A stretch of DNA of 64,000 bases from Aureococcus anophagefferens. Taxonomy: Eukaryota; Sar; Pelagophyceae; Pelagomonadales; Pelagomonadaceae. Every line of letters begins with the position of its first letter. The first letter of the stretch is position 1. Location of the stretch: the NCBI RefSeq assembly GCF_000186865.1, contig NW_008705561.1:1-64000 (forward strand), in the 5' to 3' direction. The position numbers and the translations under genes are program-made. Under the pieces are notes generated by a model. That model saw only the letters and a list, made by a program, of their open reading frames with translations, did not search any database and was not told the DNA's origin. This document shows positions 1 through 64,000 of this stretch, in pieces.

Positions 1-165
1 CCTAACCCTAACCCTAACCCTAACCCTAACCCTAACCCTAACCCTAACGGTAACCCTAACCCTAACCCTAACCCTAATCCTAACCCTAACCCCTATCTCT
101 AACCCTAATCCTAACCCTAACCCCTATCTCTAACCCTAATCCTAATCCTAACCCTAACGCTAACC
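1..165. repeat. Telomere repeat array (CCCTAA)n at the chromosome tip
   Basis: Tandem CCCTAA units run from base 1. The first ~70 bases are almost perfect; after that come variant units (CCCTAT, CTCTAA, CCTAAT) that grow more frequent inwards. The C-rich strand reads 5' to 3' from the end, as expected for a left chromosome end with TTAGGG-type telomeres. Confidence 0.97.
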
Positions 166-1146
166 CCAGACCAAAAATCTCATCACGATCTCAAAAGAAA
201 GGAGATCCCAGGATCCCAAGGGATCTCCATCCCGGCGAAGCGCGCGTCCACGTCACTATCCTACCTACATCCGACTTCAGCCAGCGGTGGATAGGCAAGA
301 AATGACGTAGGCAGACCCATGGACGGTGCCGCCGACGAGGCACAAGAAGACCGCGTGTGCTTCGTGATCGGCGCCCTCCTTGAGGCGACGTCACGGATGG
401 GCCCCTGTGACGTAGGCGCCCCGCGCGATCTTAGTGGATTACCCCCGGCGCAACGGAGGCGCGCGGGAGTGGAGGGGATGGTTAGCTTGCTACAAAAGTC
501 GCGAGTTCGCGCCGCAGGCAAAAGTGTCTCTGGAGTTCGAGCGTGCCGCCGCAGGCATGGCGCGCTGGGAGTTTCCACGCCGTGGCGAGTTTCGGAACGT
601 CCGGAAGACAGACCGTCGGAAATCTACGCCAGGCGCCGCGGGACAGATCCAGGCGCCCCTCGGACGCTTGCGGGAACCGGTCGCGTAGCGAGGCTCTCGA
701 TTCACATACACGCTCGTTCGCGCCACTTTTTGGTCCTGCTGGACAGCGGCGCCATGCCTGGCCAACACACACGCCTCGCGCAGCGCATAGACGCACGCAG
801 AGACCCGCAGCGGCGCGGCGAGGGCGCGGACCGACTCCATGCGCTCCCCAAAACCACTCGGTCGCCGGGGGTCCACGACAGTGCACGATGATGATACAGA
901 CCGGGGCTCGTGATAGCATGCATGCCCCATCTCCAAACTTCGAACCACCGACCGCGGCGCCTACCTCCGGCCCAGGCACTTTCCCAAGGGCTAGACGGAC
1001 CGCAGACCGGCTACCGCCAGCTCCGCGCCGTTCCGCTAACCCTGACCGTAACCCTCCGGCGAGCGGATGGGCGCCGGCCAGCGCCCGCCGCCGTCCGGCT
1101 ACCCTAAACCCGAACCCTGACCTAACCCTATCTCTAAAAGCTCCGA
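166..1146. other. Subtelomeric spacer without a recognisable gene
   Basis: About 1 kb between the telomere and the first gene. Open frames exist on both strands, but they are low-complexity Arg/Pro/Ala translations as expected from GC-rich DNA, and none shows a recognisable domain. Short telomere-like remnants occur near 1036-1056 and 1100-1137. Confidence 0.7.
1100..1137. repeat. Degenerate interstitial telomere-like repeats
   Basis: A run of CCCTAAA, CCCGAA, CCCTGA, CCTAAC and CCCTAT-like units, in the same orientation as the terminal array but separated from it by about 0.9 kb. It abuts the 3' end of the first gene, suggesting an old telomere-addition or subtelomeric recombination point. 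Confidence 0.75.
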
Positions 1147-3062
1147 CTACCCGCCCACGGCGGAACTCGGCCTCGATGCGCGCGTCCGCGTCGTCGGCCC
1201 ACAGGACGGAGTAGGTCTCGGAGACGGCGTCCCAGGCCTTGAGCGACGTGATGGAGCCCATGCCGCGGTTCTCGCCGATCTCGAGCCTCGTGACGTAGAC
1301 GGCCTCGTCGATCTCGATCTCGATGAACTCCGTGTAGCCCGAGGCGGCGTACCTACAAGAACAATCACACAACGCATCGAACTACGACGACACAAATGCG
1401 TACGACGCGCTCGAGTCCCAGGCGAAGCTCAGGAACTCGTCGCCGCCCTCCACGTACCCAGTGCCGCCCTGCAGCGTCGACGGGCAGTACGCGCGGTCGC
1501 TGTCGCCCCACGCGTCCGGCGCGTCGCCCGGGCCCAGGATCTGGTTCGGGTGCCAGCGCGGATAGAGGACGCCCTCGCCGTTCTCCACGTCCTTGCTCGA
1601 CGGCCAGAAGGTGGACACGGCGTGGACGGCCGACGCGTACTGGTCGAAGGTGGCCACGCGCGTCGACGGCTCGAACGGCGCCGAGACGAGCGTCGTCGCG
1701 CCTTCGTGCGTGACGTAGAGGTCGCCGTAGACGGGGAGCGACGCGACGACGACGACGGTGTGGGCCGTGTCCTCGTCCCTCGACGCGACGACGAAGGACG
1801 CGTTGGCGAACTGGTCGAGCGTCACGTTCGTCGACGACGGCGACGGCAGGTCGTCGACGGGGTACGCGATGACGAAGCGGAGGGTCGCGATCTTCGAGGT
1901 GCGATTGTTGCTCGTGGTGCTGTAAAAGTCGGCGATCTCCGACCCGTCGAAGTCGTCGCTCGGCACGTACTTGTAGCGCGAGAAGACGAACGTCGGCTCG
2001 TAGGGGGCGGCGTCGACGAGGACGTCGTCTGCTCCTTTGCTCACGTCGACCTCGTAGAGCGTGCCCGAGGGCGGCAGCGAGACGACGGAGTAGCGCATCG
2101 GCATCCCCGCGTCGTCGAAGCCCTCGGGCAGGAACTCGAAGGAGTCGTCTTCCGCGAGCTCGTAGGTCGCGTTGTCGAGCCGCGGACGACTCGAGAGCGA
2201 GTAGTCCGAGAGCGTCGGGGACGTGAGCGTCGCCGAGAAGGCGGAGCATTCGTAGGCGTCCGCCTCGTTGACGAAGCTCGACGCGAACGTGTCTCCCGCG
2301 GCGATGCCTCCCGAGACGCCGTCGTAGCGCGCGCCCGCCGCGCCGAGGTTCTTCAGCGTCGAGGACGTGTTCATCTCGTAGCGGATAGCTGGGGAGCCCT
2401 CCGCGATCGCGTTGGCCCAGATCGCGACGCTCCGCAGGCCTCCGAGGAAGACGAAGTCGTTGTGCAACCGCGTGAACGCGCCGTCGGCGTACGAGCCGTA
2501 CTGGCCAAAGTAGATCGTCTCTATGGCGCCCGGCCCGAAGACGCCGGCGGTGGAGCTCGAGGCTTTCTCCGCCGTCGTGTTCCAGCGCAGCGCGTCGTCC
2601 ACGCGCAGCGAGAGCACGTCCCGGCCCTTGTCGTAGCTTATCGTGTACCGGTGCCAGTCGTTTACCTGCGAGTCGGAGCGCGGCGTCTCGGCGCGCGCGT
2701 GCGGCCGAGTCGGCGCGCGCGCGGCCGAAGAAACCCACGACGCCGCGACGCACGTTCACGCCTTCGAGCGCGGGCACCTCGAAGGTCTTCCCGTCGAAGT
2801 TGATGCCCGCGGCGTTGTCCGCCGCGAGCCGCATCGAAAAGTCCCAGTTGGACATGAACACGTAGGCGGAGTGCTTCCGGAACGCGTGCAGCCGCGCGAC
2901 GATGGAGATGGTCACATTTCCGAGCGGGAGGGAGCCGTCGGCGTCGAAGCTGCTCGCGACGCCGATCACGTCCGTCGTGCGCTGGAACGACAGGTAGGTT
3001 TCCCCGGAGGCGGCGGAGACACAGAGGGCGACGAGGCCGCCGAGGCACAGGCGCGGTCGCAT
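1147..3062 (-). CDS. Secreted LamG/concanavalin-like lectin repeat protein, 3'-truncated
   Basis: Reads leftward from ATG at 3062 with a clear signal peptide (MRPRLCLGGLVALCVSAASG). Exons are 3062-2739, 2665-1404 and 1352 to about 1150. The introns at 2666-2738 (73 nt) and 1353-1403 (51 nt) are both GT-AG and restore frame. Residues ~25-200 look like a LamG/concanavalin A-like fold (VNDWHRYTISYD strand), followed by a Thr/Ser/Asp-rich extracellular beta-repeat region. The last exon begins a galactose-binding-like beta-sandwich (TEFIEIEIDEAVYVTRLEIG). That domain stops abruptly after ...SVLWADDADARIEAEF where telomere-like repeats begin, so the C-terminus is probably missing. A role as cell-surface or glycan-binding protein is inferred. 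It shares a 130-bp divergent promoter region with the next gene. Confidence 0.7.
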
Positions 3063-3192
3063 CGTTCGTTCATGAAGTGCTTGACCCAGCTGCCCGGCCG
3101 CCCATCTTGACGGGCATTCTTTGCCGCCGGTTGTTGAACGTGCACCTTGATGGCTTCTTGCACGGACGATCGATGGGCAGCCCTGCAATATT

Positions 3193-5669
3193 ATGATGCT
3201 CGACTCGCTCGAGTGCGGCGGCTGTAATCAGCCCGAAGCCGTGTCGGAGCGCGGCGACGCGAGCGCGCCGCGACGACGGCGTTCGCGTTCGCGTCCGCGC
3301 CCGGGCGCCGATGGCTCCGAGATAGTCCACCTCCACGCGCGCATCGACGCCCTGACGAAGCAGCTCAACACCCGCGTCGCGGCGCTGGACCACCGCTGCG
3401 GCGAGCTGGAGCGGGAGGCGTCCGCCCGCGGCGGCGAGGCGCCCACGGCGCGCGAGAAGCCGGACGGCGGCGGCGACGACGAGCCGGACGGCGACGGCGA
3501 GCCCGGCGGGCTCAAGGAGACGGTCTGGGACTGCGTGCTCCTCAGCGTCTTCGTGTCCGGAGGGCGAGTCAACGAAAAGCCTCGTAGGTGCTCCTCGTCG
3601 GCGACAGGAAGCGCGTCGGCGTCGGCGCGAGCGCTTTCCTCGCGGGGCTCGTCGCGCTCAACGTCTTTGTCCAGCTCGTCTTCGTCATGCTCATCTTCGG
3701 CATCACGGAGCAGGCCGTCTCGCTGGACACGATTGACGAGCTCCGGTCCTGGCGAACCTCCGTCGCGCACGACTACCGGTACTACGACGCGCGGACGGAG
3801 CGGAGCCTCGCGGCGCGCGTCTGCGGCGGCGACGCGAGCCTCGAGATGAGCGGCGCGCAGGGCGAGTTCTACGAGCTGCTCACGCGGTATAGCGGGCGGA
3901 CCGCGGACGCGGCGAGCCTGACGACCGCGGGGACGACCATGTGCCTCTTGGCTCTCTGCGTCTGGTGCCTCCGGATCATCTGCGAGGCCAAGGACACCGC
4001 GGCGCTCATCTACGCCATTTCCCGCCTTCCGCGGGGGCCGTCGGCCTTCGCCGACGACGGCGACGGGGGGTTGGTGTTCGAGGGAATCTCCGACGGGCGG
4101 CGCGCCTGCTGCCTCGTCGCGCAGGCGGCGCGGCTCGGACTGGCGCTGACGCTGGGCGCGTGCGGATGCCTCTTCCTCGCGTTCACGCCGAGCGTCGAGG
4201 ATCTGATCATGAACGCCGTCGCCCTCGAAGTCGTGCTTGGCATCGACGAGCTCATCTACGAGGCCCTCGTCCCCGCGCACGTGAAGCGGCTCGCGGGCCG
4301 CGTCGCGGGCCTCCCCGCGCCGCGCCGCAGCATGCGCCTCGGCGGCGTCGGCCGCGAGGTCGCGGTCTTCGCGGTCTTCGTGTCCGTCGTCCTCGCCGTC
4401 TTCTTCGGCGTCGTCCTCCCGCAGAACCGGCTCTACATCCGCGCGCGGGACGCGCTCTGCAGCGGCGACCGCGACTTCGTCTACACCGTCGACGGCGTCG
4501 GCCAGACCGTCTGGAGCTTCACGCCGGACGCGGACCCGGCGCAGACCGCGGACTTCAACTACCCGGACGGCGGCTCGCTCCACGACGACGAGGTGGGCAT
4601 GGACGAGGTCGCCGGCTGGGACTACGGCCGCTACGTCGTCGAAGCCCTCCTGCGCCAGCAGGGCCGCGACGAGGCCCTGCAAGACTGCGGCCTCGACGTG
4701 TGCAAGGAGGTCGGCAAGAATGGCATCGTCGGGGAGTCCAAACACGACGCGCCGATGTGCTGCGTCACGCAGTGGGCGTCGGTGCCCAGCGTGGAAGGGG
4801 GGACGTTCTCGATTTCCGGCGCCCAGCTGCACGGCGCGGAGGACGGCGCCCGGCTCTGGAACCCGAGCTGCATCGACGTGATCGACGTCGAGCTCCCCTA
4901 CATCTCGCAGATCGCCGGCGCGCTCGCCGACGCGGTCGACGGCCGGGACGCCTGCGGCGGCTCATGTCCCGCGGGCGCGCCGTTCTGCGACGTCGCGACG
5001 GGCTCGTGCAAATACCCATCGTGCGACGACGTCGCGGCTTATTGCGGGGACAGCGGCGAGAGCGGCGTGCGCGCCCGTCAAATATGCCCCGGCGTCTGCG
5101 GCTGCGACGACCCCCGCGCGCCCCTCGCCCTCTCGTACCCGAGGGACGGCTGCGGCGAGTCGTGCACGCGCGGCGAAAAGTACCGCCAGGCCCTCGACGC
5201 GCTGCCCTGCGAGGACGTCGCGGTCGATGATCCGAATTTCGTCGCGTTCCTCGACGACTGGGAGCGAGCCGCCTGGGGCTGGATGGAGGACATCAAAGTC
5301 TTTTCTCTTATGTACTTCATCCCCGCCTTCCGCGACATGGGCTGCGGCTTCTTGAGCTCGAATCCCGTCGAAGACCCCGAGTGGCTCGAAACCCACTCGA
5401 TGTTGCCCTACACCTTCGGGGGCAACATGTGCGTCGAAGACGCGTCGTGGTTTCCGATCAAGCCCCTGTCCTACTTCTGCCCCGTCGCCTGCGCGTGCGC
5501 GTCCGGCGACCCGCACTGCCCCACGTCGTGCCCGGAAAGACGGGCCACGAACGCGTCCGACGCCTCGTCCTACTGCCCGGACTACCAGCGCTTCGGCCGA
5601 GACGGAACCTGGGATCCGCACGGCAACAGCACGTGCCCCACGGGGGTAGAACACGGGGTCTATAAATGA
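3193..5669 (+). CDS. Multi-pass membrane protein with cysteine-rich extracellular C-terminus
   Basis: Two exons, 3193-3552 and 3588-5669 (813 aa), separated by a 35-nt GT-AG intron (3553-3587) that joins LLSVF to VLLVGDRK. The N-terminus (to ~residue 115) is hydrophilic and acidic. Hydrophobic segments lie near residues 136-158, ~230, ~300-320 and ~377-397. The C-terminal ~250 residues are cysteine-rich with spacing (CGGSC, CPGVCGC, CDDVAAYC, CPVACAC) resembling ShKT-type disulfide modules. No catalytic motif is visible. It may be a cell-surface sensor or channel-like protein; this is inferred from topology only. Confidence 0.7.
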
Positions 5670-5688
5670 TCCGCGCGACGCCCCCGTG

Positions 5689-8037
5689 TTAGATGCGCGA
5701 CATGCGGCGCTTCGCGTTCCCACCTCGCTTCACGGGCGAGTGGCCGAGCATGACGGAGCTCGCGCGGCGGCGAGGGCCTCCTCCTCCAGAAACACCAGCC
5801 ACTTTGCGCTTGTCGAGCTCGGCGAGGAACTGGTCCGGCGCCGCCGGGAAGCTCGGGAGGATGGCCGCGGGCGTGTTCGTCTTCTCCGGCGGCGGGAGCG
5901 TCGCGACGCGGCCCGTGGACGCGCGCGACGAGTCCGCGGACGACGCGGGCGAGAACGCGGCGCCGTCGCGCTTGCCGAGCCCCGCCGCCTGCCCCGAATC
6001 CTCGAGGTTCAGGCGCAGCTTCTTCATGCCCGGCGGACCCAGGGACCGAAACAACGCGTCGTCGCCGGCCTCGGCCGCCGCGGTCGCCGCGCGGAGCGCG
6101 TCGCCGGCCGTGCGGACGGCCCGCACGAGCCTCAGCTGGCCGTCGGGCCGCGCGCGGCTCGTGTAGATGGCGTCGAGGTCCCCCGCCGCGCCGACGAAGG
6201 GCCGCAGGGCCAGGCGGTAGCCGTGGGCGCGCGCGGCCAGCCGCCGGAGCAGCGCCGCGCGGTCCGCGGGCGCGACCGCGGCGACGCGGCGCGGGTAGAT
6301 GGGCTCCTCGTCCGGGGCCGGCACGGACGCCAAGCCCCCCCGCTTGCCCATGCCCCCGCCGCCGAAGAGCACGGACGGCGCCGAGCTCGACGCCACCAGC
6401 GCTCTCCCGTCCCTCTCGCGGCCCGCGTCCGACCGCGCGTCGTCGAGCGCGCGGCAGACGAGCGCGACGACGCCGTCGGCGACGCGGCACACCGACGCCC
6501 CCCGCTGGCGCAGGTGCTTCGCCGCGAGCTGGGCCTCGAGCGTCTCGCGGCGCACGACGCCGACGGCTTCCTCCAGCGCCTCGAGCTCCGCGGCGCGCGA
6601 CGCCCTCGAAGGAGGACCGCGGCGCCGCAGCGCGCCGCTCTCGTCGAAGTGAACCCCCCCGAACGCCGGCGTGTAGTCGAGGTAGGGCGTCGCCACCTGC
6701 TTCTCCCTCGCCACGAGCCCCAGGGCCTCGTCCTCGTCGTCGGAGCTGTACAAATCCTCCTCGGCGACGTCGATGATCTTCAGCGTCGTGCCCGAGCTCA
6801 GCGACGCGCGGCGGTGGTCCTCGGGCGGCGCGCTCGCCGCGGCCTCGGCGTCCTCGCGCGCCGACGCCGCCGCGAGCGTCTCCCCGGACAGGTCGACCTC
6901 CCGCTCCAGCGACACGACGAGGCCCTCGAGCCGCTTGTGCTCGGCGACGCGCGCGGTCACCTCCGTCGTCGACTTCTTGAGCGCGTCGCGCGCGGCGCGG
7001 TGCGCCTCGGCGACGTCGTCGGCGATGACCTCGGAGCGGAAGTGCTCGAACTCGCTCACGGTGCGCCGGTCCGTCTCCGCGCGGAGCTCGTTCCGCAGGC
7101 GCTCCTTCCGGCGGACGCGCTCGCGGCTCCACAGCTTGCGCTCCTCGCCGAGCGTGCGCTCGAGCTCCTCCTGGCGCGCCCGCAGGGCCTCCTTCGTCGC
7201 CAGCGCCGCCTCGCGCTCCGCGGCGTCGCCCTTGGGGAACTCGTAGAAGTGGCGCGGCAGCTCCGCGGACCGCGGGCTCGGCGCCCGCGACGGCGCCGGC
7301 AGGCTCTGGTGCGTGTCCACGGTGCTCCGCAGGGCGTGGTGCTGCGACGGCGGGTCGCTCGCGCCCAGGTTCCCGCCGCTCCCGACGCGGCGCAGGAGCG
7401 CCTGGTGGCCCTTGCCGGGCGTCGGCGGGTTGTTCGAAAGCTCGAAACCGACGAGCTCCTCCCCCCGGCGGCTCGCGACTCGTTCCAGCAGCCCCGGGCT
7501 CGACGCGCCGTGGGGCCCGCCGATGGAGCCCCGCGAGCCCCGCGTGCCCGGCGGCGACTCGTCCTCCTCCGCGCCCTCGGTCGCGTCGCCGAGGAGCTGC
7601 TGCGCCTTCTTCAGGCTCGCGCGCGCGTGGGCCGCGGCCTTGATCTTCACGTCGAGCGTCTCCGCGTGCTCCCGCTTCAGCTTCGTCATCGTCCGCCCGT
7701 GCTGCTTCTCGTCGCGCTCGAGCTCGACCTTGTGCACGAGCACGCGGCGCTCGAGCCGCGTGATCGCGTCGTAGTTGTTGTCGAGCTTCTGCTGGAGGAA
7801 GAAGTAGAGGTCCTGCATCTCGTCCTTGACCTCGGCGAGCTCCGCGCCGAGCTTCAAGTTTTCCTCGTTGAGCGACGCCGCCCGCGACTGCGCTTTGTCG
7901 AGCGTCTCGCAGGCCGCGGCGAGGTTCCGCGCCGCGGCCTCGCGCGCCTGGGCGACGACCATGGCCTTTTCGTCCTCGTTGATGGGCGGACCCTCCGGGT
8001 CGTCGCCCGCGGGCTTCTTGTCCTTCTTCTTCGGCAT
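5689..8037 (-). CDS. Coiled-coil protein, basal body/flagellar (BBOF1/DUF4515-like) candidate
   Basis: 782 aa from MPKKKDKKPAG (an in-frame ATG 8 codons upstream also exists). A lysine-rich start is followed by long heptad-type helices rich in Glu/Ala/Arg/Leu at residues ~15-170 (motif FFLQQKLDNNYDAITRLERR) and again at ~265-400. Linkers are Ser/Pro-rich, and a less helical C-terminal third ends in basic residues. The start and the first coiled coil recall basal-body orientation factor/DUF4515 proteins of motile cilia, but the match is by eye only. It is convergent with the membrane protein gene (19 bp apart) and divergent from the sulfotransferase-like gene. Confidence 0.65.
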   Translation of the reverse strand: MPKKKDKKPAGDDPEGPPINEDEKAMVVAQAREAAARNLAAACETLDKAQSRAASLNEENLKLGAELAEVKDEMQDLYFFLQQKLDNNYDAITRLERRVLVHKVELERDEKQHGRTMTKLKREHAETLDVKIKAAAHARASLKKAQQLLGDATEGAEEDESPPGTRGSRGSIGGPHGASSPGLLERVASRRGEELVGFELSNNPPTPGKGHQALLRRVGSGGNLGASDPPSQHHALRSTVDTHQSLPAPSRAPSPRSAELPRHFYEFPKGDAAEREAALATKEALRARQEELERTLGEERKLWSRERVRRKERLRNELRAETDRRTVSEFEHFRSEVIADDVAEAHRAARDALKKSTTEVTARVAEHKRLEGLVVSLEREVDLSGETLAAASAREDAEAAASAPPEDHRRASLSSGTTLKIIDVAEEDLYSSDDEDEALGLVAREKQVATPYLDYTPAFGGVHFDESGALRRRGPPSRASRAAELEALEEAVGVVRRETLEAQLAAKHLRQRGASVCRVADGVVALVCRALDDARSDAGRERDGRALVASSSAPSVLFGGGGMGKRGGLASVPAPDEEPIYPRRVAAVAPADRAALLRRLAARAHGYRLALRPFVGAAGDLDAIYTSRARPDGQLRLVRAVRTAGDALRAATAAAEAGDDALFRSLGPPGMKKLRLNLEDSGQAAGLGKRDGAAFSPASSADSSRASTGRVATLPPPEKTNTPAAILPSFPAAPDQFLAELDKRKVAGVSGGGGPRRRASSVMLGHSPVKRGGNAKRRMSRI

Positions 8038-8143
8038 GGCGCCGGGGCTCTCGGGACGCAAAGCCCCCCCTCCACCTCCCCGAGTGCTTTGGCGTTGATC
8101 ACGATACTTGACAACGGCAACGTCGACATCGAGCTATGGGGCT

Positions 8144-9067
8144 ATGGGGCGCTCGAGCACCGCCGTCTTGTGGCTCGCGGCCATGCATGCATGCGTCGCT
8201 CGCTCCTGGGACTGCGAGAACCTCTGGCGCTGCGACGCGGAGCCCGTGCCGCAGACATACAAGCATTTCCCGGGCGCCTGCGGGCCGCGGGCGCCGGGCC
8301 TGCGGCTGGGCATGGGCAGCGTCTGGCCCCGGCGCTGCGTCCGCGAGTTCGTGTCGCTGCTCTTCGACGACTGCGGCGCCGCCGGCGGCGCCGCCGCGAG
8401 CCGGGACTGCGTGAACCTCGCGCCCGCGGGCTCCGGCACGACGACGCTCGTCCGGGCGATGCAGGCCGCGGGCTACGGCAAGTGCGGCCGCGCGAACGCG
8501 TCGTGCTGGCACCACCAGCACACGGGCCTCGGCGTCGTCGAGGCCCTCGCGCGGGCGCCCTGCGTCATCGTCACGAGCCGCGAGCCCGCCGCGCGCGTCG
8601 AGTCGGGCCACCACTACCGGCGCCACGAGGCGAGCGTCGCCGACGCGCTCGGCGCCGTGGCGACGAGATACGAGAACCACACGGTGCTCAAGCCGTCCTT
8701 CGGCTACTTTGGCACGCCGACGGCGGCCTACTTCGCCGGGCTCACGCGCGGCGCGTGCCGCGGCAAGCGCGTCCACGTGCTCTGCACGGAGCACCTCGGC
8801 GCGGAGCTCGCGGCGCTCGGCGACGAGATCGGCGCGCCGGGCCTCGCCGTCGACACGGTCGCGAACGTCCGCGTCGCCGCGCGCGGCTCGAGCCTCCCGG
8901 ACGCGTGGCGCCACTGGCTCAACCTCGAGGTCTACGGCCTCGACGCCATCATCCACGACCGGGCCTGCCGCGCTTACGCCCGCTACCGGCCGCGCCTCGC
9001 GTTCCCGCCGGCCGTGAACGCGACGACCAAGGGGGCGCTCGCGTACCACCACCTCCGGGAGGGCTAA
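8144..9067 (+). CDS. Secreted sulfotransferase-like protein
   Basis: 307 aa starting at MGRSSTAVLWLAAMHACVA, a signal peptide; upstream in-frame ATG at 8108 is less likely. LAPAGSGTTTLVRAM (~residue 98-112) resembles the 5'-phosphosulfate-binding loop of PAPS-dependent sulfotransferases. IVTSREPAARVESGHHY (~140-156) resembles the 3'-phosphate-binding strand/helix with its conserved Arg and Ser. The acceptor is unknown; luminal Golgi action on glycans is inferred from the signal peptide and the family. Confidence 0.7.
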   Translation: MGRSSTAVLWLAAMHACVARSWDCENLWRCDAEPVPQTYKHFPGACGPRAPGLRLGMGSVWPRRCVREFVSLLFDDCGAAGGAAASRDCVNLAPAGSGTTTLVRAMQAAGYGKCGRANASCWHHQHTGLGVVEALARAPCVIVTSREPAARVESGHHYRRHEASVADALGAVATRYENHTVLKPSFGYFGTPTAAYFAGLTRGACRGKRVHVLCTEHLGAELAALGDEIGAPGLAVDTVANVRVAARGSSLPDAWRHWLNLEVYGLDAIIHDRACRAYARYRPRLAFPPAVNATTKGALAYHHLREG

Positions 9068-9172
9068 TGCGCGCGCCGTCGCGGGCGTCTCGCCGTCACG
9101 GGTTCCCCTTCGCCTTCGACGCCTGAAGAAGGGGCCGCTGCTGCGCCCGTCGCCCCGCGCGACGCCGGGAGA

Positions 9173-9685
9173 TCATGCCAGGATGTTGTGGATGTCGAGG
9201 CCGCCGCGCGGCGCCGCGAGGTCCTTCTGCAGGTATCGCAGCATCTCCGCGTTGGCCGCCTCCTCGGCCTCGGCCTCGGCCTGGGCCCGCCGCTCGGCCT
9301 CCGCGGCGAGGCGCGCCTTCTCGGCGATGGCCGCCTGCTTCTGCTTCTGCTCCAGCTCCCGCTGCTCCGCCTCGCGCCGCGCCTCGGCGGACGGCGCGTC
9401 GTTCGCCGGCTCGGCGGCGTCCGCGGCGGCGGCGGCGTCGGCGTCGTCGTCCGAGCCGGTGGCGACCGCCTGCGGCGACTCGGGCACGCGCAGGAACTTT
9501 TCCAGTTCGAGCCAGAGCTCCTCGTTCTGCCGCTCGCTGTCCGCGAGCTTGGCCTGGGCGGCGCGATAGGACGTGTAGAGCAGGTGCTCGATGGCCGTCA
9601 TGGTCCCGTCGGCCGCCTTCTCCTCGATGGCGGCCCAGAGCGCGCTCTCGGACGACGCGGACGCGCTCGCGACCTGCGCGGCCAT
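9173..9685 (-). CDS. Small coiled-coil protein of unknown function
   Basis: 170 aa from MAAQVASASAS. Residues ~15-60 are amphipathic (EEKAADGTMTAIEHLLYTSY), followed by an acidic Asp/Ala stretch and then a charged single helix rich in Ala, Glu, Arg and Gln (residues ~95-155). The family is not recognised. The start was chosen because the ORF upstream is the antisense of the divergent neighbour at 9812 and has no sensible composition. Confidence 0.6.
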   Translation of the reverse strand: MAAQVASASASSESALWAAIEEKAADGTMTAIEHLLYTSYRAAQAKLADSERQNEELWLELEKFLRVPESPQAVATGSDDDADAAAAADAAEPANDAPSAEARREAEQRELEQKQKQAAIAEKARLAAEAERRAQAEAEAEEAANAEMLRYLQKDLAAPRGGLDIHNILA

Positions 9686-9811
9686 GGCCGGCGGCAGAAG
9701 TCGACTTGTGGGCGTGGGCAGCGTCCGAGAGCTGCCCGCGAAAGGCAGCATCGACCTCCCGAATCTTTGCAATGCACAGGAGAACGCAGGTGATGGGATG
9801 ATGGCCCCACC

Positions 9812-11932
9812 GTGACGATTGCCCCCATGGAGGACAGCGCCAACAGCTTCTCGGCCGTCGAGGGCAGCCTCAAGGCCAAGCTGCGGCGCGCGTCCATCAA
9901 GGTCAAGGCGCTCGCGGGCTTCGCGGCGCAGGCCGACCCCGCGAACAAGGTCGCGCCGGCCGACGCCCCGAAGCCGCCGGGCGGCGGCGCGCGGCGCATG
10001 TCCGCCGTGGCCATGTTCGCGCGCATGTCCGCGTCGAAGCGGCCGGACGACGGCGGCTTCGCGGATCCCGCGGCGATCGACGCGGCCGCGCCGCGGCGGC
10101 GGTCGTCGCTCGTCGGGAGCATCATGGACGCGGTCAGCGGCTCCTTCCGGGCGTCGCCGTCGCCGACGGCGTCGTCGTCGCCGGCGGCGCCCGACGCGCC
10201 GCGGCCCGGCATGGCGCGGCGCATGTCGCAGCGATTCTTCGGCGGCTTCGGCGACGCGGCCGGCGCCGGCGCCGCGGAGCCGGCGGCCGCGAAGAAGACG
10301 AAGGCGGCGAAGAAGAAGAAGCCGCGCATGACGCGGTCCGCGGCGCTCGACGCGTTCCTCGACCTGCTCAACGTCGCCGTCGTCCGCCACGAGCCCGCGC
10401 CGGCCCCGCCGCCCGAGGACCCGGCCGACGCGGACCCGTCCGACGTCCCGGCGGCCGCGAAGCCGTCGAAGAAGGACAAAAAGGCCGACAAGGCGCAGCA
10501 GGCGATCAAGAAGGGCGGCGCGGCCGCGGGCGCCATCGCGCGGCGCGCGAAGCAGGCCGAGGAGGAGCGCGCGGCCAGGAAACGCCAGGGAAACGACTAC
10601 CGCGTCGGCGACCGGACGGCCAAGGGGCGCTTGTTATCCGAGGACGCCCTCGAGAAGGCCATATTGGAGGCGCGGCGTCGCATCCTCGCGGGCACGCAGA
10701 GCACGCTCCGGGCCGTCGAGGAGCGCGAGGAGGCCGCGCGGCGCAAGCTGACGAAGCACGACGACTACGAGAAGCAGGGGCTCGACTGGCACGTGTCGCA
10801 GGAGGGGACCTTCGCCGTCGCGACGGGCACGGGCGAGACCGTGGCGATCCACGTCGCCGTCGAGTCGACGGCGAAGCGGTCGTCGGCGGCGCGCGCGTCG
10901 GGCGTCAAGCGCGCGGGGCCCCGGGCCTTCAGACCGAAGAAGCGCGAGAAGCGGCCGTCCAAGGTCGCGCCGGCGGGCTTCGAGGGCCTGAGCCTCGGCG
11001 ACTCCACGCCCGGGGGCCGGCGGCGCGTCAAGGCCGTGTTGCTCGCGACGTGGGACCTGCTCGAGGAGCGCGAGCAGAAGTTCGCCGCCGTCCTGCTGCT
11101 CCAGGGCTTCGCGCGGCGCGCGCTCTACGGCTACGCGCCCCCCTACGCCTGCCGCATGGCCGTGACGTCCCTCGCCGACGCGCTCGCGGTGACGGCCTCG
11201 GGCACGGTCGACGTCGTCGACGGCGTGCTCCAGCTCAACGAGGAGCCGCCGCCGGAGCTCGTGCCGCGCGTCGACGTCCGCAAGTGGCTCGGCCCGCCGG
11301 GCAGCCGGCCGCCGCGGCGGCCCAGGTCGAGCCTCGCGCCGCCGGCCGACGGCGACTACAGCGACGACGACGACCTCGGCGTCATCTTCGCCAAGGAGGC
11401 GCGGCCGCCGCCCGGCGACTCGAGCCGCGACCTGCTCCGCGAGAAGATCGACGGGCTGGTGGAGGCGGAGCCCGAGGCGGTCGCGGCGGCACCGGAGGTC
11501 CCGGCGGCGCCGGAGGTCCCGGCGGCGCCGGAGGAGGAGCCCGAGGACGAAGAGCCGGAGCTCGCGAGGGGCCTGCGGTCGCTCGCGGGCGGCGCGGGCG
11601 TCTTCGCGGACAGCAGGTCGGGCTTCGCCTACCCGGCGGACTACGCCGTCGGCCCGCCCGTCGACGGCTCCACGCACAACCTCGGCGACCTCGAGGCCGC
11701 AGCCGACGCGCGGCGCGACAAGCTCCGGCGGGACGTGATGCTCGCGGTCATCCTCGGCCACGGCGCGCCGCAGAACGTCGGCAAGCTCCGGTCGTCGCTC
11801 GCGGAGTCGGGCTGGGACGCGGACAAGGCCGAGGTCGGGGCGGCCGTCGACGACCTCTGCGCGACCGACAAGCTCATGGCGAACCGGCGCACGTCCGACA
11901 ACGCGGCCTTCGAGGTCTGGGCCGCGAGTTAA
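9812..11932 (+). CDS. Large low-complexity hypothetical protein
   Basis: 706 aa with no domain recognised. Several Ser/Arg-rich patches carry SxxR-type basophilic kinase-like sites (RRMSAVAMF, RRRSSLVG, ARRMSQRF), and there are Lys-rich stretches near residues 165-175 and 215-225. A PEVPAA repeat lies near residues 560-575. The C-terminal ~80 residues are more ordered. An internal Met six codons downstream (MEDSANSF) is an equally good start. Probably cytoplasmic or nuclear. Confidence 0.6.
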   Translation: MTIAPMEDSANSFSAVEGSLKAKLRRASIKVKALAGFAAQADPANKVAPADAPKPPGGGARRMSAVAMFARMSASKRPDDGGFADPAAIDAAAPRRRSSLVGSIMDAVSGSFRASPSPTASSSPAAPDAPRPGMARRMSQRFFGGFGDAAGAGAAEPAAAKKTKAAKKKKPRMTRSAALDAFLDLLNVAVVRHEPAPAPPPEDPADADPSDVPAAAKPSKKDKKADKAQQAIKKGGAAAGAIARRAKQAEEERAARKRQGNDYRVGDRTAKGRLLSEDALEKAILEARRRILAGTQSTLRAVEEREEAARRKLTKHDDYEKQGLDWHVSQEGTFAVATGTGETVAIHVAVESTAKRSSAARASGVKRAGPRAFRPKKREKRPSKVAPAGFEGLSLGDSTPGGRRRVKAVLLATWDLLEEREQKFAAVLLLQGFARRALYGYAPPYACRMAVTSLADALAVTASGTVDVVDGVLQLNEEPPPELVPRVDVRKWLGPPGSRPPRRPRSSLAPPADGDYSDDDDLGVIFAKEARPPPGDSSRDLLREKIDGLVEAEPEAVAAAPEVPAAPEVPAAPEEEPEDEEPELARGLRSLAGGAGVFADSRSGFAYPADYAVGPPVDGSTHNLGDLEAAADARRDKLRRDVMLAVILGHGAPQNVGKLRSSLAESGWDADKAEVGAAVDDLCATDKLMANRRTSDNAAFEVWAAS

Positions 11933-12071
11933 CGTCGGGGAGGCGTCCTACGACGAGCCACGGCGGCGCCGGGGCGCGCCGTGCGATGGAGCCCCCGCGT
12001 CCCCGCCGCGCGTCGCGCGAACCGTGCGACGGGACGCTTCGGTTTCGCGGCGCTCGCGGCCGCGGCCGCGC

Positions 12072-12622
12072 TCACGAGGAGATGAGCGCGTCGTGCTCCT
12101 CGAGGAGGGCGTTGGCCTCGGCGGCGTGCTTGCACTCGTTGACCTCGGCGTTGTCGGCGTGGTCGCCCATGAAGGTGAAGAGGTCGTCGAGCGCGTCCGC
12201 GAGCCTCCGCTCGGCGTCCGGGACCATCATCCGCGTCTCCTCGAGGACCTCGACGGCCTTCTTGATGTCGTAGGAGTCCTTGCCGTCGTCGCGCATCTTC
12301 TGGACGCGCGCCTCGTTCTCCGCCGTCTCCTTCTTGTAGTGCGCGACCTCCTTGACGAGCCTGCGGCGGGCGGCGCGCTCGCCGACCGCGCGCGTCGCGG
12401 CGCCCGGCGCGCGCGGGCCGCGCGGCGCGGCGGCAAAGGCGCGGGGGCGGCGGCGGGAGCGCGCGCGCGCGCGCCGGCGCCGCGCGCGCGGCGCGCGGGC
12501 GCGCGGGCCGCCGGCGCCGCGACGGCGCGCGGGGACGCCGTCGCGCACCGCTTCACGGTCCCGGTCTTGATCATGCACTGCTTCGCATCCGTCGTGGGCG
12601 CGTGCACCTTCTTGACGGCCAT
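12072..12622 (-). CDS. TBCA: Tubulin-binding cofactor A
   Basis: Two exons, 12622-12549 and 12360-12072, give a 120-aa protein. Exon 1 encodes an IKTGTVKR segment and exon 2 continues LVKEVAHYKKE, matching the start of the three-helix TBCA fold, followed by YDIKKAVEVLEETRMMVPD and the acidic C-terminal helix. TBCA holds beta-tubulin during alpha/beta dimer assembly in the cytoplasm. Length fits the family (about 110-120 aa). The intron (12361-12548, GT-AG, 188 nt) is the longest in the window and consists almost entirely of G and C with long (CG)n runs. Confidence 0.93.
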
Positions 12623-14298
12623 GACTGCGTCGGCTGCGGCGCACGGCTCGAGCGCGGTCGACGGCGCTGGCGTCCAAACCGAGAGCTGCTCAACCGCTTG
12701 GCGTCACGGTGCCGAAGACCGGGCTTCGGGACGACGTCCGGACACAGGTCTAAAAAATAGTACACCAGGGAGCAGCCCAGCCGCTCGTGAAGCATGACGC
12801 GCCGCCGTCGCTGCCCCCCCGGCCCGACCATGGCGGGCCCGCTGCTCGTCTGGGAGTCCGGCGCGACGTTGTCCGTGCACGGCTTGACGGCGGCGCATTC
12901 GGGCTTCCGCCCCATCCAGTGTCGGTTGGCGGCGGCGACTTCAGGTCGTGCGCGAGCACGCTGGTTCGGCGCCCTCTGGCATCTCTGGGTTCGGACCCTC
13001 GAGGCCGCCGACTTCCGCGTTCGAGGGGGGCGCACGACCGTGCCGCGCTCCATGGAGGCGCGCTGGCTCGAGACTCTCCGCGGCGCCCGAATCGCTCGCC
13101 GCCGCGCGGCGGGCTTTCAGGGCAACCGCGTGCACGTCCGAGACCCACGGCGCCAGCCTCTGCGGCGTGGGCTACGCCGAGCCCAAGCAGACCTTCCCCG
13201 GCGACATCATCTGCCGTACCTACGCCTTCGCCGAAGAGCTGGCGCGCGCTGTCCAGTCCCGCGCGCCTCGCGCGGGCCTCGACTTAAAACACCGACGCAT
13301 GTGCCATCTACGGACGCACTCGTCGGTGGAGGAGAGCCGAGGGAGACGCCGTCCCCCCCCGGGCCGACGGCAGGCCTTTTAGACCACGCCCTGGCCCCGC
13401 TTGACCTCCCCCTCAAGTTCAACGAGTCCCCCTCCGCTCAGTCGAATCAACTGTGCTTAAACAGTTCATGAGTCAACTGATAGACCATTGATCGATTGGA
13501 CTCTCTGAGTAGTCATGAACAGTGATTATGGTGGGCGCCAAAACACCCCCTGGCGACCCTCCCGCTGGACCCCAGCGCATCAGGGGTCCGTCCAACATGT
13601 CCTCTGGAGGACCAAAGCTGAAAAGCAGCCATCCATGCCGAAACTCGGCTGTGGACGGGCTGCCAAGCACGACGCGCGCCGCGGCTCAAACCTGGTCAAC
13701 GACCCGAGAAAAGCGCATTGGGGACACCTGCGACCGCTTCGAGGCCCTCTCAGACACCCCTCGAGTGCCTCAGCCGCGTAGATCGTCCTCTGGGCCCGGC
13801 GCTGACCGCCACGACCACTCGGAGCGCTCGACGCGCACCGCCGGGGCTGCCACGCGCGCGCGCACGATGATGGACGTAAAAAGGGAGCGGCGCTCAGGGA
13901 ATCCCATCGTGACACTATACCTTCGCGATTCCCTGCGCGCCGCCCCCTTTTTGCTGCCCCTGGACCGACATATCGCCCCTCGACGCGTCGAAATGGCCCG
14001 GATCCAGAGGCCCCGTTCGCCCCGAAATCGTGCTCGTCTCTCGAGATCGAGAGCGGCGCGTCGAAGATCGCCCACCGGCGCGGCGCGGGCTCGAAGGCCG
14101 CCGGGGCGCCCGGCGGACCGAGCCGCCGAACGCGGTCGTCAAAGTCGGGCGCTGCCCATCGGATCGGCTTCCCAGTGCACTGGAGCCCCTGGGGAACTTT
14201 AGACCTGTGCGGACGCGTCGCCGTACAGCTCCGCACGCGTCGGAGCCGCGCAACTCGGCGACGGCGCTGCTCCACGCGGCGCGCGACCTCGGCGTACA
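12623..14298. other. Gene-poor interval with possible gene relics
   Basis: No complete gene is supported. Short coding-like stretches appear in different plus frames (for example around 12840-12920 and 13130-13290, with CGVGYAEPKQTFPGDIICR), but they do not connect by plausible introns and contain no known domain, so they may be relics. GC content drops between about 13390 and 13960. The inverted repeat at 13878-13952 lies here. Confidence 0.5.
13878..13952. repeat. 26-bp inverted repeat (hairpin) in a gene-poor region
   Basis: The left arm 13878-13903 and right arm 13927-13952 are complementary at 24 of 26 positions and flank a 23-nt loop. The arms begin with A5 and end with T5. No flanking target duplication or promoter is recognisable. 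It could be a decayed miniature transposon or a structured RNA. Confidence 0.75.
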
Positions 14299-15360
14299 CT
14301 ACCTGGGTAAGAGCCCCGCGAGGAGCGAGGCGCAGGTCGCGGGGTCGCGCGAGGCGCCCCGTTCGGGCGCGACGCACGCGACGTGGACCCCGCGCCTCTT
14401 CGCGAGGTTCTTTCGTTGCGCCGCGAGGACCAGGGCCGCCTCGCCCGCGACGTCGCCGAACACGGCGACGGCGCTGACGAATTCGTAGTGGGCGCGGCCG
14501 AACGCGACGCTCGCCTTCGGCGGGTGCAGCGACGCGTTGTAGCGATGCTGGTCGCACATGGCTCCCGAGCAGAGCCAGCCGCGCTCCGCGTGGCGCGCGG
14601 CCCCGGACGACGTCTCCACGATCGGCTGGAGCCGCGCGTGGTCCGAGGTCTCGATCGGGTTGTGCGCCGTCACGAAGAAGTATCCGCGGCGCCCCGCGGC
14701 GACGAAGGCGTCGACGAGGTGCGCGGACGTCACGTGAGCGTTGTGGAGCCGCCACGCCGCGAAAGAGCGGACGAACCCGCGCGCGCGGAGCTCCGCGTCG
14801 CCGTCGAAGCACGGGCCGTGCATCAGGAGCCACGACGACGGGAGCCGCAGCGCGGCGCGGAAGACGCCCTGCGCCGCCGACGCGTCGCGGACGTCGAAGG
14901 AGCCCGCCTCGGACTGCGCCTGGTCGCCCACGACCGGGAGCTCGTGCGCGGCGCGCGGCTCCGCGGCGTAGGTCCGCGCCCACCATTCCTGCGGGCCCGG
15001 CGCCGTGGCGTTCGGCGGCCGCCGCGCGCCGACGTGCTCCAGGACGTGGAAGACGGTGACGCCTCGGACGCAGGCGCCCTCGGCGCTCAGGACGCGCACG
15101 TCGCCGACGACGCAGCGAAAGCCGCGGCGCTCGCACGTCGCCACGTTCGCCGGATCGATGTCGATGCCCGCCACGGCGACGTCGGAGATGCCGCGGGCGC
15201 CCAGGAAGCTCGTGAGCCAGCGCATCGACCCGCCGTTCCTCGATCCGATGTCGAGGTGCGTGATGGCGTTGCCGGAGATGTACGCGCCGAGCACCGTCGC
15301 GTTGAGAGAGCGGGCAGCTCCGTGCACCGCCCAAATTGCGCAGACCCAAACGCCGCGCAT
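14299..15360 (-). CDS. Secretory-pathway SAM-dependent methyltransferase-like protein
   Basis: 353 aa from MRGVWVCAIWAVHGAARS, a signal peptide. HLDIGSRNGGSMRWL (~residue 35) is a motif I-like Rossmann loop. GIDIDPANVATCERRGF supplies the acidic SAM ribose contact, and VTVFHVLEHVG follows as the fourth-strand motif. The middle contains several Trp/His/Cys-bearing insertions. A class I methyltransferase acting on a luminal substrate, perhaps sugar O-methylation, is inferred from the leader and the many glycan genes nearby. Confidence 0.7.
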   Translation of the reverse strand: MRGVWVCAIWAVHGAARSLNATVLGAYISGNAITHLDIGSRNGGSMRWLTSFLGARGISDVAVAGIDIDPANVATCERRGFRCVVGDVRVLSAEGACVRGVTVFHVLEHVGARRPPNATAPGPQEWWARTYAAEPRAAHELPVVGDQAQSEAGSFDVRDASAAQGVFRAALRLPSSWLLMHGPCFDGDAELRARGFVRSFAAWRLHNAHVTSAHLVDAFVAAGRRGYFFVTAHNPIETSDHARLQPIVETSSGAARHAERGWLCSGAMCDQHRYNASLHPPKASVAFGRAHYEFVSAVAVFGDVAGEAALVLAAQRKNLAKRRGVHVACVAPERGASRDPATCASLLAGLLPR

Positions 15361-15530
15361 GCTGCCCACCTCCCTACGACCGGCGCGCGCTGTCGAAGTC
15401 GCAGAGGAGGGCGAGAAGGATGGCGAGGTGCGATCGCGAGAGATCAGCCATCGTGCCGGGCTGCAAAAGCTACCTTGAACGTCAATCGCACGATGCACCT
15501 CCTTAAAGCTTCCTGTCCAGCCGGCGGGGA

Positions 15531-15958
15531 ATGCACGAGATGGCCGGGCCCACCACGGCGTTTCGCGTGCTCTTGCGCTCCTACGTGCTCTTCCACAGCG
15601 TGCACGCGATCCTGCCCGACTCGATGACCGTGACGACGACTCAGGCTGGGTCGGCGCCGGACCGCACCTTCGATTACATGGCCTTCCTGGAGCAGGAGAT
15701 CAGCGACGACAAGGCGGCCTACGCGGCGGGGAACAACGCGTACTACTACACGGGCCAAGGCGACAAGGACACGCTGGGCCTCGAGAGCCCATTCTCCTCT
15801 CGTTCGTCGTCTACGCGCTCGTGCGGCGCGCGCGACGTTCCTCGACGGACGCCGCACGCATGTCGTGCGACGTAGAACTCAAGGACGCGTATGGCGAGCG
15901 CAATTCGGCCTGTGGCACCGAGAATCCTCTCCCCCTCCCCGCGCCGGCGATGATCTAG
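15531..15958 (+). CDS. Small single-pass membrane protein with an apparent frameshift
   Basis: The N-terminal frame begins MHEMAGPTTAFRVLLRSYVL and runs through FLEQEISDDKAAYAAGNNAYY. At about 15791-15794 the frame that makes sense shifts to one encoding ILLSFVVYALVRRARRSS, a textbook transmembrane helix with basic stop-transfer, ending at TAG 15956-15958. The unshifted frame gives a Ser/Arg-rich tail of 114 aa total. One missing C in a CCC run would explain it, so it may be a sequencing error, a real mutation or a very short intron. No family recognised. Confidence 0.5.
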
Positions 15959-16008
15959 CATACCGTCTCCTCTCCCCCTCCCCGCGCCGGCGATGATCTA
16001 GCATACCG
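15925..16008. repeat. 41-bp perfect tandem duplication
   Basis: Bases 15925-15965 and 15968-16008 are identical (41 bp, starting TCCTCTCCCCCTCCCC and ending GATGATCTAGCATACCG), separated by 2 bp. The first copy covers the 3' end of the small membrane protein gene including its TAG stop. Confidence 0.9.
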
Positions 16009-16015
16009 CCTAGCA

Positions 16016-16023
16016 TATAAAAG
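16016..16023 (+). promoter_or_regulatory. Isolated TATAAAAG box
   Basis: A consensus TATA box in an otherwise GC-rich interval, oriented rightward. The nearest downstream coding region (16232-18804) is on the opposite strand, so any transcript from it would be antisense or non-coding. Functional status unknown. Confidence 0.3.
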
Positions 16024-16231
16024 ACGTGCCCCCCCCAACCTCCCCGGTGTTGTTGCGATTGGGAAATTCAGGGACATTCCAGTTCCGAGGCCCAGTGAGG
16101 GGTGTGGACGGGCGAGACCCCCGGCGAGGCGTCCCGGCGCCGCGCCGCCACGCGCCGGCACCGCCACCGCCGCCTCGCGGCCGAAACCGCCCGCACCGCC
16201 GAAGCTCCCCCGCGCCTTACGTCGCGCGGCC

Positions 16232-18804
16232 TCACTCGTCCTTGAGGAAGAACCAGGCGCACAGCGCGCCGCCCGCGAGCAGCGCGGCCGCGGCCGCGGC
16301 GATCTTGAGCTTGCCGCCCGCGGCCGGTTCGACGCAGCCGTCCTTGTCGCCGTCCTCCTGGCCGTTCTCCGCGGCGTCGACGGCCTCGTCCGGGTCGGGC
16401 TTGGGCGCGATGTCGGGCTTGTCGGACTTGATGGCCTGCGCGAGCTTGTAGCCGTCGAACTTGCCCTTGTCCTTCGCGTTCTGCTCCTTGGCGCGCGCGG
16501 CGATGGTCACGAGGCCCTTGTGGGCCTCGCGGCACTTGGGGTCGAGCTCGAGGCACCGCTTGAAGTTCTTCTTCGCCTCGAACCAGTCGTCGAGGTGGAA
16601 GCAGCAGTGGCCGCGGCGGAAGAGCGCCTTGACGTTCGTCGGGTCGCCCTCGAGCGCGCGGTCGCAGTCGCCCTTGCCCTTCTGCCACTCCTCCTGGATG
16701 ATGTAGCACTGGGCGCGGTTGTTGTGGAGCGACACGTTGAGGCCGGCCTTCTGCGCGTTCTGCGCGTCGCTCAGGTCCTTCTCGCTGCAGCTCGTGATGC
16801 AGTCGATCGCGCCGCCGTAGCGGCGGACCGCGCGGTCGACGTTGCGCCGCCCGGCGAAGCAGTAGTTGCCCTTAGCCTTGAGCTCCTCGGCGCGCGCGAG
16901 CTTCGGGATGCTCTCGAGCTCGTAGGACGGCGGCAGCCGCCGGATGTCGTCGAGGCGGAGCGTCGCGCGGACGTCGCGGCCCGCGCAGGCGGAGAAGTGG
17001 GACCGGCCCTCGAGGGAAAAGTCGAAGCCCTCGGCCGGGTAGCCCTGCTCGCCGTCGCGGCCGCCCTGCTTCACCGTGACCTCCGCGACCTCCGCGACCT
17101 TCATCGCCGTCGCGCCCTCCTCGAGGCCCGGGCACGCGGCGTCCGTCTCGTCGATGGTCCAGTCGACGGTGAAGGGCGCGAAGTTCTCCACCGGCTCCCA
17201 TTTCTGCTCCGCCTCCGGGTCCGCGCCGTCCTCCTTGCCCAGGCCCAGCTCCAGGTTCAGGAAGTGGACGGTCACGCCGTCGAGCTGCTGCGCCTTGCGC
17301 GAGTCGTCGCCGCCCTCCGTCGTCGTCTTCTTGAGCACCGTGCCGCAGTCCGTGAGCTTCTCGTTGTCGCGCCAGCTGTGCAGCACCAGCTTGATCTTCG
17401 CGACGGCCTTGGCGTCGCCCTCGGGGAGGTTGGCGACGCCCGTCGACCCGCCCTTGGTGAAGCTGCCCACCGACGCCGTCACGTGGCCGACCTCGCCCTT
17501 CTTCATCGCGCGGCAGGCGAGGCGCAGCGGCGGGTCGAGCGTCGACACGTGCACGAGCTCCGGGTAGACGGGGTCCTGGCCCTCGGGGACCTCGGGGACC
17601 TCGCGCGGCGCGGGGCTCAGGCCCTCGACGTCGCCGAGCGCCCGGCCCGCGCCGCTGAGCCACTTGGCCGACGTCACGGACAGCGACACGTCGAACTCGT
17701 CCGTCGGCATGTCCCAGCCGTCGCCCTCCTTGACCTCCTTCTTGAGCACGCTCCCGTCCTGGGCCTCGCCGCTGCAGTCCGTGACGGGCTGGAACGACTC
17801 GACGACGACGCTCCAGACCGTGTGCTCCTTCTCGTCGCCGACGCGGACGAGCGCCTCCTCCTTGAGCGCCATGCGGCAGATCGCGAGCTGGAGCTGCGAC
17901 GGCCGCAGGTCGCCGAGGATCCCGTTGAAGCGCTCGCTCTCGACGACGACGTCGTCGTCCTGGCGCCGCGCGCCCGGGTCGCCGACCTTCCAGGACACGT
18001 TCTTGCGCAGGAGGAGCTGGACCTCGTCGAGCCTGCGGGGGCGCGGGGCGTCGCGCGCGGCCGGCGATCGCGAGCGCGCCGCGCGCGCGCGTCTTGGGCT
18101 TGCTCCACTCGCTCGAGGGCTTGAGGGTCTTCTTGAGCACCGTGCGCTCCTTGAACTTGGTGCAGTCGTCGACGGGCATGACGGCGACGAGCTCGCACTC
18201 GCACGTCGTCGCGCCGACGCACCGCTTCGACTGCTTGCCCTTGTCCAGCGTCAGGCTGACCTTCTCGCCCTTGATCATCGTCGGGATGGCGTCGTGGAGC
18301 CCCGGCGGCACGCTCTCGTCCTCCAGGTCGCCGATGACGATCGCGCGCGGCTTGCCCGAGCTCGACACGAGGAACGAGCCCGCGTCGTCGACGGGCGCGC
18401 GCGACCCGCCGTTGATGTCGCGCGCCGGCGCCGCGTCGCCGGCGTCGTCGTCGTCGCTCTGCGCCTCCTTGGACTCCTCGCGTGGCGCCGCGGCCTTGCC
18501 CGTCGACTGCTTCTCCGTCCACGTGACGACGCACTCGTCGCCGACGTCCGGCCGCCGGCCGCGCGGGCCCTCGGGCCCGGCCTCGACCTTGACCTTGACG
18601 ACGCTCCCGTCCTTGCAGACGTCGTGCGGCTTGTCCGGCGTCGCGTCGGGCATCGGCAGCTGCATCGGCAGCTCCTCCTCCATGCCGAAGCCGCCCATGC
18701 CCGGCATGCCTGCGCGGAAGACGTGAGATCGCGCACAAACGGCGACGCTGCTGCGGCGCACCCATCATGCCGCCCATGCCCATCATCCCCGGGAGGCCGA
18801 GCAT
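16232..18804 (-). CDS. FKBP-type peptidyl-prolyl isomerase with TPR repeats and a C-terminal membrane anchor
   Basis: Three exons: 18804-18762, 18709-18092 and 18033-16232 (820 aa). The introns are 18710-18761 (52 nt, GT-AG) and 18034-18091 (58 nt, GC-AG). The GC-AG splice joins SKPKT to LDEVQLLL and is the only junction that keeps the conserved frame. A Met/Gly-rich start is followed by an FKBP-like domain (IVIGDLEDESVPPGLHDAIP), further degenerate FKBP-like beta modules each opening with xxVLKK, and three TPR units (NNRAQCYI..., VKALFRRGHCCFHL). A hydrophobic tail (IAAAAAALLAGGALCAWFF) ends it. The architecture resembles tail-anchored FKBP8/TWD1 co-chaperones, which bind Hsp90 through TPRs. 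Catalytic residues of the degenerate modules are uncertain. Confidence 0.85.
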
Positions 18805-19102
18805 CCTGTGGTGCTACACAGAAATGGCGGCGACTTTGGACGCCGATTATTGGAGAAGCCGCGACGCTAGGCTTCAATGAATCGTTTATATCTCTATTAA
18901 CGCAGCACCTGCTCTCCCCGTCCTCGACCCGCTCGGGACGGCGCTCCCCGGACAACAGCGCCACCCGCCGCATGCGCGCCGAGGGACGCTAGGCGCGCGG
19001 AGTTCCGGGGCCTTCCGGCGGCGGGCTGCGGGTCGGGTGGCCGTGGGACGTGCGGGAGCCGACGCGGGGCCGCGCCTCCTCCTCCGTTCATCTTCGTCGA
19101 CG
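18805..19102. promoter_or_regulatory. Divergent promoter region between the FKBP and K+ channel genes
   Basis: 298 bp between two divergently transcribed genes. The half near the FKBP gene is AT-richer (GAATCGTTTATATCTCTATTAA at about 18878-18899), while the half near the channel is GC-rich. No classical TATA box is obvious on either strand. Confidence 0.4.
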
Positions 19103-21559
19103 ATGTGCGACGGCGCCGAAGCGGAGCTGAGCGATGAGGCGCTCCAGCTCCTCGACCACGCCGAGCACCAGATCGAGCTGGCCTTCCGCCTCGCGACCTA
19201 CAGCGACCACGCCGACGGCATGGCGCGCGTCATCGACCGCTTCGCGCGCGTCGAGGGCGCGCTCGCGGACCACGCGGCCAAGCTGCGCACGGCCCTCGTC
19301 GCGCGGCCGGCGGCGAGCGCCAAGGGCTCCGTGAGGGGCTCGCCGAAGCCCGCGCTCCGCGGGACGCAGTCCTTCGGCTCGCTCGCGGTCAAGGGCGAGA
19401 AGCCCGACGACGCGTTCGACAACGGCCACCACGACCTCACGGCGATGCCCATCGAGGAGGACGAGGAGGAGGCCGAGGCCGAGGCGGCGACGACGTCGGA
19501 GTCGAAGCAGGCCGAGACGTCGAAGAAGCAGGCGGGCGGCAAGTACCTCGTCGTCGCGCCGTCGCCGACGACGGCGTCGGCGCCGTCGAAGCTCCGCACG
19601 TCCGTGCTCTCGCCGGACAACCCCGCGTCGCCGGACTTCGTGCCGCCGCCCGTCGTCGCGAAGCCGCGCGCCCACGGGCCCTCGGACCTGCGGAAGACGC
19701 TCGGCATGTCCGGCGGCGCCAAGGTCGAGCCCTACGACAAGTCGCTGAAGAAGGAGTCGAACCTGCTGTCGCACGCCTTCGAGATGCACGACCAGGCCGC
19801 CGCCGTCGACGGCGGCGACGCCGCGGTGGAGCGGACGGCGCGGGAGCGGTGCTGCTCCTTCCTCGGCGGCCTCGGCGGCATCATCAACCCGTCGGGGCCC
19901 TTCCGGCTCGCGTGGGACGTCGTCATCGCCCTGTTCATCTTCTTCGTCCTCATCACGGAGCCGCTGTCCATGGGCTTCTGGCAGGGCAAGCCGGACCGGC
20001 CCAAGTCGAACCTGCAGACCTACGGCGGGGAGCGCGTGGGCCGCTACGAGCGCATCGAGCGCCACGGGCGGCCCATCGGCGTCGTCAACGACATCATGGA
20101 CTGCATCTTCCTCGTCGACCTGTTCCTGAACTTCCGCACGGGCTACTACACGACGGACGGCGTGCTGATCATGGACCCGAAGCTCGCGGCCTGGGAGTAC
20201 ACGCGGACGTGGTTCCTGCTCGACTTCGCGTCGTCGATCACGCCCGTCATGACGGTCTGCCTGAGCCTGCTGGGCCTGTCGGCGGGGGGCGCGTCGAACA
20301 TGGGCTTCGCCAAGGTCTTCAAGCTGACGAAGGTCTCCAAGGTCTTCAAGGCGTTCCGCATCGGCAAGTTCCTCAAGCTGCTCAACGGCGAGAGCGAGCT
20401 CGCGACGCAGGTCGAGGAGCTCATCACGTCGTCGTCCGGGGCGCTCTTCGGCAAGGTCATCTCCATCAGCATGTCGTCGTTCCTCATCGCCCACCTCCTG
20501 GCCTGCTTCATGGCCATGAGCGGCGACGGCTGGATGCGGACGTACGACCCGCGCGCGTACGACGACGACCCCGCGAGCGCGTGGAGCTGGCAGCGCCAGT
20601 ACCTCGCCGCCATCTACTGGGCCTTCACGACGATGACGACCGTGGGCTACGGCGACATCACGCCCGCCGGCGACATGGACCGCGTCTACGCGATCTTCGC
20701 GATGCTCATCGGCGTGTCGTTCTACTCGTACATCATCGCGTCCGTGTCGTCCATGGTGTCGAGCGTGGACACGAAGAACGCCGTCTACTTCGAGAAGATG
20801 GAGGAGCTGTCGAGCTGGATGGACCACTACGGCCTCGAGCCCGCGCTCAAGCGGCGCGTGCGCCGCTTCTTCAAGCAGTTCTACGCCGACCACTCCGCGA
20901 TCGACGACCAGTACATCCTCGAGCGGCTGTCGCCCGTGCTGCAGGAGGCCATCTCGACGTACCTGCTGCACGACTACATCCTGGAGCACAGCCTGTTCAA
21001 CGAGCTGCCGGAGGGGTCGCTGTGGAAGATCATGCTCATCGTGCGGAACATGACGTTCGAGACGGGCGCGATCATCGTGCAGAAGGGCGAGATCAACGTG
21101 ACGCTCTTCATCCTGCACACCGGCGAGGTCGTCATGGAGGTCGGCGAGCAGAGGCGGACCCTCGACGCCGGCGACTCCTTCGGCGAGCTGTGCCTGCTCG
21201 GCGTCAACTCCGAGTCCGAGGTCACGGTCACGGCGCTCTCGCGCGCCAAGTTCTTCTACATCCGCCGGGACGCCTTCCTCGAGGCCTTCTCCAACTTCCC
21301 CGAGGTCTTCGACACCATGTACGAGAAGAGGGAACTGTTCGCCGCGAAGACGCTGACGCACCGCGGCGGCTCGCAGGCGAACCGGAAGAATCGACACGGC
21401 ACGCGAATGCGCAACAAAACGATGCTGGACGGGCTGCGAGAGGGCATACTGGGCAAGGACCACAAGAACGAGAAGGTCAAGAAAAGCGCCTACACTCGTC
21501 TGGCGACGGTGAAGGAGAAGCTCAGAAAGACCGTCGGGAAGAAGTCGAAGGCGACGTGA
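19103..21559 (+). CDS. Voltage-gated K+ channel with cyclic-nucleotide-binding domain (EAG/KCNH-like)
   Basis: 818 aa from MCDGAEAELSDEA. The cytoplasmic N-terminus (~260 aa) is charged and acidic. S1 lies near residue 268 (WDVVIALFIFFVLI); S2 carries DCIFLVDLFLNFRTGYY, typical of EAG/HCN/CNG channels. An S4-type segment rich in Lys/Arg follows (KVFKLTKVSKVFKAFRIGKF), then S5 and the pore with selectivity filter TTVGYGDITP (~residue 512), marking K+ selectivity. A C-linker leads to a CNBD at ~632-742 (FGELCLLG phosphate cassette-like). The conserved Arg of true cAMP/cGMP sites is not obvious (LGVNSESEVTVTA), so ligand binding is doubtful, as in KCNH. Basic C-terminal tail. Plasma or flagellar membrane. 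Confidence 0.93.
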   Translation: MCDGAEAELSDEALQLLDHAEHQIELAFRLATYSDHADGMARVIDRFARVEGALADHAAKLRTALVARPAASAKGSVRGSPKPALRGTQSFGSLAVKGEKPDDAFDNGHHDLTAMPIEEDEEEAEAEAATTSESKQAETSKKQAGGKYLVVAPSPTTASAPSKLRTSVLSPDNPASPDFVPPPVVAKPRAHGPSDLRKTLGMSGGAKVEPYDKSLKKESNLLSHAFEMHDQAAAVDGGDAAVERTARERCCSFLGGLGGIINPSGPFRLAWDVVIALFIFFVLITEPLSMGFWQGKPDRPKSNLQTYGGERVGRYERIERHGRPIGVVNDIMDCIFLVDLFLNFRTGYYTTDGVLIMDPKLAAWEYTRTWFLLDFASSITPVMTVCLSLLGLSAGGASNMGFAKVFKLTKVSKVFKAFRIGKFLKLLNGESELATQVEELITSSSGALFGKVISISMSSFLIAHLLACFMAMSGDGWMRTYDPRAYDDDPASAWSWQRQYLAAIYWAFTTMTTVGYGDITPAGDMDRVYAIFAMLIGVSFYSYIIASVSSMVSSVDTKNAVYFEKMEELSSWMDHYGLEPALKRRVRRFFKQFYADHSAIDDQYILERLSPVLQEAISTYLLHDYILEHSLFNELPEGSLWKIMLIVRNMTFETGAIIVQKGEINVTLFILHTGEVVMEVGEQRRTLDAGDSFGELCLLGVNSESEVTVTALSRAKFFYIRRDAFLEAFSNFPEVFDTMYEKRELFAAKTLTHRGGSQANRKNRHGTRMRNKTMLDGLREGILGKDHKNEKVKKSAYTRLATVKEKLRKTVGKKSKAT

Positions 21560-21696
21560 CGCGATGCGCCGCGAGCGTGGGGCGGTCGAGTCGCGTGGGA
21601 GAGTCGCGGGTAGTGCGGTCATAAGCGCCGCGTGTTAATTCGTCGCCGTTCTACGCGGAGGTAGCTCCGACCGCCCGCGCCGCGCGCGCGCCGGGG

Positions 21697-22726
21697 CTAG
21701 CACGGGATCGTGGACCAGTCCCCCTGCGGCGGCGGGCCGATGCCCATGAACGGGAACGGCGCCATGGCCACGGGCACGCGGCGCCCCACGAGCCGCCACT
21801 GGAGGCGAAACTCGCAGCACGGGTCGAGGAGGCCGTGGCCCCTGGACGCGTCGTAGGACCTAGCGGGGGCCGGCGTCGAGCCGCGCGCGCGGCCCCGCGG
21901 CGGACGCCGGCGCGCGCCGCCGCCACGTCTTCTCGAAGACGTCGGTCCACGTCGTCTCGTAGCAGATCGGGAAGAAGGCGCGGCTCGCGTTCGCCGGCAG
22001 CCGGCCGGCGGCCTCGCCGAAGGCCTCCTCCGCGTCGACGGACGGCGGCGCCGGGAACCCGCGCTCGAGCGCGAAGTAGGCCGCCGCGAAGCGCGCCGGG
22101 ACGACGGCGAACTGGTCGTCGACGATGCCGCAGTAGTCGAGGCCCGCGGCGCGCATGCGCTCGACGACCGCTGGGGTGTGGCGGCGCACGAGGGACGTCG
22201 CGCCGCAGGTGCTCCAGAACCGCGGGACGCTCAGCGCGTACTTGGCGACGCGCGTCTCGTCCCGGAAGAAGATCTCGCGGAACTTCAGCGACACCGCGTC
22301 GGCCCGGAGCGCCGCCGGCGCGAGCGGCTCGGCCCAGGTGACGTCGGGCCGGCCGCGCAGGTAGACGTCGAAGGCCGCGGGCCAGCGGCGCGCGCGCCGG
22401 AAGCAGTCGTCCATGCGCGACCACTGCTCCCGGAAGCTCCCCGGCGCGTCGGCCTCGACGACCGCGGCGCCGCGCGGCGCCGCGGACTCGCGCAGCGCCG
22501 CCAGCGCGGGGCCGGCGTCTTCGTAGCCGGCGTCCGACCTGCTGTGGTTCCCGACGCACCAGAAGATCGTCACGTCGTAGCCGTCTCGGCACAGCGGCGA
22601 CACGACGAACTCGCCCCAGCTGCGCGCCGCGTGCAACTTCGTCTTGTGGCCCGACAGGAGGATCGCCACCGAGCCGCCGGACGCTGCGCCGCCGCAGAGC
22701 CCGAGCAGCACGAGGCGGCGCATCAT
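21697..22726 (-). CDS. Secreted glycosyltransferase-like protein (LLSG / RPDV / DDxFAVVP family)
   Basis: Exons 22726-21927 and 21859-21697 (320 aa); the intron 21860-21926 (67 nt, GT-AG) joins DVFEKT to SYDASRGHG and reveals a conserved-looking tail ending GDWSTIPC. Signal peptide MMRRLVLLGLCGGAASG, then VAILLSGHKTKLHAARSW, DVYLRGRPDVTW and IVDDQFAVVPARF. The same motif order occurs in the N-terminal half of the protein at 49278-51458, so the two are paralogues. The acidic DD pair suits metal-dependent nucleotide-sugar binding. The fold assignment and activity are inferred. Divergent from SufD (141 bp). Confidence 0.65.
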
Positions 22727-22867
22727 CCCACGGGGGAAGGCGCAGCCCGTCGATGAAGTCGACGCGGCCGCCGGCGTTGAAGCGACGGCCAGCGCTTGCA
22801 CCGATCGAGCCGTGGGTTGCACCAGGCACCGATGAGCGACTGCAGGCGTGGCCCGCGAATCGGAGCC

Positions 22868-24493
22868 ATGTTGCGCCTCGTGGTGGCCTGTTCCGTGCTC
22901 CGCGGCCCGCTCGCGTTCCGCGACAGCGTGCCGAAGTCGTCGCCGCCGCGGCGCGTCGCGCCCTGGCGGCGGCCGCGCGCGTTCATGACGGCGACGCTCG
23001 ACTCCGTCGACGCGGCGTTCCTCGAGGCCGAGGCGTTCAAGGAGGAGGACGAGGAGGAGCGCGCGCCGGCGGCGACGTCGCGCGCCCGGGAGTGGTTCGA
23101 CGGCGCCCTGGCCGCGGCCGGCGGCGCCCGGGAGAGCGCCGCCGTCGCGGCGGCGCGCGCCGCGGGCGCCGACGCGCTCGGCCGCGCGGCGCTGCCGCTC
23201 AAGAAGCAGGAGCCCTGGCGGTTCACGAAGCTCGAGCACCTCTGGGGGACGTCGGTCGACGCGCGCGGCGCGCCCGCGGGCGTCGGCGAGGCCGCGCTCG
23301 CGGGCTGGGTGCCCGACGAGGCGTCGGGCGAGGCCGTCGTCGTCGTCGTCGACGGCGTCGTCGACGAGGCGCTGTCGCGGGCCTGCGGCTACGGCGCGGG
23401 CGACGCGACGTGGTGCGGGTCCATCGCGGCGGCGCCCGACGAGGTCCTCGGCGACGTCGCGGCCGCGTTCGCGGCGCTGCCCGAGTTCGACCTCGAGGAG
23501 ACGATGCCCATGCGGAATCGGCTCGGCGCCGGGTGCTGGTGCGCGCTCAACGCGGCCTGCGCCGGCGACGGCGTCGTCGTCTGGGCCCGCGAGGACGCGG
23601 CGGCGGCCGCCGCGGCCGCGGCGCGCGACGACGACGGCGCGCGCGTCGCCGCGGGCGGCGCCGCCGCGGCCCCGGCGCGGCTGCACGTCGTCCACGTGCG
23701 GTCCGCCGGCGCGACGGGCGTGCTCCACCCGCGCACCGTGGTCCACGTCGGCGACGGCGCGCGCGTCGCGCTCCGCGAGTCGTTCGTCGCCGTCGGCCCG
23801 GCCGCGGAGAAGCGGTCGCGGCTCACGAACGCGCGGACGAACTGCCGCGTGGGCGCCGGCGGCGTCCTCACGCACGTCCTCGACTCGCAGGAGGCGGACC
23901 AGGTCCACGTCCACCACGTCCAGTGCGGCGTCCGCCGCGACGGCGAGTTCCGGTCGCGCGCGATCTCCGACGGCGCGGCCGTCGGCCGCGTCGCGGTCGA
24001 GGCGGAGATCCTCGGGCCCCACGCCCGCTTCGACTTCCTCGGCCTCCAGCTCGGCGCCGGCGACCAGAACCTGGACCTGCGCACGGCGCTCCGCCACACC
24101 GCGGGCGACGCCGAGAGCGTGCAGGACATCCGCAACGTCGCCGGCGAGCGCGCGAAGCTCACCTTCAAGGGGCGCATCGCCGTGCCCGTCACGGGCCAGA
24201 AGACGAACGCGGACCAGATCTGCAAGAGCCTGCTCCTCGACGACGGCGCGACCGTCAACGCGATGCCGAGCCTCGAGATCGTCGCGGACGACGTCAAGTG
24301 CACGCACGGCGCGACCATCGCCGACCTCGACGAGGAGGGCCTCTTCTACCTCAACAGCCGCATGCTCTCGGAGAAGGACGCGCGCAAGCTCCTCCTCAAG
24401 GCCTTCTGCTACGACATCGTCCAGAGGACCGACCTGCTCCCGCCCGCGACGGTCGACCGCCTCGACGCGAAGCTCTCGCAACTCACGGTATAA
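22868..24493 (+). CDS. SUFD: Plastid-targeted Fe-S assembly protein SufD
   Basis: 541 aa. The N-terminus MLRLVVACSVLRGPLAF looks like a bipartite plastid leader, with a hydrophobic signal peptide followed by Ala-Phe at the likely cleavage site, as in secondary red plastids. Then come QEPWRFTKLEHLWGT, the beta-helix region (LHPRTVVHVGDGARVALRESF) and the SufB/SufD C-terminal signature NADQICKSLLLDDGATVNAMP...CTHGATI with YLNSRMLSEKDARKLLL. SufD forms the SufBCD scaffold for Fe-S cluster assembly. In red-lineage algae SufB and SufC are commonly plastid-encoded, making a nuclear SufD expected. Confidence 0.95.
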   Translation: MLRLVVACSVLRGPLAFRDSVPKSSPPRRVAPWRRPRAFMTATLDSVDAAFLEAEAFKEEDEEERAPAATSRAREWFDGALAAAGGARESAAVAAARAAGADALGRAALPLKKQEPWRFTKLEHLWGTSVDARGAPAGVGEAALAGWVPDEASGEAVVVVVDGVVDEALSRACGYGAGDATWCGSIAAAPDEVLGDVAAAFAALPEFDLEETMPMRNRLGAGCWCALNAACAGDGVVVWAREDAAAAAAAAARDDDGARVAAGGAAAAPARLHVVHVRSAGATGVLHPRTVVHVGDGARVALRESFVAVGPAAEKRSRLTNARTNCRVGAGGVLTHVLDSQEADQVHVHHVQCGVRRDGEFRSRAISDGAAVGRVAVEAEILGPHARFDFLGLQLGAGDQNLDLRTALRHTAGDAESVQDIRNVAGERAKLTFKGRIAVPVTGQKTNADQICKSLLLDDGATVNAMPSLEIVADDVKCTHGATIADLDEEGLFYLNSRMLSEKDARKLLLKAFCYDIVQRTDLLPPATVDRLDAKLSQLTV

Positions 24494-24796
24494 CACGTCG
24501 CGTCGTCGTAGGTCGGGCCTTAGACGCGCGCCTGTCGTTGCCGAAAGTCTGCGAGGTCGTCTTGGAATGCCGAGTCGGTGACGCGGCGCGTACGGTGGCC
24601 TCGAGGGATGCGCTGACGAGCTCGAAGAGCATGAAGTCGCGCTGAACTCGGACGGTGAAGACGTCGGAGACGTAGCGTCGCAGAGGCTCCGGTTCGTCTC
24701 GGAATCTGGGATGCGGGCCTGCCCATCGAATGAACTTCAACAAGCGTGTAGCTTTTCATTGACGCCGCGTTGCAGTGCACCTTTCACAGTAATCCG
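24494..24796. other. 303-bp intergenic stretch
   Basis: Lies between the SufD stop and the exostosin-like start, both on the plus strand. Short open frames only. No repeat or RNA gene recognised; it presumably holds the SufD 3' end and the next promoter. Confidence 0.5.
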
Positions 24797-25957
24797 ATGG
24801 GCGGCGCCACCGCGGTCCTCCGCGCAGCCCTGGCCGCCGCGTTCGCCGCCGCGGCGCCGGCCCCGTCCCGCGGCGCGCTCGCGTGCCTGCGCAGCTGCGC
24901 CGACTCGCTGGCGTACCCGCCGGACGCGCGGGCGCACTTCGACGAGATCCACCGGGCCCTGGACAACTACAGCCACGTGTCCTACGCGCGGCTCGCGGGC
25001 TACCGGGGCCCGTGGATCGAGAACCGCTGGATCGCGGCGACGCGGGCGGACCTCGCGCGCGCGGACGCGGCCGGCGGGTCGCTGCGCGACGTCGCGGGCC
25101 CGTTCGTGCCGCTGCTCGTGCCGTGGCTCGACGAGTGGCTCGCGCCGCGGATGTGGCACTACCCGCCGGGCATGGTCGAAAAGCTCCTGGGGCTGCTGCG
25201 GCCGAGCGTGGCCTACGTGACCGTGTCGCAGACCAACTGCGGCGTCACCGGCGACTTCACGCGCGAGCGGCTCGGCGCGTACCAGTTCGACGCGGCCGCC
25301 GACGCGCCGAACCTGCTCGTCCTCTCGTCCGGCGGCTACGGCCACGTGCCCGTGCCCCTCCTCAAGCAGCCCGAGGCCCTCGCGGCGCGGCGGCCGCCGC
25401 GCGAGCGGCGCTACTTCGCGTCGTTCGTCGGCTCGCTCCACACGGCGCCGGGCCGGCTCCGCTACGCGATGAACGACACGCTCCACGCCTTCGCCGCGGC
25501 CAGGGGCGTCGAGGTCTTCGTCGGCAAGGCCGAGGACTGGCGGGGCGTCATGGCCGACTCGAGGTTCTCGCTCTGCCCGCGGGGCTTCGGCCGGTCGTCG
25601 TACCACGTCGCCGAGACGATCAACCTCGGCCTCGTGCCCATCCACGTCTACTCCGACACGCCCTGGCTGCCCTACCCGGAGCGATTCGCCGACGTCGGCT
25701 TCAACGCGTCCATCGACGGCTTCGCGGACCTCCTCGACGCGCTCCACGCGCTCCCCGACGCCGAGGTCGAGCGCCTCGAGGCCAACGCGGAGCGCTTCTC
25801 GGCGTCGCACTTCAACTTTGACGCGGCCCTGGGCCAGATCAAGCGCTTCATAGTCAACGGCACCGGGGACCTGCGGTGCCGCCCGCCGCCGACGGGCACG
25901 CGCGGGCCCGGCGTCGTCGTGCCGGAGCCCGCGGTGCCTCGATGTCGGCCCTACTAA
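24797..25957 (+). CDS. Exostosin-like (GT47) glycosyltransferase
   Basis: 386 aa from MGGATAVLRAALAAAFAAAAP, a signal or anchor sequence. FASFVGSLHTAPGRLR (~residue 207) and the GT47 core ADSRFSLCPRGFGRSSYHVAETINLGLVP (split around residues 253-282), followed by IHVYSDTPWLPY, are typical of exostosin domains that transfer uronic acid, xylose, arabinose or galactose in the Golgi. It is shorter than animal EXT proteins because it lacks the second (GT64) domain. First of three plus-strand genes in a row with short gaps. Confidence 0.87.
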   Translation: MGGATAVLRAALAAAFAAAAPAPSRGALACLRSCADSLAYPPDARAHFDEIHRALDNYSHVSYARLAGYRGPWIENRWIAATRADLARADAAGGSLRDVAGPFVPLLVPWLDEWLAPRMWHYPPGMVEKLLGLLRPSVAYVTVSQTNCGVTGDFTRERLGAYQFDAAADAPNLLVLSSGGYGHVPVPLLKQPEALAARRPPRERRYFASFVGSLHTAPGRLRYAMNDTLHAFAAARGVEVFVGKAEDWRGVMADSRFSLCPRGFGRSSYHVAETINLGLVPIHVYSDTPWLPYPERFADVGFNASIDGFADLLDALHALPDAEVERLEANAERFSASHFNFDAALGQIKRFIVNGTGDLRCRPPPTGTRGPGVVVPEPAVPRCRPY

Positions 25958-26046
25958 AGCCCACTTGAATTTAAAGCTCAACTGCCCAGCGTTTTGTTTA
26001 CGTGTCGGCTACGTTTGGCGCGACGATGGTGATGCAAATGTAGGAA

Positions 26047-27168
26047 ATGGTCTCGCGTCGGCTCGCGGCGGTCGGCACGTGCCTCGCGGCGGCGCTGTGC
26101 GCCGCCGGCGACCGTCCGCAGGGCGGCGGCGCGGCGCTGCCGCTGTGCTACGGCGCGGGCGCGCCCGGGCCGCGGCTCGGCGAGCTCGACGGCGCCTGGG
26201 TGCGCGACGCCCGCGCGCCGCCGTACTGGAACCTGTCGTGCCCCCTCGAGTTCTCCAAGTACGGCTGCATGCGCCACGGGCCGGACGGGTCGCGCGCGGC
26301 CGCCGCGCGGCTCCGCTTCGCGCCGCGGGGCTGCCGCTTCGTCGAGCTCGGCGACGGCGGCCGCGCGCTCTTCGGCGCCGTCGGCAACCGCACGGTGCTG
26401 TTCTACGGCGACTCGCTCACGCGCCAGCTCTATCAGGCCATGGGCTGCCTCGTGGCCCCGGCCCAGCTCAGCGTCCGCTGGTCGAGCTCCTTTGCGTGCG
26501 CGCGCGAGCCCAACTGCGTGCCGGGCGGCCCCCACTCGTTCTTCGAGCGGTCGTCCTTCCGCCTCGGCGGCGATCCGGCGCCGCCGGCGCTGACGGACCC
26601 GGAGGAGCGGGCCGCCGACGCCGCCTACGGCCTCAAGGTCCACGTCGGGCGGCGGACGCAGATGCTCGGCGCGCTGACGCGCCGCGACGTCGTCGTCGTC
26701 GGCGCGGGCGTCCACGCGCCCGTCGCGCGATCGACCAAGGGCATCACGCGCTGGCTCGCGCCCATCCTCGCGCTCGACGACGCGGTGCGGCCGCGCGTCG
26801 TCGTCTTCGTCACGCCGCCGCCCGCGTTCCCGTCCCGGGACGGCGACGGCGAGTACGACGGCGACTTCCTCGCCGCGCTCCAGGCGGCGAACGCCAGCGA
26901 CGTCCGCTGCCGGGCCGCCGTCCGGAACGCCCGGCGCGCCGGGGAGCTGGGCTGGGTCGCGGCGCCGCCCCTCGCGGGCAAGGTCGACGCGGTCCTCTCG
27001 CTCGCGGGCGTCGAGGCGCTCGGCTTCGCCAAGGTCGGCGCGCCGACCTTCAACGGCGGCATCGGGCGCTACGGCGACTGCCAGCACTACTGCATGCCCG
27101 GCGTCCCCGACGAGCTCGCCCGGGCGCTCTACACGCTCCTCGCGACCCTCGGCGACTCGTATACGTAG
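26047..27168 (+). CDS. SGNH/PC-esterase (trichome birefringence-like) polysaccharide O-acyltransferase
   Basis: 373 aa with signal peptide MVSRRLAAVGTCLAAALCAAG. LFYGDSLTRQLYQAMGCL (~residue 117) is the GDS block with the nucleophilic Ser. GDCQHYCMPGVPDELARALY (~341-360) provides the D-x-x-H block near the C-terminus. A conserved-looking CPLEFSKYGC precedes the GDS, as in plant TBL/PC-esterase proteins that O-acetylate wall glycans. Activity here is inferred from motifs and context. Confidence 0.85.
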   Translation: MVSRRLAAVGTCLAAALCAAGDRPQGGGAALPLCYGAGAPGPRLGELDGAWVRDARAPPYWNLSCPLEFSKYGCMRHGPDGSRAAAARLRFAPRGCRFVELGDGGRALFGAVGNRTVLFYGDSLTRQLYQAMGCLVAPAQLSVRWSSSFACAREPNCVPGGPHSFFERSSFRLGGDPAPPALTDPEERAADAAYGLKVHVGRRTQMLGALTRRDVVVVGAGVHAPVARSTKGITRWLAPILALDDAVRPRVVVFVTPPPAFPSRDGDGEYDGDFLAALQAANASDVRCRAAVRNARRAGELGWVAAPPLAGKVDAVLSLAGVEALGFAKVGAPTFNGGIGRYGDCQHYCMPGVPDELARALYTLLATLGDSYT

Positions 27169-27295
27169 GCTAGGTTGTATGATGCACTATATACGTCAAT
27201 GTCAGATGATGAAGTGTCCACTTCCAGCATTCCGCACAGGACCTGGTGGGCTGCTGCAAATTGTATGCGCTGCGCGGACACGACGTGCTCGCGCG

Positions 27296-28055
27296 ATGAG
27301 CAACTACCGCAAGAATGCCGGCCCGCATGACTACACCGACGCCGACATGGATGGCAAGGTCGTCCCTCTGGCGCACGTGGCGTCCCTGGAGGACGGGCTC
27401 CGCACGGCGATCCCGTTCAAGGAGACGACGCTGGCGCTCGAGGACGTGCGCGTCCTCGAGTTGCGAAGTCTCATGCGTCGCGGCGCCGAGGGCGCCGAGG
27501 AGGCCGTGCTTTCGGCGGGCTACATGGGCGGGGATTCGACCTTCGCGATCCGGGTGTGGATCGCGCTCGGGATCGTCTCCTACGTCTACGGCATCGTCTG
27601 GCTCTACTGGACGTTCCAGTCCGAGGTCCTGACCCGCGGGCAGTTCGCCAACGACGTCTTCTGGTACACGACCTACATCATATGGGGCCCTTTGCCGATC
27701 CTGCGGGGCTGGCTCCTCATCCACCGCTTCCGCCGCGCGGCGCACCGCGAGATGATCTTCATGGCGCTCTGCTTCGGCTTTCTGCACCTAGCGAGGTGCG
27801 TGTTGTCGATCTTCACGTACTCCCTCGCCATGCCCACGGCGCTGCTCATGGCCTTGAACTTCGCCTCCTACGCCTTCTTCTCCGCCGTCGCCGTCTACAT
27901 CATCGCCTACGCCGCGGCCGCGTGGCGGGGGCGCTACTTCAAGGCCTGCGGGCTGACGATATACGCGAGCTCCTACCTGGCCTGTGCCTGCTGCTCCTAC
28001 GCTGCCTGGAGCGCGCTCGTCAAATTTACGGGCGTCGCGACCATCTACGGCTTCC
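27296..28055 (+). CDS. Multi-pass membrane protein, probably 3'-truncated
   Basis: From MSNYRKNAGPHDY. After a ~75-residue hydrophilic start, helices follow in quick succession: FAIRVWIALGIVSYVYGIVW, an aromatic-rich segment FWYTTYIIWGPLPI, MIFMALCFGFLHLARCVLSI, MALNFASYAFFSAVAVYII and ASSYLACACCSYAAWSAL. At about 28040-28070 the hydrophobic pattern ends and the same DNA becomes antisense to the gene at 28055-28870. The frame stays open to 28936, but only as an antisense translation. Unknown family; the C-terminus is likely lost at a breakpoint. Confidence 0.55.
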
Positions 28056-28870
28056 AGCACGTAGCCCGTGTTGCTGTCGCCGACGGCGGCCATGGACGCG
28101 CGCTTCACGTCGCCGGCGCAGAAGGGCGCCCCCCCGCGGTCTTCGAGGGGCGCGCAGGCGTCGACGCCGAGGAACCGCGCGCTGTGGTTGTGGGGCCGGC
28201 GCCACGCGTACGCGCCCCGGATCGACTCGAAGCGACACCGCGTGCGCCGCGGCGCCGCGTGGAGCGCGTCCGCCGGCACCTCGAAGGTCGCCAGCACGGG
28301 ACCCATCGCCGCGTCGCCGCGCGCGTAGCCCGCGCAGGGCGCCGCGGGCGCGGACCGGTTCGCCCACGCGGCCTCGTCCGCCGCGAACCGCGCGGCGTCG
28401 AGGGCCTCGAGGGGCTCCGCGCAGCCGTCGAAGCCGCCGAGCACGTTGACGGCGTAGGAGCGCCCGGGCTCGGGCAGCGCGAGCGACAGCGCGTAGGCGC
28501 CGGCGCCGGCCCACGCGGCCTCGACGGCCGCGGCGACGTAGCAGCCGCCGCGGTCCGCCGGCGCGCGGAACTTGGGCTCGAACTCCTCGCCAAATGGGTG
28601 GTGGGACGCCGCGCAGGCCGCCGCGTCGTCCTCGAGGTAGCGCGCGTAGGCACGCCGGTAGCTGTACGTGCCATCGTCGCGGCGCAGCCCGTAGCGCCCC
28701 GCGAGGGCCGGGAGCGCGGATGTCGCCGGGTCCCAGTCGCCGCCGCGCTCGACGACGACGATGCGCAGCTCCTGCCGGCAATGCGAGTAGTGGACGCGGT
28801 CGATGCCACCGTCGGCGACCTCCGCCGCGCGCCACGCGCAGGAGGCGACGCCCAGACGGAGCAGCCCCAT
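28055..28870 (-). pseudogene. SGNH/PC-esterase-like gene cut off just after its GDS motif
   Basis: The minus-strand frame starts MGLLRLGVASCAWRAAEV and encodes ~270 ordinary-looking residues, including HNHSARFLGVDACAPLEDRGG and a terminal ASMAAVGDSNTGYVLEA. GDSN is the nucleophile block of SGNH/PC-esterase-type proteins, which normally continue 150-250 residues to a D-x-x-H motif. Here the frame passes into the antisense of the membrane protein gene at ~28055 and no D-x-x-H follows. A truncated enzyme is the simplest reading; it also lacks half of its expected fold. Confidence 0.6.
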
Positions 28871-28957
28871 TGCGCCAAGCCCCTTTTAAGGCCCGTTGCA
28901 ATTGAGTTTGCAATTGTCGACCACGTTGATGTGTAAGTTTCACTTCAATGAATTGCG

Positions 28958-31006
28958 CTAGGTTCCGGGTCCATCCGCGCGCGACTCTCGAAGGAAGTCG
29001 CGGAGGCGGCGCGCCTGCGCGTCCATGGGCTCGAGATGCGAGAGGTTGAAGGAACAGAGCGGGAGGAACCGCGTCTCCCGGGGCACGACGAGCGCGCGCG
29101 CGTGGTCGCCGTGCGCGGCGTACTTGGCTGCGAGCGGCGCCGGCGCTTCGGCGAGCTCGGAGAGCGACGCAAGCGGGACGAAGGGCGCGGAGGCGGCCGC
29201 TCGGTCGGCGGCGAGGCAGCGGAGGTCGAAGTAGGACGCGAGCCCGAAGCGGCGCACGACGTCCTCCGCGCACGCCACGGACTCCCCGCGCGCGCCGTCC
29301 CGCCGGGGGGCCGCGTGCCGCGACGCCCACTCCTCCGCGGGGCCCAGCGTCTGCGCGACGCGGAGGTCCGGGACGAGCGCGAGCAGCTCCGGGAGGAAGT
29401 GCGTGTACGGCGCGCCGGCGGCGGCGACGAGGCCGCTCGCGGCCGCCGCGGCGAGGAGAGAGACGCCGCGGTCGTACGCGCTCGCCCAGGTCGAGCCGTT
29501 GGCCTCCGCGCCGGAACCAGCGCGGCGCTCCAGGTCGGCGTACCACGCGAGGAGCGCCGCGTGCGCCGCGCGCGCCTCGGGCGGCGCGTGGCAGCACCCG
29601 CGCGACGACGGCCCCCGCGCGTCGTTCGCGGCGCAGCTCGCCACGCCCTGGGCGCACAAGACGTCGTGCGCCCATCGCGCGGCCGCCGCGCCGAGGCCGG
29701 CGTCGAGCACGCGCAGCGACGCCTGCGGCGCGGAGGCGGGCGTCCCCGGGCGGCGCGCCTCGAACGGCGTCGCGGCGACGGGGACGCCGGGCGACGCGTT
29801 GCGCGCGGGCACGAGCTCCGGAGGACGGGCCGCGCGGCGCCACGCGGCGAAGCCGGCGCCGGCGGGCCGCGGCGGCGCGGCGGCCCCGAGGATCGCGCCG
29901 TGGTCTCGCGCGCCCCCGCAGGCCGCGGCGACGTCTCTCTGCCACCGTCCCATGGCGCGCGCGGCGAGGGCGGTGCGCCCGCGGTCCTTGGCGGCCGCGC
30001 CGTCCCAGAGCGGCCAGCTCAGGCGGTCGGCGAGCGACGCGTCCTCGATCTCCGCCGGGTCCGCGAGCACGGCGTTCTCGACGCACTGGGGCCCCGCGTA
30101 CTCGGGCGAGACGCGGCCGCCGTTGCCGCACTTCTCCCGGATCTTCCGCCGCGACGTGAAGCGGTAGTGGTGGATGACGAGCTTCGCCGCGGCGAGCTCC
30201 GCCTCGCGCGGCGTGCTCCGGCTCGAGCCGATGGGCCGCCGGTCGCCCGTCACGCCGTCGACGCAGGCGACGCCGCGGTTGGCGCACCGCGCGCCGAACT
30301 TGCGCTGCGTCGCGTCGTGCCTCGCGCAGGGGTGGTGGATCTCCGTGCCCTCAAAGCGCGCCATCCGGAAGATCGTCTTCACGTCGACGGTCTCGTAGGC
30401 GTCCTTCCACTTGCGCAGCGCGCTCGGGTGGCGGTGGTGCCGGTCGAGGTCGAGCCGCGACGTCAGCTCCTTGATGGGCGACGCCGGCTCGTCGACGAGG
30501 CCGCCGTGGGAGAACATGAGCCACGGCACGGAGACGCAGGCCGCGGCGCCGAGCGCCGCGAGCTCGTCGCGGACCGTGCGGTTCGGCGACGCCCGCGTCA
30601 CGACGAACTCGTCGACGTCGACGAAGGCGAGCCACTCGACGTGCGGCCGGAGCGCCGGGTACGCCAGGCGCGACATCCAGAGCTGCGAATGGTGCCGCGT
30701 CTTCGACGGGCCGAGCTCGCGGACGAACGTCGCGTCGGGATGGGACGCGAGCCACGCCGGATACTCGTCCTGCGAGCCGACGTCCACGAGCACGACGACG
30801 TGGTCCGCGCCCTGGTTTAGGTAGTAGGGCACGAAGTCCGACAGGAGCAGGCGCTCGTTCTTGACGCGGCACATGACCACGAAGAACGCGCGCCGCGTGC
30901 CGTTGCGCGTCACCGCGTCGACGAGACCCGCACCGTCGAGAGGCTCGACGACGCCTGCATCGGTGAGCACAGCTGAAAGTATGGCGACCGCCAACGCGAG
31001 CATCAT
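28958..31006 (-). CDS. GT92 glycosyltransferase fused to a sulfotransferase-like domain
   Basis: 682 aa from MMLALAVAILSAVLTDAGVV (signal/anchor). Residues ~40-330 form a GT92-like domain: FFVVMCRVKNERLLLSDFVP, YYLNQGADHVVVLVDVGS and the metal-binding WLAFVDVDEFV, then HHPCARH and KLVIHHYRFTSRRKI. From ~430, SLRVLDAGLGAAAARWAHDVLC looks like the start of a PAPS sulfotransferase fold, although its loop lacks the usual Lys/Gly-Thr-Thr. LRVAQTLGPAEEWASR (~550) takes the place of the Arg/Ser 3'-phosphate motif but has lost the usual R-D/E-P. Transfer of hexose to glycoproteins or glycolipids is known for GT92. The second domain may be degenerate. Confidence 0.8.
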   Translation of the reverse strand: MMLALAVAILSAVLTDAGVVEPLDGAGLVDAVTRNGTRRAFFVVMCRVKNERLLLSDFVPYYLNQGADHVVVLVDVGSQDEYPAWLASHPDATFVRELGPSKTRHHSQLWMSRLAYPALRPHVEWLAFVDVDEFVVTRASPNRTVRDELAALGAAACVSVPWLMFSHGGLVDEPASPIKELTSRLDLDRHHRHPSALRKWKDAYETVDVKTIFRMARFEGTEIHHPCARHDATQRKFGARCANRGVACVDGVTGDRRPIGSSRSTPREAELAAAKLVIHHYRFTSRRKIREKCGNGGRVSPEYAGPQCVENAVLADPAEIEDASLADRLSWPLWDGAAAKDRGRTALAARAMGRWQRDVAAACGGARDHGAILGAAAPPRPAGAGFAAWRRAARPPELVPARNASPGVPVAATPFEARRPGTPASAPQASLRVLDAGLGAAAARWAHDVLCAQGVASCAANDARGPSSRGCCHAPPEARAAHAALLAWYADLERRAGSGAEANGSTWASAYDRGVSLLAAAAASGLVAAAGAPYTHFLPELLALVPDLRVAQTLGPAEEWASRHAAPRRDGARGESVACAEDVVRRFGLASYFDLRCLAADRAAASAPFVPLASLSELAEAPAPLAAKYAAHGDHARALVVPRETRFLPLCSFNLSHLEPMDAQARRLRDFLRESRADGPGT

Positions 31007-31337
31007 GATGGAGCGACGATGGCAGCCATCCTCATCGGAGTTCAAATACACTTCTAGTTGCCGACTGTATCCGCATGCTGCAGTAGCCGACGTAAAGCCG
31101 ACGGGCGCCGTCGGCAGGGGGCCGCGTGTCCGAGTCCCCGGCGCCGCGACCTCCGTCGCCGCGGACCGCATCGACCGAGCCCACCGCCTCTACCGCCCCG
31201 GCGCGGCGCCGCCCCGCTGGCCGCCGCGCCGCGACCGCGCTCCGATTCCCCAGCGAGCCTGAGCCCAGGCCATAAATTAGAGCGGGCGTGCCGCGCCACG
31301 GCGAGTGGCGGGAGACGCCGCTGCCGGGCGTCCGCGA
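31007..31337. other. 331-bp intergenic interval
   Basis: Between the GT92 fusion start and a minus-strand gene fragment. Open frames present are Arg/Pro-rich and unconvincing. A slightly AT-rich patch near 31040-31085 may be promoter for the GT92 gene. No RNA gene seen. Confidence 0.45.
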
Positions 31338-32126
31338 TCACGAGGTAGGGGGCTTGGGCCCGAAGACCATGAGCGTCCGCTTGAACCAATTGAACCTCGC
31401 CCGAGCTCGGAACTCCGCCGTAGCGCGCGGGTGGCTCACGCCCCCCGAGAAGTTCTTGTCGCTCTGGATGCAGTAGTGGTAATGAGCGGTGTCCACGTAC
31501 CAAGCCGCGGGTGCCTGCGCCGTGATGCTGTACACGTCGAGGACCGCGACGCCCGCGTCCGCCATGACGGCCCGCGCGAGCGCGTTCGCGCTCGCCAGGA
31601 GGTTGAATCGCTGGTTGGGGTACATGGGCTGTCCGGGCGGGGTCGGTCTGGGGTGCGACCCGAGGCCGAAGACGATGGAGAGCGTCGGCTTCGCCGCGCG
31701 GAGGTCGTTGAACCACCGCGCCACGGTGAGCAGGTTTCGGTGATACGTCCTGAGCGGCCTCACGCGCCACGAGTTCTTCGCGTCCCCGCTCGCCTCCCAG
31801 TGCGCCATTTCCGCCAAGCATGCGTCGTCGAGGCTGCCGGTCTGGCACTTGAAGTAGAAGGAGTAGGACAGGTCGTGGTCCACGGGGGAGCCGAAGAACA
31901 CGTGGTCGTACGCGAGGACGACGTCCGTGAGCTCGCTGATGCGCGTGACGAATTTCTCGAGTCCCCAGCGAATCGGGACGTGCGCGGGCTGCCAGTCGAT
32001 GCGAACCGCCGCGTCCTGGAACTTGTGGTAGGTCTTGCCCCTGGTTTCGTGGCAGAGCGCGTCGACCTCGCGGCCCGAGGCGTCGCGGAATGGTCGACGC
32101 GGTGCCTGCTCCTCGTCGTCACGCTG
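31338..32126 (-). pseudogene. C-terminal remnant of an SGNH-type acyltransferase
   Basis: The frame opens after a stop at ~32127 without an ATG until MFFGSPVD at 31901. It encodes REVDALCHETRGKTYHKF, SIVFGLGSHPRPTPPG, and near its end YVDTAHYHYCIQSDKNFSGG, a D-x-x-H block of SGNH/PC-esterase-like proteins. The GDS nucleophile block expected ~150-200 residues upstream is absent: that DNA is occupied by the oppositely oriented gene at 32090. It is probably a 5'-deleted copy. Confidence 0.6.
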
Positions 32127-33305
32127 GTCTCAAGCTCCGAAGCCTTGAGCGTCCCGGGGAACTCCTCGACGATCAATGCCGTGGCATGCTTCGACCGACT
32201 GAACGACGCGACGTGCCTTCCGGCGACAGCGCATCTGGTGATGATGGGCGACAGCCTCATGCGGTACCAGTATTTGTCCCTGGTGGAGGCCATCGAACGC
32301 GGCGGCAACCCGCTCGGCGAGCGGATGCGGGTGGGCACCGATTCCGTCCAGCGCCTCAAGTACGGCAAAGGCCGCGGCGACGTCCTCCGCGGCGATGCCT
32401 TTCGCGTCTGGAACGACTTCTACGAGAAGACTTCGAAAGGTCTGCACGGCCACGAGTTCTGCGACTGCGTGCGCCATCCGTTCAAGCTTTATCCACCGCC
32501 GATCATCGAAAACCGCTACTATCGCCACCCGAGTGGGCTCCGCATGACCTTCCTCGGCGTCTACGGCCCGGAACACGCGCTCGTCGGCCACTTCTGGCCG
32601 CGGAGTGACCCGACGGCGCAACCATCCCCGGGGGCGCCGACGACGGGCCGCCGCGAGAACTCGGCCGCGTTCTACAAGTCGACGTACCAGAAGCTGAATC
32701 GGTCGGGTATGCTGGAGCCCTTGCTCTCGGGCGCGTTCCGCGGCGCCTTCGACCGCCTCGACTGGGAACTGTCGTGGCTCGATGCCGTCGAACGCCTCGT
32801 CCCGAGGCTCGACCCGACGGTGATCCTGCTCAACCAGGGCGCTTGGCTCCGCGGCGACGCACACAGCGTCAACGATACGGACCTCCTCGCGGCGCTCCGC
32901 GACCACGCTCGATCCACGACCCCCTGTGCCCTCTGGAAGACGACCACGCTCAACGCAGGAGTCCAGGGGCTCGAAAATCGAAGCCGCGCCGCCGCGCGAG
33001 CGGACTCGGACGCCCGAGCCGTCTTCGGGCCGACGCGGGTCTTCGACGCCGCCGAGGTGACAGTCCCGGCCAGCGCCAGCGAGTACTATGACGGCTGGCA
33101 CACCACAGACGGCGTATACGACGCCATCAACCTCCATTTCCTCAGGTTCCTCCACGCAAACCCGTACTGCCAAGGCGCGCTCGCCTCGAACGGCGGGGGA
33201 CGACGAGAGAAGCAGCCCAGCGGCTCGCGGCCCGGGCTCGAGTCGGACTTAGGGCACGAGCGTGAGCGACGCCGAGTGCCAGCGTCGCATAGCTCCTCTC
33301 TCTAG
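32090..33305 (+). CDS. SGNH/PC-esterase-like protein, start codon not evident
   Basis: The coding frame is clear from about 32094 (RCLLLVVTLVSSSEALSV, signal-peptide-like). It continues with HLVMMGDSLMRYQYLSLVEA (GDS block), VILLNQGAWLRGDAHSV and YYDGWHTTDGVYDAINLHFLRF (D-x-x-H block), so the catalytic pair Ser and Asp/His is present. The tail from ~33190 is low complexity. No in-frame ATG precedes the leader: the ATG at 32090 is in another frame. A missing base, an upstream exon or a recombination event with the fragment at 31338-32126 is required. Likely a luminal polysaccharide-modifying enzyme. Confidence 0.65.
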
Positions 33306-33412
33306 CGCATTAGGCGACACATCCCGCCTACGCCTACTTAAGCTTGGACTTCAACTTAACCGTTTGTTATCCCTCACAGTGCTTTTTAAAGCAACGACCT
33401 TGCTGTAGAGCT

Positions 33413-33630
33413 GGGTTTCGTTTTTTGGCCACCTGGGGGGGCCTTGGGGGGGTTTTGACGGGGGTGGGGGGGGTCGACTTCTGCTCGGGCCGGACGCGAC
33501 AAGCCTCCTGAAAACGGCGCCCCAGTACGCGTCCAGGCCGCCGGGGGCCGCCGGGACGGGGGGTGGGGGGGTTGCTGAGGGCCCATAAAACCCCCCCAAG
33601 GCCCCCGGGTGGGGCTAAAAAACGAAACCC
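33413..33630. mobile_element. 218-bp G-rich element with 44-bp terminal inverted repeats (MITE-like)
   Basis: The left arm 33413-33456 starts GGGTTTCGTTTTTT, and the reverse complement of the right arm 33587-33630 starts identically. The arms match at about 38 of 44 positions and share CCTTGGGGGGGTTTT at their inner ends. The interior is dominated by G runs of 5-8 on the plus strand in the left half. No clean target-site duplication is seen at the ends (flanks GTAGAGCT / TGGCAGCC). It sits 16 bp upstream of the next start codon. Confidence 0.65.
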
Positions 33631-33646
33631 TGGCAGCCCGGGGCCC

Positions 33647-35413
33647 ATGGCCCGGTGGGCCGCGTCCGCCGCGCTCGCGTGGATGACCGCCGCGGCGCCG
33701 ACGACCTTCGAGCTTGTCCAGTACGACGACCGCCCGCCGACGCTGTTTCACAACGCGACGAAAGCGTGGTGCGCGCAGTCGTCGTGCTGCGATGCCTACA
33801 CACTGCTGCACGCCTATGCGACGCCACCGGTGGGGCTGCCCGCGCTTTGGGCCCGTGTCAAGGCGCTTGCCGACCGCGTGGACGCGACGAGCGCGGCCGC
33901 CGTCGTCTGGCTCGACAGCGACGCCTTCTTCGTCGACCGGGACTGGTGCCCGGACTTTGGCGCCGCGAACGCGTCGGTGTCCGCGATCTTCTCCGCGGAT
34001 CCGCCGCCGTGGCGCAAGCCCGTGAACATCGGCTTCTTCGCGTTGAAGATGGACGCCGTCGGTCGCGCCATCGCGCGCGCGCACTGGGCGCTCTGGGCCA
34101 ACGTATCGGAGCACTGGGCCGGCTTCGGGCCGGCGGCCGAGTGCGGCCGGGCCGACTCGAACTGGCGCGTCTGCAAACACGGCGGCAAGTGGGCCAGCCA
34201 GGCCCAGCTCGTCGCCCACGTGCTCCCGCGCTTCGCCGGCGCCTACGCGACGCTGCCCCGCGACGCGCAGAACTCGAACCAGGACAACTGCCGGGGCACC
34301 GTGAAGCACCTCGACGCGAACGGGTGGAAGACGGAGCGCGAGCACGGGCTCCTCGAGCGCTGCGTCGCCGATTTTTTCACCGTGCCGACGGCGCCCCCCG
34401 TCCCGGCGGCCGCCGGCCTCGCCGCCCCGCCCGGACGAAGGATACCGGCGCTCACGCTCAGCTACGGCGCGCGGCTGCCGTTCGTCGCTCGCATGCTCCT
34501 GGCCTACGCCAGGCTCTGGCCCGACCACCCCTTCGTGTTCTACGTGCCCTTCAACGCGTCCGGCGCCTTCGATGCGCCCGTCTGGGGCCGGGTCAACGCG
34601 TCCTACGACGCGGCGTCGCTCGTCGCCGTGCCGTCGCCGCCGGGCATCCGCGCGACGATGGACGCGCTCCTCGGCGCCGCGGGCTGCGCCGACGGCGAGC
34701 TCATCTTCTGGGCGCCGGAGGACATCCAGCCCTGGGCCGTCGTCGACGCGCGGGGGCTCGCCGCGGTCGCCGCGCGCGCGCGCCGCGAGGCCGCGGCGGA
34801 CCCGGCCTACCTCGGCCTCGCGCTCGCCTACTCCGACGGCATGTGGAGCGGCTACGGCCGCCGCGGCGCCTCGGAGCGCGTCTGGGCCTTCCCCGGGGCG
34901 CCGCTCCTCTTCGTCGACCACGGCGAGCAGTTCGCGGGCGCGCCGCGGACGGCCGTCGGCACGGCCGCCGTCGCGCGCGTCGCGAAGCTCCCGCAGTCGA
35001 ACGCCTTCGTCTGGGCGCCCGGGTTCTGGCGCGCGGAGCTGCTGCGCGCCATCTTCCTCAACCCCCGCTTCGCGAAGCTCCGCGACCTCGAGAAGGCCGT
35101 CGGCGCGTTCTTCTCCGGCGGCGCGTTCGCGGAGCGCGTCGTCGAGCGGCTCGCGACGCCCGTCCTCGAGTTCGTCGAGGTCACGCACCGGGGCCAGGTC
35201 GCCGCCGCCGTGCTCGACGAGATGCGCGGCCTCGGCGCCGACGTCGGCGCCGAGTTCCTCCCGGCGATGGCGCCCACCAGCACCTTCGCGGCCGCGCGCG
35301 TGGGCGCTCTCAAGCGCGCGTACGCGACGCGCGCGCGGGACGAGCTCGAGGCCGCGCTCGTCGTCGAGGGGACGCCGCCCCTCGACCTCGCGCGCTCCTT
35401 CGGCTTCATCTAA
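33647..35413 (+). CDS. Two-domain DxD glycosyltransferase (GT34-like N-terminus)
   Basis: 588 aa from MARWAASAALAWMTAAAP. FELVQYDDRPPTLFHNATKAWC, then VVWLDSDAFFVDRDWC (~residue 85-100) and NIGFFALKMD are hallmarks of the GT34 galactosyl/xylosyltransferase fold: DSD for metal and nucleotide sugar, then the N-x-G-F-F block. A second region (residues ~270-588) holds LTLSYGARLPFVARMLLAYA, FVFYVPFNASGAFD and LIFWAPEDIQPW, resembling another nucleotide-sugar-dependent fold. The N-terminal domain is paralogous to that of the gene at 38765-41721. Convergent with the next gene, 6 bp between stops. Confidence 0.8.
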   Translation: MARWAASAALAWMTAAAPTTFELVQYDDRPPTLFHNATKAWCAQSSCCDAYTLLHAYATPPVGLPALWARVKALADRVDATSAAAVVWLDSDAFFVDRDWCPDFGAANASVSAIFSADPPPWRKPVNIGFFALKMDAVGRAIARAHWALWANVSEHWAGFGPAAECGRADSNWRVCKHGGKWASQAQLVAHVLPRFAGAYATLPRDAQNSNQDNCRGTVKHLDANGWKTEREHGLLERCVADFFTVPTAPPVPAAAGLAAPPGRRIPALTLSYGARLPFVARMLLAYARLWPDHPFVFYVPFNASGAFDAPVWGRVNASYDAASLVAVPSPPGIRATMDALLGAAGCADGELIFWAPEDIQPWAVVDARGLAAVAARARREAAADPAYLGLALAYSDGMWSGYGRRGASERVWAFPGAPLLFVDHGEQFAGAPRTAVGTAAVARVAKLPQSNAFVWAPGFWRAELLRAIFLNPRFAKLRDLEKAVGAFFSGGAFAERVVERLATPVLEFVEVTHRGQVAAAVLDEMRGLGADVGAEFLPAMAPTSTFAAARVGALKRAYATRARDELEAALVVEGTPPLDLARSFGFI

Positions 35414-35419
35414 CAAGGG

Positions 35420-36481
35420 CTAGCCGAGGCGCCACGCCGCGGCGGCCGTGACGTGGGGGCGGCCGGGCGCGACGAGGTGCTCCGCGCCGGGCACCCAGGC
35501 CTCGTGGTAGAGGTCGTCGACGAGGGGCGGGAAGGCGACGAGCGCCATGAGCTCGGCGATGACCCGCGCGACGTTCGACGTGAGCGGGGCGACGAGCGCC
35601 GCGCCCTGCGCGGCGACGATGCACTCGCCGAGGAACTCGGAGACCCAGTCCTCGGACCGGCCCGCGTCGAGGACCGCGAGCCGGACGCTCGGCCCCCGGG
35701 ATTCGCGGGCGAGGTCGCCGCGGATCGCGGCGACGTGCTCGGGCGCGTCGGTCATGAAGTGGATCGCGCCGAGGCCGAGGGTCCAGGCCTGGTGGCGGGC
35801 GAGGAGCGCCGTCGCGGGCCCGTCGCCGCCGGCGCCGCCGTGGTACGTCTCGCGCTTGTCCGTCTGGCGCGAGTGCGCCGTGACGGCGTCGCGCGGGTCG
35901 TCGGCGAGGCCCAGCGCCGCCGCGACGCGGTCCACCGCCGCGGAGACGCGGGGACGCGGCCGCATGACGTAGCCGACGACCTCGGCGAACGCGCGGAGCC
36001 GGCCCCGGACGCCGAAGCGCGCCGCGAGGGCCGCGTCCGGGAAGCGCTCGCCGAGCAGGCCGTAGTACTGCGTCGCGGTGATCCGTGTGCGGGCCGCGCG
36101 CGCGAGCGCCGGCGCGTCGCACGACGCCAGCGGCTCGAGGAAGCAGTCGTGGAGCCGCCCCGACGGGCAGTCCGGCCACTGGTCCGAGCGCAGGAAGTCC
36201 GCCGACGTGTCCAGGAGCGTGCAGTTGCGGACGAGGGCCTCGAGGAGGCACGTGGCCTCGCCGTGGATGCTCGACACGAGCTGCGCGCCCTCGACGTTGC
36301 ACACGCACACGGTCTCGCAGGCCGCCTGGTTCGACGCGATGGCATCGTGGAATCGCTGCCACGTCGCGCTGCGCTCCACGCCGCCGTCGCGGAACAGATC
36401 GGCGACGACCGACGACGCCCCCGCCGGCACCGAGACCACCGCGGCAATCAGCGCCAGGGCGCGTCGAGGCAGCCCCACCAT
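35420..36481 (-). CDS. Fucosyltransferase-like (GT23/NodZ-type) glycosyltransferase
   Basis: 353 aa from MVGLPRRALALIAAVVSVPAG (signal/anchor). AVTAHSRQTDKRET (~residue 202) recalls the H-x-R-x-T-D-K motif of alpha-1,6-fucosyltransferases, and APLTSNVARVIAELM (~296) matches the conserved S/T-N-V loop that contacts GDP. IHFMTDAPEHVAAI sits between, as in the family. N-terminal cysteine spacing is also family-like. The acceptor is unknown. Confidence 0.75.
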   Translation of the reverse strand: MVGLPRRALALIAAVVSVPAGASSVVADLFRDGGVERSATWQRFHDAIASNQAACETVCVCNVEGAQLVSSIHGEATCLLEALVRNCTLLDTSADFLRSDQWPDCPSGRLHDCFLEPLASCDAPALARAARTRITATQYYGLLGERFPDAALAARFGVRGRLRAFAEVVGYVMRPRPRVSAAVDRVAAALGLADDPRDAVTAHSRQTDKRETYHGGAGGDGPATALLARHQAWTLGLGAIHFMTDAPEHVAAIRGDLARESRGPSVRLAVLDAGRSEDWVSEFLGECIVAAQGAALVAPLTSNVARVIAELMALVAFPPLVDDLYHEAWVPGAEHLVAPGRPHVTAAAAWRLG

Positions 36482-36525
36482 AATCGTTGACTATTTTTTT
36501 TGGTGCAACCACCGCCAAACGGACG

Positions 36526-37752
36526 ATGGGCCTCGTCCGCGTCGTCGCCGTGTGGCACGCCATCGGTGCGGCGGGGATGACGCGGCCGCCGGCGCAGGCC
36601 TTCGACGAGGCGGCGGCCTCGTGGCGAGCCAGCGGCGGCTTCGAGGCCGCCTTCTCCGCCGCGGCGCAGAGCGTCGCGGCGCGACGGGAGTGCGACCTCC
36701 CGCGCTACGCGTTGACGGCTTGGGCGGCGGCGCACGGCGGCGTCCTGCCCGACCATCCGTGCGTCTTCGTTGCGGAGCCGGCGACGACGGCCGCGCCCGC
36801 GTTCCGCGAGTTCCGCGACCGCGGCGCGTTCCTGGACCGCTACGGCCAAGTCGCGGTCCACGCGGAGCCGGGCTACACGCAGGCCGGCGGGCACCTCGGC
36901 TACTTCAAGTGCGCGCCGTCGCGCATCGGCTGCTCGGTCAAGCTCGCGGACCTCGCGGCCTCCTGGCAGCCCAACGGGACCCGCGCGGGCCTCTACGTGT
37001 CCGAGTTCTCCGAGGGCCCGCTCACGGACGCCGCCTGGGACGCCCTGCGGAGCCTCGCCTACTTCTCGGCGGACCTCGCGTCGCGGAACTTCCTCGTCGG
37101 CGGCGACCGGTCGGGCCTGCCCTTCCACAAGCACGCGAAGACGTGGCAGATGCTCTTCGCCGGCCGCAAGGTCTGGTACCTCCTGCCGCCCGGGGCCTGG
37201 CCCCGTGCCCTCGCCGACCTCGTCGGGCCCTACCTCTTTCCGGCCGACGCGTGGGCGGACGCCGTCGACGCGCTCCCGAACGTGGCTGGGCTCCTGCGCT
37301 GCGAGCAGCTCCCGGGCGAGATCCTCTATTTCCCCGACGACTGGTGGCACGCGACGCTCAACGACGCCGACTACAGCGTGGCCTACGGCGAGAAGCCGCA
37401 CCGCATGCCCGTCGTCGACGGGCCGTCGCCCGCGCTCGCGGCCATGCTCGGCCGCGCGGCCAACGCGGGCCGCGGCGACCGCGACCCGCCCCTCGGCGAC
37501 TGGTACAACGTCCTCCCGCGCTCCCGGCATCGGGGGGGCAAAACGGCGCTGATGAACGAGTCGATCGCCGAGCTCGTGCGCGCCGCGGACCGGCCGCGGG
37601 CCTCGCCGCTCCTCGCGGCGACCGCCGCCACCGCGTGCTGCATCTTCGCCAAGTGCGGCAGGAACGCGGACCGCGCCGCAGCCGACGCGTGGGCGAGCAC
37701 CGCGCGGCGCCTCGACCCCGCCATCTGGAGCCGCCAGTGCGCGCGTCGATAG
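36526..37752 (+). CDS. JmjC/cupin_8-type Fe(II)-oxoglutarate oxygenase-like protein
   Basis: 408 aa from MGLVRVVAVWHAIGAAGM. GLPFHKHAKTWQMLFAGRK (~residue 197-215) is the first metal strand but has H-x-H where most JmjC enzymes have H-x-D/E; VWYLLPPG follows. EQLPGEILYFPDDWWHATLN (~259-278) supplies the distal His. Flanking aromatic residues fit the JMJD6/HSPBAP1/JMJD8 group. The H-x-H variant leaves activity open. A hydrophobic start suggests secretory-pathway residence, like JMJD8. Only 44 bp separate it from the divergent fucosyltransferase-like gene. Confidence 0.8.
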   Translation: MGLVRVVAVWHAIGAAGMTRPPAQAFDEAAASWRASGGFEAAFSAAAQSVAARRECDLPRYALTAWAAAHGGVLPDHPCVFVAEPATTAAPAFREFRDRGAFLDRYGQVAVHAEPGYTQAGGHLGYFKCAPSRIGCSVKLADLAASWQPNGTRAGLYVSEFSEGPLTDAAWDALRSLAYFSADLASRNFLVGGDRSGLPFHKHAKTWQMLFAGRKVWYLLPPGAWPRALADLVGPYLFPADAWADAVDALPNVAGLLRCEQLPGEILYFPDDWWHATLNDADYSVAYGEKPHRMPVVDGPSPALAAMLGRAANAGRGDRDPPLGDWYNVLPRSRHRGGKTALMNESIAELVRAADRPRASPLLAATAATACCIFAKCGRNADRAAADAWASTARRLDPAIWSRQCARR

Positions 37753-37780
37753 CTAAAGCGGCGGTTTACCAACGTCAGAC

Positions 37781-38716
37781 CTACCCCCCGTCACTGGCTT
37801 GCAAGATAGCCCTGTACTTCTCAACAACGGAGTGGTGAGCATACATGAGATCCCCAAATGTGCCATGGGTTTTCAAGTAAATGAGGCCAGCGCCAGCAAG
37901 GATTTCCTTTAGTTGGTCGTCGGGCCGCTCGACTGTGAGAAGTTTTACAGTGTAGAGGTGCCATGGAAAGTCCTTTGCGATGAACGTCTCCGCGCCCTCG
38001 ACGTCTAGCGACATGTAATCAATGACATTTGGTGCATTGGCCCTCGTTAGTACCTCGCTCAGTGTGACCGTATGCATCTTCGTTGCTCCAAACTTTCTAT
38101 TTATCACGCCGTTGTCGAATCCCTTGCGCACGATGCCACCCATGCCACCGGGGTCATTTACTCCGGAGCCAAGTTCGCCTTTTCTCCCACCCCCTCCAAA
38201 CGTGAAGGTGACGACTTCATTGTTCATGCTGCCAACTACGCCCCCAACGACGGTGCACCTGCGCCGAGCCAGACCAGACCAGTACTGAGAGTTAGCTTCG
38301 ATGCACACACCGTCCCAACCGAAGTCCCGCTCGAGCATAAGCGTGTTCGACAATGCGATCGCGTCGTTAGATGCGAGGTCAACAAAATATCCCCGGCGGC
38401 CCTCCGTAAGCAATGCGACGGTGAGATCTTGTCCCACCTGCGAATGGCTGAGAGGCGTGTCTTGTGGGGTATAGAACGGCGAGGCGCGGTCTCGCGTCTC
38501 GTTGCCAATAAAAACATGTATTGTCTTCCATCCGCTCGAAGGCGGCTCTGCAGGCTCGCGGTGCAACTGGGCGACTTGTTGAGCCGTTATCGCCGGCAAC
38601 AGACACAACAAGCATTTTGAACATTCCCGAGGCCACCGCGCAATGCCGTCCATGGCGCCGGCCGCCATGGCTGCGCAGCGATTGTCGGCAGCCCAAGCGA
38701 GATACCTTGACTGCAT
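37781..38716 (-). CDS. FkbM-family SAM methyltransferase, compositionally distinct
   Basis: 311 aa from MQSRYLAWAADN, or 290 aa from MDGIARWPRECSKCLLCLLPAITA (38653), which has the better leader. VGQDLTVALLTEGRRGYFVDLASNDAIALSNTL (around residues 100-130) is the Methyltransf_21 motif I region, WDGVCIEANSQYW gives the acidic ribose contact, and VIDYMSLDVEGAETFI is the FkbM signature. The enzyme probably O-methylates a sugar or related hydroxyl. Base composition is clearly AT-richer than its neighbours, with codons such as ATT, AAT and GTA used freely. That suggests a different origin. Confidence 0.88.
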   Translation of the reverse strand: MQSRYLAWAADNRCAAMAAGAMDGIARWPRECSKCLLCLLPAITAQQVAQLHREPAEPPSSGWKTIHVFIGNETRDRASPFYTPQDTPLSHSQVGQDLTVALLTEGRRGYFVDLASNDAIALSNTLMLERDFGWDGVCIEANSQYWSGLARRRCTVVGGVVGSMNNEVVTFTFGGGGRKGELGSGVNDPGGMGGIVRKGFDNGVINRKFGATKMHTVTLSEVLTRANAPNVIDYMSLDVEGAETFIAKDFPWHLYTVKLLTVERPDDQLKEILAGAGLIYLKTHGTFGDLMYAHHSVVEKYRAILQASDGG

Positions 38717-38764
38717 GATTGAGTGAATTCGAGCTTGTGTAATGGGCTGCCATCTCGCGCGACG

Positions 38765-41721
38765 ATGATGCGACGCTGGCCCTGGCTCCTGGCGTGCTGC
38801 AGCCGGGCCTTCGAGCTGTTCCAATACGACACGCGCCCGGCGACGCTCCTGCACAATGCGACGAGAGCGTGGTGCGCGCAGTCGCGGTGCTGCGACGCCT
38901 ACACCTTCGAGTCGTCGCGCCAGCGCGACGCGAGCGGCTTCGTGCTGCCGGCGCTCTGGGCGCGCATCAAGGCGCTGCGCGACCGCATGCTCGCGACGAC
39001 GGCGCCGGCCGTCGTCTGGGTCGACAGCGACGTCGTCTTCGTGGACGCGGGCTGGTGCCCGTCGTTTGACGGCGGCGCGTCGATGGTCGTCGCGCGCGAC
39101 CCCTACCCGTGGACGTCGTCGCTCAACCACGGCTTCTTCGCGCTGCGCAACGACGCCGCCGGGCGCGGCATCGCCGCGGCGCACTGGGACGCCTGGGCCA
39201 ACGTGTCCGCGGCGTACGTCGCGGAGGACGGCGAGTGCTTCGGGAACCGGACCGCGGCGCGCTGGAAGCAGTGCCGCGTCGGCGGGAAGTACGCGGGGCA
39301 GGGCGCCTTCAAGACCTACGTGCTGCCGCGCTTCCGGGCCGCCATCGCCATCGTGCCCGACAAGACGTTCCAGTCCGCGGACGCGCAGGAGTGCGACGGC
39401 GTCGTCAAGCACTTCGCCGCGGGCCGCACGGCCGAGGCGCTGCGCCTGCGCACGGTAGAGCGCTGCGCGGAGAGCTACTTCCGCGCGCCGGCCGGCGGGG
39501 CCGCGGCCGCGCCCGAGCGGCCGCGCGCGGCCCGCGGCGGCGGCGGCCGGCCGCTCGGCCGCGGCGCGTGGCTCGACGGCTTCCTGGAGCCCGCCGTCGC
39601 CGCGTCGCTCGCGCCGATCCCGGCGCGGGTGCGGCGATCCATCCTCGAGCGCACGGGGCTCGCGCCGACGCTCGTCGCCGCCGTCGGGCGCCTCGGCGGC
39701 GACGCGGCGCGGCGGCGGCTCCAGTACCGCACGCCCCTCTACCTCATCGACGACGCCGCGCGGCGCGTCGACATCGTCCTCGGCTTCCCGGGGACGTCGT
39801 TCGACGAGCAGGCCTGCGCGCACGTGTCGCTCCACGCGGCGCCGCGCGGCGGCGACGCGCTCCTCGCGGTCTGCGAGCGGTTCCGCTCGAAGAGCAAGCA
39901 CTCCAAGGGCCGCGTCGTGGCCGAGAAGTGGGCGACGGCGAGCGTGCGTCGACGCCGCGTCCGGCGCGCCGCCGCGCGCGACCGCCGCGTCGCAGGTCTT
40001 CTGGCTGCGCCTCGAGGCCACGGACGCGCGGCCCGCGGGCGCGGCGCGGCGGCGCACGTGCCTCGTCGTCGCGAACGTGACCAAGGCCTGGGACCTGCCC
40101 GGCCTCCCGGCGCACCGCACGGAGTTTGTGCGCCACTTCCGGGCCCACGCGCTCGTCTGGGACGGCGACGCCGTCGCGACGCTCGTCGGCTTCTCTGCGA
40201 CGTCGGCCGTCGTCGCGCCGGGCTTCGGCGGCGACGGCGCGCCGCGGTTCGCGCCGCTCCGCGTCGGCGGCCGCGACGTCGGTGTCGCCGACGCGGCGCC
40301 GCTCGCGCTCGCGGAGTGCGGTTTGCTATTGGCGCTCGCGCCGGTCGGGGGGGGGCGCTTCGTCGTCGTCCTCTTCCGGCCCGCGGCGCCGTTCGACATC
40401 GTCGCCGCGGGCGCGGAGCCGATGTGCCTGCCCGCGCCGGGCGACGGCGCGTGCGCCGCGGACGCGGAGGTCACGGCGCTCGCGCGTGGCGGCGGCGACG
40501 TCCTGGTGGCCTACACCGTCGGCGGCGCCGCGGCGGCCCGCGTCTCCGCGCCGCTCGCCGAGCTCGTCGCGCTCGCCGGCGGCGACGGCGCGTGCGCAGC
40601 GAACGCGCCCCCGCCGTTCGTCGAGCCGTCGTTCCGCGCGGCGGCGGTCGACGCGCCGCGCGCGGCCTACTGCTTCAGCGGCCACCCGCGCGCGCTGACG
40701 CATCCCGCGGTCGCGGCGTCGCTCCGGGACCGCGCGACCCAGCGTGCATCGACGAGTTTTGACCGGGAAAATTGTCATCGTCGCCGTCGCCGTAGGCGCG
40801 ATCGGCGCGTCCGGCGCGCACGTCGACGCGTTCTTCTACCTCGCGGACGACGACCCGGGGAGCAGCCACGGCCGGCCCAGCATCCGCGAGGCGCGGCAGC
40901 GCGTGCTCGACGTCGTCGCGTCGTTCCGGCCCAAGGACGCCTACGTGGGCCCGTTCGTCGCGGACGCGCTGCCGGACGCGCTGCCCGCGGGCCGGCCGTT
41001 CCCGAAGCAGTTCCGGCGGGGCTACTACTGGCCCAACAAGCGGCCGCCCTGGGCCTTCCAGGTCTGGTGGGCGACCTGGGAGAAGGTGCGGCGCTGCTTC
41101 GCGCTCGTCGAGGACTTCGAGCGGTCGACGCTGCGACGGCGCTACGACTTCGTCGCGCGGCTCCGGCCCGACCTCTGGTTCTTCGGCGCGCCGCCGCCGC
41201 TGGCGGCCATCTTCCCGCCGTCGGCGCCGCGCGGCGTCGCCTTCGCCGCCGGCGTCGTCGGCAGCTTCCGGCGCCCCGAGGCGGCGAACGACCACGTCGC
41301 GTGGGCGAGCCGCGACGCCGCGCCGGAGTACTTCCGCCTCGTCGACGCGCTCGCCGCCGGCGACGACTTCCGCGAGATGCTCGACTACGGCGGGACCTGG
41401 CTCCTCTGGCGCATGCGCAACCGGTCCGTGCCCGTGGCCGCGCCGACGCCGCTCGCGCCCTACACGGTCGCGCGCGCGTGCGACGGCGCCGCGCCGGGCC
41501 TCGCGGTCGCCGTGGAGTGCTACCGCTGGCGCGTCGACGAGGCGCGCCGCACGGCGAGCCCGCCCCTCGCGCTCGCCGACCTCCGCGCGGCCTACGACGC
41601 GTGCGCCGCGCGCTGGGACGAGGAGCGCGCGGCGCGGCCCGCGTCGACGTGCGCGGCGATCGACGACGCGCCGACATACAACACGTGGTCCTTCCCCGCG
41701 CGCGGCGACGCCGCGGCCTAA
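38765..41721 (+). CDS. Three-domain glycosyltransferase fusion
   Basis: Exons 38765-39943, 39996-40743 and 40796-41721 give 950 aa; both introns are 52 nt and GT-AG. Leader MMRRWPWLLACCSRAF. Domain 1 (FELFQYDTRPATLLHNATRAWC, VVWVDSDVVFVDAGWC, LNHGFFALRND) is GT34-like and paralogous to the gene at 33647. Domain 2 (~residues 300-620) is Ala/Val-rich and beta-like, with LYLIDDAARRVDIVLGF and LFRPAAPFDIVAAG, suggesting a beta-propeller. Domain 3 (AAYCFSGHPRALTHPAV, VDAFFYLADDD, YDFVARLRPDLWFF) belongs to the same motif class as the LLSG/RPDV proteins at 21697 and 49278. Convergent with the next gene with 2 bp between stops. Confidence 0.8.
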
Positions 41722-41723
41722 CG

Positions 41724-42542
41724 TCACCGCGCTTCCTTACGGAGGAGCGCGAGGAGGCGGAGCGCCTCCTCGGCCTCGACCTGCGCCTCCCAGTGCTCGA
41801 GGACGCGGTCGCCGGCCGCGGGCGCGGGCTCGGAATCGTCGCCGGCGAGGGCCGCGTCCGGCGCCGCGGGCCGCAGGCCGAGCTTGTCGCGGCAGTCGGC
41901 GACGCGCGCGCGCGCGTCGGCCGTGAGGCCCCGGAGCGCCTCGTACTCGGCCGCCATGCGCTCGACGGACGCGACGGAGCCGTTGAACGTGTCGTAGTGC
42001 GCCGCGAGGAGCGACTCGACGGCGTCCGTCGCGACCTGGAGCTGCTTTCGCAGCGTCTCGTAGGCCCGGTTCCGCAGGTGGACCTCGCCGACGCGCGCGC
42101 CGTCGCGGAAGACGCCGCAGTCGCCGAGCGCGGCCGCGCCGTCGTTGAGCAGGTCGAGGCGCGCGACGGTCACGTCCGCGCCGAGGGCGCCGCTCCGCGC
42201 GGCCGGGTCCGCGTCGACGTAGAGCCGCTGGTCCTCGAAGTCCGCGCCGAGCCGCCGCCGCACGGCGCTGCGGAGCTCGTCGACCGTCGACGCCGCGCCG
42301 AGCCCCCGGAGCCGCACGACGGAGCCCTCGAGCGTGAAGACCTTGAGGTCCCCGGCGCCGTCGCCGCCCTCCTCCGCCGGCTCCGGCGCCCCGGCGCGGC
42401 CCCGGGCCTCCGCGGACAGGATCGACACGAGCTGCATCATGGGACGGAAGTTGGACGAGAAGAAGTCCGGGTTGATCTCGCTGTGGAGCCGCCGCTGCAG
42501 CGCGGCGACGTCGCCGCCGCGCAGGGCCGCGTCGTCGTCCAT
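41724..42542 (-). CDS. Coiled-coil hypothetical protein
   Basis: 272 aa from MDDDAALRGGDVAALQRRL; an upstream in-frame ATG at 42614 would add an unlikely basic leader. INPDFFSSNFRPMMQLVSIL lies near the start, and a Val/Leu/Arg-rich beta-like segment is central (LKVFTLEGSVVRLRGLG). The C-terminal helical part (SLLAAHYDTFNGSVASVERM, DRVLEHWEAQVEAEEALRLL) has a spacing faintly like vesicle-tethering subunits such as Sec8, but it is too short. No firm assignment. Confidence 0.6.
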   Translation of the reverse strand: MDDDAALRGGDVAALQRRLHSEINPDFFSSNFRPMMQLVSILSAEARGRAGAPEPAEEGGDGAGDLKVFTLEGSVVRLRGLGAASTVDELRSAVRRRLGADFEDQRLYVDADPAARSGALGADVTVARLDLLNDGAAALGDCGVFRDGARVGEVHLRNRAYETLRKQLQVATDAVESLLAAHYDTFNGSVASVERMAAEYEALRGLTADARARVADCRDKLGLRPAAPDAALAGDDSEPAPAAGDRVLEHWEAQVEAEEALRLLALLRKEAR

Positions 42543-42667
42543 GATATTTGGCGGTTTGCGCGCGAGGCAACGAGGCCTCAGTAGTTTGTACCCATCGGCG
42601 CAAAGCGCCGACACGGAAGCACCCCGGCTTCACCGTCGACCGCGCATCGAGCCGGTTTCATTACACG

Positions 42668-43756
42668 ATGGCCGACGATGGCGACCACGAAACCCTTCGC
42701 GTCGGCGACACGTTCCCGAACGTGCGTGCGCACCACGACGCGCCGCTCGCATCGCTCTCCCCGCGCAGGTGTCGTGCAACACGACCCACGGCATCATCAC
42801 GTCCATGCACCAGCACTTCGGGTCGTCCTGGGCGCTCGTCGTGACGCAGCCCGAGGAGGGCAACGCCGTGGGCCTGACGGAGCTCGGCGAGCTCGAGCGC
42901 ATGAAGCACGAGTTCGCGGCGCGCAAGGTCCAGGTCTACGTCATCTCCTGCGCGGACGCCGGCGCGAACGAGGACTGGCTCCGCGACGTGCACAGCGCGA
43001 CGGGCTACAGCGTGAGCTTCCCCGTGATCCACGACGGCGACTTCGAGATCTGCAAGAAGCTCGGCATGATGCCGCCCGGCGGCGCGCCTGACGACGAGGG
43101 CCGGCTCCGGGACCTGCTCCGGGGCGTCTACCTCGTCGACACGGCCAAGCGCGTCCGCGTCATCATGCACTACCCCGCGAGCGTCGGCTGGTCCTCCTAC
43201 GAGATCCTGCGCTGCTTCGACGCGCTCTTCCGCGCGGACGCGCAGCTCGCGACGCCCGTGAACTGGATCGCGCGTCGCCCGCGCCCCCCCTGTTTCGCCG
43301 CGCGCGCGCGCGACGCGCCGCCGCAGGAGGGCCGCGACGCGTTCCTCCAGCCCGAGGTCGAGACGTCGGACGCGCTCCGCGACTTCCCGCGCGGCCTCCG
43401 GTCCATCGAGGTCCCGAGCGGCCAGGACTACCTCCGGCTCACCGCGGACCCGCGCGACCCGGCGTCCGCCGCGCGCTTCGGTCGCCGACGCGGCGACGCG
43501 ACGCGACGCGCGCCGTCGTCGACCGCCCCCCGCCGGCAGGCTCAACCGCGACGACCTCGCCAAGGACGGCTCGCTGAAGTTCCGCCGCGGCTCCCGGTCG
43601 TCGCTCGACGAGGTGGGCATCCGCAGCGTCATGGACACCGCGGGGGGGTTGGAGGCGTTCCGCGGCAGCCGCGGGTCCGGGGACCTCACGGCCGAGCCCG
43701 ACGAGGCGAGCGCGGAGGTGACCCTCGACGGCGAGGACGACAACACGTTCTCCTGA
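42668..43756 (+). CDS. Peroxiredoxin-6-like protein lacking the peroxidatic cysteine
   Basis: Exon 1 42668-42721, intron 42722-42768 (47 nt, GT-AG), giving VGDTFPNVSCNTTHGIIT as in 1-Cys peroxiredoxins. HFGSSWALVVTQPEEGNAVG aligns with the catalytic block W..LFSHP.DFTPVCT, but the Cys position is Gly (AVGLTELG) and the neighbouring Pro and Thr are also changed. RGVYLVDTAKRVRVIMHYP, TPVNW and VPSGQDYLRLTADP complete the Prx6 fold. A second, GC-AG intron (best guess 43473-43539) leads to a ~70-residue polar tail ending at 43756. An in-frame 57-nt GC-AG intron at 43270-43326 is also possible. It cannot act as a classical peroxidase. Confidence 0.85.
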
Positions 43757-44370
43757 TGCGCGGGGTATTCGGTATTTAAGTACCATATCCCGCCGGCGGG
43801 ATATGTCAAACGGCGCTTCCGAGTCAACCTAGGCTTCGAACTTGAGCAGGCCATGTAATTCAACAGGGACCTCAACGAGGCCGCTTACCCTTCAACGGCG
43901 ATCGCCGGACGCTGCGCGGCCGCGGCGATGCGGAGCGCGTGCGCCGCGCCGGCGGTGTCGGCCTACGACGACACGCGCCGCGCGCTCGTCGCGACCGCGG
44001 GCTCGCAGTGGCGGCGCATGACCTTCGACGGTGTCCACTGGGGCCTCCAGGTCAGCGTGCTCGAGGCGCTCAGCTCCTCGAGCTCGTCGCCGCGGCGGCC
44101 CGGGCCGTGCCGCCCACTGGAAGGGCGGCGCCCGGCCAACCCCAGGCCAGCCCGGGCGACCCACAGAGCACCGCGTCGACACTAAACAAGACGCCGGCGG
44201 GGCATGTTAGCATGTTTTGGGGGGCGGTCGCGGGCGCCGCGCAGCTTCGAGGACAAGGCAGGGTGGCGACTCGCATGATCATACGACTCGGAGGGCTTCG
44301 CATCCTCGCCGACGGCGTGAGCTCGAGAACCGCCGGCGGTGATCCGGGCCTGGCGGGTGTCCAGATATTA
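43757..44370. other. 614-bp intergenic interval with a palindrome
   Basis: Contains the 22-bp palindrome at 43784-43805 and an AT-richer patch up to ~43870. An 85-codon plus frame at 43928-44185 shows no domain. Presumably it carries the 3' ends of the convergent peroxiredoxin-like and sulfotransferase genes. Confidence 0.5.
43784..43805. repeat. 22-bp perfect palindrome after a stop codon
   Basis: CATATCCCGCCGGCGGGATATG reads identically on both strands. It lies 28 bp after the peroxiredoxin-like stop and is preceded by TTAAGTAC. The core TCCCGCCGGCGGGA recurs at 51463-51476, also directly after a stop codon and preceded by TTAAAGTA. Confidence 0.85.
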
Positions 44371-45285
44371 TCAATCGCCGCAGGATGCGCCCGGGTCGTC
44401 GAGGAAGCGCCGGTCGTCGGGATGGTCGCGGAGCCAGCGGAGCCGCAGCGCGGGGTGCGCGCGGCCGACGAGGCCCTTGGTCGCCAGGCAGACCGTGGCG
44501 TTGTCGTAGATCGAGCGCCAGTGGTGGGTGCCGATTTTCTTGCTCACGATGCCCCCTTTTTGATGCCCTCGGCCGACTTCGATGCCCTCCTCGCGCATGT
44601 GGTCAGGTTCGGTCGCGTTGACGATAGCGAGGACGTCCTCCAGGCCGACGTCCGCGTCAAGGAAGCTCGCGATGCGGAAGATCTGGGCGACCTTGTCCGC
44701 CATCAGGTCCTCGTAGAAGATGACCATCGTGGGGTTCGTCACGCCAAGCGCCTGGGCCCACACGTAGCGCAGCGAGATGATCGCGGCATTCTCCGTCGCC
44801 CACTTGGCGAAGTGTGGATGCATCCCGGGGTTGGCGCCGGGGCGGGGATGCGTGCTCCACTCGATCCACGACTGCGTCGTATCTCGTGGATCGCGGACGA
44901 TCACGAGGAAGCGCAGATCCGCGAGCTCGGACGCGTTCACGTAGCGGCGGCTCACGCAGGCCTTGCTCCAGAGGTCCTGGACGCCGCGGATCTTGCACTT
45001 GGCCAAAACGCTGAACGCTGGGTCTATGTGGCTGCTAAAGTCCTGGAACGGCGGCAGCGCGGCCGGGAGCGAGTGTTTGTTGCGCAGGTCGCAACGGGCG
45101 CTTGTCCTCCCCGACCGCTCGTACAGGCTATAGACGATGTACTCCAGCAGAGTCGTGCCGCTCTTCGGCGACCCGTTGCAATTGACCGTCGGCGCCGAGG
45201 CGTTGTACAGGACGCCGTAGGCGCGCCCCGGCGTTGGCGCCGCAACGAGGCTCGCGAGGACCAGAGCGCTCCATCGCGCGACCAT
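44371..45285 (-). CDS. PAPS-dependent sulfotransferase (Sulfotransfer_1 type)
   Basis: 304 aa from MVARWSALVLASLVAAPTPG (signal/anchor). NCNGSPKSGTTLLEYIVYSL (~residue 37-56) carries the full 5'-PSB loop with the catalytic-type Lys and SGTT. FLVIVRDPRDTTQSWIEW (~122-139) is the 3'-phosphate motif with Arg and Ser. KGGIVSKKIGTHHWRSIYDN near the C-terminus resembles the G-x-x-G-x-x-K block of cytosolic-type folds. Golgi sulfation of carbohydrate or other secreted acceptors is inferred. Confidence 0.92.
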   Translation of the reverse strand: MVARWSALVLASLVAAPTPGRAYGVLYNASAPTVNCNGSPKSGTTLLEYIVYSLYERSGRTSARCDLRNKHSLPAALPPFQDFSSHIDPAFSVLAKCKIRGVQDLWSKACVSRRYVNASELADLRFLVIVRDPRDTTQSWIEWSTHPRPGANPGMHPHFAKWATENAAIISLRYVWAQALGVTNPTMVIFYEDLMADKVAQIFRIASFLDADVGLEDVLAIVNATEPDHMREEGIEVGRGHQKGGIVSKKIGTHHWRSIYDNATVCLATKGLVGRAHPALRLRWLRDHPDDRRFLDDPGASCGD

Positions 45286-45771
45286 CGCGTGGTTAATCAC
45301 GAGTACATGTACATACATGCATAATTTGTATTTTTTTTTTTTTTTTCCCAACTTCAGTGAAGCCGGCGGCCTAAGCTGAAGTGAGTGAAGCCACCTCCCC
45401 CAGGGAACTTGCCTGTTAGCCGCGAAGTTAGCCGCGGCACAAGGTGTCACACGGATTCGTGAAGCCGAGTCTTTCAACCGACCACTGAATAGTTGGATGC
45501 GGCCCGACGACTCGGATCTCGGATCCGGCCACGGGATATGTTATCATAAGCGCGGCTTTCGCTCCGGCTCGGGTTCGAGGGTTCATCTTCGGGCGTAGGT
45601 AAGTACGTTCGTTACGAGGAGGTTTCGTCGGGACGAAGTGGGTCCGCCGCGCGGAGTTTGTGGGGGGCGTTCGGAGAGCGCGCGGCGGGTCGTCGGGTCG
45701 GCCGCCGCCGCCGCCGGCGCGGCGGCGGCGCGAGGCGGCGGCGGCGCGCGGCCGTCGGCGCGGCGCGCGCC
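45286..45771. other. 486-bp intergenic interval
   Basis: Upstream of the sulfotransferase start and downstream of the PP1 stop (both minus strand). It contains a T16 run at 45331-45346 and a comparatively AT-rich patch (45290-45420) that probably holds the sulfotransferase promoter. From 45660 onward it becomes a GC-repeat-rich 3' flank of PP1. No gene recognised. Confidence 0.5.
45331..45346. repeat. T16 homopolymer
   Basis: Sixteen consecutive T, 46 bp upstream of the sulfotransferase start (A16 on its coding strand). The longest homopolymer in this GC-rich window; length may be assembly-sensitive. Confidence 0.9.
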
Positions 45772-46743
45772 CTAGGGGCCTTTCCTGGCCGGGGGCGTCG
45801 CGGGCCTCGCGGCGCCGATGGCCTGGCGCTTGGCCTTCTCGGCGGGCTTGAGGATCTGGAAGGAGCACATGAGCGTCTCGTCGACGGCCATCATGCCGCC
45901 GGCGTTGTCGAACTCGCCGCAGTAGTTGGGCGCCGAGAAGATGGTCACGAGTTGCCGTCGCGCGAAGAACTCGTAGCCGTCCTCGACGACCTGGTGCGCG
46001 CGGCACACGAGGTCCAGGTCCATCTTGCGCAGGAACTGGGCGACGATGTCCTCGCCGAAGGTGAAGGACACGCCGCGGTCGTTCTCGCCCCAGCCGACCA
46101 TGTCCTTGTCCGGGTCGCTCCACAGCAGGTCGCAGAGCAGGCCCGTGTCCGGCACGTCCGTCGGCCGGATGATTTTTTTGATCTGGTCGATCTGCTGCAG
46201 CTCGGGGCTCAGGCCGCCGTGGCAGCAGAAGATCTTCTCGTCGACGATGGCCGCCACGGGCAGGCAGTTGAAGCAGTCCGTGAACGTCTTCCACATCTTG
46301 ATGTTGTACCGCCGCTTGCACTCGTCGTAGAAGCCGTAGATGCGGTTGATCGACGCGCACTCGTGGTTGCCCCGCAGGATGAAGAAGTTCTCCGGGTACT
46401 TGATCTTGAACGCGAGCAGCAGGCAGATCGTCTCCAGCGACTGCTTCCCGCGGTCGACGTAGTCGCCGAGGAAGAGGTAGTTGGCCTCCGGCGGGAAGCC
46501 GCCGTACTCGAAGAGCCGCAGCAGGTCGTGGTACTGCCCGTGGATGTCGCCGCAGATCTTGATCGGCGCCTCGAGCTCGAGCAGGATCGGCTGGCTCATG
46601 AACACCTCGCGCGCGCGCACGCACAGCATGCGGATCTCGTTGTCCTCGAGCGCGACCTGCTTGCCGGGGCGCTCGCCCCGCACCGCGAGCAGCTTCTCCA
46701 GCACGGCGTCGACGGCGTCCGACGTGGCCGCCATCGTCGACAT
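45772..46743 (-). CDS. PP1: Serine/threonine protein phosphatase PP1 catalytic subunit
   Basis: 323 aa. All PPP-family metal and catalytic blocks are present: [88 protein letters not shown] and [20 protein letters not shown]. These distinguish PP1 from PP2A. Length and the short Lys/Pro-rich tail are usual. Substrate choice depends on RVxF regulatory partners in nucleus and cytoplasm. Intronless here. Confidence 0.98.
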
Positions 46744-47201
46744 CGTTTACACCGGGAACGCCGCCGCGGGGTCACCAACGACGACCTTGAAGCCCGACCG
46801 CCTCGAGCGGCCGCGCCGAGGGCGGGACGGCGACCGGGGACGCGTCGACCGGGGCCGGGGGACCGACGAGGTCGTGCCCGGGGCCGGGGATCGACGGGGC
46901 CGCCTCGGGGACCGAGCGCGGGCCTGAGCGACACCGCAAAGACCGACAAGTCGCGGCGACGACCAAATCGACCGAGTTGAGGGCCGAGCCGCGGCCCGTC
47001 GCCTTAGGCTAACGTTGAAGCGGCTCTTGCCCTCCTCAGCCGAGCGTGTGTGCCGAGGTGCGCCCGCGTTCGTGGCTGAAGCGCAGCGTACCCGCATCCC
47101 CAACGCGTCGAGCGACACGCAACACAAACAGCACCACCGCGAGCACCCAAGCTTCTGAACGCGCGCGGCGAAAAAATCGCCGTTCCAGAGCCGAAAAAAC
47201 C
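46744..47201. promoter_or_regulatory. Divergent intergenic region (PP1 / small membrane protein)
   Basis: 458 bp between divergent starts. It is GC-rich, with imperfect CCGGGGCCGGGG-type repeats at 46845-46900 and a patch rich in CGAGCG/AACACAAACA nearer the right-hand gene. No TATA box. Likely houses both promoters. Confidence 0.4.
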
Positions 47202-47699
47202 ATGTCCAGCGCCTTCAACCCGCCGAAGACGATGAGCCAGGACGACGTGCGGCGCGTCGCGGACGTGCGGCGCAACGTGTGGACGGCGGGCATCGGCGGC
47301 GGCGTCGCCGGCGTGTTTTTGGGCTCGACGGGCTGGCTGGGCCTGCGCCACCTCGGGAAGCTGCCGAAGCAGATCAAGACGCCGAACCACTACGCGCTGA
47401 TCACGATGGGCACGGGCGCGCTGTTCAGCTTCCTCTGCTCGCTGGCCGCGGGCAAGAACTCCGTGCAGCGCATCGGCGACGTCTTCACGCGCGGCGCGCG
47501 GACGCCGTTCGACGACGAGGACGTGCGCGAGCGCTACCCGTCGAGCGCGGCGCTGCACGCCAACAAGGCCGACGTCGAGGACACGGAGGCCCGCCGGTCG
47601 CGGCTGCGAGCGACGCTCGCGAAGCGCACCCCGCCGACGCCCGCGCCGGACGCGGACGAAGCCAAGTACGGCTTCGCGCCGAAGCCGCCGGACAAATAA
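47202..47699 (+). CDS. Small two-TM protein of unknown function
   Basis: 165 aa from MSSAFNPPKTMSQDDVRR. Two hydrophobic segments, VWTAGIGGGVAGVFLGSTGW (~residues 27-46) and YALITMGTGALFSFLCSLAAG (~65-85), flank a short basic loop. The glycine-rich first helix looks like a small mitochondrial or ER membrane protein. The soluble C-terminus ends YGFAPKPPDK. Family not recognised. The start is fixed by an ATG preceded by an A-rich context (GAAAAAACC). Convergent with the next gene, 7 bp between stops. Confidence 0.75.
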   Translation: MSSAFNPPKTMSQDDVRRVADVRRNVWTAGIGGGVAGVFLGSTGWLGLRHLGKLPKQIKTPNHYALITMGTGALFSFLCSLAAGKNSVQRIGDVFTRGARTPFDDEDVRERYPSSAALHANKADVEDTEARRSRLRATLAKRTPPTPAPDADEAKYGFAPKPPDK

Positions 47700-47706
47700 C
47701 CACTTC

Positions 47707-49147
47707 TTAGATCACCATGCTGGCCCGCTTCACGTTCGGGCGCTCGAAGCAGTCGTTGGCCGCGTAGTGGCGGCGGCCGCCCCACTCGACGTCCCACTTT
47801 TTGACCATGTGGCGGTCGTACGTGTCGCCGAAGTTCCAGCGCGGGAGGTGCGGGTCGCAGCAGTAGATGTCCGGGTAGCCGTCGCAGGGCGACGGCGTGT
47901 TGACCGTGCGCATGCGGTGCTTGTTGAGCCGCTTGAGGTGCTTGCCGTGGAGGCGCGAGTTGTGCCTGCGCGCGCGCGTCGGTCGCGGGTTCGCGCGCGT
48001 CGGCCGCGGGACCGCGGGTCCCGCGGGCTCTCCGAAGGGCTCCCGAGGGCTCCGGGGGCGGCGTCGCGCGCGGGCGTCGACGGCGCGCGGCTCTCCTCCG
48101 GCGGCGCGGCTCTCCTCCGGCGGCGCGGCTCTCCTCCGGCGGCGCGGCTCTCCTCCGGCGGCGCGGCTCTCCTCCGGCGCGCGTCGTTTTCCCGACGCCG
48201 GGCCTCGCTCGGGCGGGAACTCGGCGTCGATGATCTTCGGCTTGTCGATGAACTTCTTCTTCGTCGCCGCGAAGCCCTCGGCCTTGAGCTGGCGCTCCGT
48301 CTTGCCCTTCCACTCCTTGGCCTCGGGCATGGCCATCTCGCGGCGCACCTACGACGGCCGTGAGCGGCGAAGATCGGGCAAAGGCGCGCACCTTGGCGCT
48401 CCGCTTCTTGTGGACCTTGCGCTGGCGCGCGAAGTCCCACTTCTCGGACCGCTTGAGGACGTCGTCGCCGCGCGCGATGCCCACGGCCGCCTCGCGCTTC
48501 GTCGGCCGCGGCGGCGGCGAGTGCTTGCGCTTCGTCCGGTCGACGGGCATCATGCCGCCGCGGCGCCGCCGCCGCGGCGCCGTCTCGCGCGCGAGCTTCT
48601 CCTCGCGGAGCTTGTGGATCGTCTGCTGGCGGCGCTCCTCGCGCCGCTCCATGCGCGCGACGACGTCGTCGTCGTCGTCGTCGCCGTCGCGCCTCGCGTC
48701 GGAGAACTTCTTCTTCCGCACGAACGCCGGGTACCGCGGCGGCGGCTCGCGGTACGTGTTCGTGCCCCAGCGCGGCTTCGACGGCGCCTTGGTTTCCGTG
48801 CGGCGGCCCGCCGACGACGCGCGCGCCTTGGACATGCGGAGGAGCGTCCGCGGCGACGCGGGCGACTCGTCGGCCGCCGCGCGCCGCGCGTCGTCGTAGT
48901 CGACGGCCGCCCGGCGGGCCTCGTCGTCGACGGCCGGCTGGCTCGCGCTCCGCGCCAGGGACCCGTCCTCCAGCGCCGTCGTGCGGAGCGCCGCGTCGAG
49001 GCCCGGGCTGCTGGCGCTCTGGAGTAAGAGGGGCTCGTCGTTGCTCTGCAGCAGGTGCGAGTCTTCGAAGCTGAGCTTCTGCGACTCCTTCGCCGCCGTC
49101 GACTCCTCCTCGTAGAACTCGAGCGAGTACTCGGCCTCCGCGGCCAT
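47707..49147 (-). CDS. Hypothetical basic protein with an internal 19-bp minisatellite
   Basis: Exons 49147-48392 and 48348-47707 (465 aa), intron 48349-48391 (43 nt, GT-AG) joining KRSAK to VRREMAMPEAK. The N-terminal half is acidic then highly charged, with a Glu/Arg helix (MERREERRQQTIHKLREEK). The C-terminus has an aromatic/Cys/His-rich segment (DGYPDIYCCDPHLPRWNFGD, YDRHMVKKWDVEWGGRRHY) that looks like a conserved motif. In between, the repeat at 48089-48183 encodes alternating EESRAAGGEP and RRRRRAAPP. Function unknown; possibly cytoskeletal or axonemal by composition. Confidence 0.7.
48089..48183. repeat. 19-bp minisatellite, five units, inside a coding exon
   Basis: The unit GGCTCTCCTCCGGCGGCGC is repeated four times exactly, plus a fifth diverged copy. 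Because 19 is not a multiple of 3, each unit is read in a different frame and the protein periodicity is 19 residues (three units). Unit loss or gain would shift the frame unless three change together. Confidence 0.93.
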
Positions 49148-49277
49148 GGTCGACGTCGGAGGGCAGCCTCGGCCAAGCTATCGGCGCTGAGAAACTCCCC
49201 GGATGTTGCAGGCCGACGATGCCGTTGATACGCGCGATGGGCAGCAGTTGAGAGTCGATCGCATCTTTAAAACAGCG

Positions 49278-51458
49278 ATGCGCCGCTGCTGGGCGTGGCT
49301 GGGTTTGCTCGGCGCCCACGCGCAAGCCCTCGACGTGGCGATCCTGCTGTCGGGGCAGCTGCGCGGCTTCGTCGCCAGCGACACCTGGGCGACCTGGGGC
49401 ACGCACGTCGTCGACGTCCTCGCGCGCGCGGGGCTGGACTACGCGACGTACCTCTGCACGGACCTTGAGTTCGACGAGGCCTACGTCAACACCACCGTGC
49501 GAGAGCGGCTCAACGTCGTGTCGCACGACCGCTTCGACGTCCCGGCGAATCGGAGCTACGCGTTCAAGGCCGACAACTATGGCATGCGCCGCGCCCAGGT
49601 CTGCTACGAGCGCTACGCGGCGCGCGACGACGGCGCAACGACCTTGCTCCACTCGCGGCCCGACGTCAAGTGGCTCGCGGACATGCCGCCGCCGGGCACC
49701 GTGCCGCCCGGCCATGTCGGCCTCCGCGCGCGGACGCTCCTCTGGCAGCCCGGCGACGCGCCCTTCACGACGGACCACATGAAGGGCTCGACCTGCGGCG
49801 TCTACCCGGACCGCTGCGCCGCCGCCGTCGAGCTCACGCAAACCAACGGCGGCGCCAAGTGCGTGAACATCGACGACGAGTTCGCTGTCGTACCCGCGGC
49901 GCTCGCGCCGACATTCTACGCGCGCGAGCCGCCCGCCGAGCCCGCGGTCCACGCGACGGACTTCGCGCACGCCTTCAAGGCGTCGACCTGGATGGTCAAG
50001 AACTGCCGGCGGGAGTGCGTCGGCGGCATGCGCGAGGGCCAGCTCCTCGCGAACCTCGCGCGGCACTCGACGCCCGTCTACGTCATGCCGCTGCGCTTCG
50101 TCCTCTTCGGCCCCGGCACGCGGCGCGTGCGCGTGCTGGCGCCGACGGCCGAGATCGACTGCAACTTCCACGACGCCGACTGCCGCCTCGACGACCGGGG
50201 GAAGAAGGTGTGCTTCAAGCCGGAGAAGGGCGCGGCGGCCGGCGCGGCGGTCCCGGCGGCCGGCGCGGCGGTCCCGGCGGCCGGCGCGGCGGTCCCGGCG
50301 GCCGTCGCGGCGCCCGCGCCCGCGCCCGCGCCCGCGCCGCCGCCCGCGCCGCCGCGCGCCGCCGCCGCGACCTACATCGCGAACGCGTCCTTCGACGCGC
50401 GGCGCTTCGGCGTCGCGGTCCTCGGCGCGCCCGCGCGGCTCGACGACCCGGGCATCGGCCAGGCGTTCAACCCGAGCGTCGTCGCGTTGCCGGAGGCGAT
50501 GCGCGAGCGCCTGCCGGCGGCGGCGGTCTACGTCGCGGCGTTCCGCTTCGCGGAGTCGCAGTGCCGCCAGCTCCGGCAGCACGGCCGGCGGCTCGGCGGC
50601 GGCATGAAGTCCTACGCGCTCCTCCTCGACGCGTCCTTCAAGCTCGTCGCGCGCATCGTCGAGCCGACGGGCCGCGTCGTCAATCTGGGCATGCACGACG
50701 TGCGCCTCGAGCGCCACGGCGACGAGGTCCTGCTCCACGGCATGCACTACAAGGGAGGCGGCGCGACGTGGCGCCTCTCGACGCTCGCGCTCGAGCCCTT
50801 CCCGGGCAACGCGGCCAAGGTCCTGGGCCGCCTCGAGCGCTTCGAGCACCCGGACGTCGCCCGGCCCTGGCTCGACGGCATGGGCAAGAACTTCGGCATC
50901 GTCTGGTCCGGCGCGCGGTCCGACCCCTTCCGCGTGCTCTACTGGCTCACGGCGCCGCGCGGCGCCGACGTGCGCCGGGGCCTCCCGCCGCCGGCCGCCG
51001 CCGGCGAGGCGCCGCCCCTCGTCGTCGGCGGCCTCGAGGCCCACAACAACGTCTCGCCCGCGTCGCTCGCGCCGCGCCTCCCGGGGCTCCGCTTGGGCGT
51101 CTGCCACACGCACGACGAGTCGGCGCTGCCCGCGCACACGCTCGAGCCCGGCGGCTCGATCCACGGCAACACGTACCGGCACCACTTCTTCCTCCTCCGC
51201 GACGCGCCGCCCTACGACGTCCTCGCCGTCAGCCCCGCGTTCTGCTTCCCGTCCGCGGCGGACGGCGGCCGCTGCGACGTCATCCAGTTCGTCATGAGCC
51301 TCGACGCGACGCGCGACGGGTTCCGCGTGTCCTACGGCGTCAACGACTGCGAGGCCGCCGCCGTCGAGCTCGCGCTCGACGACATCCTCGCCTTTACGGA
51401 GTCGGGCCTCGGCCCCGACGTCGTCGTCCAGCTCCACGAGATCGGCGCGGGGTCTTAA
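49278..51458 (+). CDS. Two-domain secreted glycosyltransferase-like / glycosidase-like protein
   Basis: 726 aa with leader MRRCWAWLGLLGAHAQA. Domain 1 (residues ~18-300): VAILLSGQLRGFVASDTW, LLHSRPDVKWLADM, NIDDEFAVVPAALA, paralogous to the gene at 21697-22726. A linker of three GAAVPAA repeats and (AP)n follows (~318-365). Domain 2 (~380-726) has beta-propeller-like strands, IGQAFNPSVVALP, NFGIVWSG, SIHGNTYRHHFFLL and VSYGVNDCEAAAVELALDDI. These resemble the five-bladed fold of GH43/GH130-type proteins, where the late Y-G-x-x-D-C block is common. Catalysis is not established for either half. Confidence 0.75.
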   Translation: MRRCWAWLGLLGAHAQALDVAILLSGQLRGFVASDTWATWGTHVVDVLARAGLDYATYLCTDLEFDEAYVNTTVRERLNVVSHDRFDVPANRSYAFKADNYGMRRAQVCYERYAARDDGATTLLHSRPDVKWLADMPPPGTVPPGHVGLRARTLLWQPGDAPFTTDHMKGSTCGVYPDRCAAAVELTQTNGGAKCVNIDDEFAVVPAALAPTFYAREPPAEPAVHATDFAHAFKASTWMVKNCRRECVGGMREGQLLANLARHSTPVYVMPLRFVLFGPGTRRVRVLAPTAEIDCNFHDADCRLDDRGKKVCFKPEKGAAAGAAVPAAGAAVPAAGAAVPAAVAAPAPAPAPAPPPAPPRAAAATYIANASFDARRFGVAVLGAPARLDDPGIGQAFNPSVVALPEAMRERLPAAAVYVAAFRFAESQCRQLRQHGRRLGGGMKSYALLLDASFKLVARIVEPTGRVVNLGMHDVRLERHGDEVLLHGMHYKGGGATWRLSTLALEPFPGNAAKVLGRLERFEHPDVARPWLDGMGKNFGIVWSGARSDPFRVLYWLTAPRGADVRRGLPPPAAAGEAPPLVVGGLEAHNNVSPASLAPRLPGLRLGVCHTHDESALPAHTLEPGGSIHGNTYRHHFFLLRDAPPYDVLAVSPAFCFPSAADGGRCDVIQFVMSLDATRDGFRVSYGVNDCEAAAVELALDDILAFTESGLGPDVVVQLHEIGAGS

Positions 51459-51462
51459 AGTA

Positions 51463-51476
51463 TCCCGCCGGCGGGA
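51463..51476. repeat. 14-bp palindrome TCCCGCCGGCGGGA after a stop codon
   Basis: It begins 5 bp after the stop of the gene ending at 51458 and is preceded by TTAAAGTA. It shares its core and leader with the palindrome at 43784-43805. Confidence 0.8.
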
Positions 51477-51490
51477 CTCCATGTTAGTCG

Positions 51491-52411
51491 TCACCGGCGG
51501 CGTCGTCGATGCGCGCGGCCGAGGCCGCCCCGCTTCTCGACGAAGGCCGCGCGCGCGGGGCGGAGCGACGCGCTCGGGGGCAGCGCGCGGCGCTTGACGA
51601 GGTCGAAGACGACGCTCGTGCCGTGGCGGAGCTTGGCGACGTCGCGCCGCGCGCCACGCGGCGACCGCCAGGGCAGGCCCTTCAGGTATCCCCGCGCGTC
51701 GTCGAGCGCGTCCGCGCGCTGGTAGAAGGCCGGCGCCTCCGCGTCGGCGACGTCGTCGAAGTACTGGTAGAAGACCGCGCCGCCGAACGGCGACGCGTCC
51801 GCGAGCGCCTTCATGGAGCCGTAGGTCGTCAGCGCGACGTGCTTCTCGTTGCCGCCGTCGACGCGCCGGTCGCCGGCGCGGCGCACGCGGCCGCGCAGCA
51901 CGGGGTGGCCGTAGTCCGGCACGCTCACGCGGACCCAGCCGCCGGGCTTGAGCACGCGGTGGAACTCCGCGAAGAGTAGGGCGACGCTCGCGGCGTCGAT
52001 GTGCTCCAGCGCGTGCTCGGAGAGCACCTGGTCGACGCTCTCGTCGTCGAGCGGGAACGGGCGGCGCGGGTCGTAGCAGACGCAGTTCGACCCGCAGTGC
52101 GGCAGCTCGCGCGTGCACCAGAACCACGTCGCGTTCGCCTCCGCCGGCGTCCGGTCGTTCTCGACGGCGACGAAGTCGCGGAACTTGGGGTTCGGATGCT
52201 TGTCGCCGAGGCCGCCGCCGAAGTTGAGGCGCCGGATGGGCAGCGCGCGGACCTGGGCCCAGGAGCTCACCTCGTAGGTCCCGTTCGGCAGCAGCGCGTC
52301 GCCGCCGAAGATGTCGAGCTCGTACTGCTTCGGGCAGGGCTTGGCGGGCTGCAGCGACCCGCCGAGCGCGCGCCGCAGGAGCAGCGACAGCAGCGCGGCG
52401 CGATGAAGCAT
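51491..52411 (-). CDS. Secretory SAM-dependent methyltransferase (Methyltransf_11-like)
   Basis: 306 aa with leader MLHRAALLSLLLRRALGGSL. LNFGGGLGDKHPNPKFRDFV takes the motif I place, FPLDDESVDQVLSEHALEHI (~residue 118-137) is the typical post-motif strand, and FHRVLKPGGWVRVSVPDYG the next. Such class I domains with D-x-S-x-D and L-K-P-G-G motifs methylate small molecules or sugars. The luminal leader and neighbouring sulfotransferases suggest glycan O-methylation. Arg-rich C-terminus. Confidence 0.82.
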   Translation of the reverse strand: MLHRAALLSLLLRRALGGSLQPAKPCPKQYELDIFGGDALLPNGTYEVSSWAQVRALPIRRLNFGGGLGDKHPNPKFRDFVAVENDRTPAEANATWFWCTRELPHCGSNCVCYDPRRPFPLDDESVDQVLSEHALEHIDAASVALLFAEFHRVLKPGGWVRVSVPDYGHPVLRGRVRRAGDRRVDGGNEKHVALTTYGSMKALADASPFGGAVFYQYFDDVADAEAPAFYQRADALDDARGYLKGLPWRSPRGARRDVAKLRHGTSVVFDLVKRRALPPSASLRPARAAFVEKRGGLGRAHRRRRR

Positions 52412-52524
52412 TAGTAGACCATCATCGTGGCTGCCCGCTGCAAGCAAGACTTCAACCAAGAGCCAAAAAATAAAATCGGGAGCGACGCGTGTGGAAGCGT
52501 CGCGAGCACGAGCACGAACGCGGC

Positions 52525-53490
52525 TTACGCGTCCCTCCGCTGCGACCGGGCGACGAGGAGCTGCGCGTCGAGCATCGCGCCGGCCGCGCGGTAGAGGCGG
52601 AGCTCGAGGGCGTTCTGCCTGGCGACCTCGGCGCGCTGGGCGTCGTCGAGGGTGCCCCGGGGCGTGCTCCCGATCTGGACGCGGCCGCGGCCCTTCTCGC
52701 AGCCGTGGCGGAGGCCGCGGAGCCAGGGCTGGAAGTACGAGAGCGCCTCCGCGGTGTCGTTGCAGCGCTCGAGGACGCCGACGACGCAGCGCTGCATGTG
52801 CGCGAGGGCCGCGTCGAGGGCCTTGGGCGCGCCGTCGCCGCCGCCGGCGCGCGCCGTGAGGAAGCTCACGGCGTCCTCGTCGCGGCGGCCGAAGTCGCCG
52901 AGGACGCGGAACGGCTCGTTGTTGCAGCCCTCGCGCTGGCGGCTGCGCGCGCCCGGGAGCGCGGACCGCAGGGCCGACGCGTTGTAGGCGTGGAACGGCG
53001 CGTAGGGCGACTTGGCGACGCCGCCGCGCTGCTGGACGAAGCGGAAGTTCCAGCAGCTCGCGACGCGCGACACGGGCTCGCGGAAGATCGTGAGGCAGTC
53101 GAAGCCGCCGGGCAGGGCCGCCGCGACGCGGGGCCAGTAGAGGTGGCCGCCGACGACGGACGCGTTGCCCAGCCCGCCCCGCGGCGGCTCGTAGGTCCGG
53201 CAGTCGACGCCGTCGTAGCACGCGAGCCACGAGCCGAGCGCCTGCTCCCGCGCGAGCCGCCGGAGCTGGCCCCGGAACGTCGTGCCGCCCGTCTTCCGCT
53301 GGTGCAGGAAGACGAACGGCCGCGCCGGCGACGGCGCGACGCCGACGCGCGCGGCCATGGCGCGCCGCGCCGCGACGGCCCCGTCGACGTAGCGCTGCGT
53401 GATCTCGTCGTACTCGGCGGCCCGCGCGACGTCGTCGCTCGCGGAGATCCGCGCGGCGGCCAGCAGCAGCGCGACCGCGACGATTCCCAT
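52525..53490 (-). CDS. Golgi-type sulfotransferase (Sulfotransfer_2, HS2ST-like)
   Basis: 321 aa with leader MGIVAVALLLAAARISAS. FVFLHQRKTGGTTFRGQLRR (~residue 59-78) is the 5'-PSB loop with Lys and GGTT; CLTIFREPVSRVASCWNFRF (~131-150) is the 3'-phosphate motif. The spacing of the two and the R-x-P-V-S-R-x-x-S-x-W form match heparan-sulfate-type O-sulfotransferases. Acceptor probably an anionic polysaccharide. First of three different sulfotransferases within 3 kb. Confidence 0.9.
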   Translation of the reverse strand: MGIVAVALLLAAARISASDDVARAAEYDEITQRYVDGAVAARRAMAARVGVAPSPARPFVFLHQRKTGGTTFRGQLRRLAREQALGSWLACYDGVDCRTYEPPRGGLGNASVVGGHLYWPRVAAALPGGFDCLTIFREPVSRVASCWNFRFVQQRGGVAKSPYAPFHAYNASALRSALPGARSRQREGCNNEPFRVLGDFGRRDEDAVSFLTARAGGGDGAPKALDAALAHMQRCVVGVLERCNDTAEALSYFQPWLRGLRHGCEKGRGRVQIGSTPRGTLDDAQRAEVARQNALELRLYRAAGAMLDAQLLVARSQRRDA

Positions 53491-53748
53491 GCGCGTGTGT
53501 TGTTTAGCGACTACAGGTGGGCGTGTATCGCACCATCTTGGGTAGCTGCCATATGCATCATACAATTGTATGACCCTTTCAGATTCGCAAACCTTGTATG
53601 GCTGCTTGAGGTCTATCGAGCAGCGAGCTTGAAGTTGACGAGCAGCGGCGTCCAGCTCGAGATATATAGCTGCATAAATTAAACTGCACGTTGACGTCAA
53701 GCAGTGGGCGCCGCAATTTTGCACGTGATGGCAGCCCATTCTTGAGCA

Positions 53749-54648
53749 ATGCGATGGCTCGTCGCCGGCCTCGTCGCGTGCCGCGTCGCCGCGGGCTCCT
53801 TCGCCGAAACGCGCCTGGAGATGGCGAGACGCGCGACGAGGCTCGCGTACAACAAGGTCGGCAAGGCCGGCTCGTCGGAGCTGACGAACGTGATCCTGCG
53901 CGTCCGCGCGGCGCGGGGCCTGCCGCCGCCGCCGCGGGCCGGCCCCTTCCACCCCGACGCGGCGGCGCTCGCCGCGAAGCTCGCCGCCGTGCCGGCCGGC
54001 GGCGTGTGGATGAACCACGCGGGCCACGCGCGGACGGCGGACGACTTCGCGTGGATCACCCTCGTCCGCGAGCCCGTGGACCGCGCCCAGAGCCTCTTCT
54101 ACTACTTCGTCGACCCCGTGAGCCGCAAGCGGCAGAAGGCGCTCGCGTCCGAGCGCGCGCGGCTCAACGACACGGCGTGCGGCTGCGGCGGCGCGGAGTT
54201 CGACGCGTGCGTACTCCTCCGCGAGGCCAACGGCTGCCCCCTGGGCTGCAGCACGCAGCAGCACGAGGCCTTCTGCGCGCCCGGCGCCCGGAACTGCTCC
54301 ATCGCCGACGCGGTCCGCGCGCTCGACGACGACTACGTCTTCGTCGGCCTCACGGAGGAGTACGACCTCTCCGTCGCGGTCCTCGAGCGGCTCCTGCCCC
54401 AGTTCTTCGCCGGCGCGTCGGCCGTCCTCCACGACGGCCACGCCGTCCCCAAGGTCACGAGCGCGCGGAACCCGGCGACGGGCACGCGCGGCGCCGGCGC
54501 CGTGTCCAAGGAGGCGCGGAAGATCCTCATGAACACGACGTCCTGCAGGGCCGAGGCGCGCTTCTACGCCGCCGCCAAGCGGCGCTTCTGGCTCGTGGCG
54601 GCCGCGGTCTTCGGGGACGAGCTGCTGGACGTGGCGCGGAGGCGTTAG
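53749..54648 (+). CDS. Sulfotransferase of the 2-O-sulfotransferase type
   Basis: 299 aa with leader MRWLVAGLVACRVAAGSFA. LAYNKVGKAGSSELTNVILR (~residue 32-51) resembles the uronyl/heparan 2-O-sulfotransferase loop (N-K-x-x-K-x-x-S-S/T), and FAWITLVREPVDRAQSLFYY (~99-118) is the 3'-phosphate motif. HDGH and several Cys pairs follow, consistent with a disulfide-bonded luminal enzyme. Divergent from the previous sulfotransferase by 258 bp. Confidence 0.88.
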   Translation: MRWLVAGLVACRVAAGSFAETRLEMARRATRLAYNKVGKAGSSELTNVILRVRAARGLPPPPRAGPFHPDAAALAAKLAAVPAGGVWMNHAGHARTADDFAWITLVREPVDRAQSLFYYFVDPVSRKRQKALASERARLNDTACGCGGAEFDACVLLREANGCPLGCSTQQHEAFCAPGARNCSIADAVRALDDDYVFVGLTEEYDLSVAVLERLLPQFFAGASAVLHDGHAVPKVTSARNPATGTRGAGAVSKEARKILMNTTSCRAEARFYAAAKRRFWLVAAAVFGDELLDVARRR

Positions 54649-54658
54649 GTTGCCGCAG

Positions 54659-55483
54659 TTAACGCGGGCGCGCGAGGAGGTCGCGAACGACGTGTGCGGG
54701 CGGCGGCCGCGGCGCGCGCGCCTGCGTGCGCGCGATCTCCGCGGCGCCGCGGTAGAGGGCGTGGTCGAGCGCCATGCGCCCCCGCAGGAAGCCCCGCGTG
54801 AGCGCGGGCAGCCGCTCGAGCGAGCAGTACTCGCCGACGTTGTGCTCGTGGGCGAAGTTGCGGGCGAAGAAGCCGGCGTCGTCCGCGCCGGTCAGCCGCG
54901 CGAGCGTGGCGAGAAACTCGGTCGCGTTGCCGTCGGTGCCGACGACGAAGTCCCGCGCCAGTGCCCGAAGCGCCCGGGGCACGGCCTCGAACGAGTCGGC
55001 GCCGAGGACCGCCGCGTAGGGGTTCGCCCCCGTGCGGAGGTCCCGGCGCGAGCCGTTGACGTACGGCTCGAGCAACTCGATCGTGTAGTCGGCGCAGGCG
55101 ACGCCGCGGAGGCGGCGCCAGTGGAGCATGTGGACCATCGAAACCCAGCGGCTCGCGGGCTCGCGCAGGAAGGCGAAGAACGCGACGCGCTTTTGCATGG
55201 GCCGGGACGCGCCACACGGCGACTTACTCAGCGGCACGCGCCCGCCGGGGACGAGCGACCGGAGGCCGCCCGCCCGGAACAGGGCCAGGCCGTGGTGCTC
55301 CATGTAGGAGAGGTTCTGGCCGAGCGACTTGTAGAGCATCTCCCGCATCGACGACGAATAGGACTTGAAAAACTTGAGGCCCACGACGGCCACCGGGGGA
55401 TCGGCGAGCTGACCGGCATAGCACGGCCCGTGACTGGCGCCGACGCTCAAGGCGAGGGCGACCACGGGGAATGCTGTCAACAT
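54659..55483 (-). CDS. Sulfotransferase-like protein (third type in the cluster)
   Basis: 274 aa with leader MLTAFPVVALALSVGASHG. VAVVGLKFFKSYSSSMREML (~residue 31-50) occupies the 5'-PSB position, with Ser-rich loop and Lys. VAFFAFLREPASRWVSMVHM (~100-119) is a good 3'-phosphate motif, with Arg and Ser as in Gal3ST-like families. HEHNVGEYCSLERLPALTRG is in the C-terminal half. Convergent with the previous sulfotransferase with 10 bp between stops. Confidence 0.8.
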   Translation of the reverse strand: MLTAFPVVALALSVGASHGPCYAGQLADPPVAVVGLKFFKSYSSSMREMLYKSLGQNLSYMEHHGLALFRAGGLRSLVPGGRVPLSKSPCGASRPMQKRVAFFAFLREPASRWVSMVHMLHWRRLRGVACADYTIELLEPYVNGSRRDLRTGANPYAAVLGADSFEAVPRALRALARDFVVGTDGNATEFLATLARLTGADDAGFFARNFAHEHNVGEYCSLERLPALTRGFLRGRMALDHALYRGAAEIARTQARAPRPPPAHVVRDLLARPR

Positions 55484-55567
55484 CGACGAGGGGGGTATGA
55501 CATTGTGTTCATAGCTCCCGGCTAACCTTTACCCTGCTTGATGTTGCAGCTCGAAGGCGACGACGAC

Positions 55568-57088
55568 ATGGTGCGTGTGAAACCTTCGGTCCTCTTCCTG
55601 GGCCTCACCGCGGTGAGCGCCTACCACCCGGCCGTGCCCGCGTCGCGCATCGCGCTGCGGCGTTCCACGGTGCGCCACCTCTTCGACGCCAAGGGGAACC
55701 CCATCGCGCCGACGACGCCGCCCGCGGGCGGCGGCGCCGAGAACCAGGACCACGAGGTCACGCTCGGCGAGCTGATCTTCTCGTCGCGGGACCCGCGGCT
55801 GGACGTCGCGACGACGCCCGAGCTCTACGGCGACGACTTCTGCGCCTTCGTCGAGGGCAAGGCGGACGACTCGGAGGACATGGAGGAGCGCGTCGCGCTC
55901 AAGTCGCTCGTCGAGATGGTGCGGGACACGCACAAGGCCATCGAGAACGCGCGCAAGGACGCGGAGGAGATCGAGCGGCGCATGATGGCGGCGGCCAACG
56001 GCGAGGACGAGGACGCGCCGGCCGCGGCCGCGAGCGACGCGTCCGTCGACGTGCTCGCGGCGGCGCGCGCGGCGACGCTCGGCGACGTCTACGAGGGCGG
56101 CGACGCGGGCCCCGCCATCGACGTCGGGCCGACGGAGGCGGGCCTCAGCGGCGAGGCCCTGCGCACCTACGACGCGCTCCTCACGTCGCTCGTCGCGGCG
56201 GCCGCCGACGGCAACGTCGCGTCGGCCGTCGAGGGCGCGTTCGAGCGCTGCGACTACAGCCTCCTGACCCTGGCGTCGGAGCGCCAGCAGGCCGGCGGCG
56301 ACGACGCGGAAGCCCTCGCGGCCGTCATCGACGCCGTCAACGGCCTCGCGGCGAAGCGCCTCGAGCAGGCCGCGGCGCGCCTCGGGTCCGTGCTCAAGGC
56401 GGGCGACCCGTCGAAGATGATGGCCAAGATCACGGAGCTCGCCGTGTCCGGCGGCGTCGACACGCAGCTCGTGGAGCTCCTCGAGGCGAACCGCCAGCAG
56501 GCCGCCGCCGCGGGCCCCGCGGGCGCCCAGGCGGCCGAGCTCATGAAGAATCTCGCGTCCCGGTGCCGCGACGAGATGGACAAGCGCGAGACGGGCCCGG
56601 AGATCCGGTTGCTGCGCGCCCTGCTGCGCAGCGACGACGAGGACACGCGCAAGCAGCTCCTCGTGCGCGCCTTCGAGCCCAAGGAGGCCATCGCGCTCGG
56701 CTTTGGCGACGACGCGGCGACGACCGCCGAGGGCGTCGAGGTCGAGCCGCCCAAGTTCATCGACGCCTGCCTGAAGCTCATCGCCGACTTCGGGAACGTC
56801 GACGACAACGGCGCGCCCCTCGCCGACCGCGTCCGCGCCATCGCGGCGCAGGCCGAGAAGGTCGCGACGGAGTTGTTCGGCGACTGCGACAGCCCCCGGG
56901 CGCTCCAGGACAAAATGTGGAACGAGGCCACGACGTCCGTCTTCGACCTCGAGGCCGTCGAGATGGCCGCCGAGGCCCAGGGCGAGAACGTGCCCTGGTC
57001 GGACGACCGCTACGACGACATGCTCCCCGAGGGCTGGGACCACGCCGGCCCGGGCGGCCAGATCAAGAAGAGCATCGGCGGCGGCTAG
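55568..57088 (+). CDS. Conserved plastid-targeted protein of unknown function
   Basis: 506 aa from MVRVKPSVLFLGLTAVSAYH (signal peptide), followed by a basic Ser/Arg-rich transit-like stretch (SRIALRRSTVRHLF). The mature part is mostly helical and acidic: SLVEMVRDTHKAIENARKDA, AAARLGSVLKAGDPSKMMAK, ELMKNLASRCRDEMDKRETG, PEIRLLRALLRSDDEDTRKQ. The composition resembles chloroplast proteins of unknown function with helical repeats. An upstream in-frame ATG at 55538 would spoil the signal peptide, hence this start. Confidence 0.75.
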   Translation: MVRVKPSVLFLGLTAVSAYHPAVPASRIALRRSTVRHLFDAKGNPIAPTTPPAGGGAENQDHEVTLGELIFSSRDPRLDVATTPELYGDDFCAFVEGKADDSEDMEERVALKSLVEMVRDTHKAIENARKDAEEIERRMMAAANGEDEDAPAAAASDASVDVLAAARAATLGDVYEGGDAGPAIDVGPTEAGLSGEALRTYDALLTSLVAAAADGNVASAVEGAFERCDYSLLTLASERQQAGGDDAEALAAVIDAVNGLAAKRLEQAAARLGSVLKAGDPSKMMAKITELAVSGGVDTQLVELLEANRQQAAAAGPAGAQAAELMKNLASRCRDEMDKRETGPEIRLLRALLRSDDEDTRKQLLVRAFEPKEAIALGFGDDAATTAEGVEVEPPKFIDACLKLIADFGNVDDNGAPLADRVRAIAAQAEKVATELFGDCDSPRALQDKMWNEATTSVFDLEAVEMAAEAQGENVPWSDDRYDDMLPEGWDHAGPGGQIKKSIGGG

Positions 57089-57149
57089 GGGGCGCCGAGA
57101 CCCCCCCCCCCAGCTCCCGAACGCGGGCGGCGTCGAAGTAACGCGCGCC

Positions 57150-58625
57150 CTACCACCGCCGGTAGCTCTCCCAGGCGCAGCACGCGACGCGCCCGCCGGC
57201 GACGGCCGCGTTCGAGAGCACGTCGAAGTCGACGACGCCGGCGTAGAGGGACGCGGTCCGGGCGAAGGACGACGGGAGCTCGTTGAAGGACGCGCCGCGC
57301 GTGCCCTTGAGGCCGACGACCGCGCCCGCGGACGCGAGGAAGTACCAGTCCGCGGCCGCGCCCACGAGGGACCACCAGTCCCGCGGCTTGAGCGCGCCGG
57401 CGCGCGTGACGGGCGCGAACCACTTGCTGTAGTGGGGCGGGCTCAGGCCGTCGAAGTAGTCGACGGCCGCGGCCGGGAACGCGGCGGAGATCGCGGCCGC
57501 GAACGCGCGCTTCGCCGCGGGGCTGTCCGCGGCGACGTAGAGCGCGCGCGGGCCGCAGGCGCCGAATTTGAGGGCCCGCAGCCGCCGCTCGAGGCAGGTC
57601 CAGGCCACGGCCGCCGCGGGCGACGACAGCCAGGCGACCGCGGCGCCGTCGCCGCGCGCGGACCTGTTCGCGCCCTCGATGAAGTCGAGGGTCCGGAGGT
57701 GCAGCGCGAGCGCGTAGGGCGGCGCCGGCGCGCCGCCCGACGCGAGCGGCGCCCGCGGCGCGTCCAGGGCCGCGTCGAAGCCGCCGCCGACGAAGTGGTC
57801 GCGCAGGAACTCGCGCGACGCGCCGAGGAGCGGGCCGCGGGGCCCGCGGACCGCGTCCCGGAGCAGGGACGCGCGCGCGCAGGCGAGGCGCAGCTTCCGC
57901 GGGTAGGCGTCGCAGCCCAGCACCTGAGCCAGGAGGTCCAGGAAGTGGCGGTACTCGTCGGGCACGCGGTTGAAGCGCCACTTGAACATGAAGTCGTCGA
58001 CGAAGAGCGCGACGGGCTCGCCGGTCGCCTCCGCGTAGCGCTTCGGGCCCACCCAGGCGATGCTCGCGTTCTTGGGCGGCGGCGCGAGGCCGCAGTCGAG
58101 GATGGCGCAGAGCTTGCCGACGATGGGGCACCGCACCGCGAGCTCGTGGCCGCGGTAGAGCGCCTCCATGGCCGCGCGCGCGTAGGCGTCGAGCGCGTTG
58201 CCGACGCCGACGTAGCTCAGCAGCTCCCAGACGACGGTGCGGTTCGTTGGCGCGCGCCAGCCCCGGGCCGCCAGCGCGGCGCGCGCGGCCCGCGCGGCCG
58301 AGTCGCCGGACCACGCGAGGTACTGCCGCTTCACGCCCGAGAGCTTCCGCGGCTTCGCGAGCAGCGCCGCCAGGCGCTCCCGGGCCAGCGCCGCGCGCGC
58401 CGGCGCCGGCGCCCGCTCCGACGCCGCCGCCGCGAGCGTCGCCGGGCTCGCGAAGGCGCTCGGCGCCGCGTGCGCCGAGGCGAGCCCCGTGGCCACGGGC
58501 GCCGCGACGGCCGCGCCGCAGAGGTCGACGGCAAAGTTCGGCAGCACGCTCGGGCACTCCTCCTCCCGCACGACGACGCTCGCCATTGCGCAGAGCGCCA
58601 GCAGCAGCGGCAGCATTGCGTTCAT
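57150..58625 (-). CDS. Fucosyltransferase-like (GT37/O-FucT fold) secreted protein
   Basis: 491 aa with leader MNAMLPLLLALCAMASV. RQYLAWSGDSAARAARAA, then WELLSYVGVGNALDAYARAA (~residue 133-152; the G-x-G-N-x-L/I loop that binds GDP), ALALHLRTLDFIEG (H-x-R-x-x-D), ALYVAADSPAAKRAFAAAI and WYFLASAGAVVGLKGT.ASF fit the fucosyltransferase fold used by xyloglucan and O-linked enzymes. The long Ala/Pro-rich stem after the leader suits a Golgi protein. Donor and acceptor not determined. Confidence 0.78.
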   Translation of the reverse strand: MNAMLPLLLALCAMASVVVREEECPSVLPNFAVDLCGAAVAAPVATGLASAHAAPSAFASPATLAAAASERAPAPARAALARERLAALLAKPRKLSGVKRQYLAWSGDSAARAARAALAARGWRAPTNRTVVWELLSYVGVGNALDAYARAAMEALYRGHELAVRCPIVGKLCAILDCGLAPPPKNASIAWVGPKRYAEATGEPVALFVDDFMFKWRFNRVPDEYRHFLDLLAQVLGCDAYPRKLRLACARASLLRDAVRGPRGPLLGASREFLRDHFVGGGFDAALDAPRAPLASGGAPAPPYALALHLRTLDFIEGANRSARGDGAAVAWLSSPAAAVAWTCLERRLRALKFGACGPRALYVAADSPAAKRAFAAAISAAFPAAAVDYFDGLSPPHYSKWFAPVTRAGALKPRDWWSLVGAAADWYFLASAGAVVGLKGTRGASFNELPSSFARTASLYAGVVDFDVLSNAAVAGGRVACCAWESYRRW

Positions 58626-59601
58626 ACTACGCAGGGCACCATCGCAGGCAGGGGCTGCTTGTGCTCCTCAAGAAGCCGACGGTGAGGAGATGGTGAGGCT
58701 GGCTCGCCCATCTGAGCGTGTGGCGATGACGAGCTGAGGCAGCGTGCGCCGCCGCCGCACCCTAAACACCCGGCGCGCCGCGCCGCCGCGAGGACGCCGC
58801 GACACGCCAAGGTGCCGACCCGCGTCCAGCCGCGCGCGCCGCCCCGGCTTGTGATATGAAACCTTCATGCACCACTCTGAACGCGTACATGTCGAAGAAC
58901 AATCACCAAAGAACGATCGATTTATGAAGCCAGCTCCGCGCGCCGCCAAAGGAGAGACGATCGCCTGCGGGGCGCCCTCCGCCAGCCGCGCCCTCGCGCA
59001 GGCGACGCGACGCGGACCGGCCGCCGCCGCCGTTCCCAGAGGTACGTCTCCGACTGGCGGCGCGCCTCCTCCCACCGGGCTATTGTCAAATTCCCGGTCG
59101 CCCCTTCGATGGGCACACCAGGGCCGAATGCCCGGGAGATTGCCTCGTCGTGCGTTGAAAAATGCTCGTCGAACCGGTCTCATAACCAACGACGCGGCGG
59201 AACGAATCGGCGCCGTCGTCAAATCGAGGCCACACAGGTACCGACGCGCGGTCAACGCGCGCCGACGTCGCGCGCCGCCGGTGTCCGGAACAAACCGTCG
59301 CGAGTGGTTGCGGAGGATTTTATACTCACCTGTGTTTCTGAGCCGGAGGTCAGATGCCGGCATCGTGAAGACAGATCTCGGATTGTATTCATACTGTATG
59401 ACGCGCCCGATGCGAGAGACGCGTGTGCTTCAAACGCGCCGGAGCCGCGCCTCACCGTCTTCGCCCCCTTCGCAGGCCCTCGAATTCGACTACTTTCTCC
59501 ACCCCGCTCCGCGCCGCGCGCGAGCTCCCCTCAAATTCGACTACTTTCTCCACCCCGCTCCGCGCCGCGCGCTCTTAGCCGTAAGCAGCGCGGAAGTTTA
59601 A
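58626..59601. other. ~1-kb interval with no supported gene
   Basis: AT-richer than the genes, with overlapping open frames in several phases (for example plus frames 58867-59601 and 59109-59801) that lack recognisable domains and disagree about frame. It includes the 39-bp duplication at 59483-59572. Confidence 0.5.
59483..59572. repeat. 39-bp direct duplication
   Basis: Bases 59483-59521 and 59534-59572 are identical (starting AATTCGACTACTTTCTCCAC), with a 12-bp spacer. The period is 51 bp, so an overlapping frame reads the peptide FDYFLHPAPRRA twice. Confidence 0.9.
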
Positions 59602-61255
59602 TTAAGTCTCCTTGCGCAGGCGGTCGACGAGCTCGACGAAGTCGACGTCGCCGTCCGCGGTCCGGGGGAGGACGTGCGCGCGCGGGCCGCCGAGGAAGTC
59701 GGGGACCTTGTGCGCGCCGCCGAGGATCTCCGCGGCGCGCTCCGTCGCGTCGGCGCCGCCGGGGAGGAGGAACATGCGCGCGCGCAGCGGCGGCGACATG
59801 AAGGGCGCCGCCAGCGCGAAGAGCACGCGGTTGATGCGGGACGCGTTGAGCGTCGTGAACGAGTTTCCGCGCTCGGGGAAGCCCTTGAGCCCCATCTCGA
59901 CAGCGCCGCGCACGACGCGGAGCCCCGTCCACGCCGGGATGCGGCTCGCCTCGTCGCCGGAGTGCTCGATGTAGGTGAAGCCGTACTTGGGGCGGCCGTT
60001 GGACGCGAGGCAGCAGAGCTCGAAGAGGCTCGCGACGGCGTCGACCCAGTCCTTGACGCCCGCACGGCCGAGGCCGCGCATGTCGATTTTCGCGGACCGG
60101 CACCAGACGACCGGCCGCTGGTCCGCGTCGCGGCCGTAGATGTAGAGCCCGCCCTCGCGGAGCGTGCGGCCCGCGCGGGCGAGGCGCTCGCTCGTCAGGA
60201 GCGGCATGTCCGCGTTGGACACGTCGGTGCCCGCCTCGTCCTCGATGACGCGCGCGAGGCGCGCGTCGACGACGCGCGTCGGACCCGCGTCCGCGGCCGC
60301 GGCCTTGTTCCGGTACTCGATGGCGAACCAGACCTTCCACTTGGCCCACTCCTCGTGGCGGTCCGCGCGGTTCAGGAGGCCCTGGAGCCTACCAAGCATG
60401 ACGGTGACGATTGCTCGTTGTTTTCCCACCCCAAATCTCTCGAACATCGTCACGGCCACAGGACGCTGCCTGGAGCCAGTTGTCGTCGTTCAGGGCCAGC
60501 GGTATGGGCGCGCCGCCGAGGTACGTCTTCACGACGAAGATCCGCAGCGCCTTCAGCTCGGGCGACCGCGTCTCGTCCTCCTCCTCGAGCAGCAAGGCCT
60601 TCGTCTTCTTCGGCGCGTCGGCGGCCTCGACCGCCTCGTCGGCGATCTTCGCCGCTCCGTCCGACGGGTCCTCCCGCGACGGCTCGACGGCGGCGGGCGC
60701 TGCGCTCGCCGCGAAGGCCCTCGAACCCAGGAGCGCCGCCGCCGCGCACGCCACGCCCGCCTCGGGTCCCAACGCCAGCGTCGTCACGGCCAGCAGCGTC
60801 CATAGCGCCGCCGCCGCCGCCGTCGACGCCGTCGTCCTCGGCGGCGGCGGCGGCGGCGGCTCCGGCGCGACCGCCGCCGGTTTGGGCGCGGGCTTTGGCG
60901 CGGGCGGCTTTGTTGCCGGCTCGCGCGCCTCGGCCGCGCTCCGCCGCGGCCGCGCGAGGAACCGGTCGACCTCTTCGCGCGGCGCGGCCGCGGCCGCGGC
61001 TTTGAGCCAGGCGTCGAGCGTCGCGCGGCGGCGTTCCAGCATGTCGGGGTCGAAGCCCCAGCCGCGGCGCGTCCTCGGCAGGGCCGGCACGCCGCCGCCG
61101 ACGCGCTCCCGTGCATTCCTGGCCAGCAAAGCGAACTCGCTGTGCCGTCGCTCGACCGACCACTGCTCGTCAGCCGCGCGACAGACGACCTTGTAGACCG
61201 CGTGGTTCTCCTCCTGGATCCACCGGAACGAATCCACGGAGCAGGCCACGGCCAT
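59602..61255 (-). CDS. PX - transmembrane - CRAL-TRIO (Sec14-like) lipid-binding protein
   Basis: Exons 61255-60477 and 60388-59602 (521 aa), joined across an introner (60389-60476, GC-AG) to give DDNWLQ-GLLNRADRHEEW. N-terminal PX-like domain (YKVVCRAADEQWSVERRHSE FALLAR). A Pro-rich linker and two hydrophobic stretches follow (AAAAALWTLLAVTTLALG, GVACAAAALLGSRAF; ~residues 145-190), then CRAL-TRIO: KVWFAIEYRNKA, LYIYGRDADQRPVVWCRSAK, YGFTYIEHSGDE, LNASRINRVLFALAAPFMSP. It would link phosphoinositide recognition to lipid transfer at a membrane. The PX phosphate-binding Arg is not certain. Confidence 0.85.
60389..60468 (-). mobile_element. Introner element, copy A (80 bp)
   Basis: On the minus strand it starts CAGCGTCCT and ends CTTGGTAG, flanked by an 8-bp target duplication GCTCCAGG (60469-60476 and 60381-60388). 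Internal inverted repeat GTGACGAT...ATCGTCAC. It shares the central GTTCGAGAGATTTGGGGTGG-like core with copy B. Splicing from the GC of the upstream duplication to the element's terminal AG restores TGG-CTC-CAG-GGC exactly. Confidence 0.93.
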
Positions 61256-61425
61256 GGAGTCGGAAAGTCAAGCTCCAACTGAGCAGAGGTGAGGGGCTGC
61301 CATCGGCAGAAAGTATAAGCCCTTCAAACACGGAATGATTTGCGATTTGCCTTCAGCGTCGACCTCATGGGATGAGCATGGGCATCTAGCATGGGCAGCC
61401 CATCGCGAGCATCTCGAACACAATC

Positions 61426-62674
61426 ATGAGCTTCGCGCTGCTGCTCCTGGTCGGCGCCGCCGCCGCGGATCGCTTCGGCCTGCGGCCGGACTGGCCGCTG
61501 GAGGGCCTGCGGCCGCTCGAGTCGCTGGCGCTCTGCGGCAACGCGACCTACAAGCCGCTGTGCGACCGCGCGGCGCGCTTCCGCGCGCTGATGCAGCAGC
61601 GCCCGCGCGCGCCGCCCCGCGCGCTGCCGGACCGAAGCGCGGCGCCGCTCCGCGTCCACGCGGTGCCGCCGAGCTGGCTGACGCGCGGCGCCGGCGGGCC
61701 CGACGTGGCGTGCGAGGTCCCCTGCGCGTACGCGGTCGGGCTCGGCGACGCGAACCTCACGCTCGGGAGCCTGCGGCCCGTCGGCGGCGCGCCCGCCGCC
61801 GCCGTGCTCAACTTCGAGAGCACGACGAAGCACTGGCGGCCGCTCGCGCGCGGCGGCGCGCTCGCGCTCACGTACAGCCGCTACGCGGACGTCGTCTACG
61901 AGTTCCACCGGCGCGAGGACGTCGACTGGGCCGCGCGCGCGGCGCCGCCGCGGCCGCGGACGCCGGCGTCCCGCGGCGGTCGACGGCGCGAGGCTCGGAG
62001 CGCGCGTCCGTAGGCGGACGCCGTCGTCGGCGGTCTACGTGAGCCACTGCGTCCCCTGGCGCGCGGCGTTCCTCGCGGAGCTCGAGGCCGCGGGCGTCGC
62101 CCTCGAGCGCCACGGCGCCTGCGCGCCCGGCCGGCGGCGCGAGGCCTGCGGCGCGCGGACGGACTTCAACAAGCGCTGCAAGATCGACGGTCTCGCCGCG
62201 CACCCCTTCGCGATCACCAGCGTCCTTGCGGCCGTGACGATTTTCGAGAGATTTGGGGTGGGAACACAGCGAGAAATTGTCATGCTTGGCAGGCGATCAC
62301 GGTCGAGAACTCGCTCCTCGACGCGCGTCCGCCGGCGCCGGTCCCTCCGCGAGGCCCGACGCGCGCCCTCGCAGGACTACGTCACCGAGAAGTGGAGCCA
62401 CGCGTGGGCCTCGGGCGCCGTCGTCGTCTACGTCGGATCGCCGCTCATCCACGAGCGGGAAGCGGACTACCCGCCCTTCATCAACGGGCTCGACTTCGCC
62501 GGCCCGGGCGCGCTCGCCGCCTACCTCCACGAGGTCCTCGCGAACGACACGCTCTGGCGGCGCTACGCGGCGCGCGGCCCGCCGCCGAACGCGACGCGCG
62601 CGTCGGGGCGCCACTGGGGCGGCATCACCCTCGACCGCCACGTCTGCGACGCGTGCTTGGCTTTTTACGGGTGA
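61426..62674 (+). CDS. GT10 alpha-1,3/4-fucosyltransferase-like protein
   Basis: Four exons: 61426-61955, 62014-62209, 62293-62322 (30 nt) and 62375-62674, 351 aa. All three introns (58, 83, 52 nt) are GC-AG and each is needed for frame. Leader MSFALLLLVGAAAADRF. VLNFESTTKHWRPLARGG then LALTYSRYADVVYEFHRRED correspond to the GT10 'MSYR.DSD' region; SSAVYVSHCVPWRAAFLAEL to 'WV.SNC....R..Y...L'. HPFAITVENSLLDDYVTEKW is the diagnostic alpha3-FucT motif. Acts on secreted glycans in the Golgi. One intron is an introner and another has a 10-nt target duplication. Confidence 0.88.
61956..62013 (+). mobile_element. GC-AG intron with 10-nt flanking duplication (likely older introner insertion)
   Basis: GCGGACGCCG occurs at the donor (61956-61965) and again immediately after the acceptor TAG (62014-62023). 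Splicing removes one copy plus the 48-nt insert and gives RPRTPSSAVYV. The insert no longer resembles copies A and B in sequence. Confidence 0.7.
62218..62292 (+). mobile_element. Introner element, copy B (75 bp)
   Basis: It starts CAGCGTCCTTG and ends CTTGGCAG, flanked by a perfect 8-bp duplication GCGATCAC (62210-62217 and 62293-62300). The sequence is nearly the same as copy A in an unrelated gene. Removal of one duplication copy plus the element (62210-62292) restores PFAITVENSL of the GT10 signature, using a GC donor in the duplicated target and the element's own AG acceptor. Confidence 0.94.
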
Positions 62675-62701
62675 TTTACGGCGGTCAAACCTCGGCCTGA
62701 T

Positions 62702-63733
62702 TCACGGCGGTCGGTTCCAAAACTCGGCCTCGCGCTCCGCGGCGAGCCCGTCCTCGGCGAGGCCGTCGTTCGCGAGCACGGCGAAGAGGAAGTCGCGCTC
62801 GTCGTCCGGGAGGCCCGGCAGGCACGGGTGGCCGTCGTCGTCGTATTTCGCGTTCGTCGCCCCGTACAAGAAGCCGACGTCGCGGAGCATCTGCTTCTGC
62901 ATCGTCGCGCGGACGCGGCCGAAGTCGACGTAGGCGAGCTCGCGCGCCGCGGGGCAGGCCGCCGTCGCCGCGCGGCGGAGCCGCGCGACGTGCGTGTGGC
63001 GCCGCTTCTCGCTCGGGTGCGACAGGCCGCAGAAGTCGTTGCAGACCAGCGCGTCCATCTCCGCGAGCTCGAGGCCGAGCTTCGACCGGAGGATCTCGCC
63101 GATGGGCTCGACGTAGGCCCAGGGCCGGAAGACGAAGAAGATGGAGAGCTCGTCCCCGAAGTCGACGCGCGCGGCGTTGTCGCCGCAGTCGCCGCCGCCG
63201 ACGGCCGCGCCCTTGTACCACTTGTCCGGCGCCGGCCCGTGGCACGGCGGCGGCGCCGCCGAGACGCGCGCGAGGACGACGTCGCTCGCGTTGCTCCGCG
63301 TGCCCGCGCGCAGCGCCGCGATGTCCATGCGCGGGCCGCGGGCCTGCACGAGGCCGCCGGCGACGCGGTTTTGCCACGCGCAGGCCATGGACTCGAAGAC
63401 CTGGCGCATCAGCGAATTCCCGAGGACGACGACGTTCGCCGGGCGCGTCGCGTCGCCGCAGCGCCGTAGGCGCTTCGCGACGTCGAAGTGGCCGCCCCTC
63501 CGGCCGACGAGCGCGGCCCAGGTCTCGTTCGCCGCGGAGACGTGGGTCCACGCGTGCGCGACGGGGCGCCGCGGGTCGTCCTTGCAGTTGTAGCTCGCCT
63601 TCATGAGCCAGCAGGTCCAGTCGTACTCGGCGCGCGGCGCCGCCTCGACCCAGCGGCCGCCCTTGAGCGACACGGTCGCCGCCGCCGCCGCGGCGACGAC
63701 GAGCGACGCGCGGAGCGCGCCGCCGCCGCTCAT
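62702..63733 (-). CDS. SGNH/PC-esterase-like secreted protein
   Basis: 343 aa with leader MSGGGALRASLVVAAAAAAT. DWTCWLMKASYNCKDDPRRP is a TBL-like Cys/Trp block. NVVVLGNSLMRQVFESMACA (~residue 99-118) is the nucleophile block with GNS instead of GDS. YDDDGHPCLPGLPDDERDFL (~296-315) is the D-x-x-H block. FVFRPWAYVEP and CNDFCGLSHPSEK lie between. Presumed polysaccharide O-acyltransferase or esterase; the Asp-to-Asn change keeps the Ser nucleophile. Convergent with the GT10 gene (27 bp). Confidence 0.78.
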   Translation of the reverse strand: MSGGGALRASLVVAAAAAATVSLKGGRWVEAAPRAEYDWTCWLMKASYNCKDDPRRPVAHAWTHVSAANETWAALVGRRGGHFDVAKRLRRCGDATRPANVVVLGNSLMRQVFESMACAWQNRVAGGLVQARGPRMDIAALRAGTRSNASDVVLARVSAAPPPCHGPAPDKWYKGAAVGGGDCGDNAARVDFGDELSIFFVFRPWAYVEPIGEILRSKLGLELAEMDALVCNDFCGLSHPSEKRRHTHVARLRRAATAACPAARELAYVDFGRVRATMQKQMLRDVGFLYGATNAKYDDDGHPCLPGLPDDERDFLFAVLANDGLAEDGLAAEREAEFWNRPP

Positions 63734-63746
63734 CGGGCCACGGCGC

Positions 63747-63989
63747 TCACGCGAGCAGCTCGACGGTCTCGGCGGCCACCTCCGCCATCTCGAAGAAACT
63801 GCCCACGCTCACGCGCAGCTGCTTCGCGTCCACCGCGCGGAAGTTGACGACGACGACCTTGCCCTCGACGCGGCTCGAGCGCTCGCAGGACTCGGGCGAC
63901 AGCTCCTTGTCCACCGCGAGCGACTCCTCGACGACGACCGCGATGCGCTCCGTCGCGAACTCGAACGACACCTCGGCGGAGTAGCGCAT
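63747..63989 (-). CDS. PCC1: KEOPS complex subunit Pcc1
   Basis: 80 aa, intronless as read. MRYSAEVSFEFATERIAVVV, VDKELSPESCERSSRVEGKV, VVNFRAVDAKQLRVSVGSFF and EMAEVAAETVELLA follow the complete Pcc1/LAGE3 alpha-beta fold of about 80-90 residues. Especially diagnostic are the D-x-x-x-L-R-V-S-V-x-S-F block and the preceding hydrophobic strand. Pcc1 dimerises KEOPS/EKC, which makes N6-threonylcarbamoyl-A37 on tRNA. The start lies 11 bp from the window edge, so an extra upstream exon cannot be excluded. Confidence 0.88.
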   Translation of the reverse strand: MRYSAEVSFEFATERIAVVVEESLAVDKELSPESCERSSRVEGKVVVVNFRAVDAKQLRVSVGSFFEMAEVAAETVELLA

Positions 63990-64000
63990 GCGGTCCCAGC

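What the first reader, a model, noticed from the sequence alone, without database searches (positions are those of the whole stretch)
60389..62300. Two near-identical transposon-born introns (introners) in adjacent unrelated genes
Copies A (60389-60468, minus) and B (62218-62292, plus) share start CAGCGTCCT, core TTCGAGAGATTTGGGGTGG and end CTTGGYAG. Each has a perfect 8-bp target duplication (GCTCCAGG; GCGATCAC). In both cases reading frame and conserved protein motifs (CRAL-TRIO NWLQGLLN; GT10 PFAITVEN) are restored only if the duplicated target supplies the donor and the element the AG acceptor. This matches the mechanism published for introner elements of Micromonas and Aureococcus. High similarity means recent activity.
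Basis: partly seen in the sequence, partly recalled or inferred. Interest (0 to 1): 0.9.

Follow-up and report, generated by a model that had tools for sequence, protein, structure and literature searches.

The report
Transposon-born introns borrowing their donor site
Short jumping DNA pieces in the brown-tide alga Aureococcus anophagefferens land in genes and probably become introns at once, because the eight bases they duplicate on landing can serve as the start of the intron, most often an unusual GC start.

Summary
Confirmed: copies A and B are real, near-identical, each with a perfect 8-bp duplication. Protein matches place the genome in Aureococcus anophagefferens. The core has 238 copies genome-wide (reversed control 0). 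Of 99 copies examined, 84 carry an 8-bp duplication at least 6/8 identical. With 150-bp flanks, 73 of these 84 lie in sense in a reading frame that continues once element plus one duplication is removed, and none in antisense; random window positions give 36% and 36%. The duplication starts GC (56) or GT (26) on both sides. These are introners, a known kind already reported in this species.

That is the published model for an Aureococcus sp. family. No RNA was available.

Two thirds of donors are GC, near the supply in coding DNA (0.78). This offers a simple source for the 39.6% GC-AG introns once called an enigma in this alga. "Recent activity" is weakly supported: other public assemblies of the species show both insertions.

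The parts
60389..60468 (-). Introner copy A, 80 bp; predicted intron is 60389-60476 (88 nt, GC-AG)
60469..60476 (-). A, upstream duplication GCTCCAGG, predicted GC donor
60381..60388 (-). A, downstream duplication GCTCCAGG, predicted start of next exon
62210..62217 (+). B, upstream duplication GCGATCAC, predicted GC donor
62218..62292 (+). Introner copy B, 75 bp; predicted intron is 62210-62292 (83 nt, GC-AG)
62293..62300 (+). B, downstream duplication GCGATCAC, predicted start of next exon
61956..62021 (+). Copy C with duplications GCGGACGC (61956-61963, 62014-62021) around a 50-bp element (61964-62013); GC-rich, core lost; predicted intron 61956-62013
62323..62374 (+). Intron D of the GT10 gene, 52 nt, GC-AG, no duplication seen
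3535..3595 (+). Element E, 45 bp, with family-like ends, between duplications GTGCTCCT (3535-3542, 3588-3595); predicted intron 3535-3587, GT-AG
59602..61255 (-). Host gene of A: PX / CRAL-TRIO domain protein
61426..62674 (+). Host gene of B and C: glycosyltransferase family 10

Best explanation
A and B belong to a non-autonomous DNA-transposon (MITE-like) introner family of Aureococcus anophagefferens, typically 80 bp, with imperfect terminal inverted repeats. Insertion duplicates 8 bp of target. In a gene, in sense, where that 8-mer begins with G and a pyrimidine, the upstream 8-mer serves as splice donor (GC in about two thirds, GT in a third) and the element's terminal AG as acceptor, so 8-mer plus element are removed and the old mRNA is restored. 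Shown from sequence: copies, duplications, sense-only placement, frame continuity, and the donor choice in six indel copies. Inferred: that splicing happens, and that a transposase, not identified here, moves the element as DNA.
For: 238 core matches, reversed control 0. 84 of 99 aligned copies with 8-mers at least 6/8 identical, 56 of them 8/8; identity drops to background just outside the 8 bp. Mismatched flank pairs reach 6/8 in 448 of 9702. 73 of 84 sense and frame-continuous, 0 antisense; random positions 36% and 36%. Read-through gives a frameshift or stop in 75 of 76. 8-mers start GC/GC in 56 and GT/GT in 26 of 84; only 2 of 35 mismatches fall on their first two bases, P 0.003. Six indel copies keep frame only with this donor. 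Homologues P0006 and P0005 align without a gap at the B and A sites. Imperfect inverted repeat 14 of 24, reached by 5 of 20000 shuffles.
Against: No RNA. The internal GT is kept in 83 of 84 copies. Two of the 84 have an upstream 8-mer that does not start GY as aligned (L006 GA; L051, where a 1-nt shift gives GT). The donors show no U1 consensus at +3 to +6. Hardly any copy lies outside coding sequence, which blind insertion would not predict. No transposase was linked to the ends.
Confidence: 0.85

Rival explanations
1. The element carries both splice sites: donor GT at bases 5-6 (CAGC|GT) and AG at its end. Splicing leaves 12 nt (8-bp duplication plus CAGC), adding four residues without a frameshift.
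For: Published for family 4 of an Aureococcus sp. metagenome assembly (PMC9860276, Fig. 2F legend). NCBI models P0001 and P0002 of gene A read NWLQ-AALQ-GLLN, which is this model. Internal GT in 83 of 84 copies. Frame continuity of copies without indels cannot tell it from the best explanation.
Against: Six copies with indels in the 12-nt stretch would be frameshifted. It does not explain why the 8-mer starts GY on both sides in 82 of 84 or why its first two bases are spared from change. Element bases 1, 3, 5 and 7 are kept in all 84, so GT conservation can come from end recognition. Gene predictors favour GT-AG (general knowledge).
Confidence: 0.1
2. RNA-based gain: a spliced intron is reverse-spliced into another transcript and copied back into the genome.
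For: Would explain sense-only, gene-only placement.
Against: The first eight intron bases match the local downstream exon in each copy, not each other; reverse splicing would carry the donor's bases along and make no local duplication. Inverted ends fit DNA transposition.
Confidence: 0.03
3. Ordinary MITE insertions that stay in the mRNA or mark pseudogenes.
For: No RNA data contradict it directly.
Against: Retention would shift the frame or add a stop in 75 of 76 frame-matched copies, and antisense copies should be as common as sense ones (0 seen).
Confidence: 0.01

Closest known systems
Introner elements of Aureococcus anophagefferens and Micromonas pusilla (Huff, Zilberman and Roy 2016, Nature; not held; content recalled)
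   Same: As recalled: short non-autonomous DNA transposons, one splice site in the element, the other co-opted from the duplicated target; same species.
   Different: A length near 210 bp is cited for the A. anophagefferens elements (PMC9481584 passage); here typically 80 bp. No sequence comparison was possible.
Introner family 4 of Aureococcus sp. TARA_AOS_82_MAG_00129 (Gozashti et al. 2022, PMC9860276; passages read)
   Same: 8-bp duplication; example intron spans 3289-3365 (77 bp); 4 bp of element between duplication and internal donor. An 80-bp element here would give 76 nt by that model, so it may be the same or a sister family.
   Different: There both splice sites are placed in the element and 12 bp are added to the mRNA; here indel copies point to the duplication as donor. 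Sequence not compared.
Introners of Symbiodinium microadriaticum (PMC9860276, Fig. 2B legend)
   Same: Element carries the 3' site, donor comes from the duplication; inverted repeats.
   Different: 4-bp duplication; no sequence relation tested.
hAT transposons and their MITEs (recalled)
   Same: 8-bp duplication; 5' end CAGCG fits the recalled CARNG start.
   Different: 3' end GGTAG does not mirror it; no transposase found (control silent).

Membership tests
Introner (transposon-derived intron family) | Many near-identical copies at unrelated gene positions | tested here: met
   238 core matches, control 0; 99 copies aligned from 98 loci
Introner (transposon-derived intron family) | Copy boundaries coincide with intron boundaries that restore the frame | tested here: met
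   73 of 84 frame-continuous in sense, 0 antisense, against 36% and 36% at random positions
Introner (transposon-derived intron family) | Spliced from mRNA | not testable with these tools
   no RNA data in reach
Introner (transposon-derived intron family) | Insertion absent from an orthologue or sister strain | tested here: inconclusive
DNA-transposon (MITE-type) introner | Target-site duplication | tested here: met
   84 of 99 at least 6/8; exactly 8 bp by the position profile
DNA-transposon (MITE-type) introner | Terminal inverted repeats | tested here: met
   imperfect: 14 of 24 bases of the consensus, 5 of 20000 shuffles reach it
Introner with donor taken from the duplication | Donor dinucleotide at the start of the duplication, acceptor at the element's end | tested here: met
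   GY on both sides in 82 of 84; six indel copies keep frame only this way; by sequence only
Introner carrying both splice sites (PMC9860276 Fig. 2F) | Frame kept when splicing at the internal GT | tested here: not met
   kept where there is no indel, lost in all six copies in which an indel was seen
hAT superfamily | hAT transposase in the genome; CARNG...CNYTG ends (recalled) | tested here: inconclusive
   PF05699 no match but control genomes silent too; 5' end fits, 3' end does not

The most novel reading that the evidence does not exclude
Because these introners take their donor from whatever GY-starting 8-mer they land on, and coding DNA here offers GC about 3.5 times as often as GT, introner gain by itself created much of the exceptional GC-AG intron share of A. 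anophagefferens (39.6%, called an enigma in PMC3033335), without any change of U1. The spliceosome accepts GC almost on a par with GT and leaves it as it is: of 82 duplications starting GY on both sides, none has switched between GC and GT.
Probability: 0.6. Interest if true: 0.6.

Novelty: already known. Interest (0 to 1): 0.45.

Why it matters
Introners are the best-documented route of mass intron gain. This family gives more than 200 sequence-marked insertions in one alga in which donor choice, GC tolerance and sense-only survival can be counted. If right, it corrects the splice model of a family that may already be in print, and of public gene models that add four residues (P0001, P0002) or read into the element (P0007, P0008). 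It also offers a simple, testable origin for the GC-AG excess that was called an enigma in 2011.

Tried and rejected
Autonomous partner: PF05699 (hAT), PF18758 (KDZ) and PF12762 (IS1595) gave no match; for hAT and KDZ the 14 control genomes were silent too, so absence is not shown. PF13359 gave four matches at three places, none near a listed element end, but the end lists show only the first 100 places. Same-strand pairs of listed ends lay 156, 190, 566, 1294, 3204 and 4132 bp apart. Only the 190-bp one was also seen as an element with a perfect duplication in a fetched locus (L070); the longest may be two separate introns.

RNA hairpin as a splicing aid: A and B fold no better than shuffles (z -0.57 and -0.16); dropped.

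Age from duplication mismatches: no correlation with identity to the consensus (Spearman -0.08, P 0.49). Codon positions of 31 mismatches were even (8, 11, 12 at first, second, third): as expected if the upstream 8-mer is not coding, but too few to weigh.

A loose scan for further copies was mostly chance matches in GC-rich sequence and was not counted. A window-wide scan for any GY...AG insert with a perfect 8-mer and restored frame gave 4 of 74, not clearly above its controls (CT 4 of 63, GT 3 of 60). I use from it only the three inserts with family ends (A, C, E); the fourth (1230-1423) I set aside, and B was missed there because intron D lies close.

Dropped rows: 15 of 99 aligned copies are outside the 84 (duplication under 6/8, or no AG at the called end): L023, L032, L048, L050 twice, L067, L070, L071, L073 twice, L087, L093, L094, L095, L096. 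L048 and L096 are ends mis-called by the aligner; L023, L093, L094, L095 are the indel copies examined by hand; L067 and L087, also by hand, do not discriminate. The 98 loci come from the first-listed, least diverged of the 238 places, so diverged copies are under-sampled. Of the 11 among the 84 that were not frame-continuous at 150 bp, some have another intron close by (B itself, L051).

Full report
WHAT IS THERE. They share a 22-base core exactly, which has a mean of 0 matches in 100 shuffles of the window. A sits in a gene for a PX/CRAL-TRIO protein, B in a glycosyltransferase-10 gene. Removing the element and one 8-mer joins the frames into NWLQGLLN and PFAITVEN. Both have perfect 8-mers and a frame that is continuous after removal. 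With C, B and a further GC-AG intron D (62323-62374) removed, the GT10 gene gives a 351-aa protein that aligns to homologue P0006 at 84% identity over 340 aa without a gap at any of the three junctions. At the A site the homologue P0005 (48%) also aligns without a gap.

WHOSE GENOME. The closest proteins that bear a source's name are from Aureococcus anophagefferens. The assembly held is 49.05 Mb, near the 49.9 Mb of strain CCMP1851 (PMC11237714, first part of the text read). The strain of the window is not known to me.

GENOME-WIDE. The core occurs 238 times with up to 3 mismatches, 118 and 120 on the two strands, reversed control 0. The 5' end occurs 504 times and the 3' end 316 times with up to 2 mismatches, controls 0. 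I held 98 loci from the first-listed places and aligned 99 distinct copies. Eighty-four have 8-mers at least 6/8 identical and an AG end: 56 at 8/8, 21 at 7/8, 7 at 6/8. Over all 99, the two 8-mers agree at 80-88% at each position; the control is 25-39% at positions 3-8 and 51% at position 2, but 88% at position 1, which is nearly always G. Outside the eight positions agreement equals the control. Mismatched pairs of flanks reach 6/8 in 448 of 9702. The ends form an imperfect inverted repeat, 14 of 24, reached by 5 of 20000 shuffles.

THEY BEHAVE AS INTRONS. With a codon model trained on the window and the fetched loci, 73 of the 84 have coding sequence on both sides, in the strand of the element and in one continuous frame after removal; none is antisense on both sides; 4 are sense but not continuous and 7 have different strands on the two sides. 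Three thousand random positions of the window give 36% sense and 36% antisense. Allowing any of four flank sizes, 79 of 84 are continuous; this looser count has no control. Retaining the insert would shift the frame or give a stop in 75 of 76 frame-matched copies. No RNA could be examined.

WHICH DONOR. Removing the 8-mer plus element, and splicing from the GT at element bases 5-6, both keep frame, because they differ by 12 nt. The second is the model in print for an Aureococcus sp. family (PMC9860276, Fig. 2F legend) and in the NCBI models P0001 and P0002 of gene A. Three results favour the 8-mer. First, it begins GC on both sides in 56 and GT on both sides in 26 of 84 copies. Second, of 35 mismatches between the two 8-mers only 2 fall on the first two bases (P 0.003). 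Third, all six copies in which I saw an indel between the 8-mer's start and the internal GT (L023, L093, L094, L095, two in L051) keep frame only with the 8-mer as donor. In L051 only that choice gives an unbroken helicase-like stretch (GDTKQLPP...LRVQYRMPPAL; the label is recalled). These six were aligned by eye, L095 has a weak coding signal, and one of the two in L051 lacks the core and is not among the 99. Against: the internal GT is kept in 83 of 84, though element bases 1, 3, 5 and 7 are kept in all 84, as ends needed for transposition might be. For A and B themselves neither model is excluded by frame; the choice rests on the family and on the homologues' length.

GC DONORS. GC makes up 56 of the 82 GY pairs (68%); the supply in coding sequence of the window is 78%, a slight preference for GT (binomial P 0.046). 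None of the 82 has switched between GC and GT, while the other six positions differ at 33 of 504. Bases +3 to +6 show no U1 consensus; the base before the donor is G in 45 of 84. PMC3033335 (passages) reports 39.6% GC-AG introns in this species with a normal U1 5' end and calls their origin an enigma; the other outlier there, M. pusilla, also has introners (PMC9860276). I found no paper that makes the link in the searches and in the passages seen of PMC7789003, PMC10228655, PMC6310983 and PMC3488318. PMC9860276 notes up to 50% GC donors in introner families. Huff et al. 2016 was not readable, so I cannot say that the link is unpublished. The GC share of non-introner introns was not measured here.

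UNEXPLAINED. If insertion were blind, many survivors should lie outside genes or start with other bases. Almost none of the copies examined do. Either insertion is aimed at genes and GY, or other copies are lost. PMC9860276 reports enrichment in genes in 161 of 175 genomes, so this is general.

AGE. Median pairwise identity is 84% in 800 sampled pairs. Gene models from two other public assemblies (tags JL722, JL721) contain read-through of B (P0007, P0008). Models P0001 and P0002 carry the trace of A, and an environmental protein (P0004) reads into an A element that differs slightly. So both insertions are shared beyond this assembly; whether the family is still active is not shown.

VERDICT. 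A real introner family of a known kind, in a species already known for it, possibly the very family in print under another splice model. The value lies in the donor evidence and in the GC-AG link.

Noticed in passing
3535-3595: Fourth insert in the window: 45-bp element with family-like ends and a perfect 8-mer GTGCTCCT; removal restores a frame of a hydrophobic protein.
   Followed up: yes
62323-62374: A 52-nt intron of the GT10 gene also starts with GC but shows no duplication; it could be an older, decayed introner or an unrelated GC-AG intron.
   Followed up: partly
1-175: The window begins with CCCTAA telomere repeats, so it is a chromosome end.
   Followed up: no
33705-33965 and 38808-39074: Two stretches about 5.1 kb apart are 79-85% identical, probably tandem paralogous genes.
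   Followed up: no
33413-33630: Inverted repeat with 44-nt arms, 86% complementary, 130 nt apart.
   Followed up: no
L032, copy near locus position 1930: Flanks GCGGGAAG and GTTCCCGC are near inverted complements instead of a direct duplication, yet the frame is continuous.
   Followed up: no
L051, about 1470-1700: Two introners about 50 bases apart in one helicase-like gene leave a short exon between them.
   Followed up: partly
G000 C1:1844908-1845419, C6:2536846-2537241, C34:12456-12965: DDE_Tnp_4 (Harbinger-type, recalled) transposase matches elsewhere in the genome; not linked to the introner ends.
   Followed up: no
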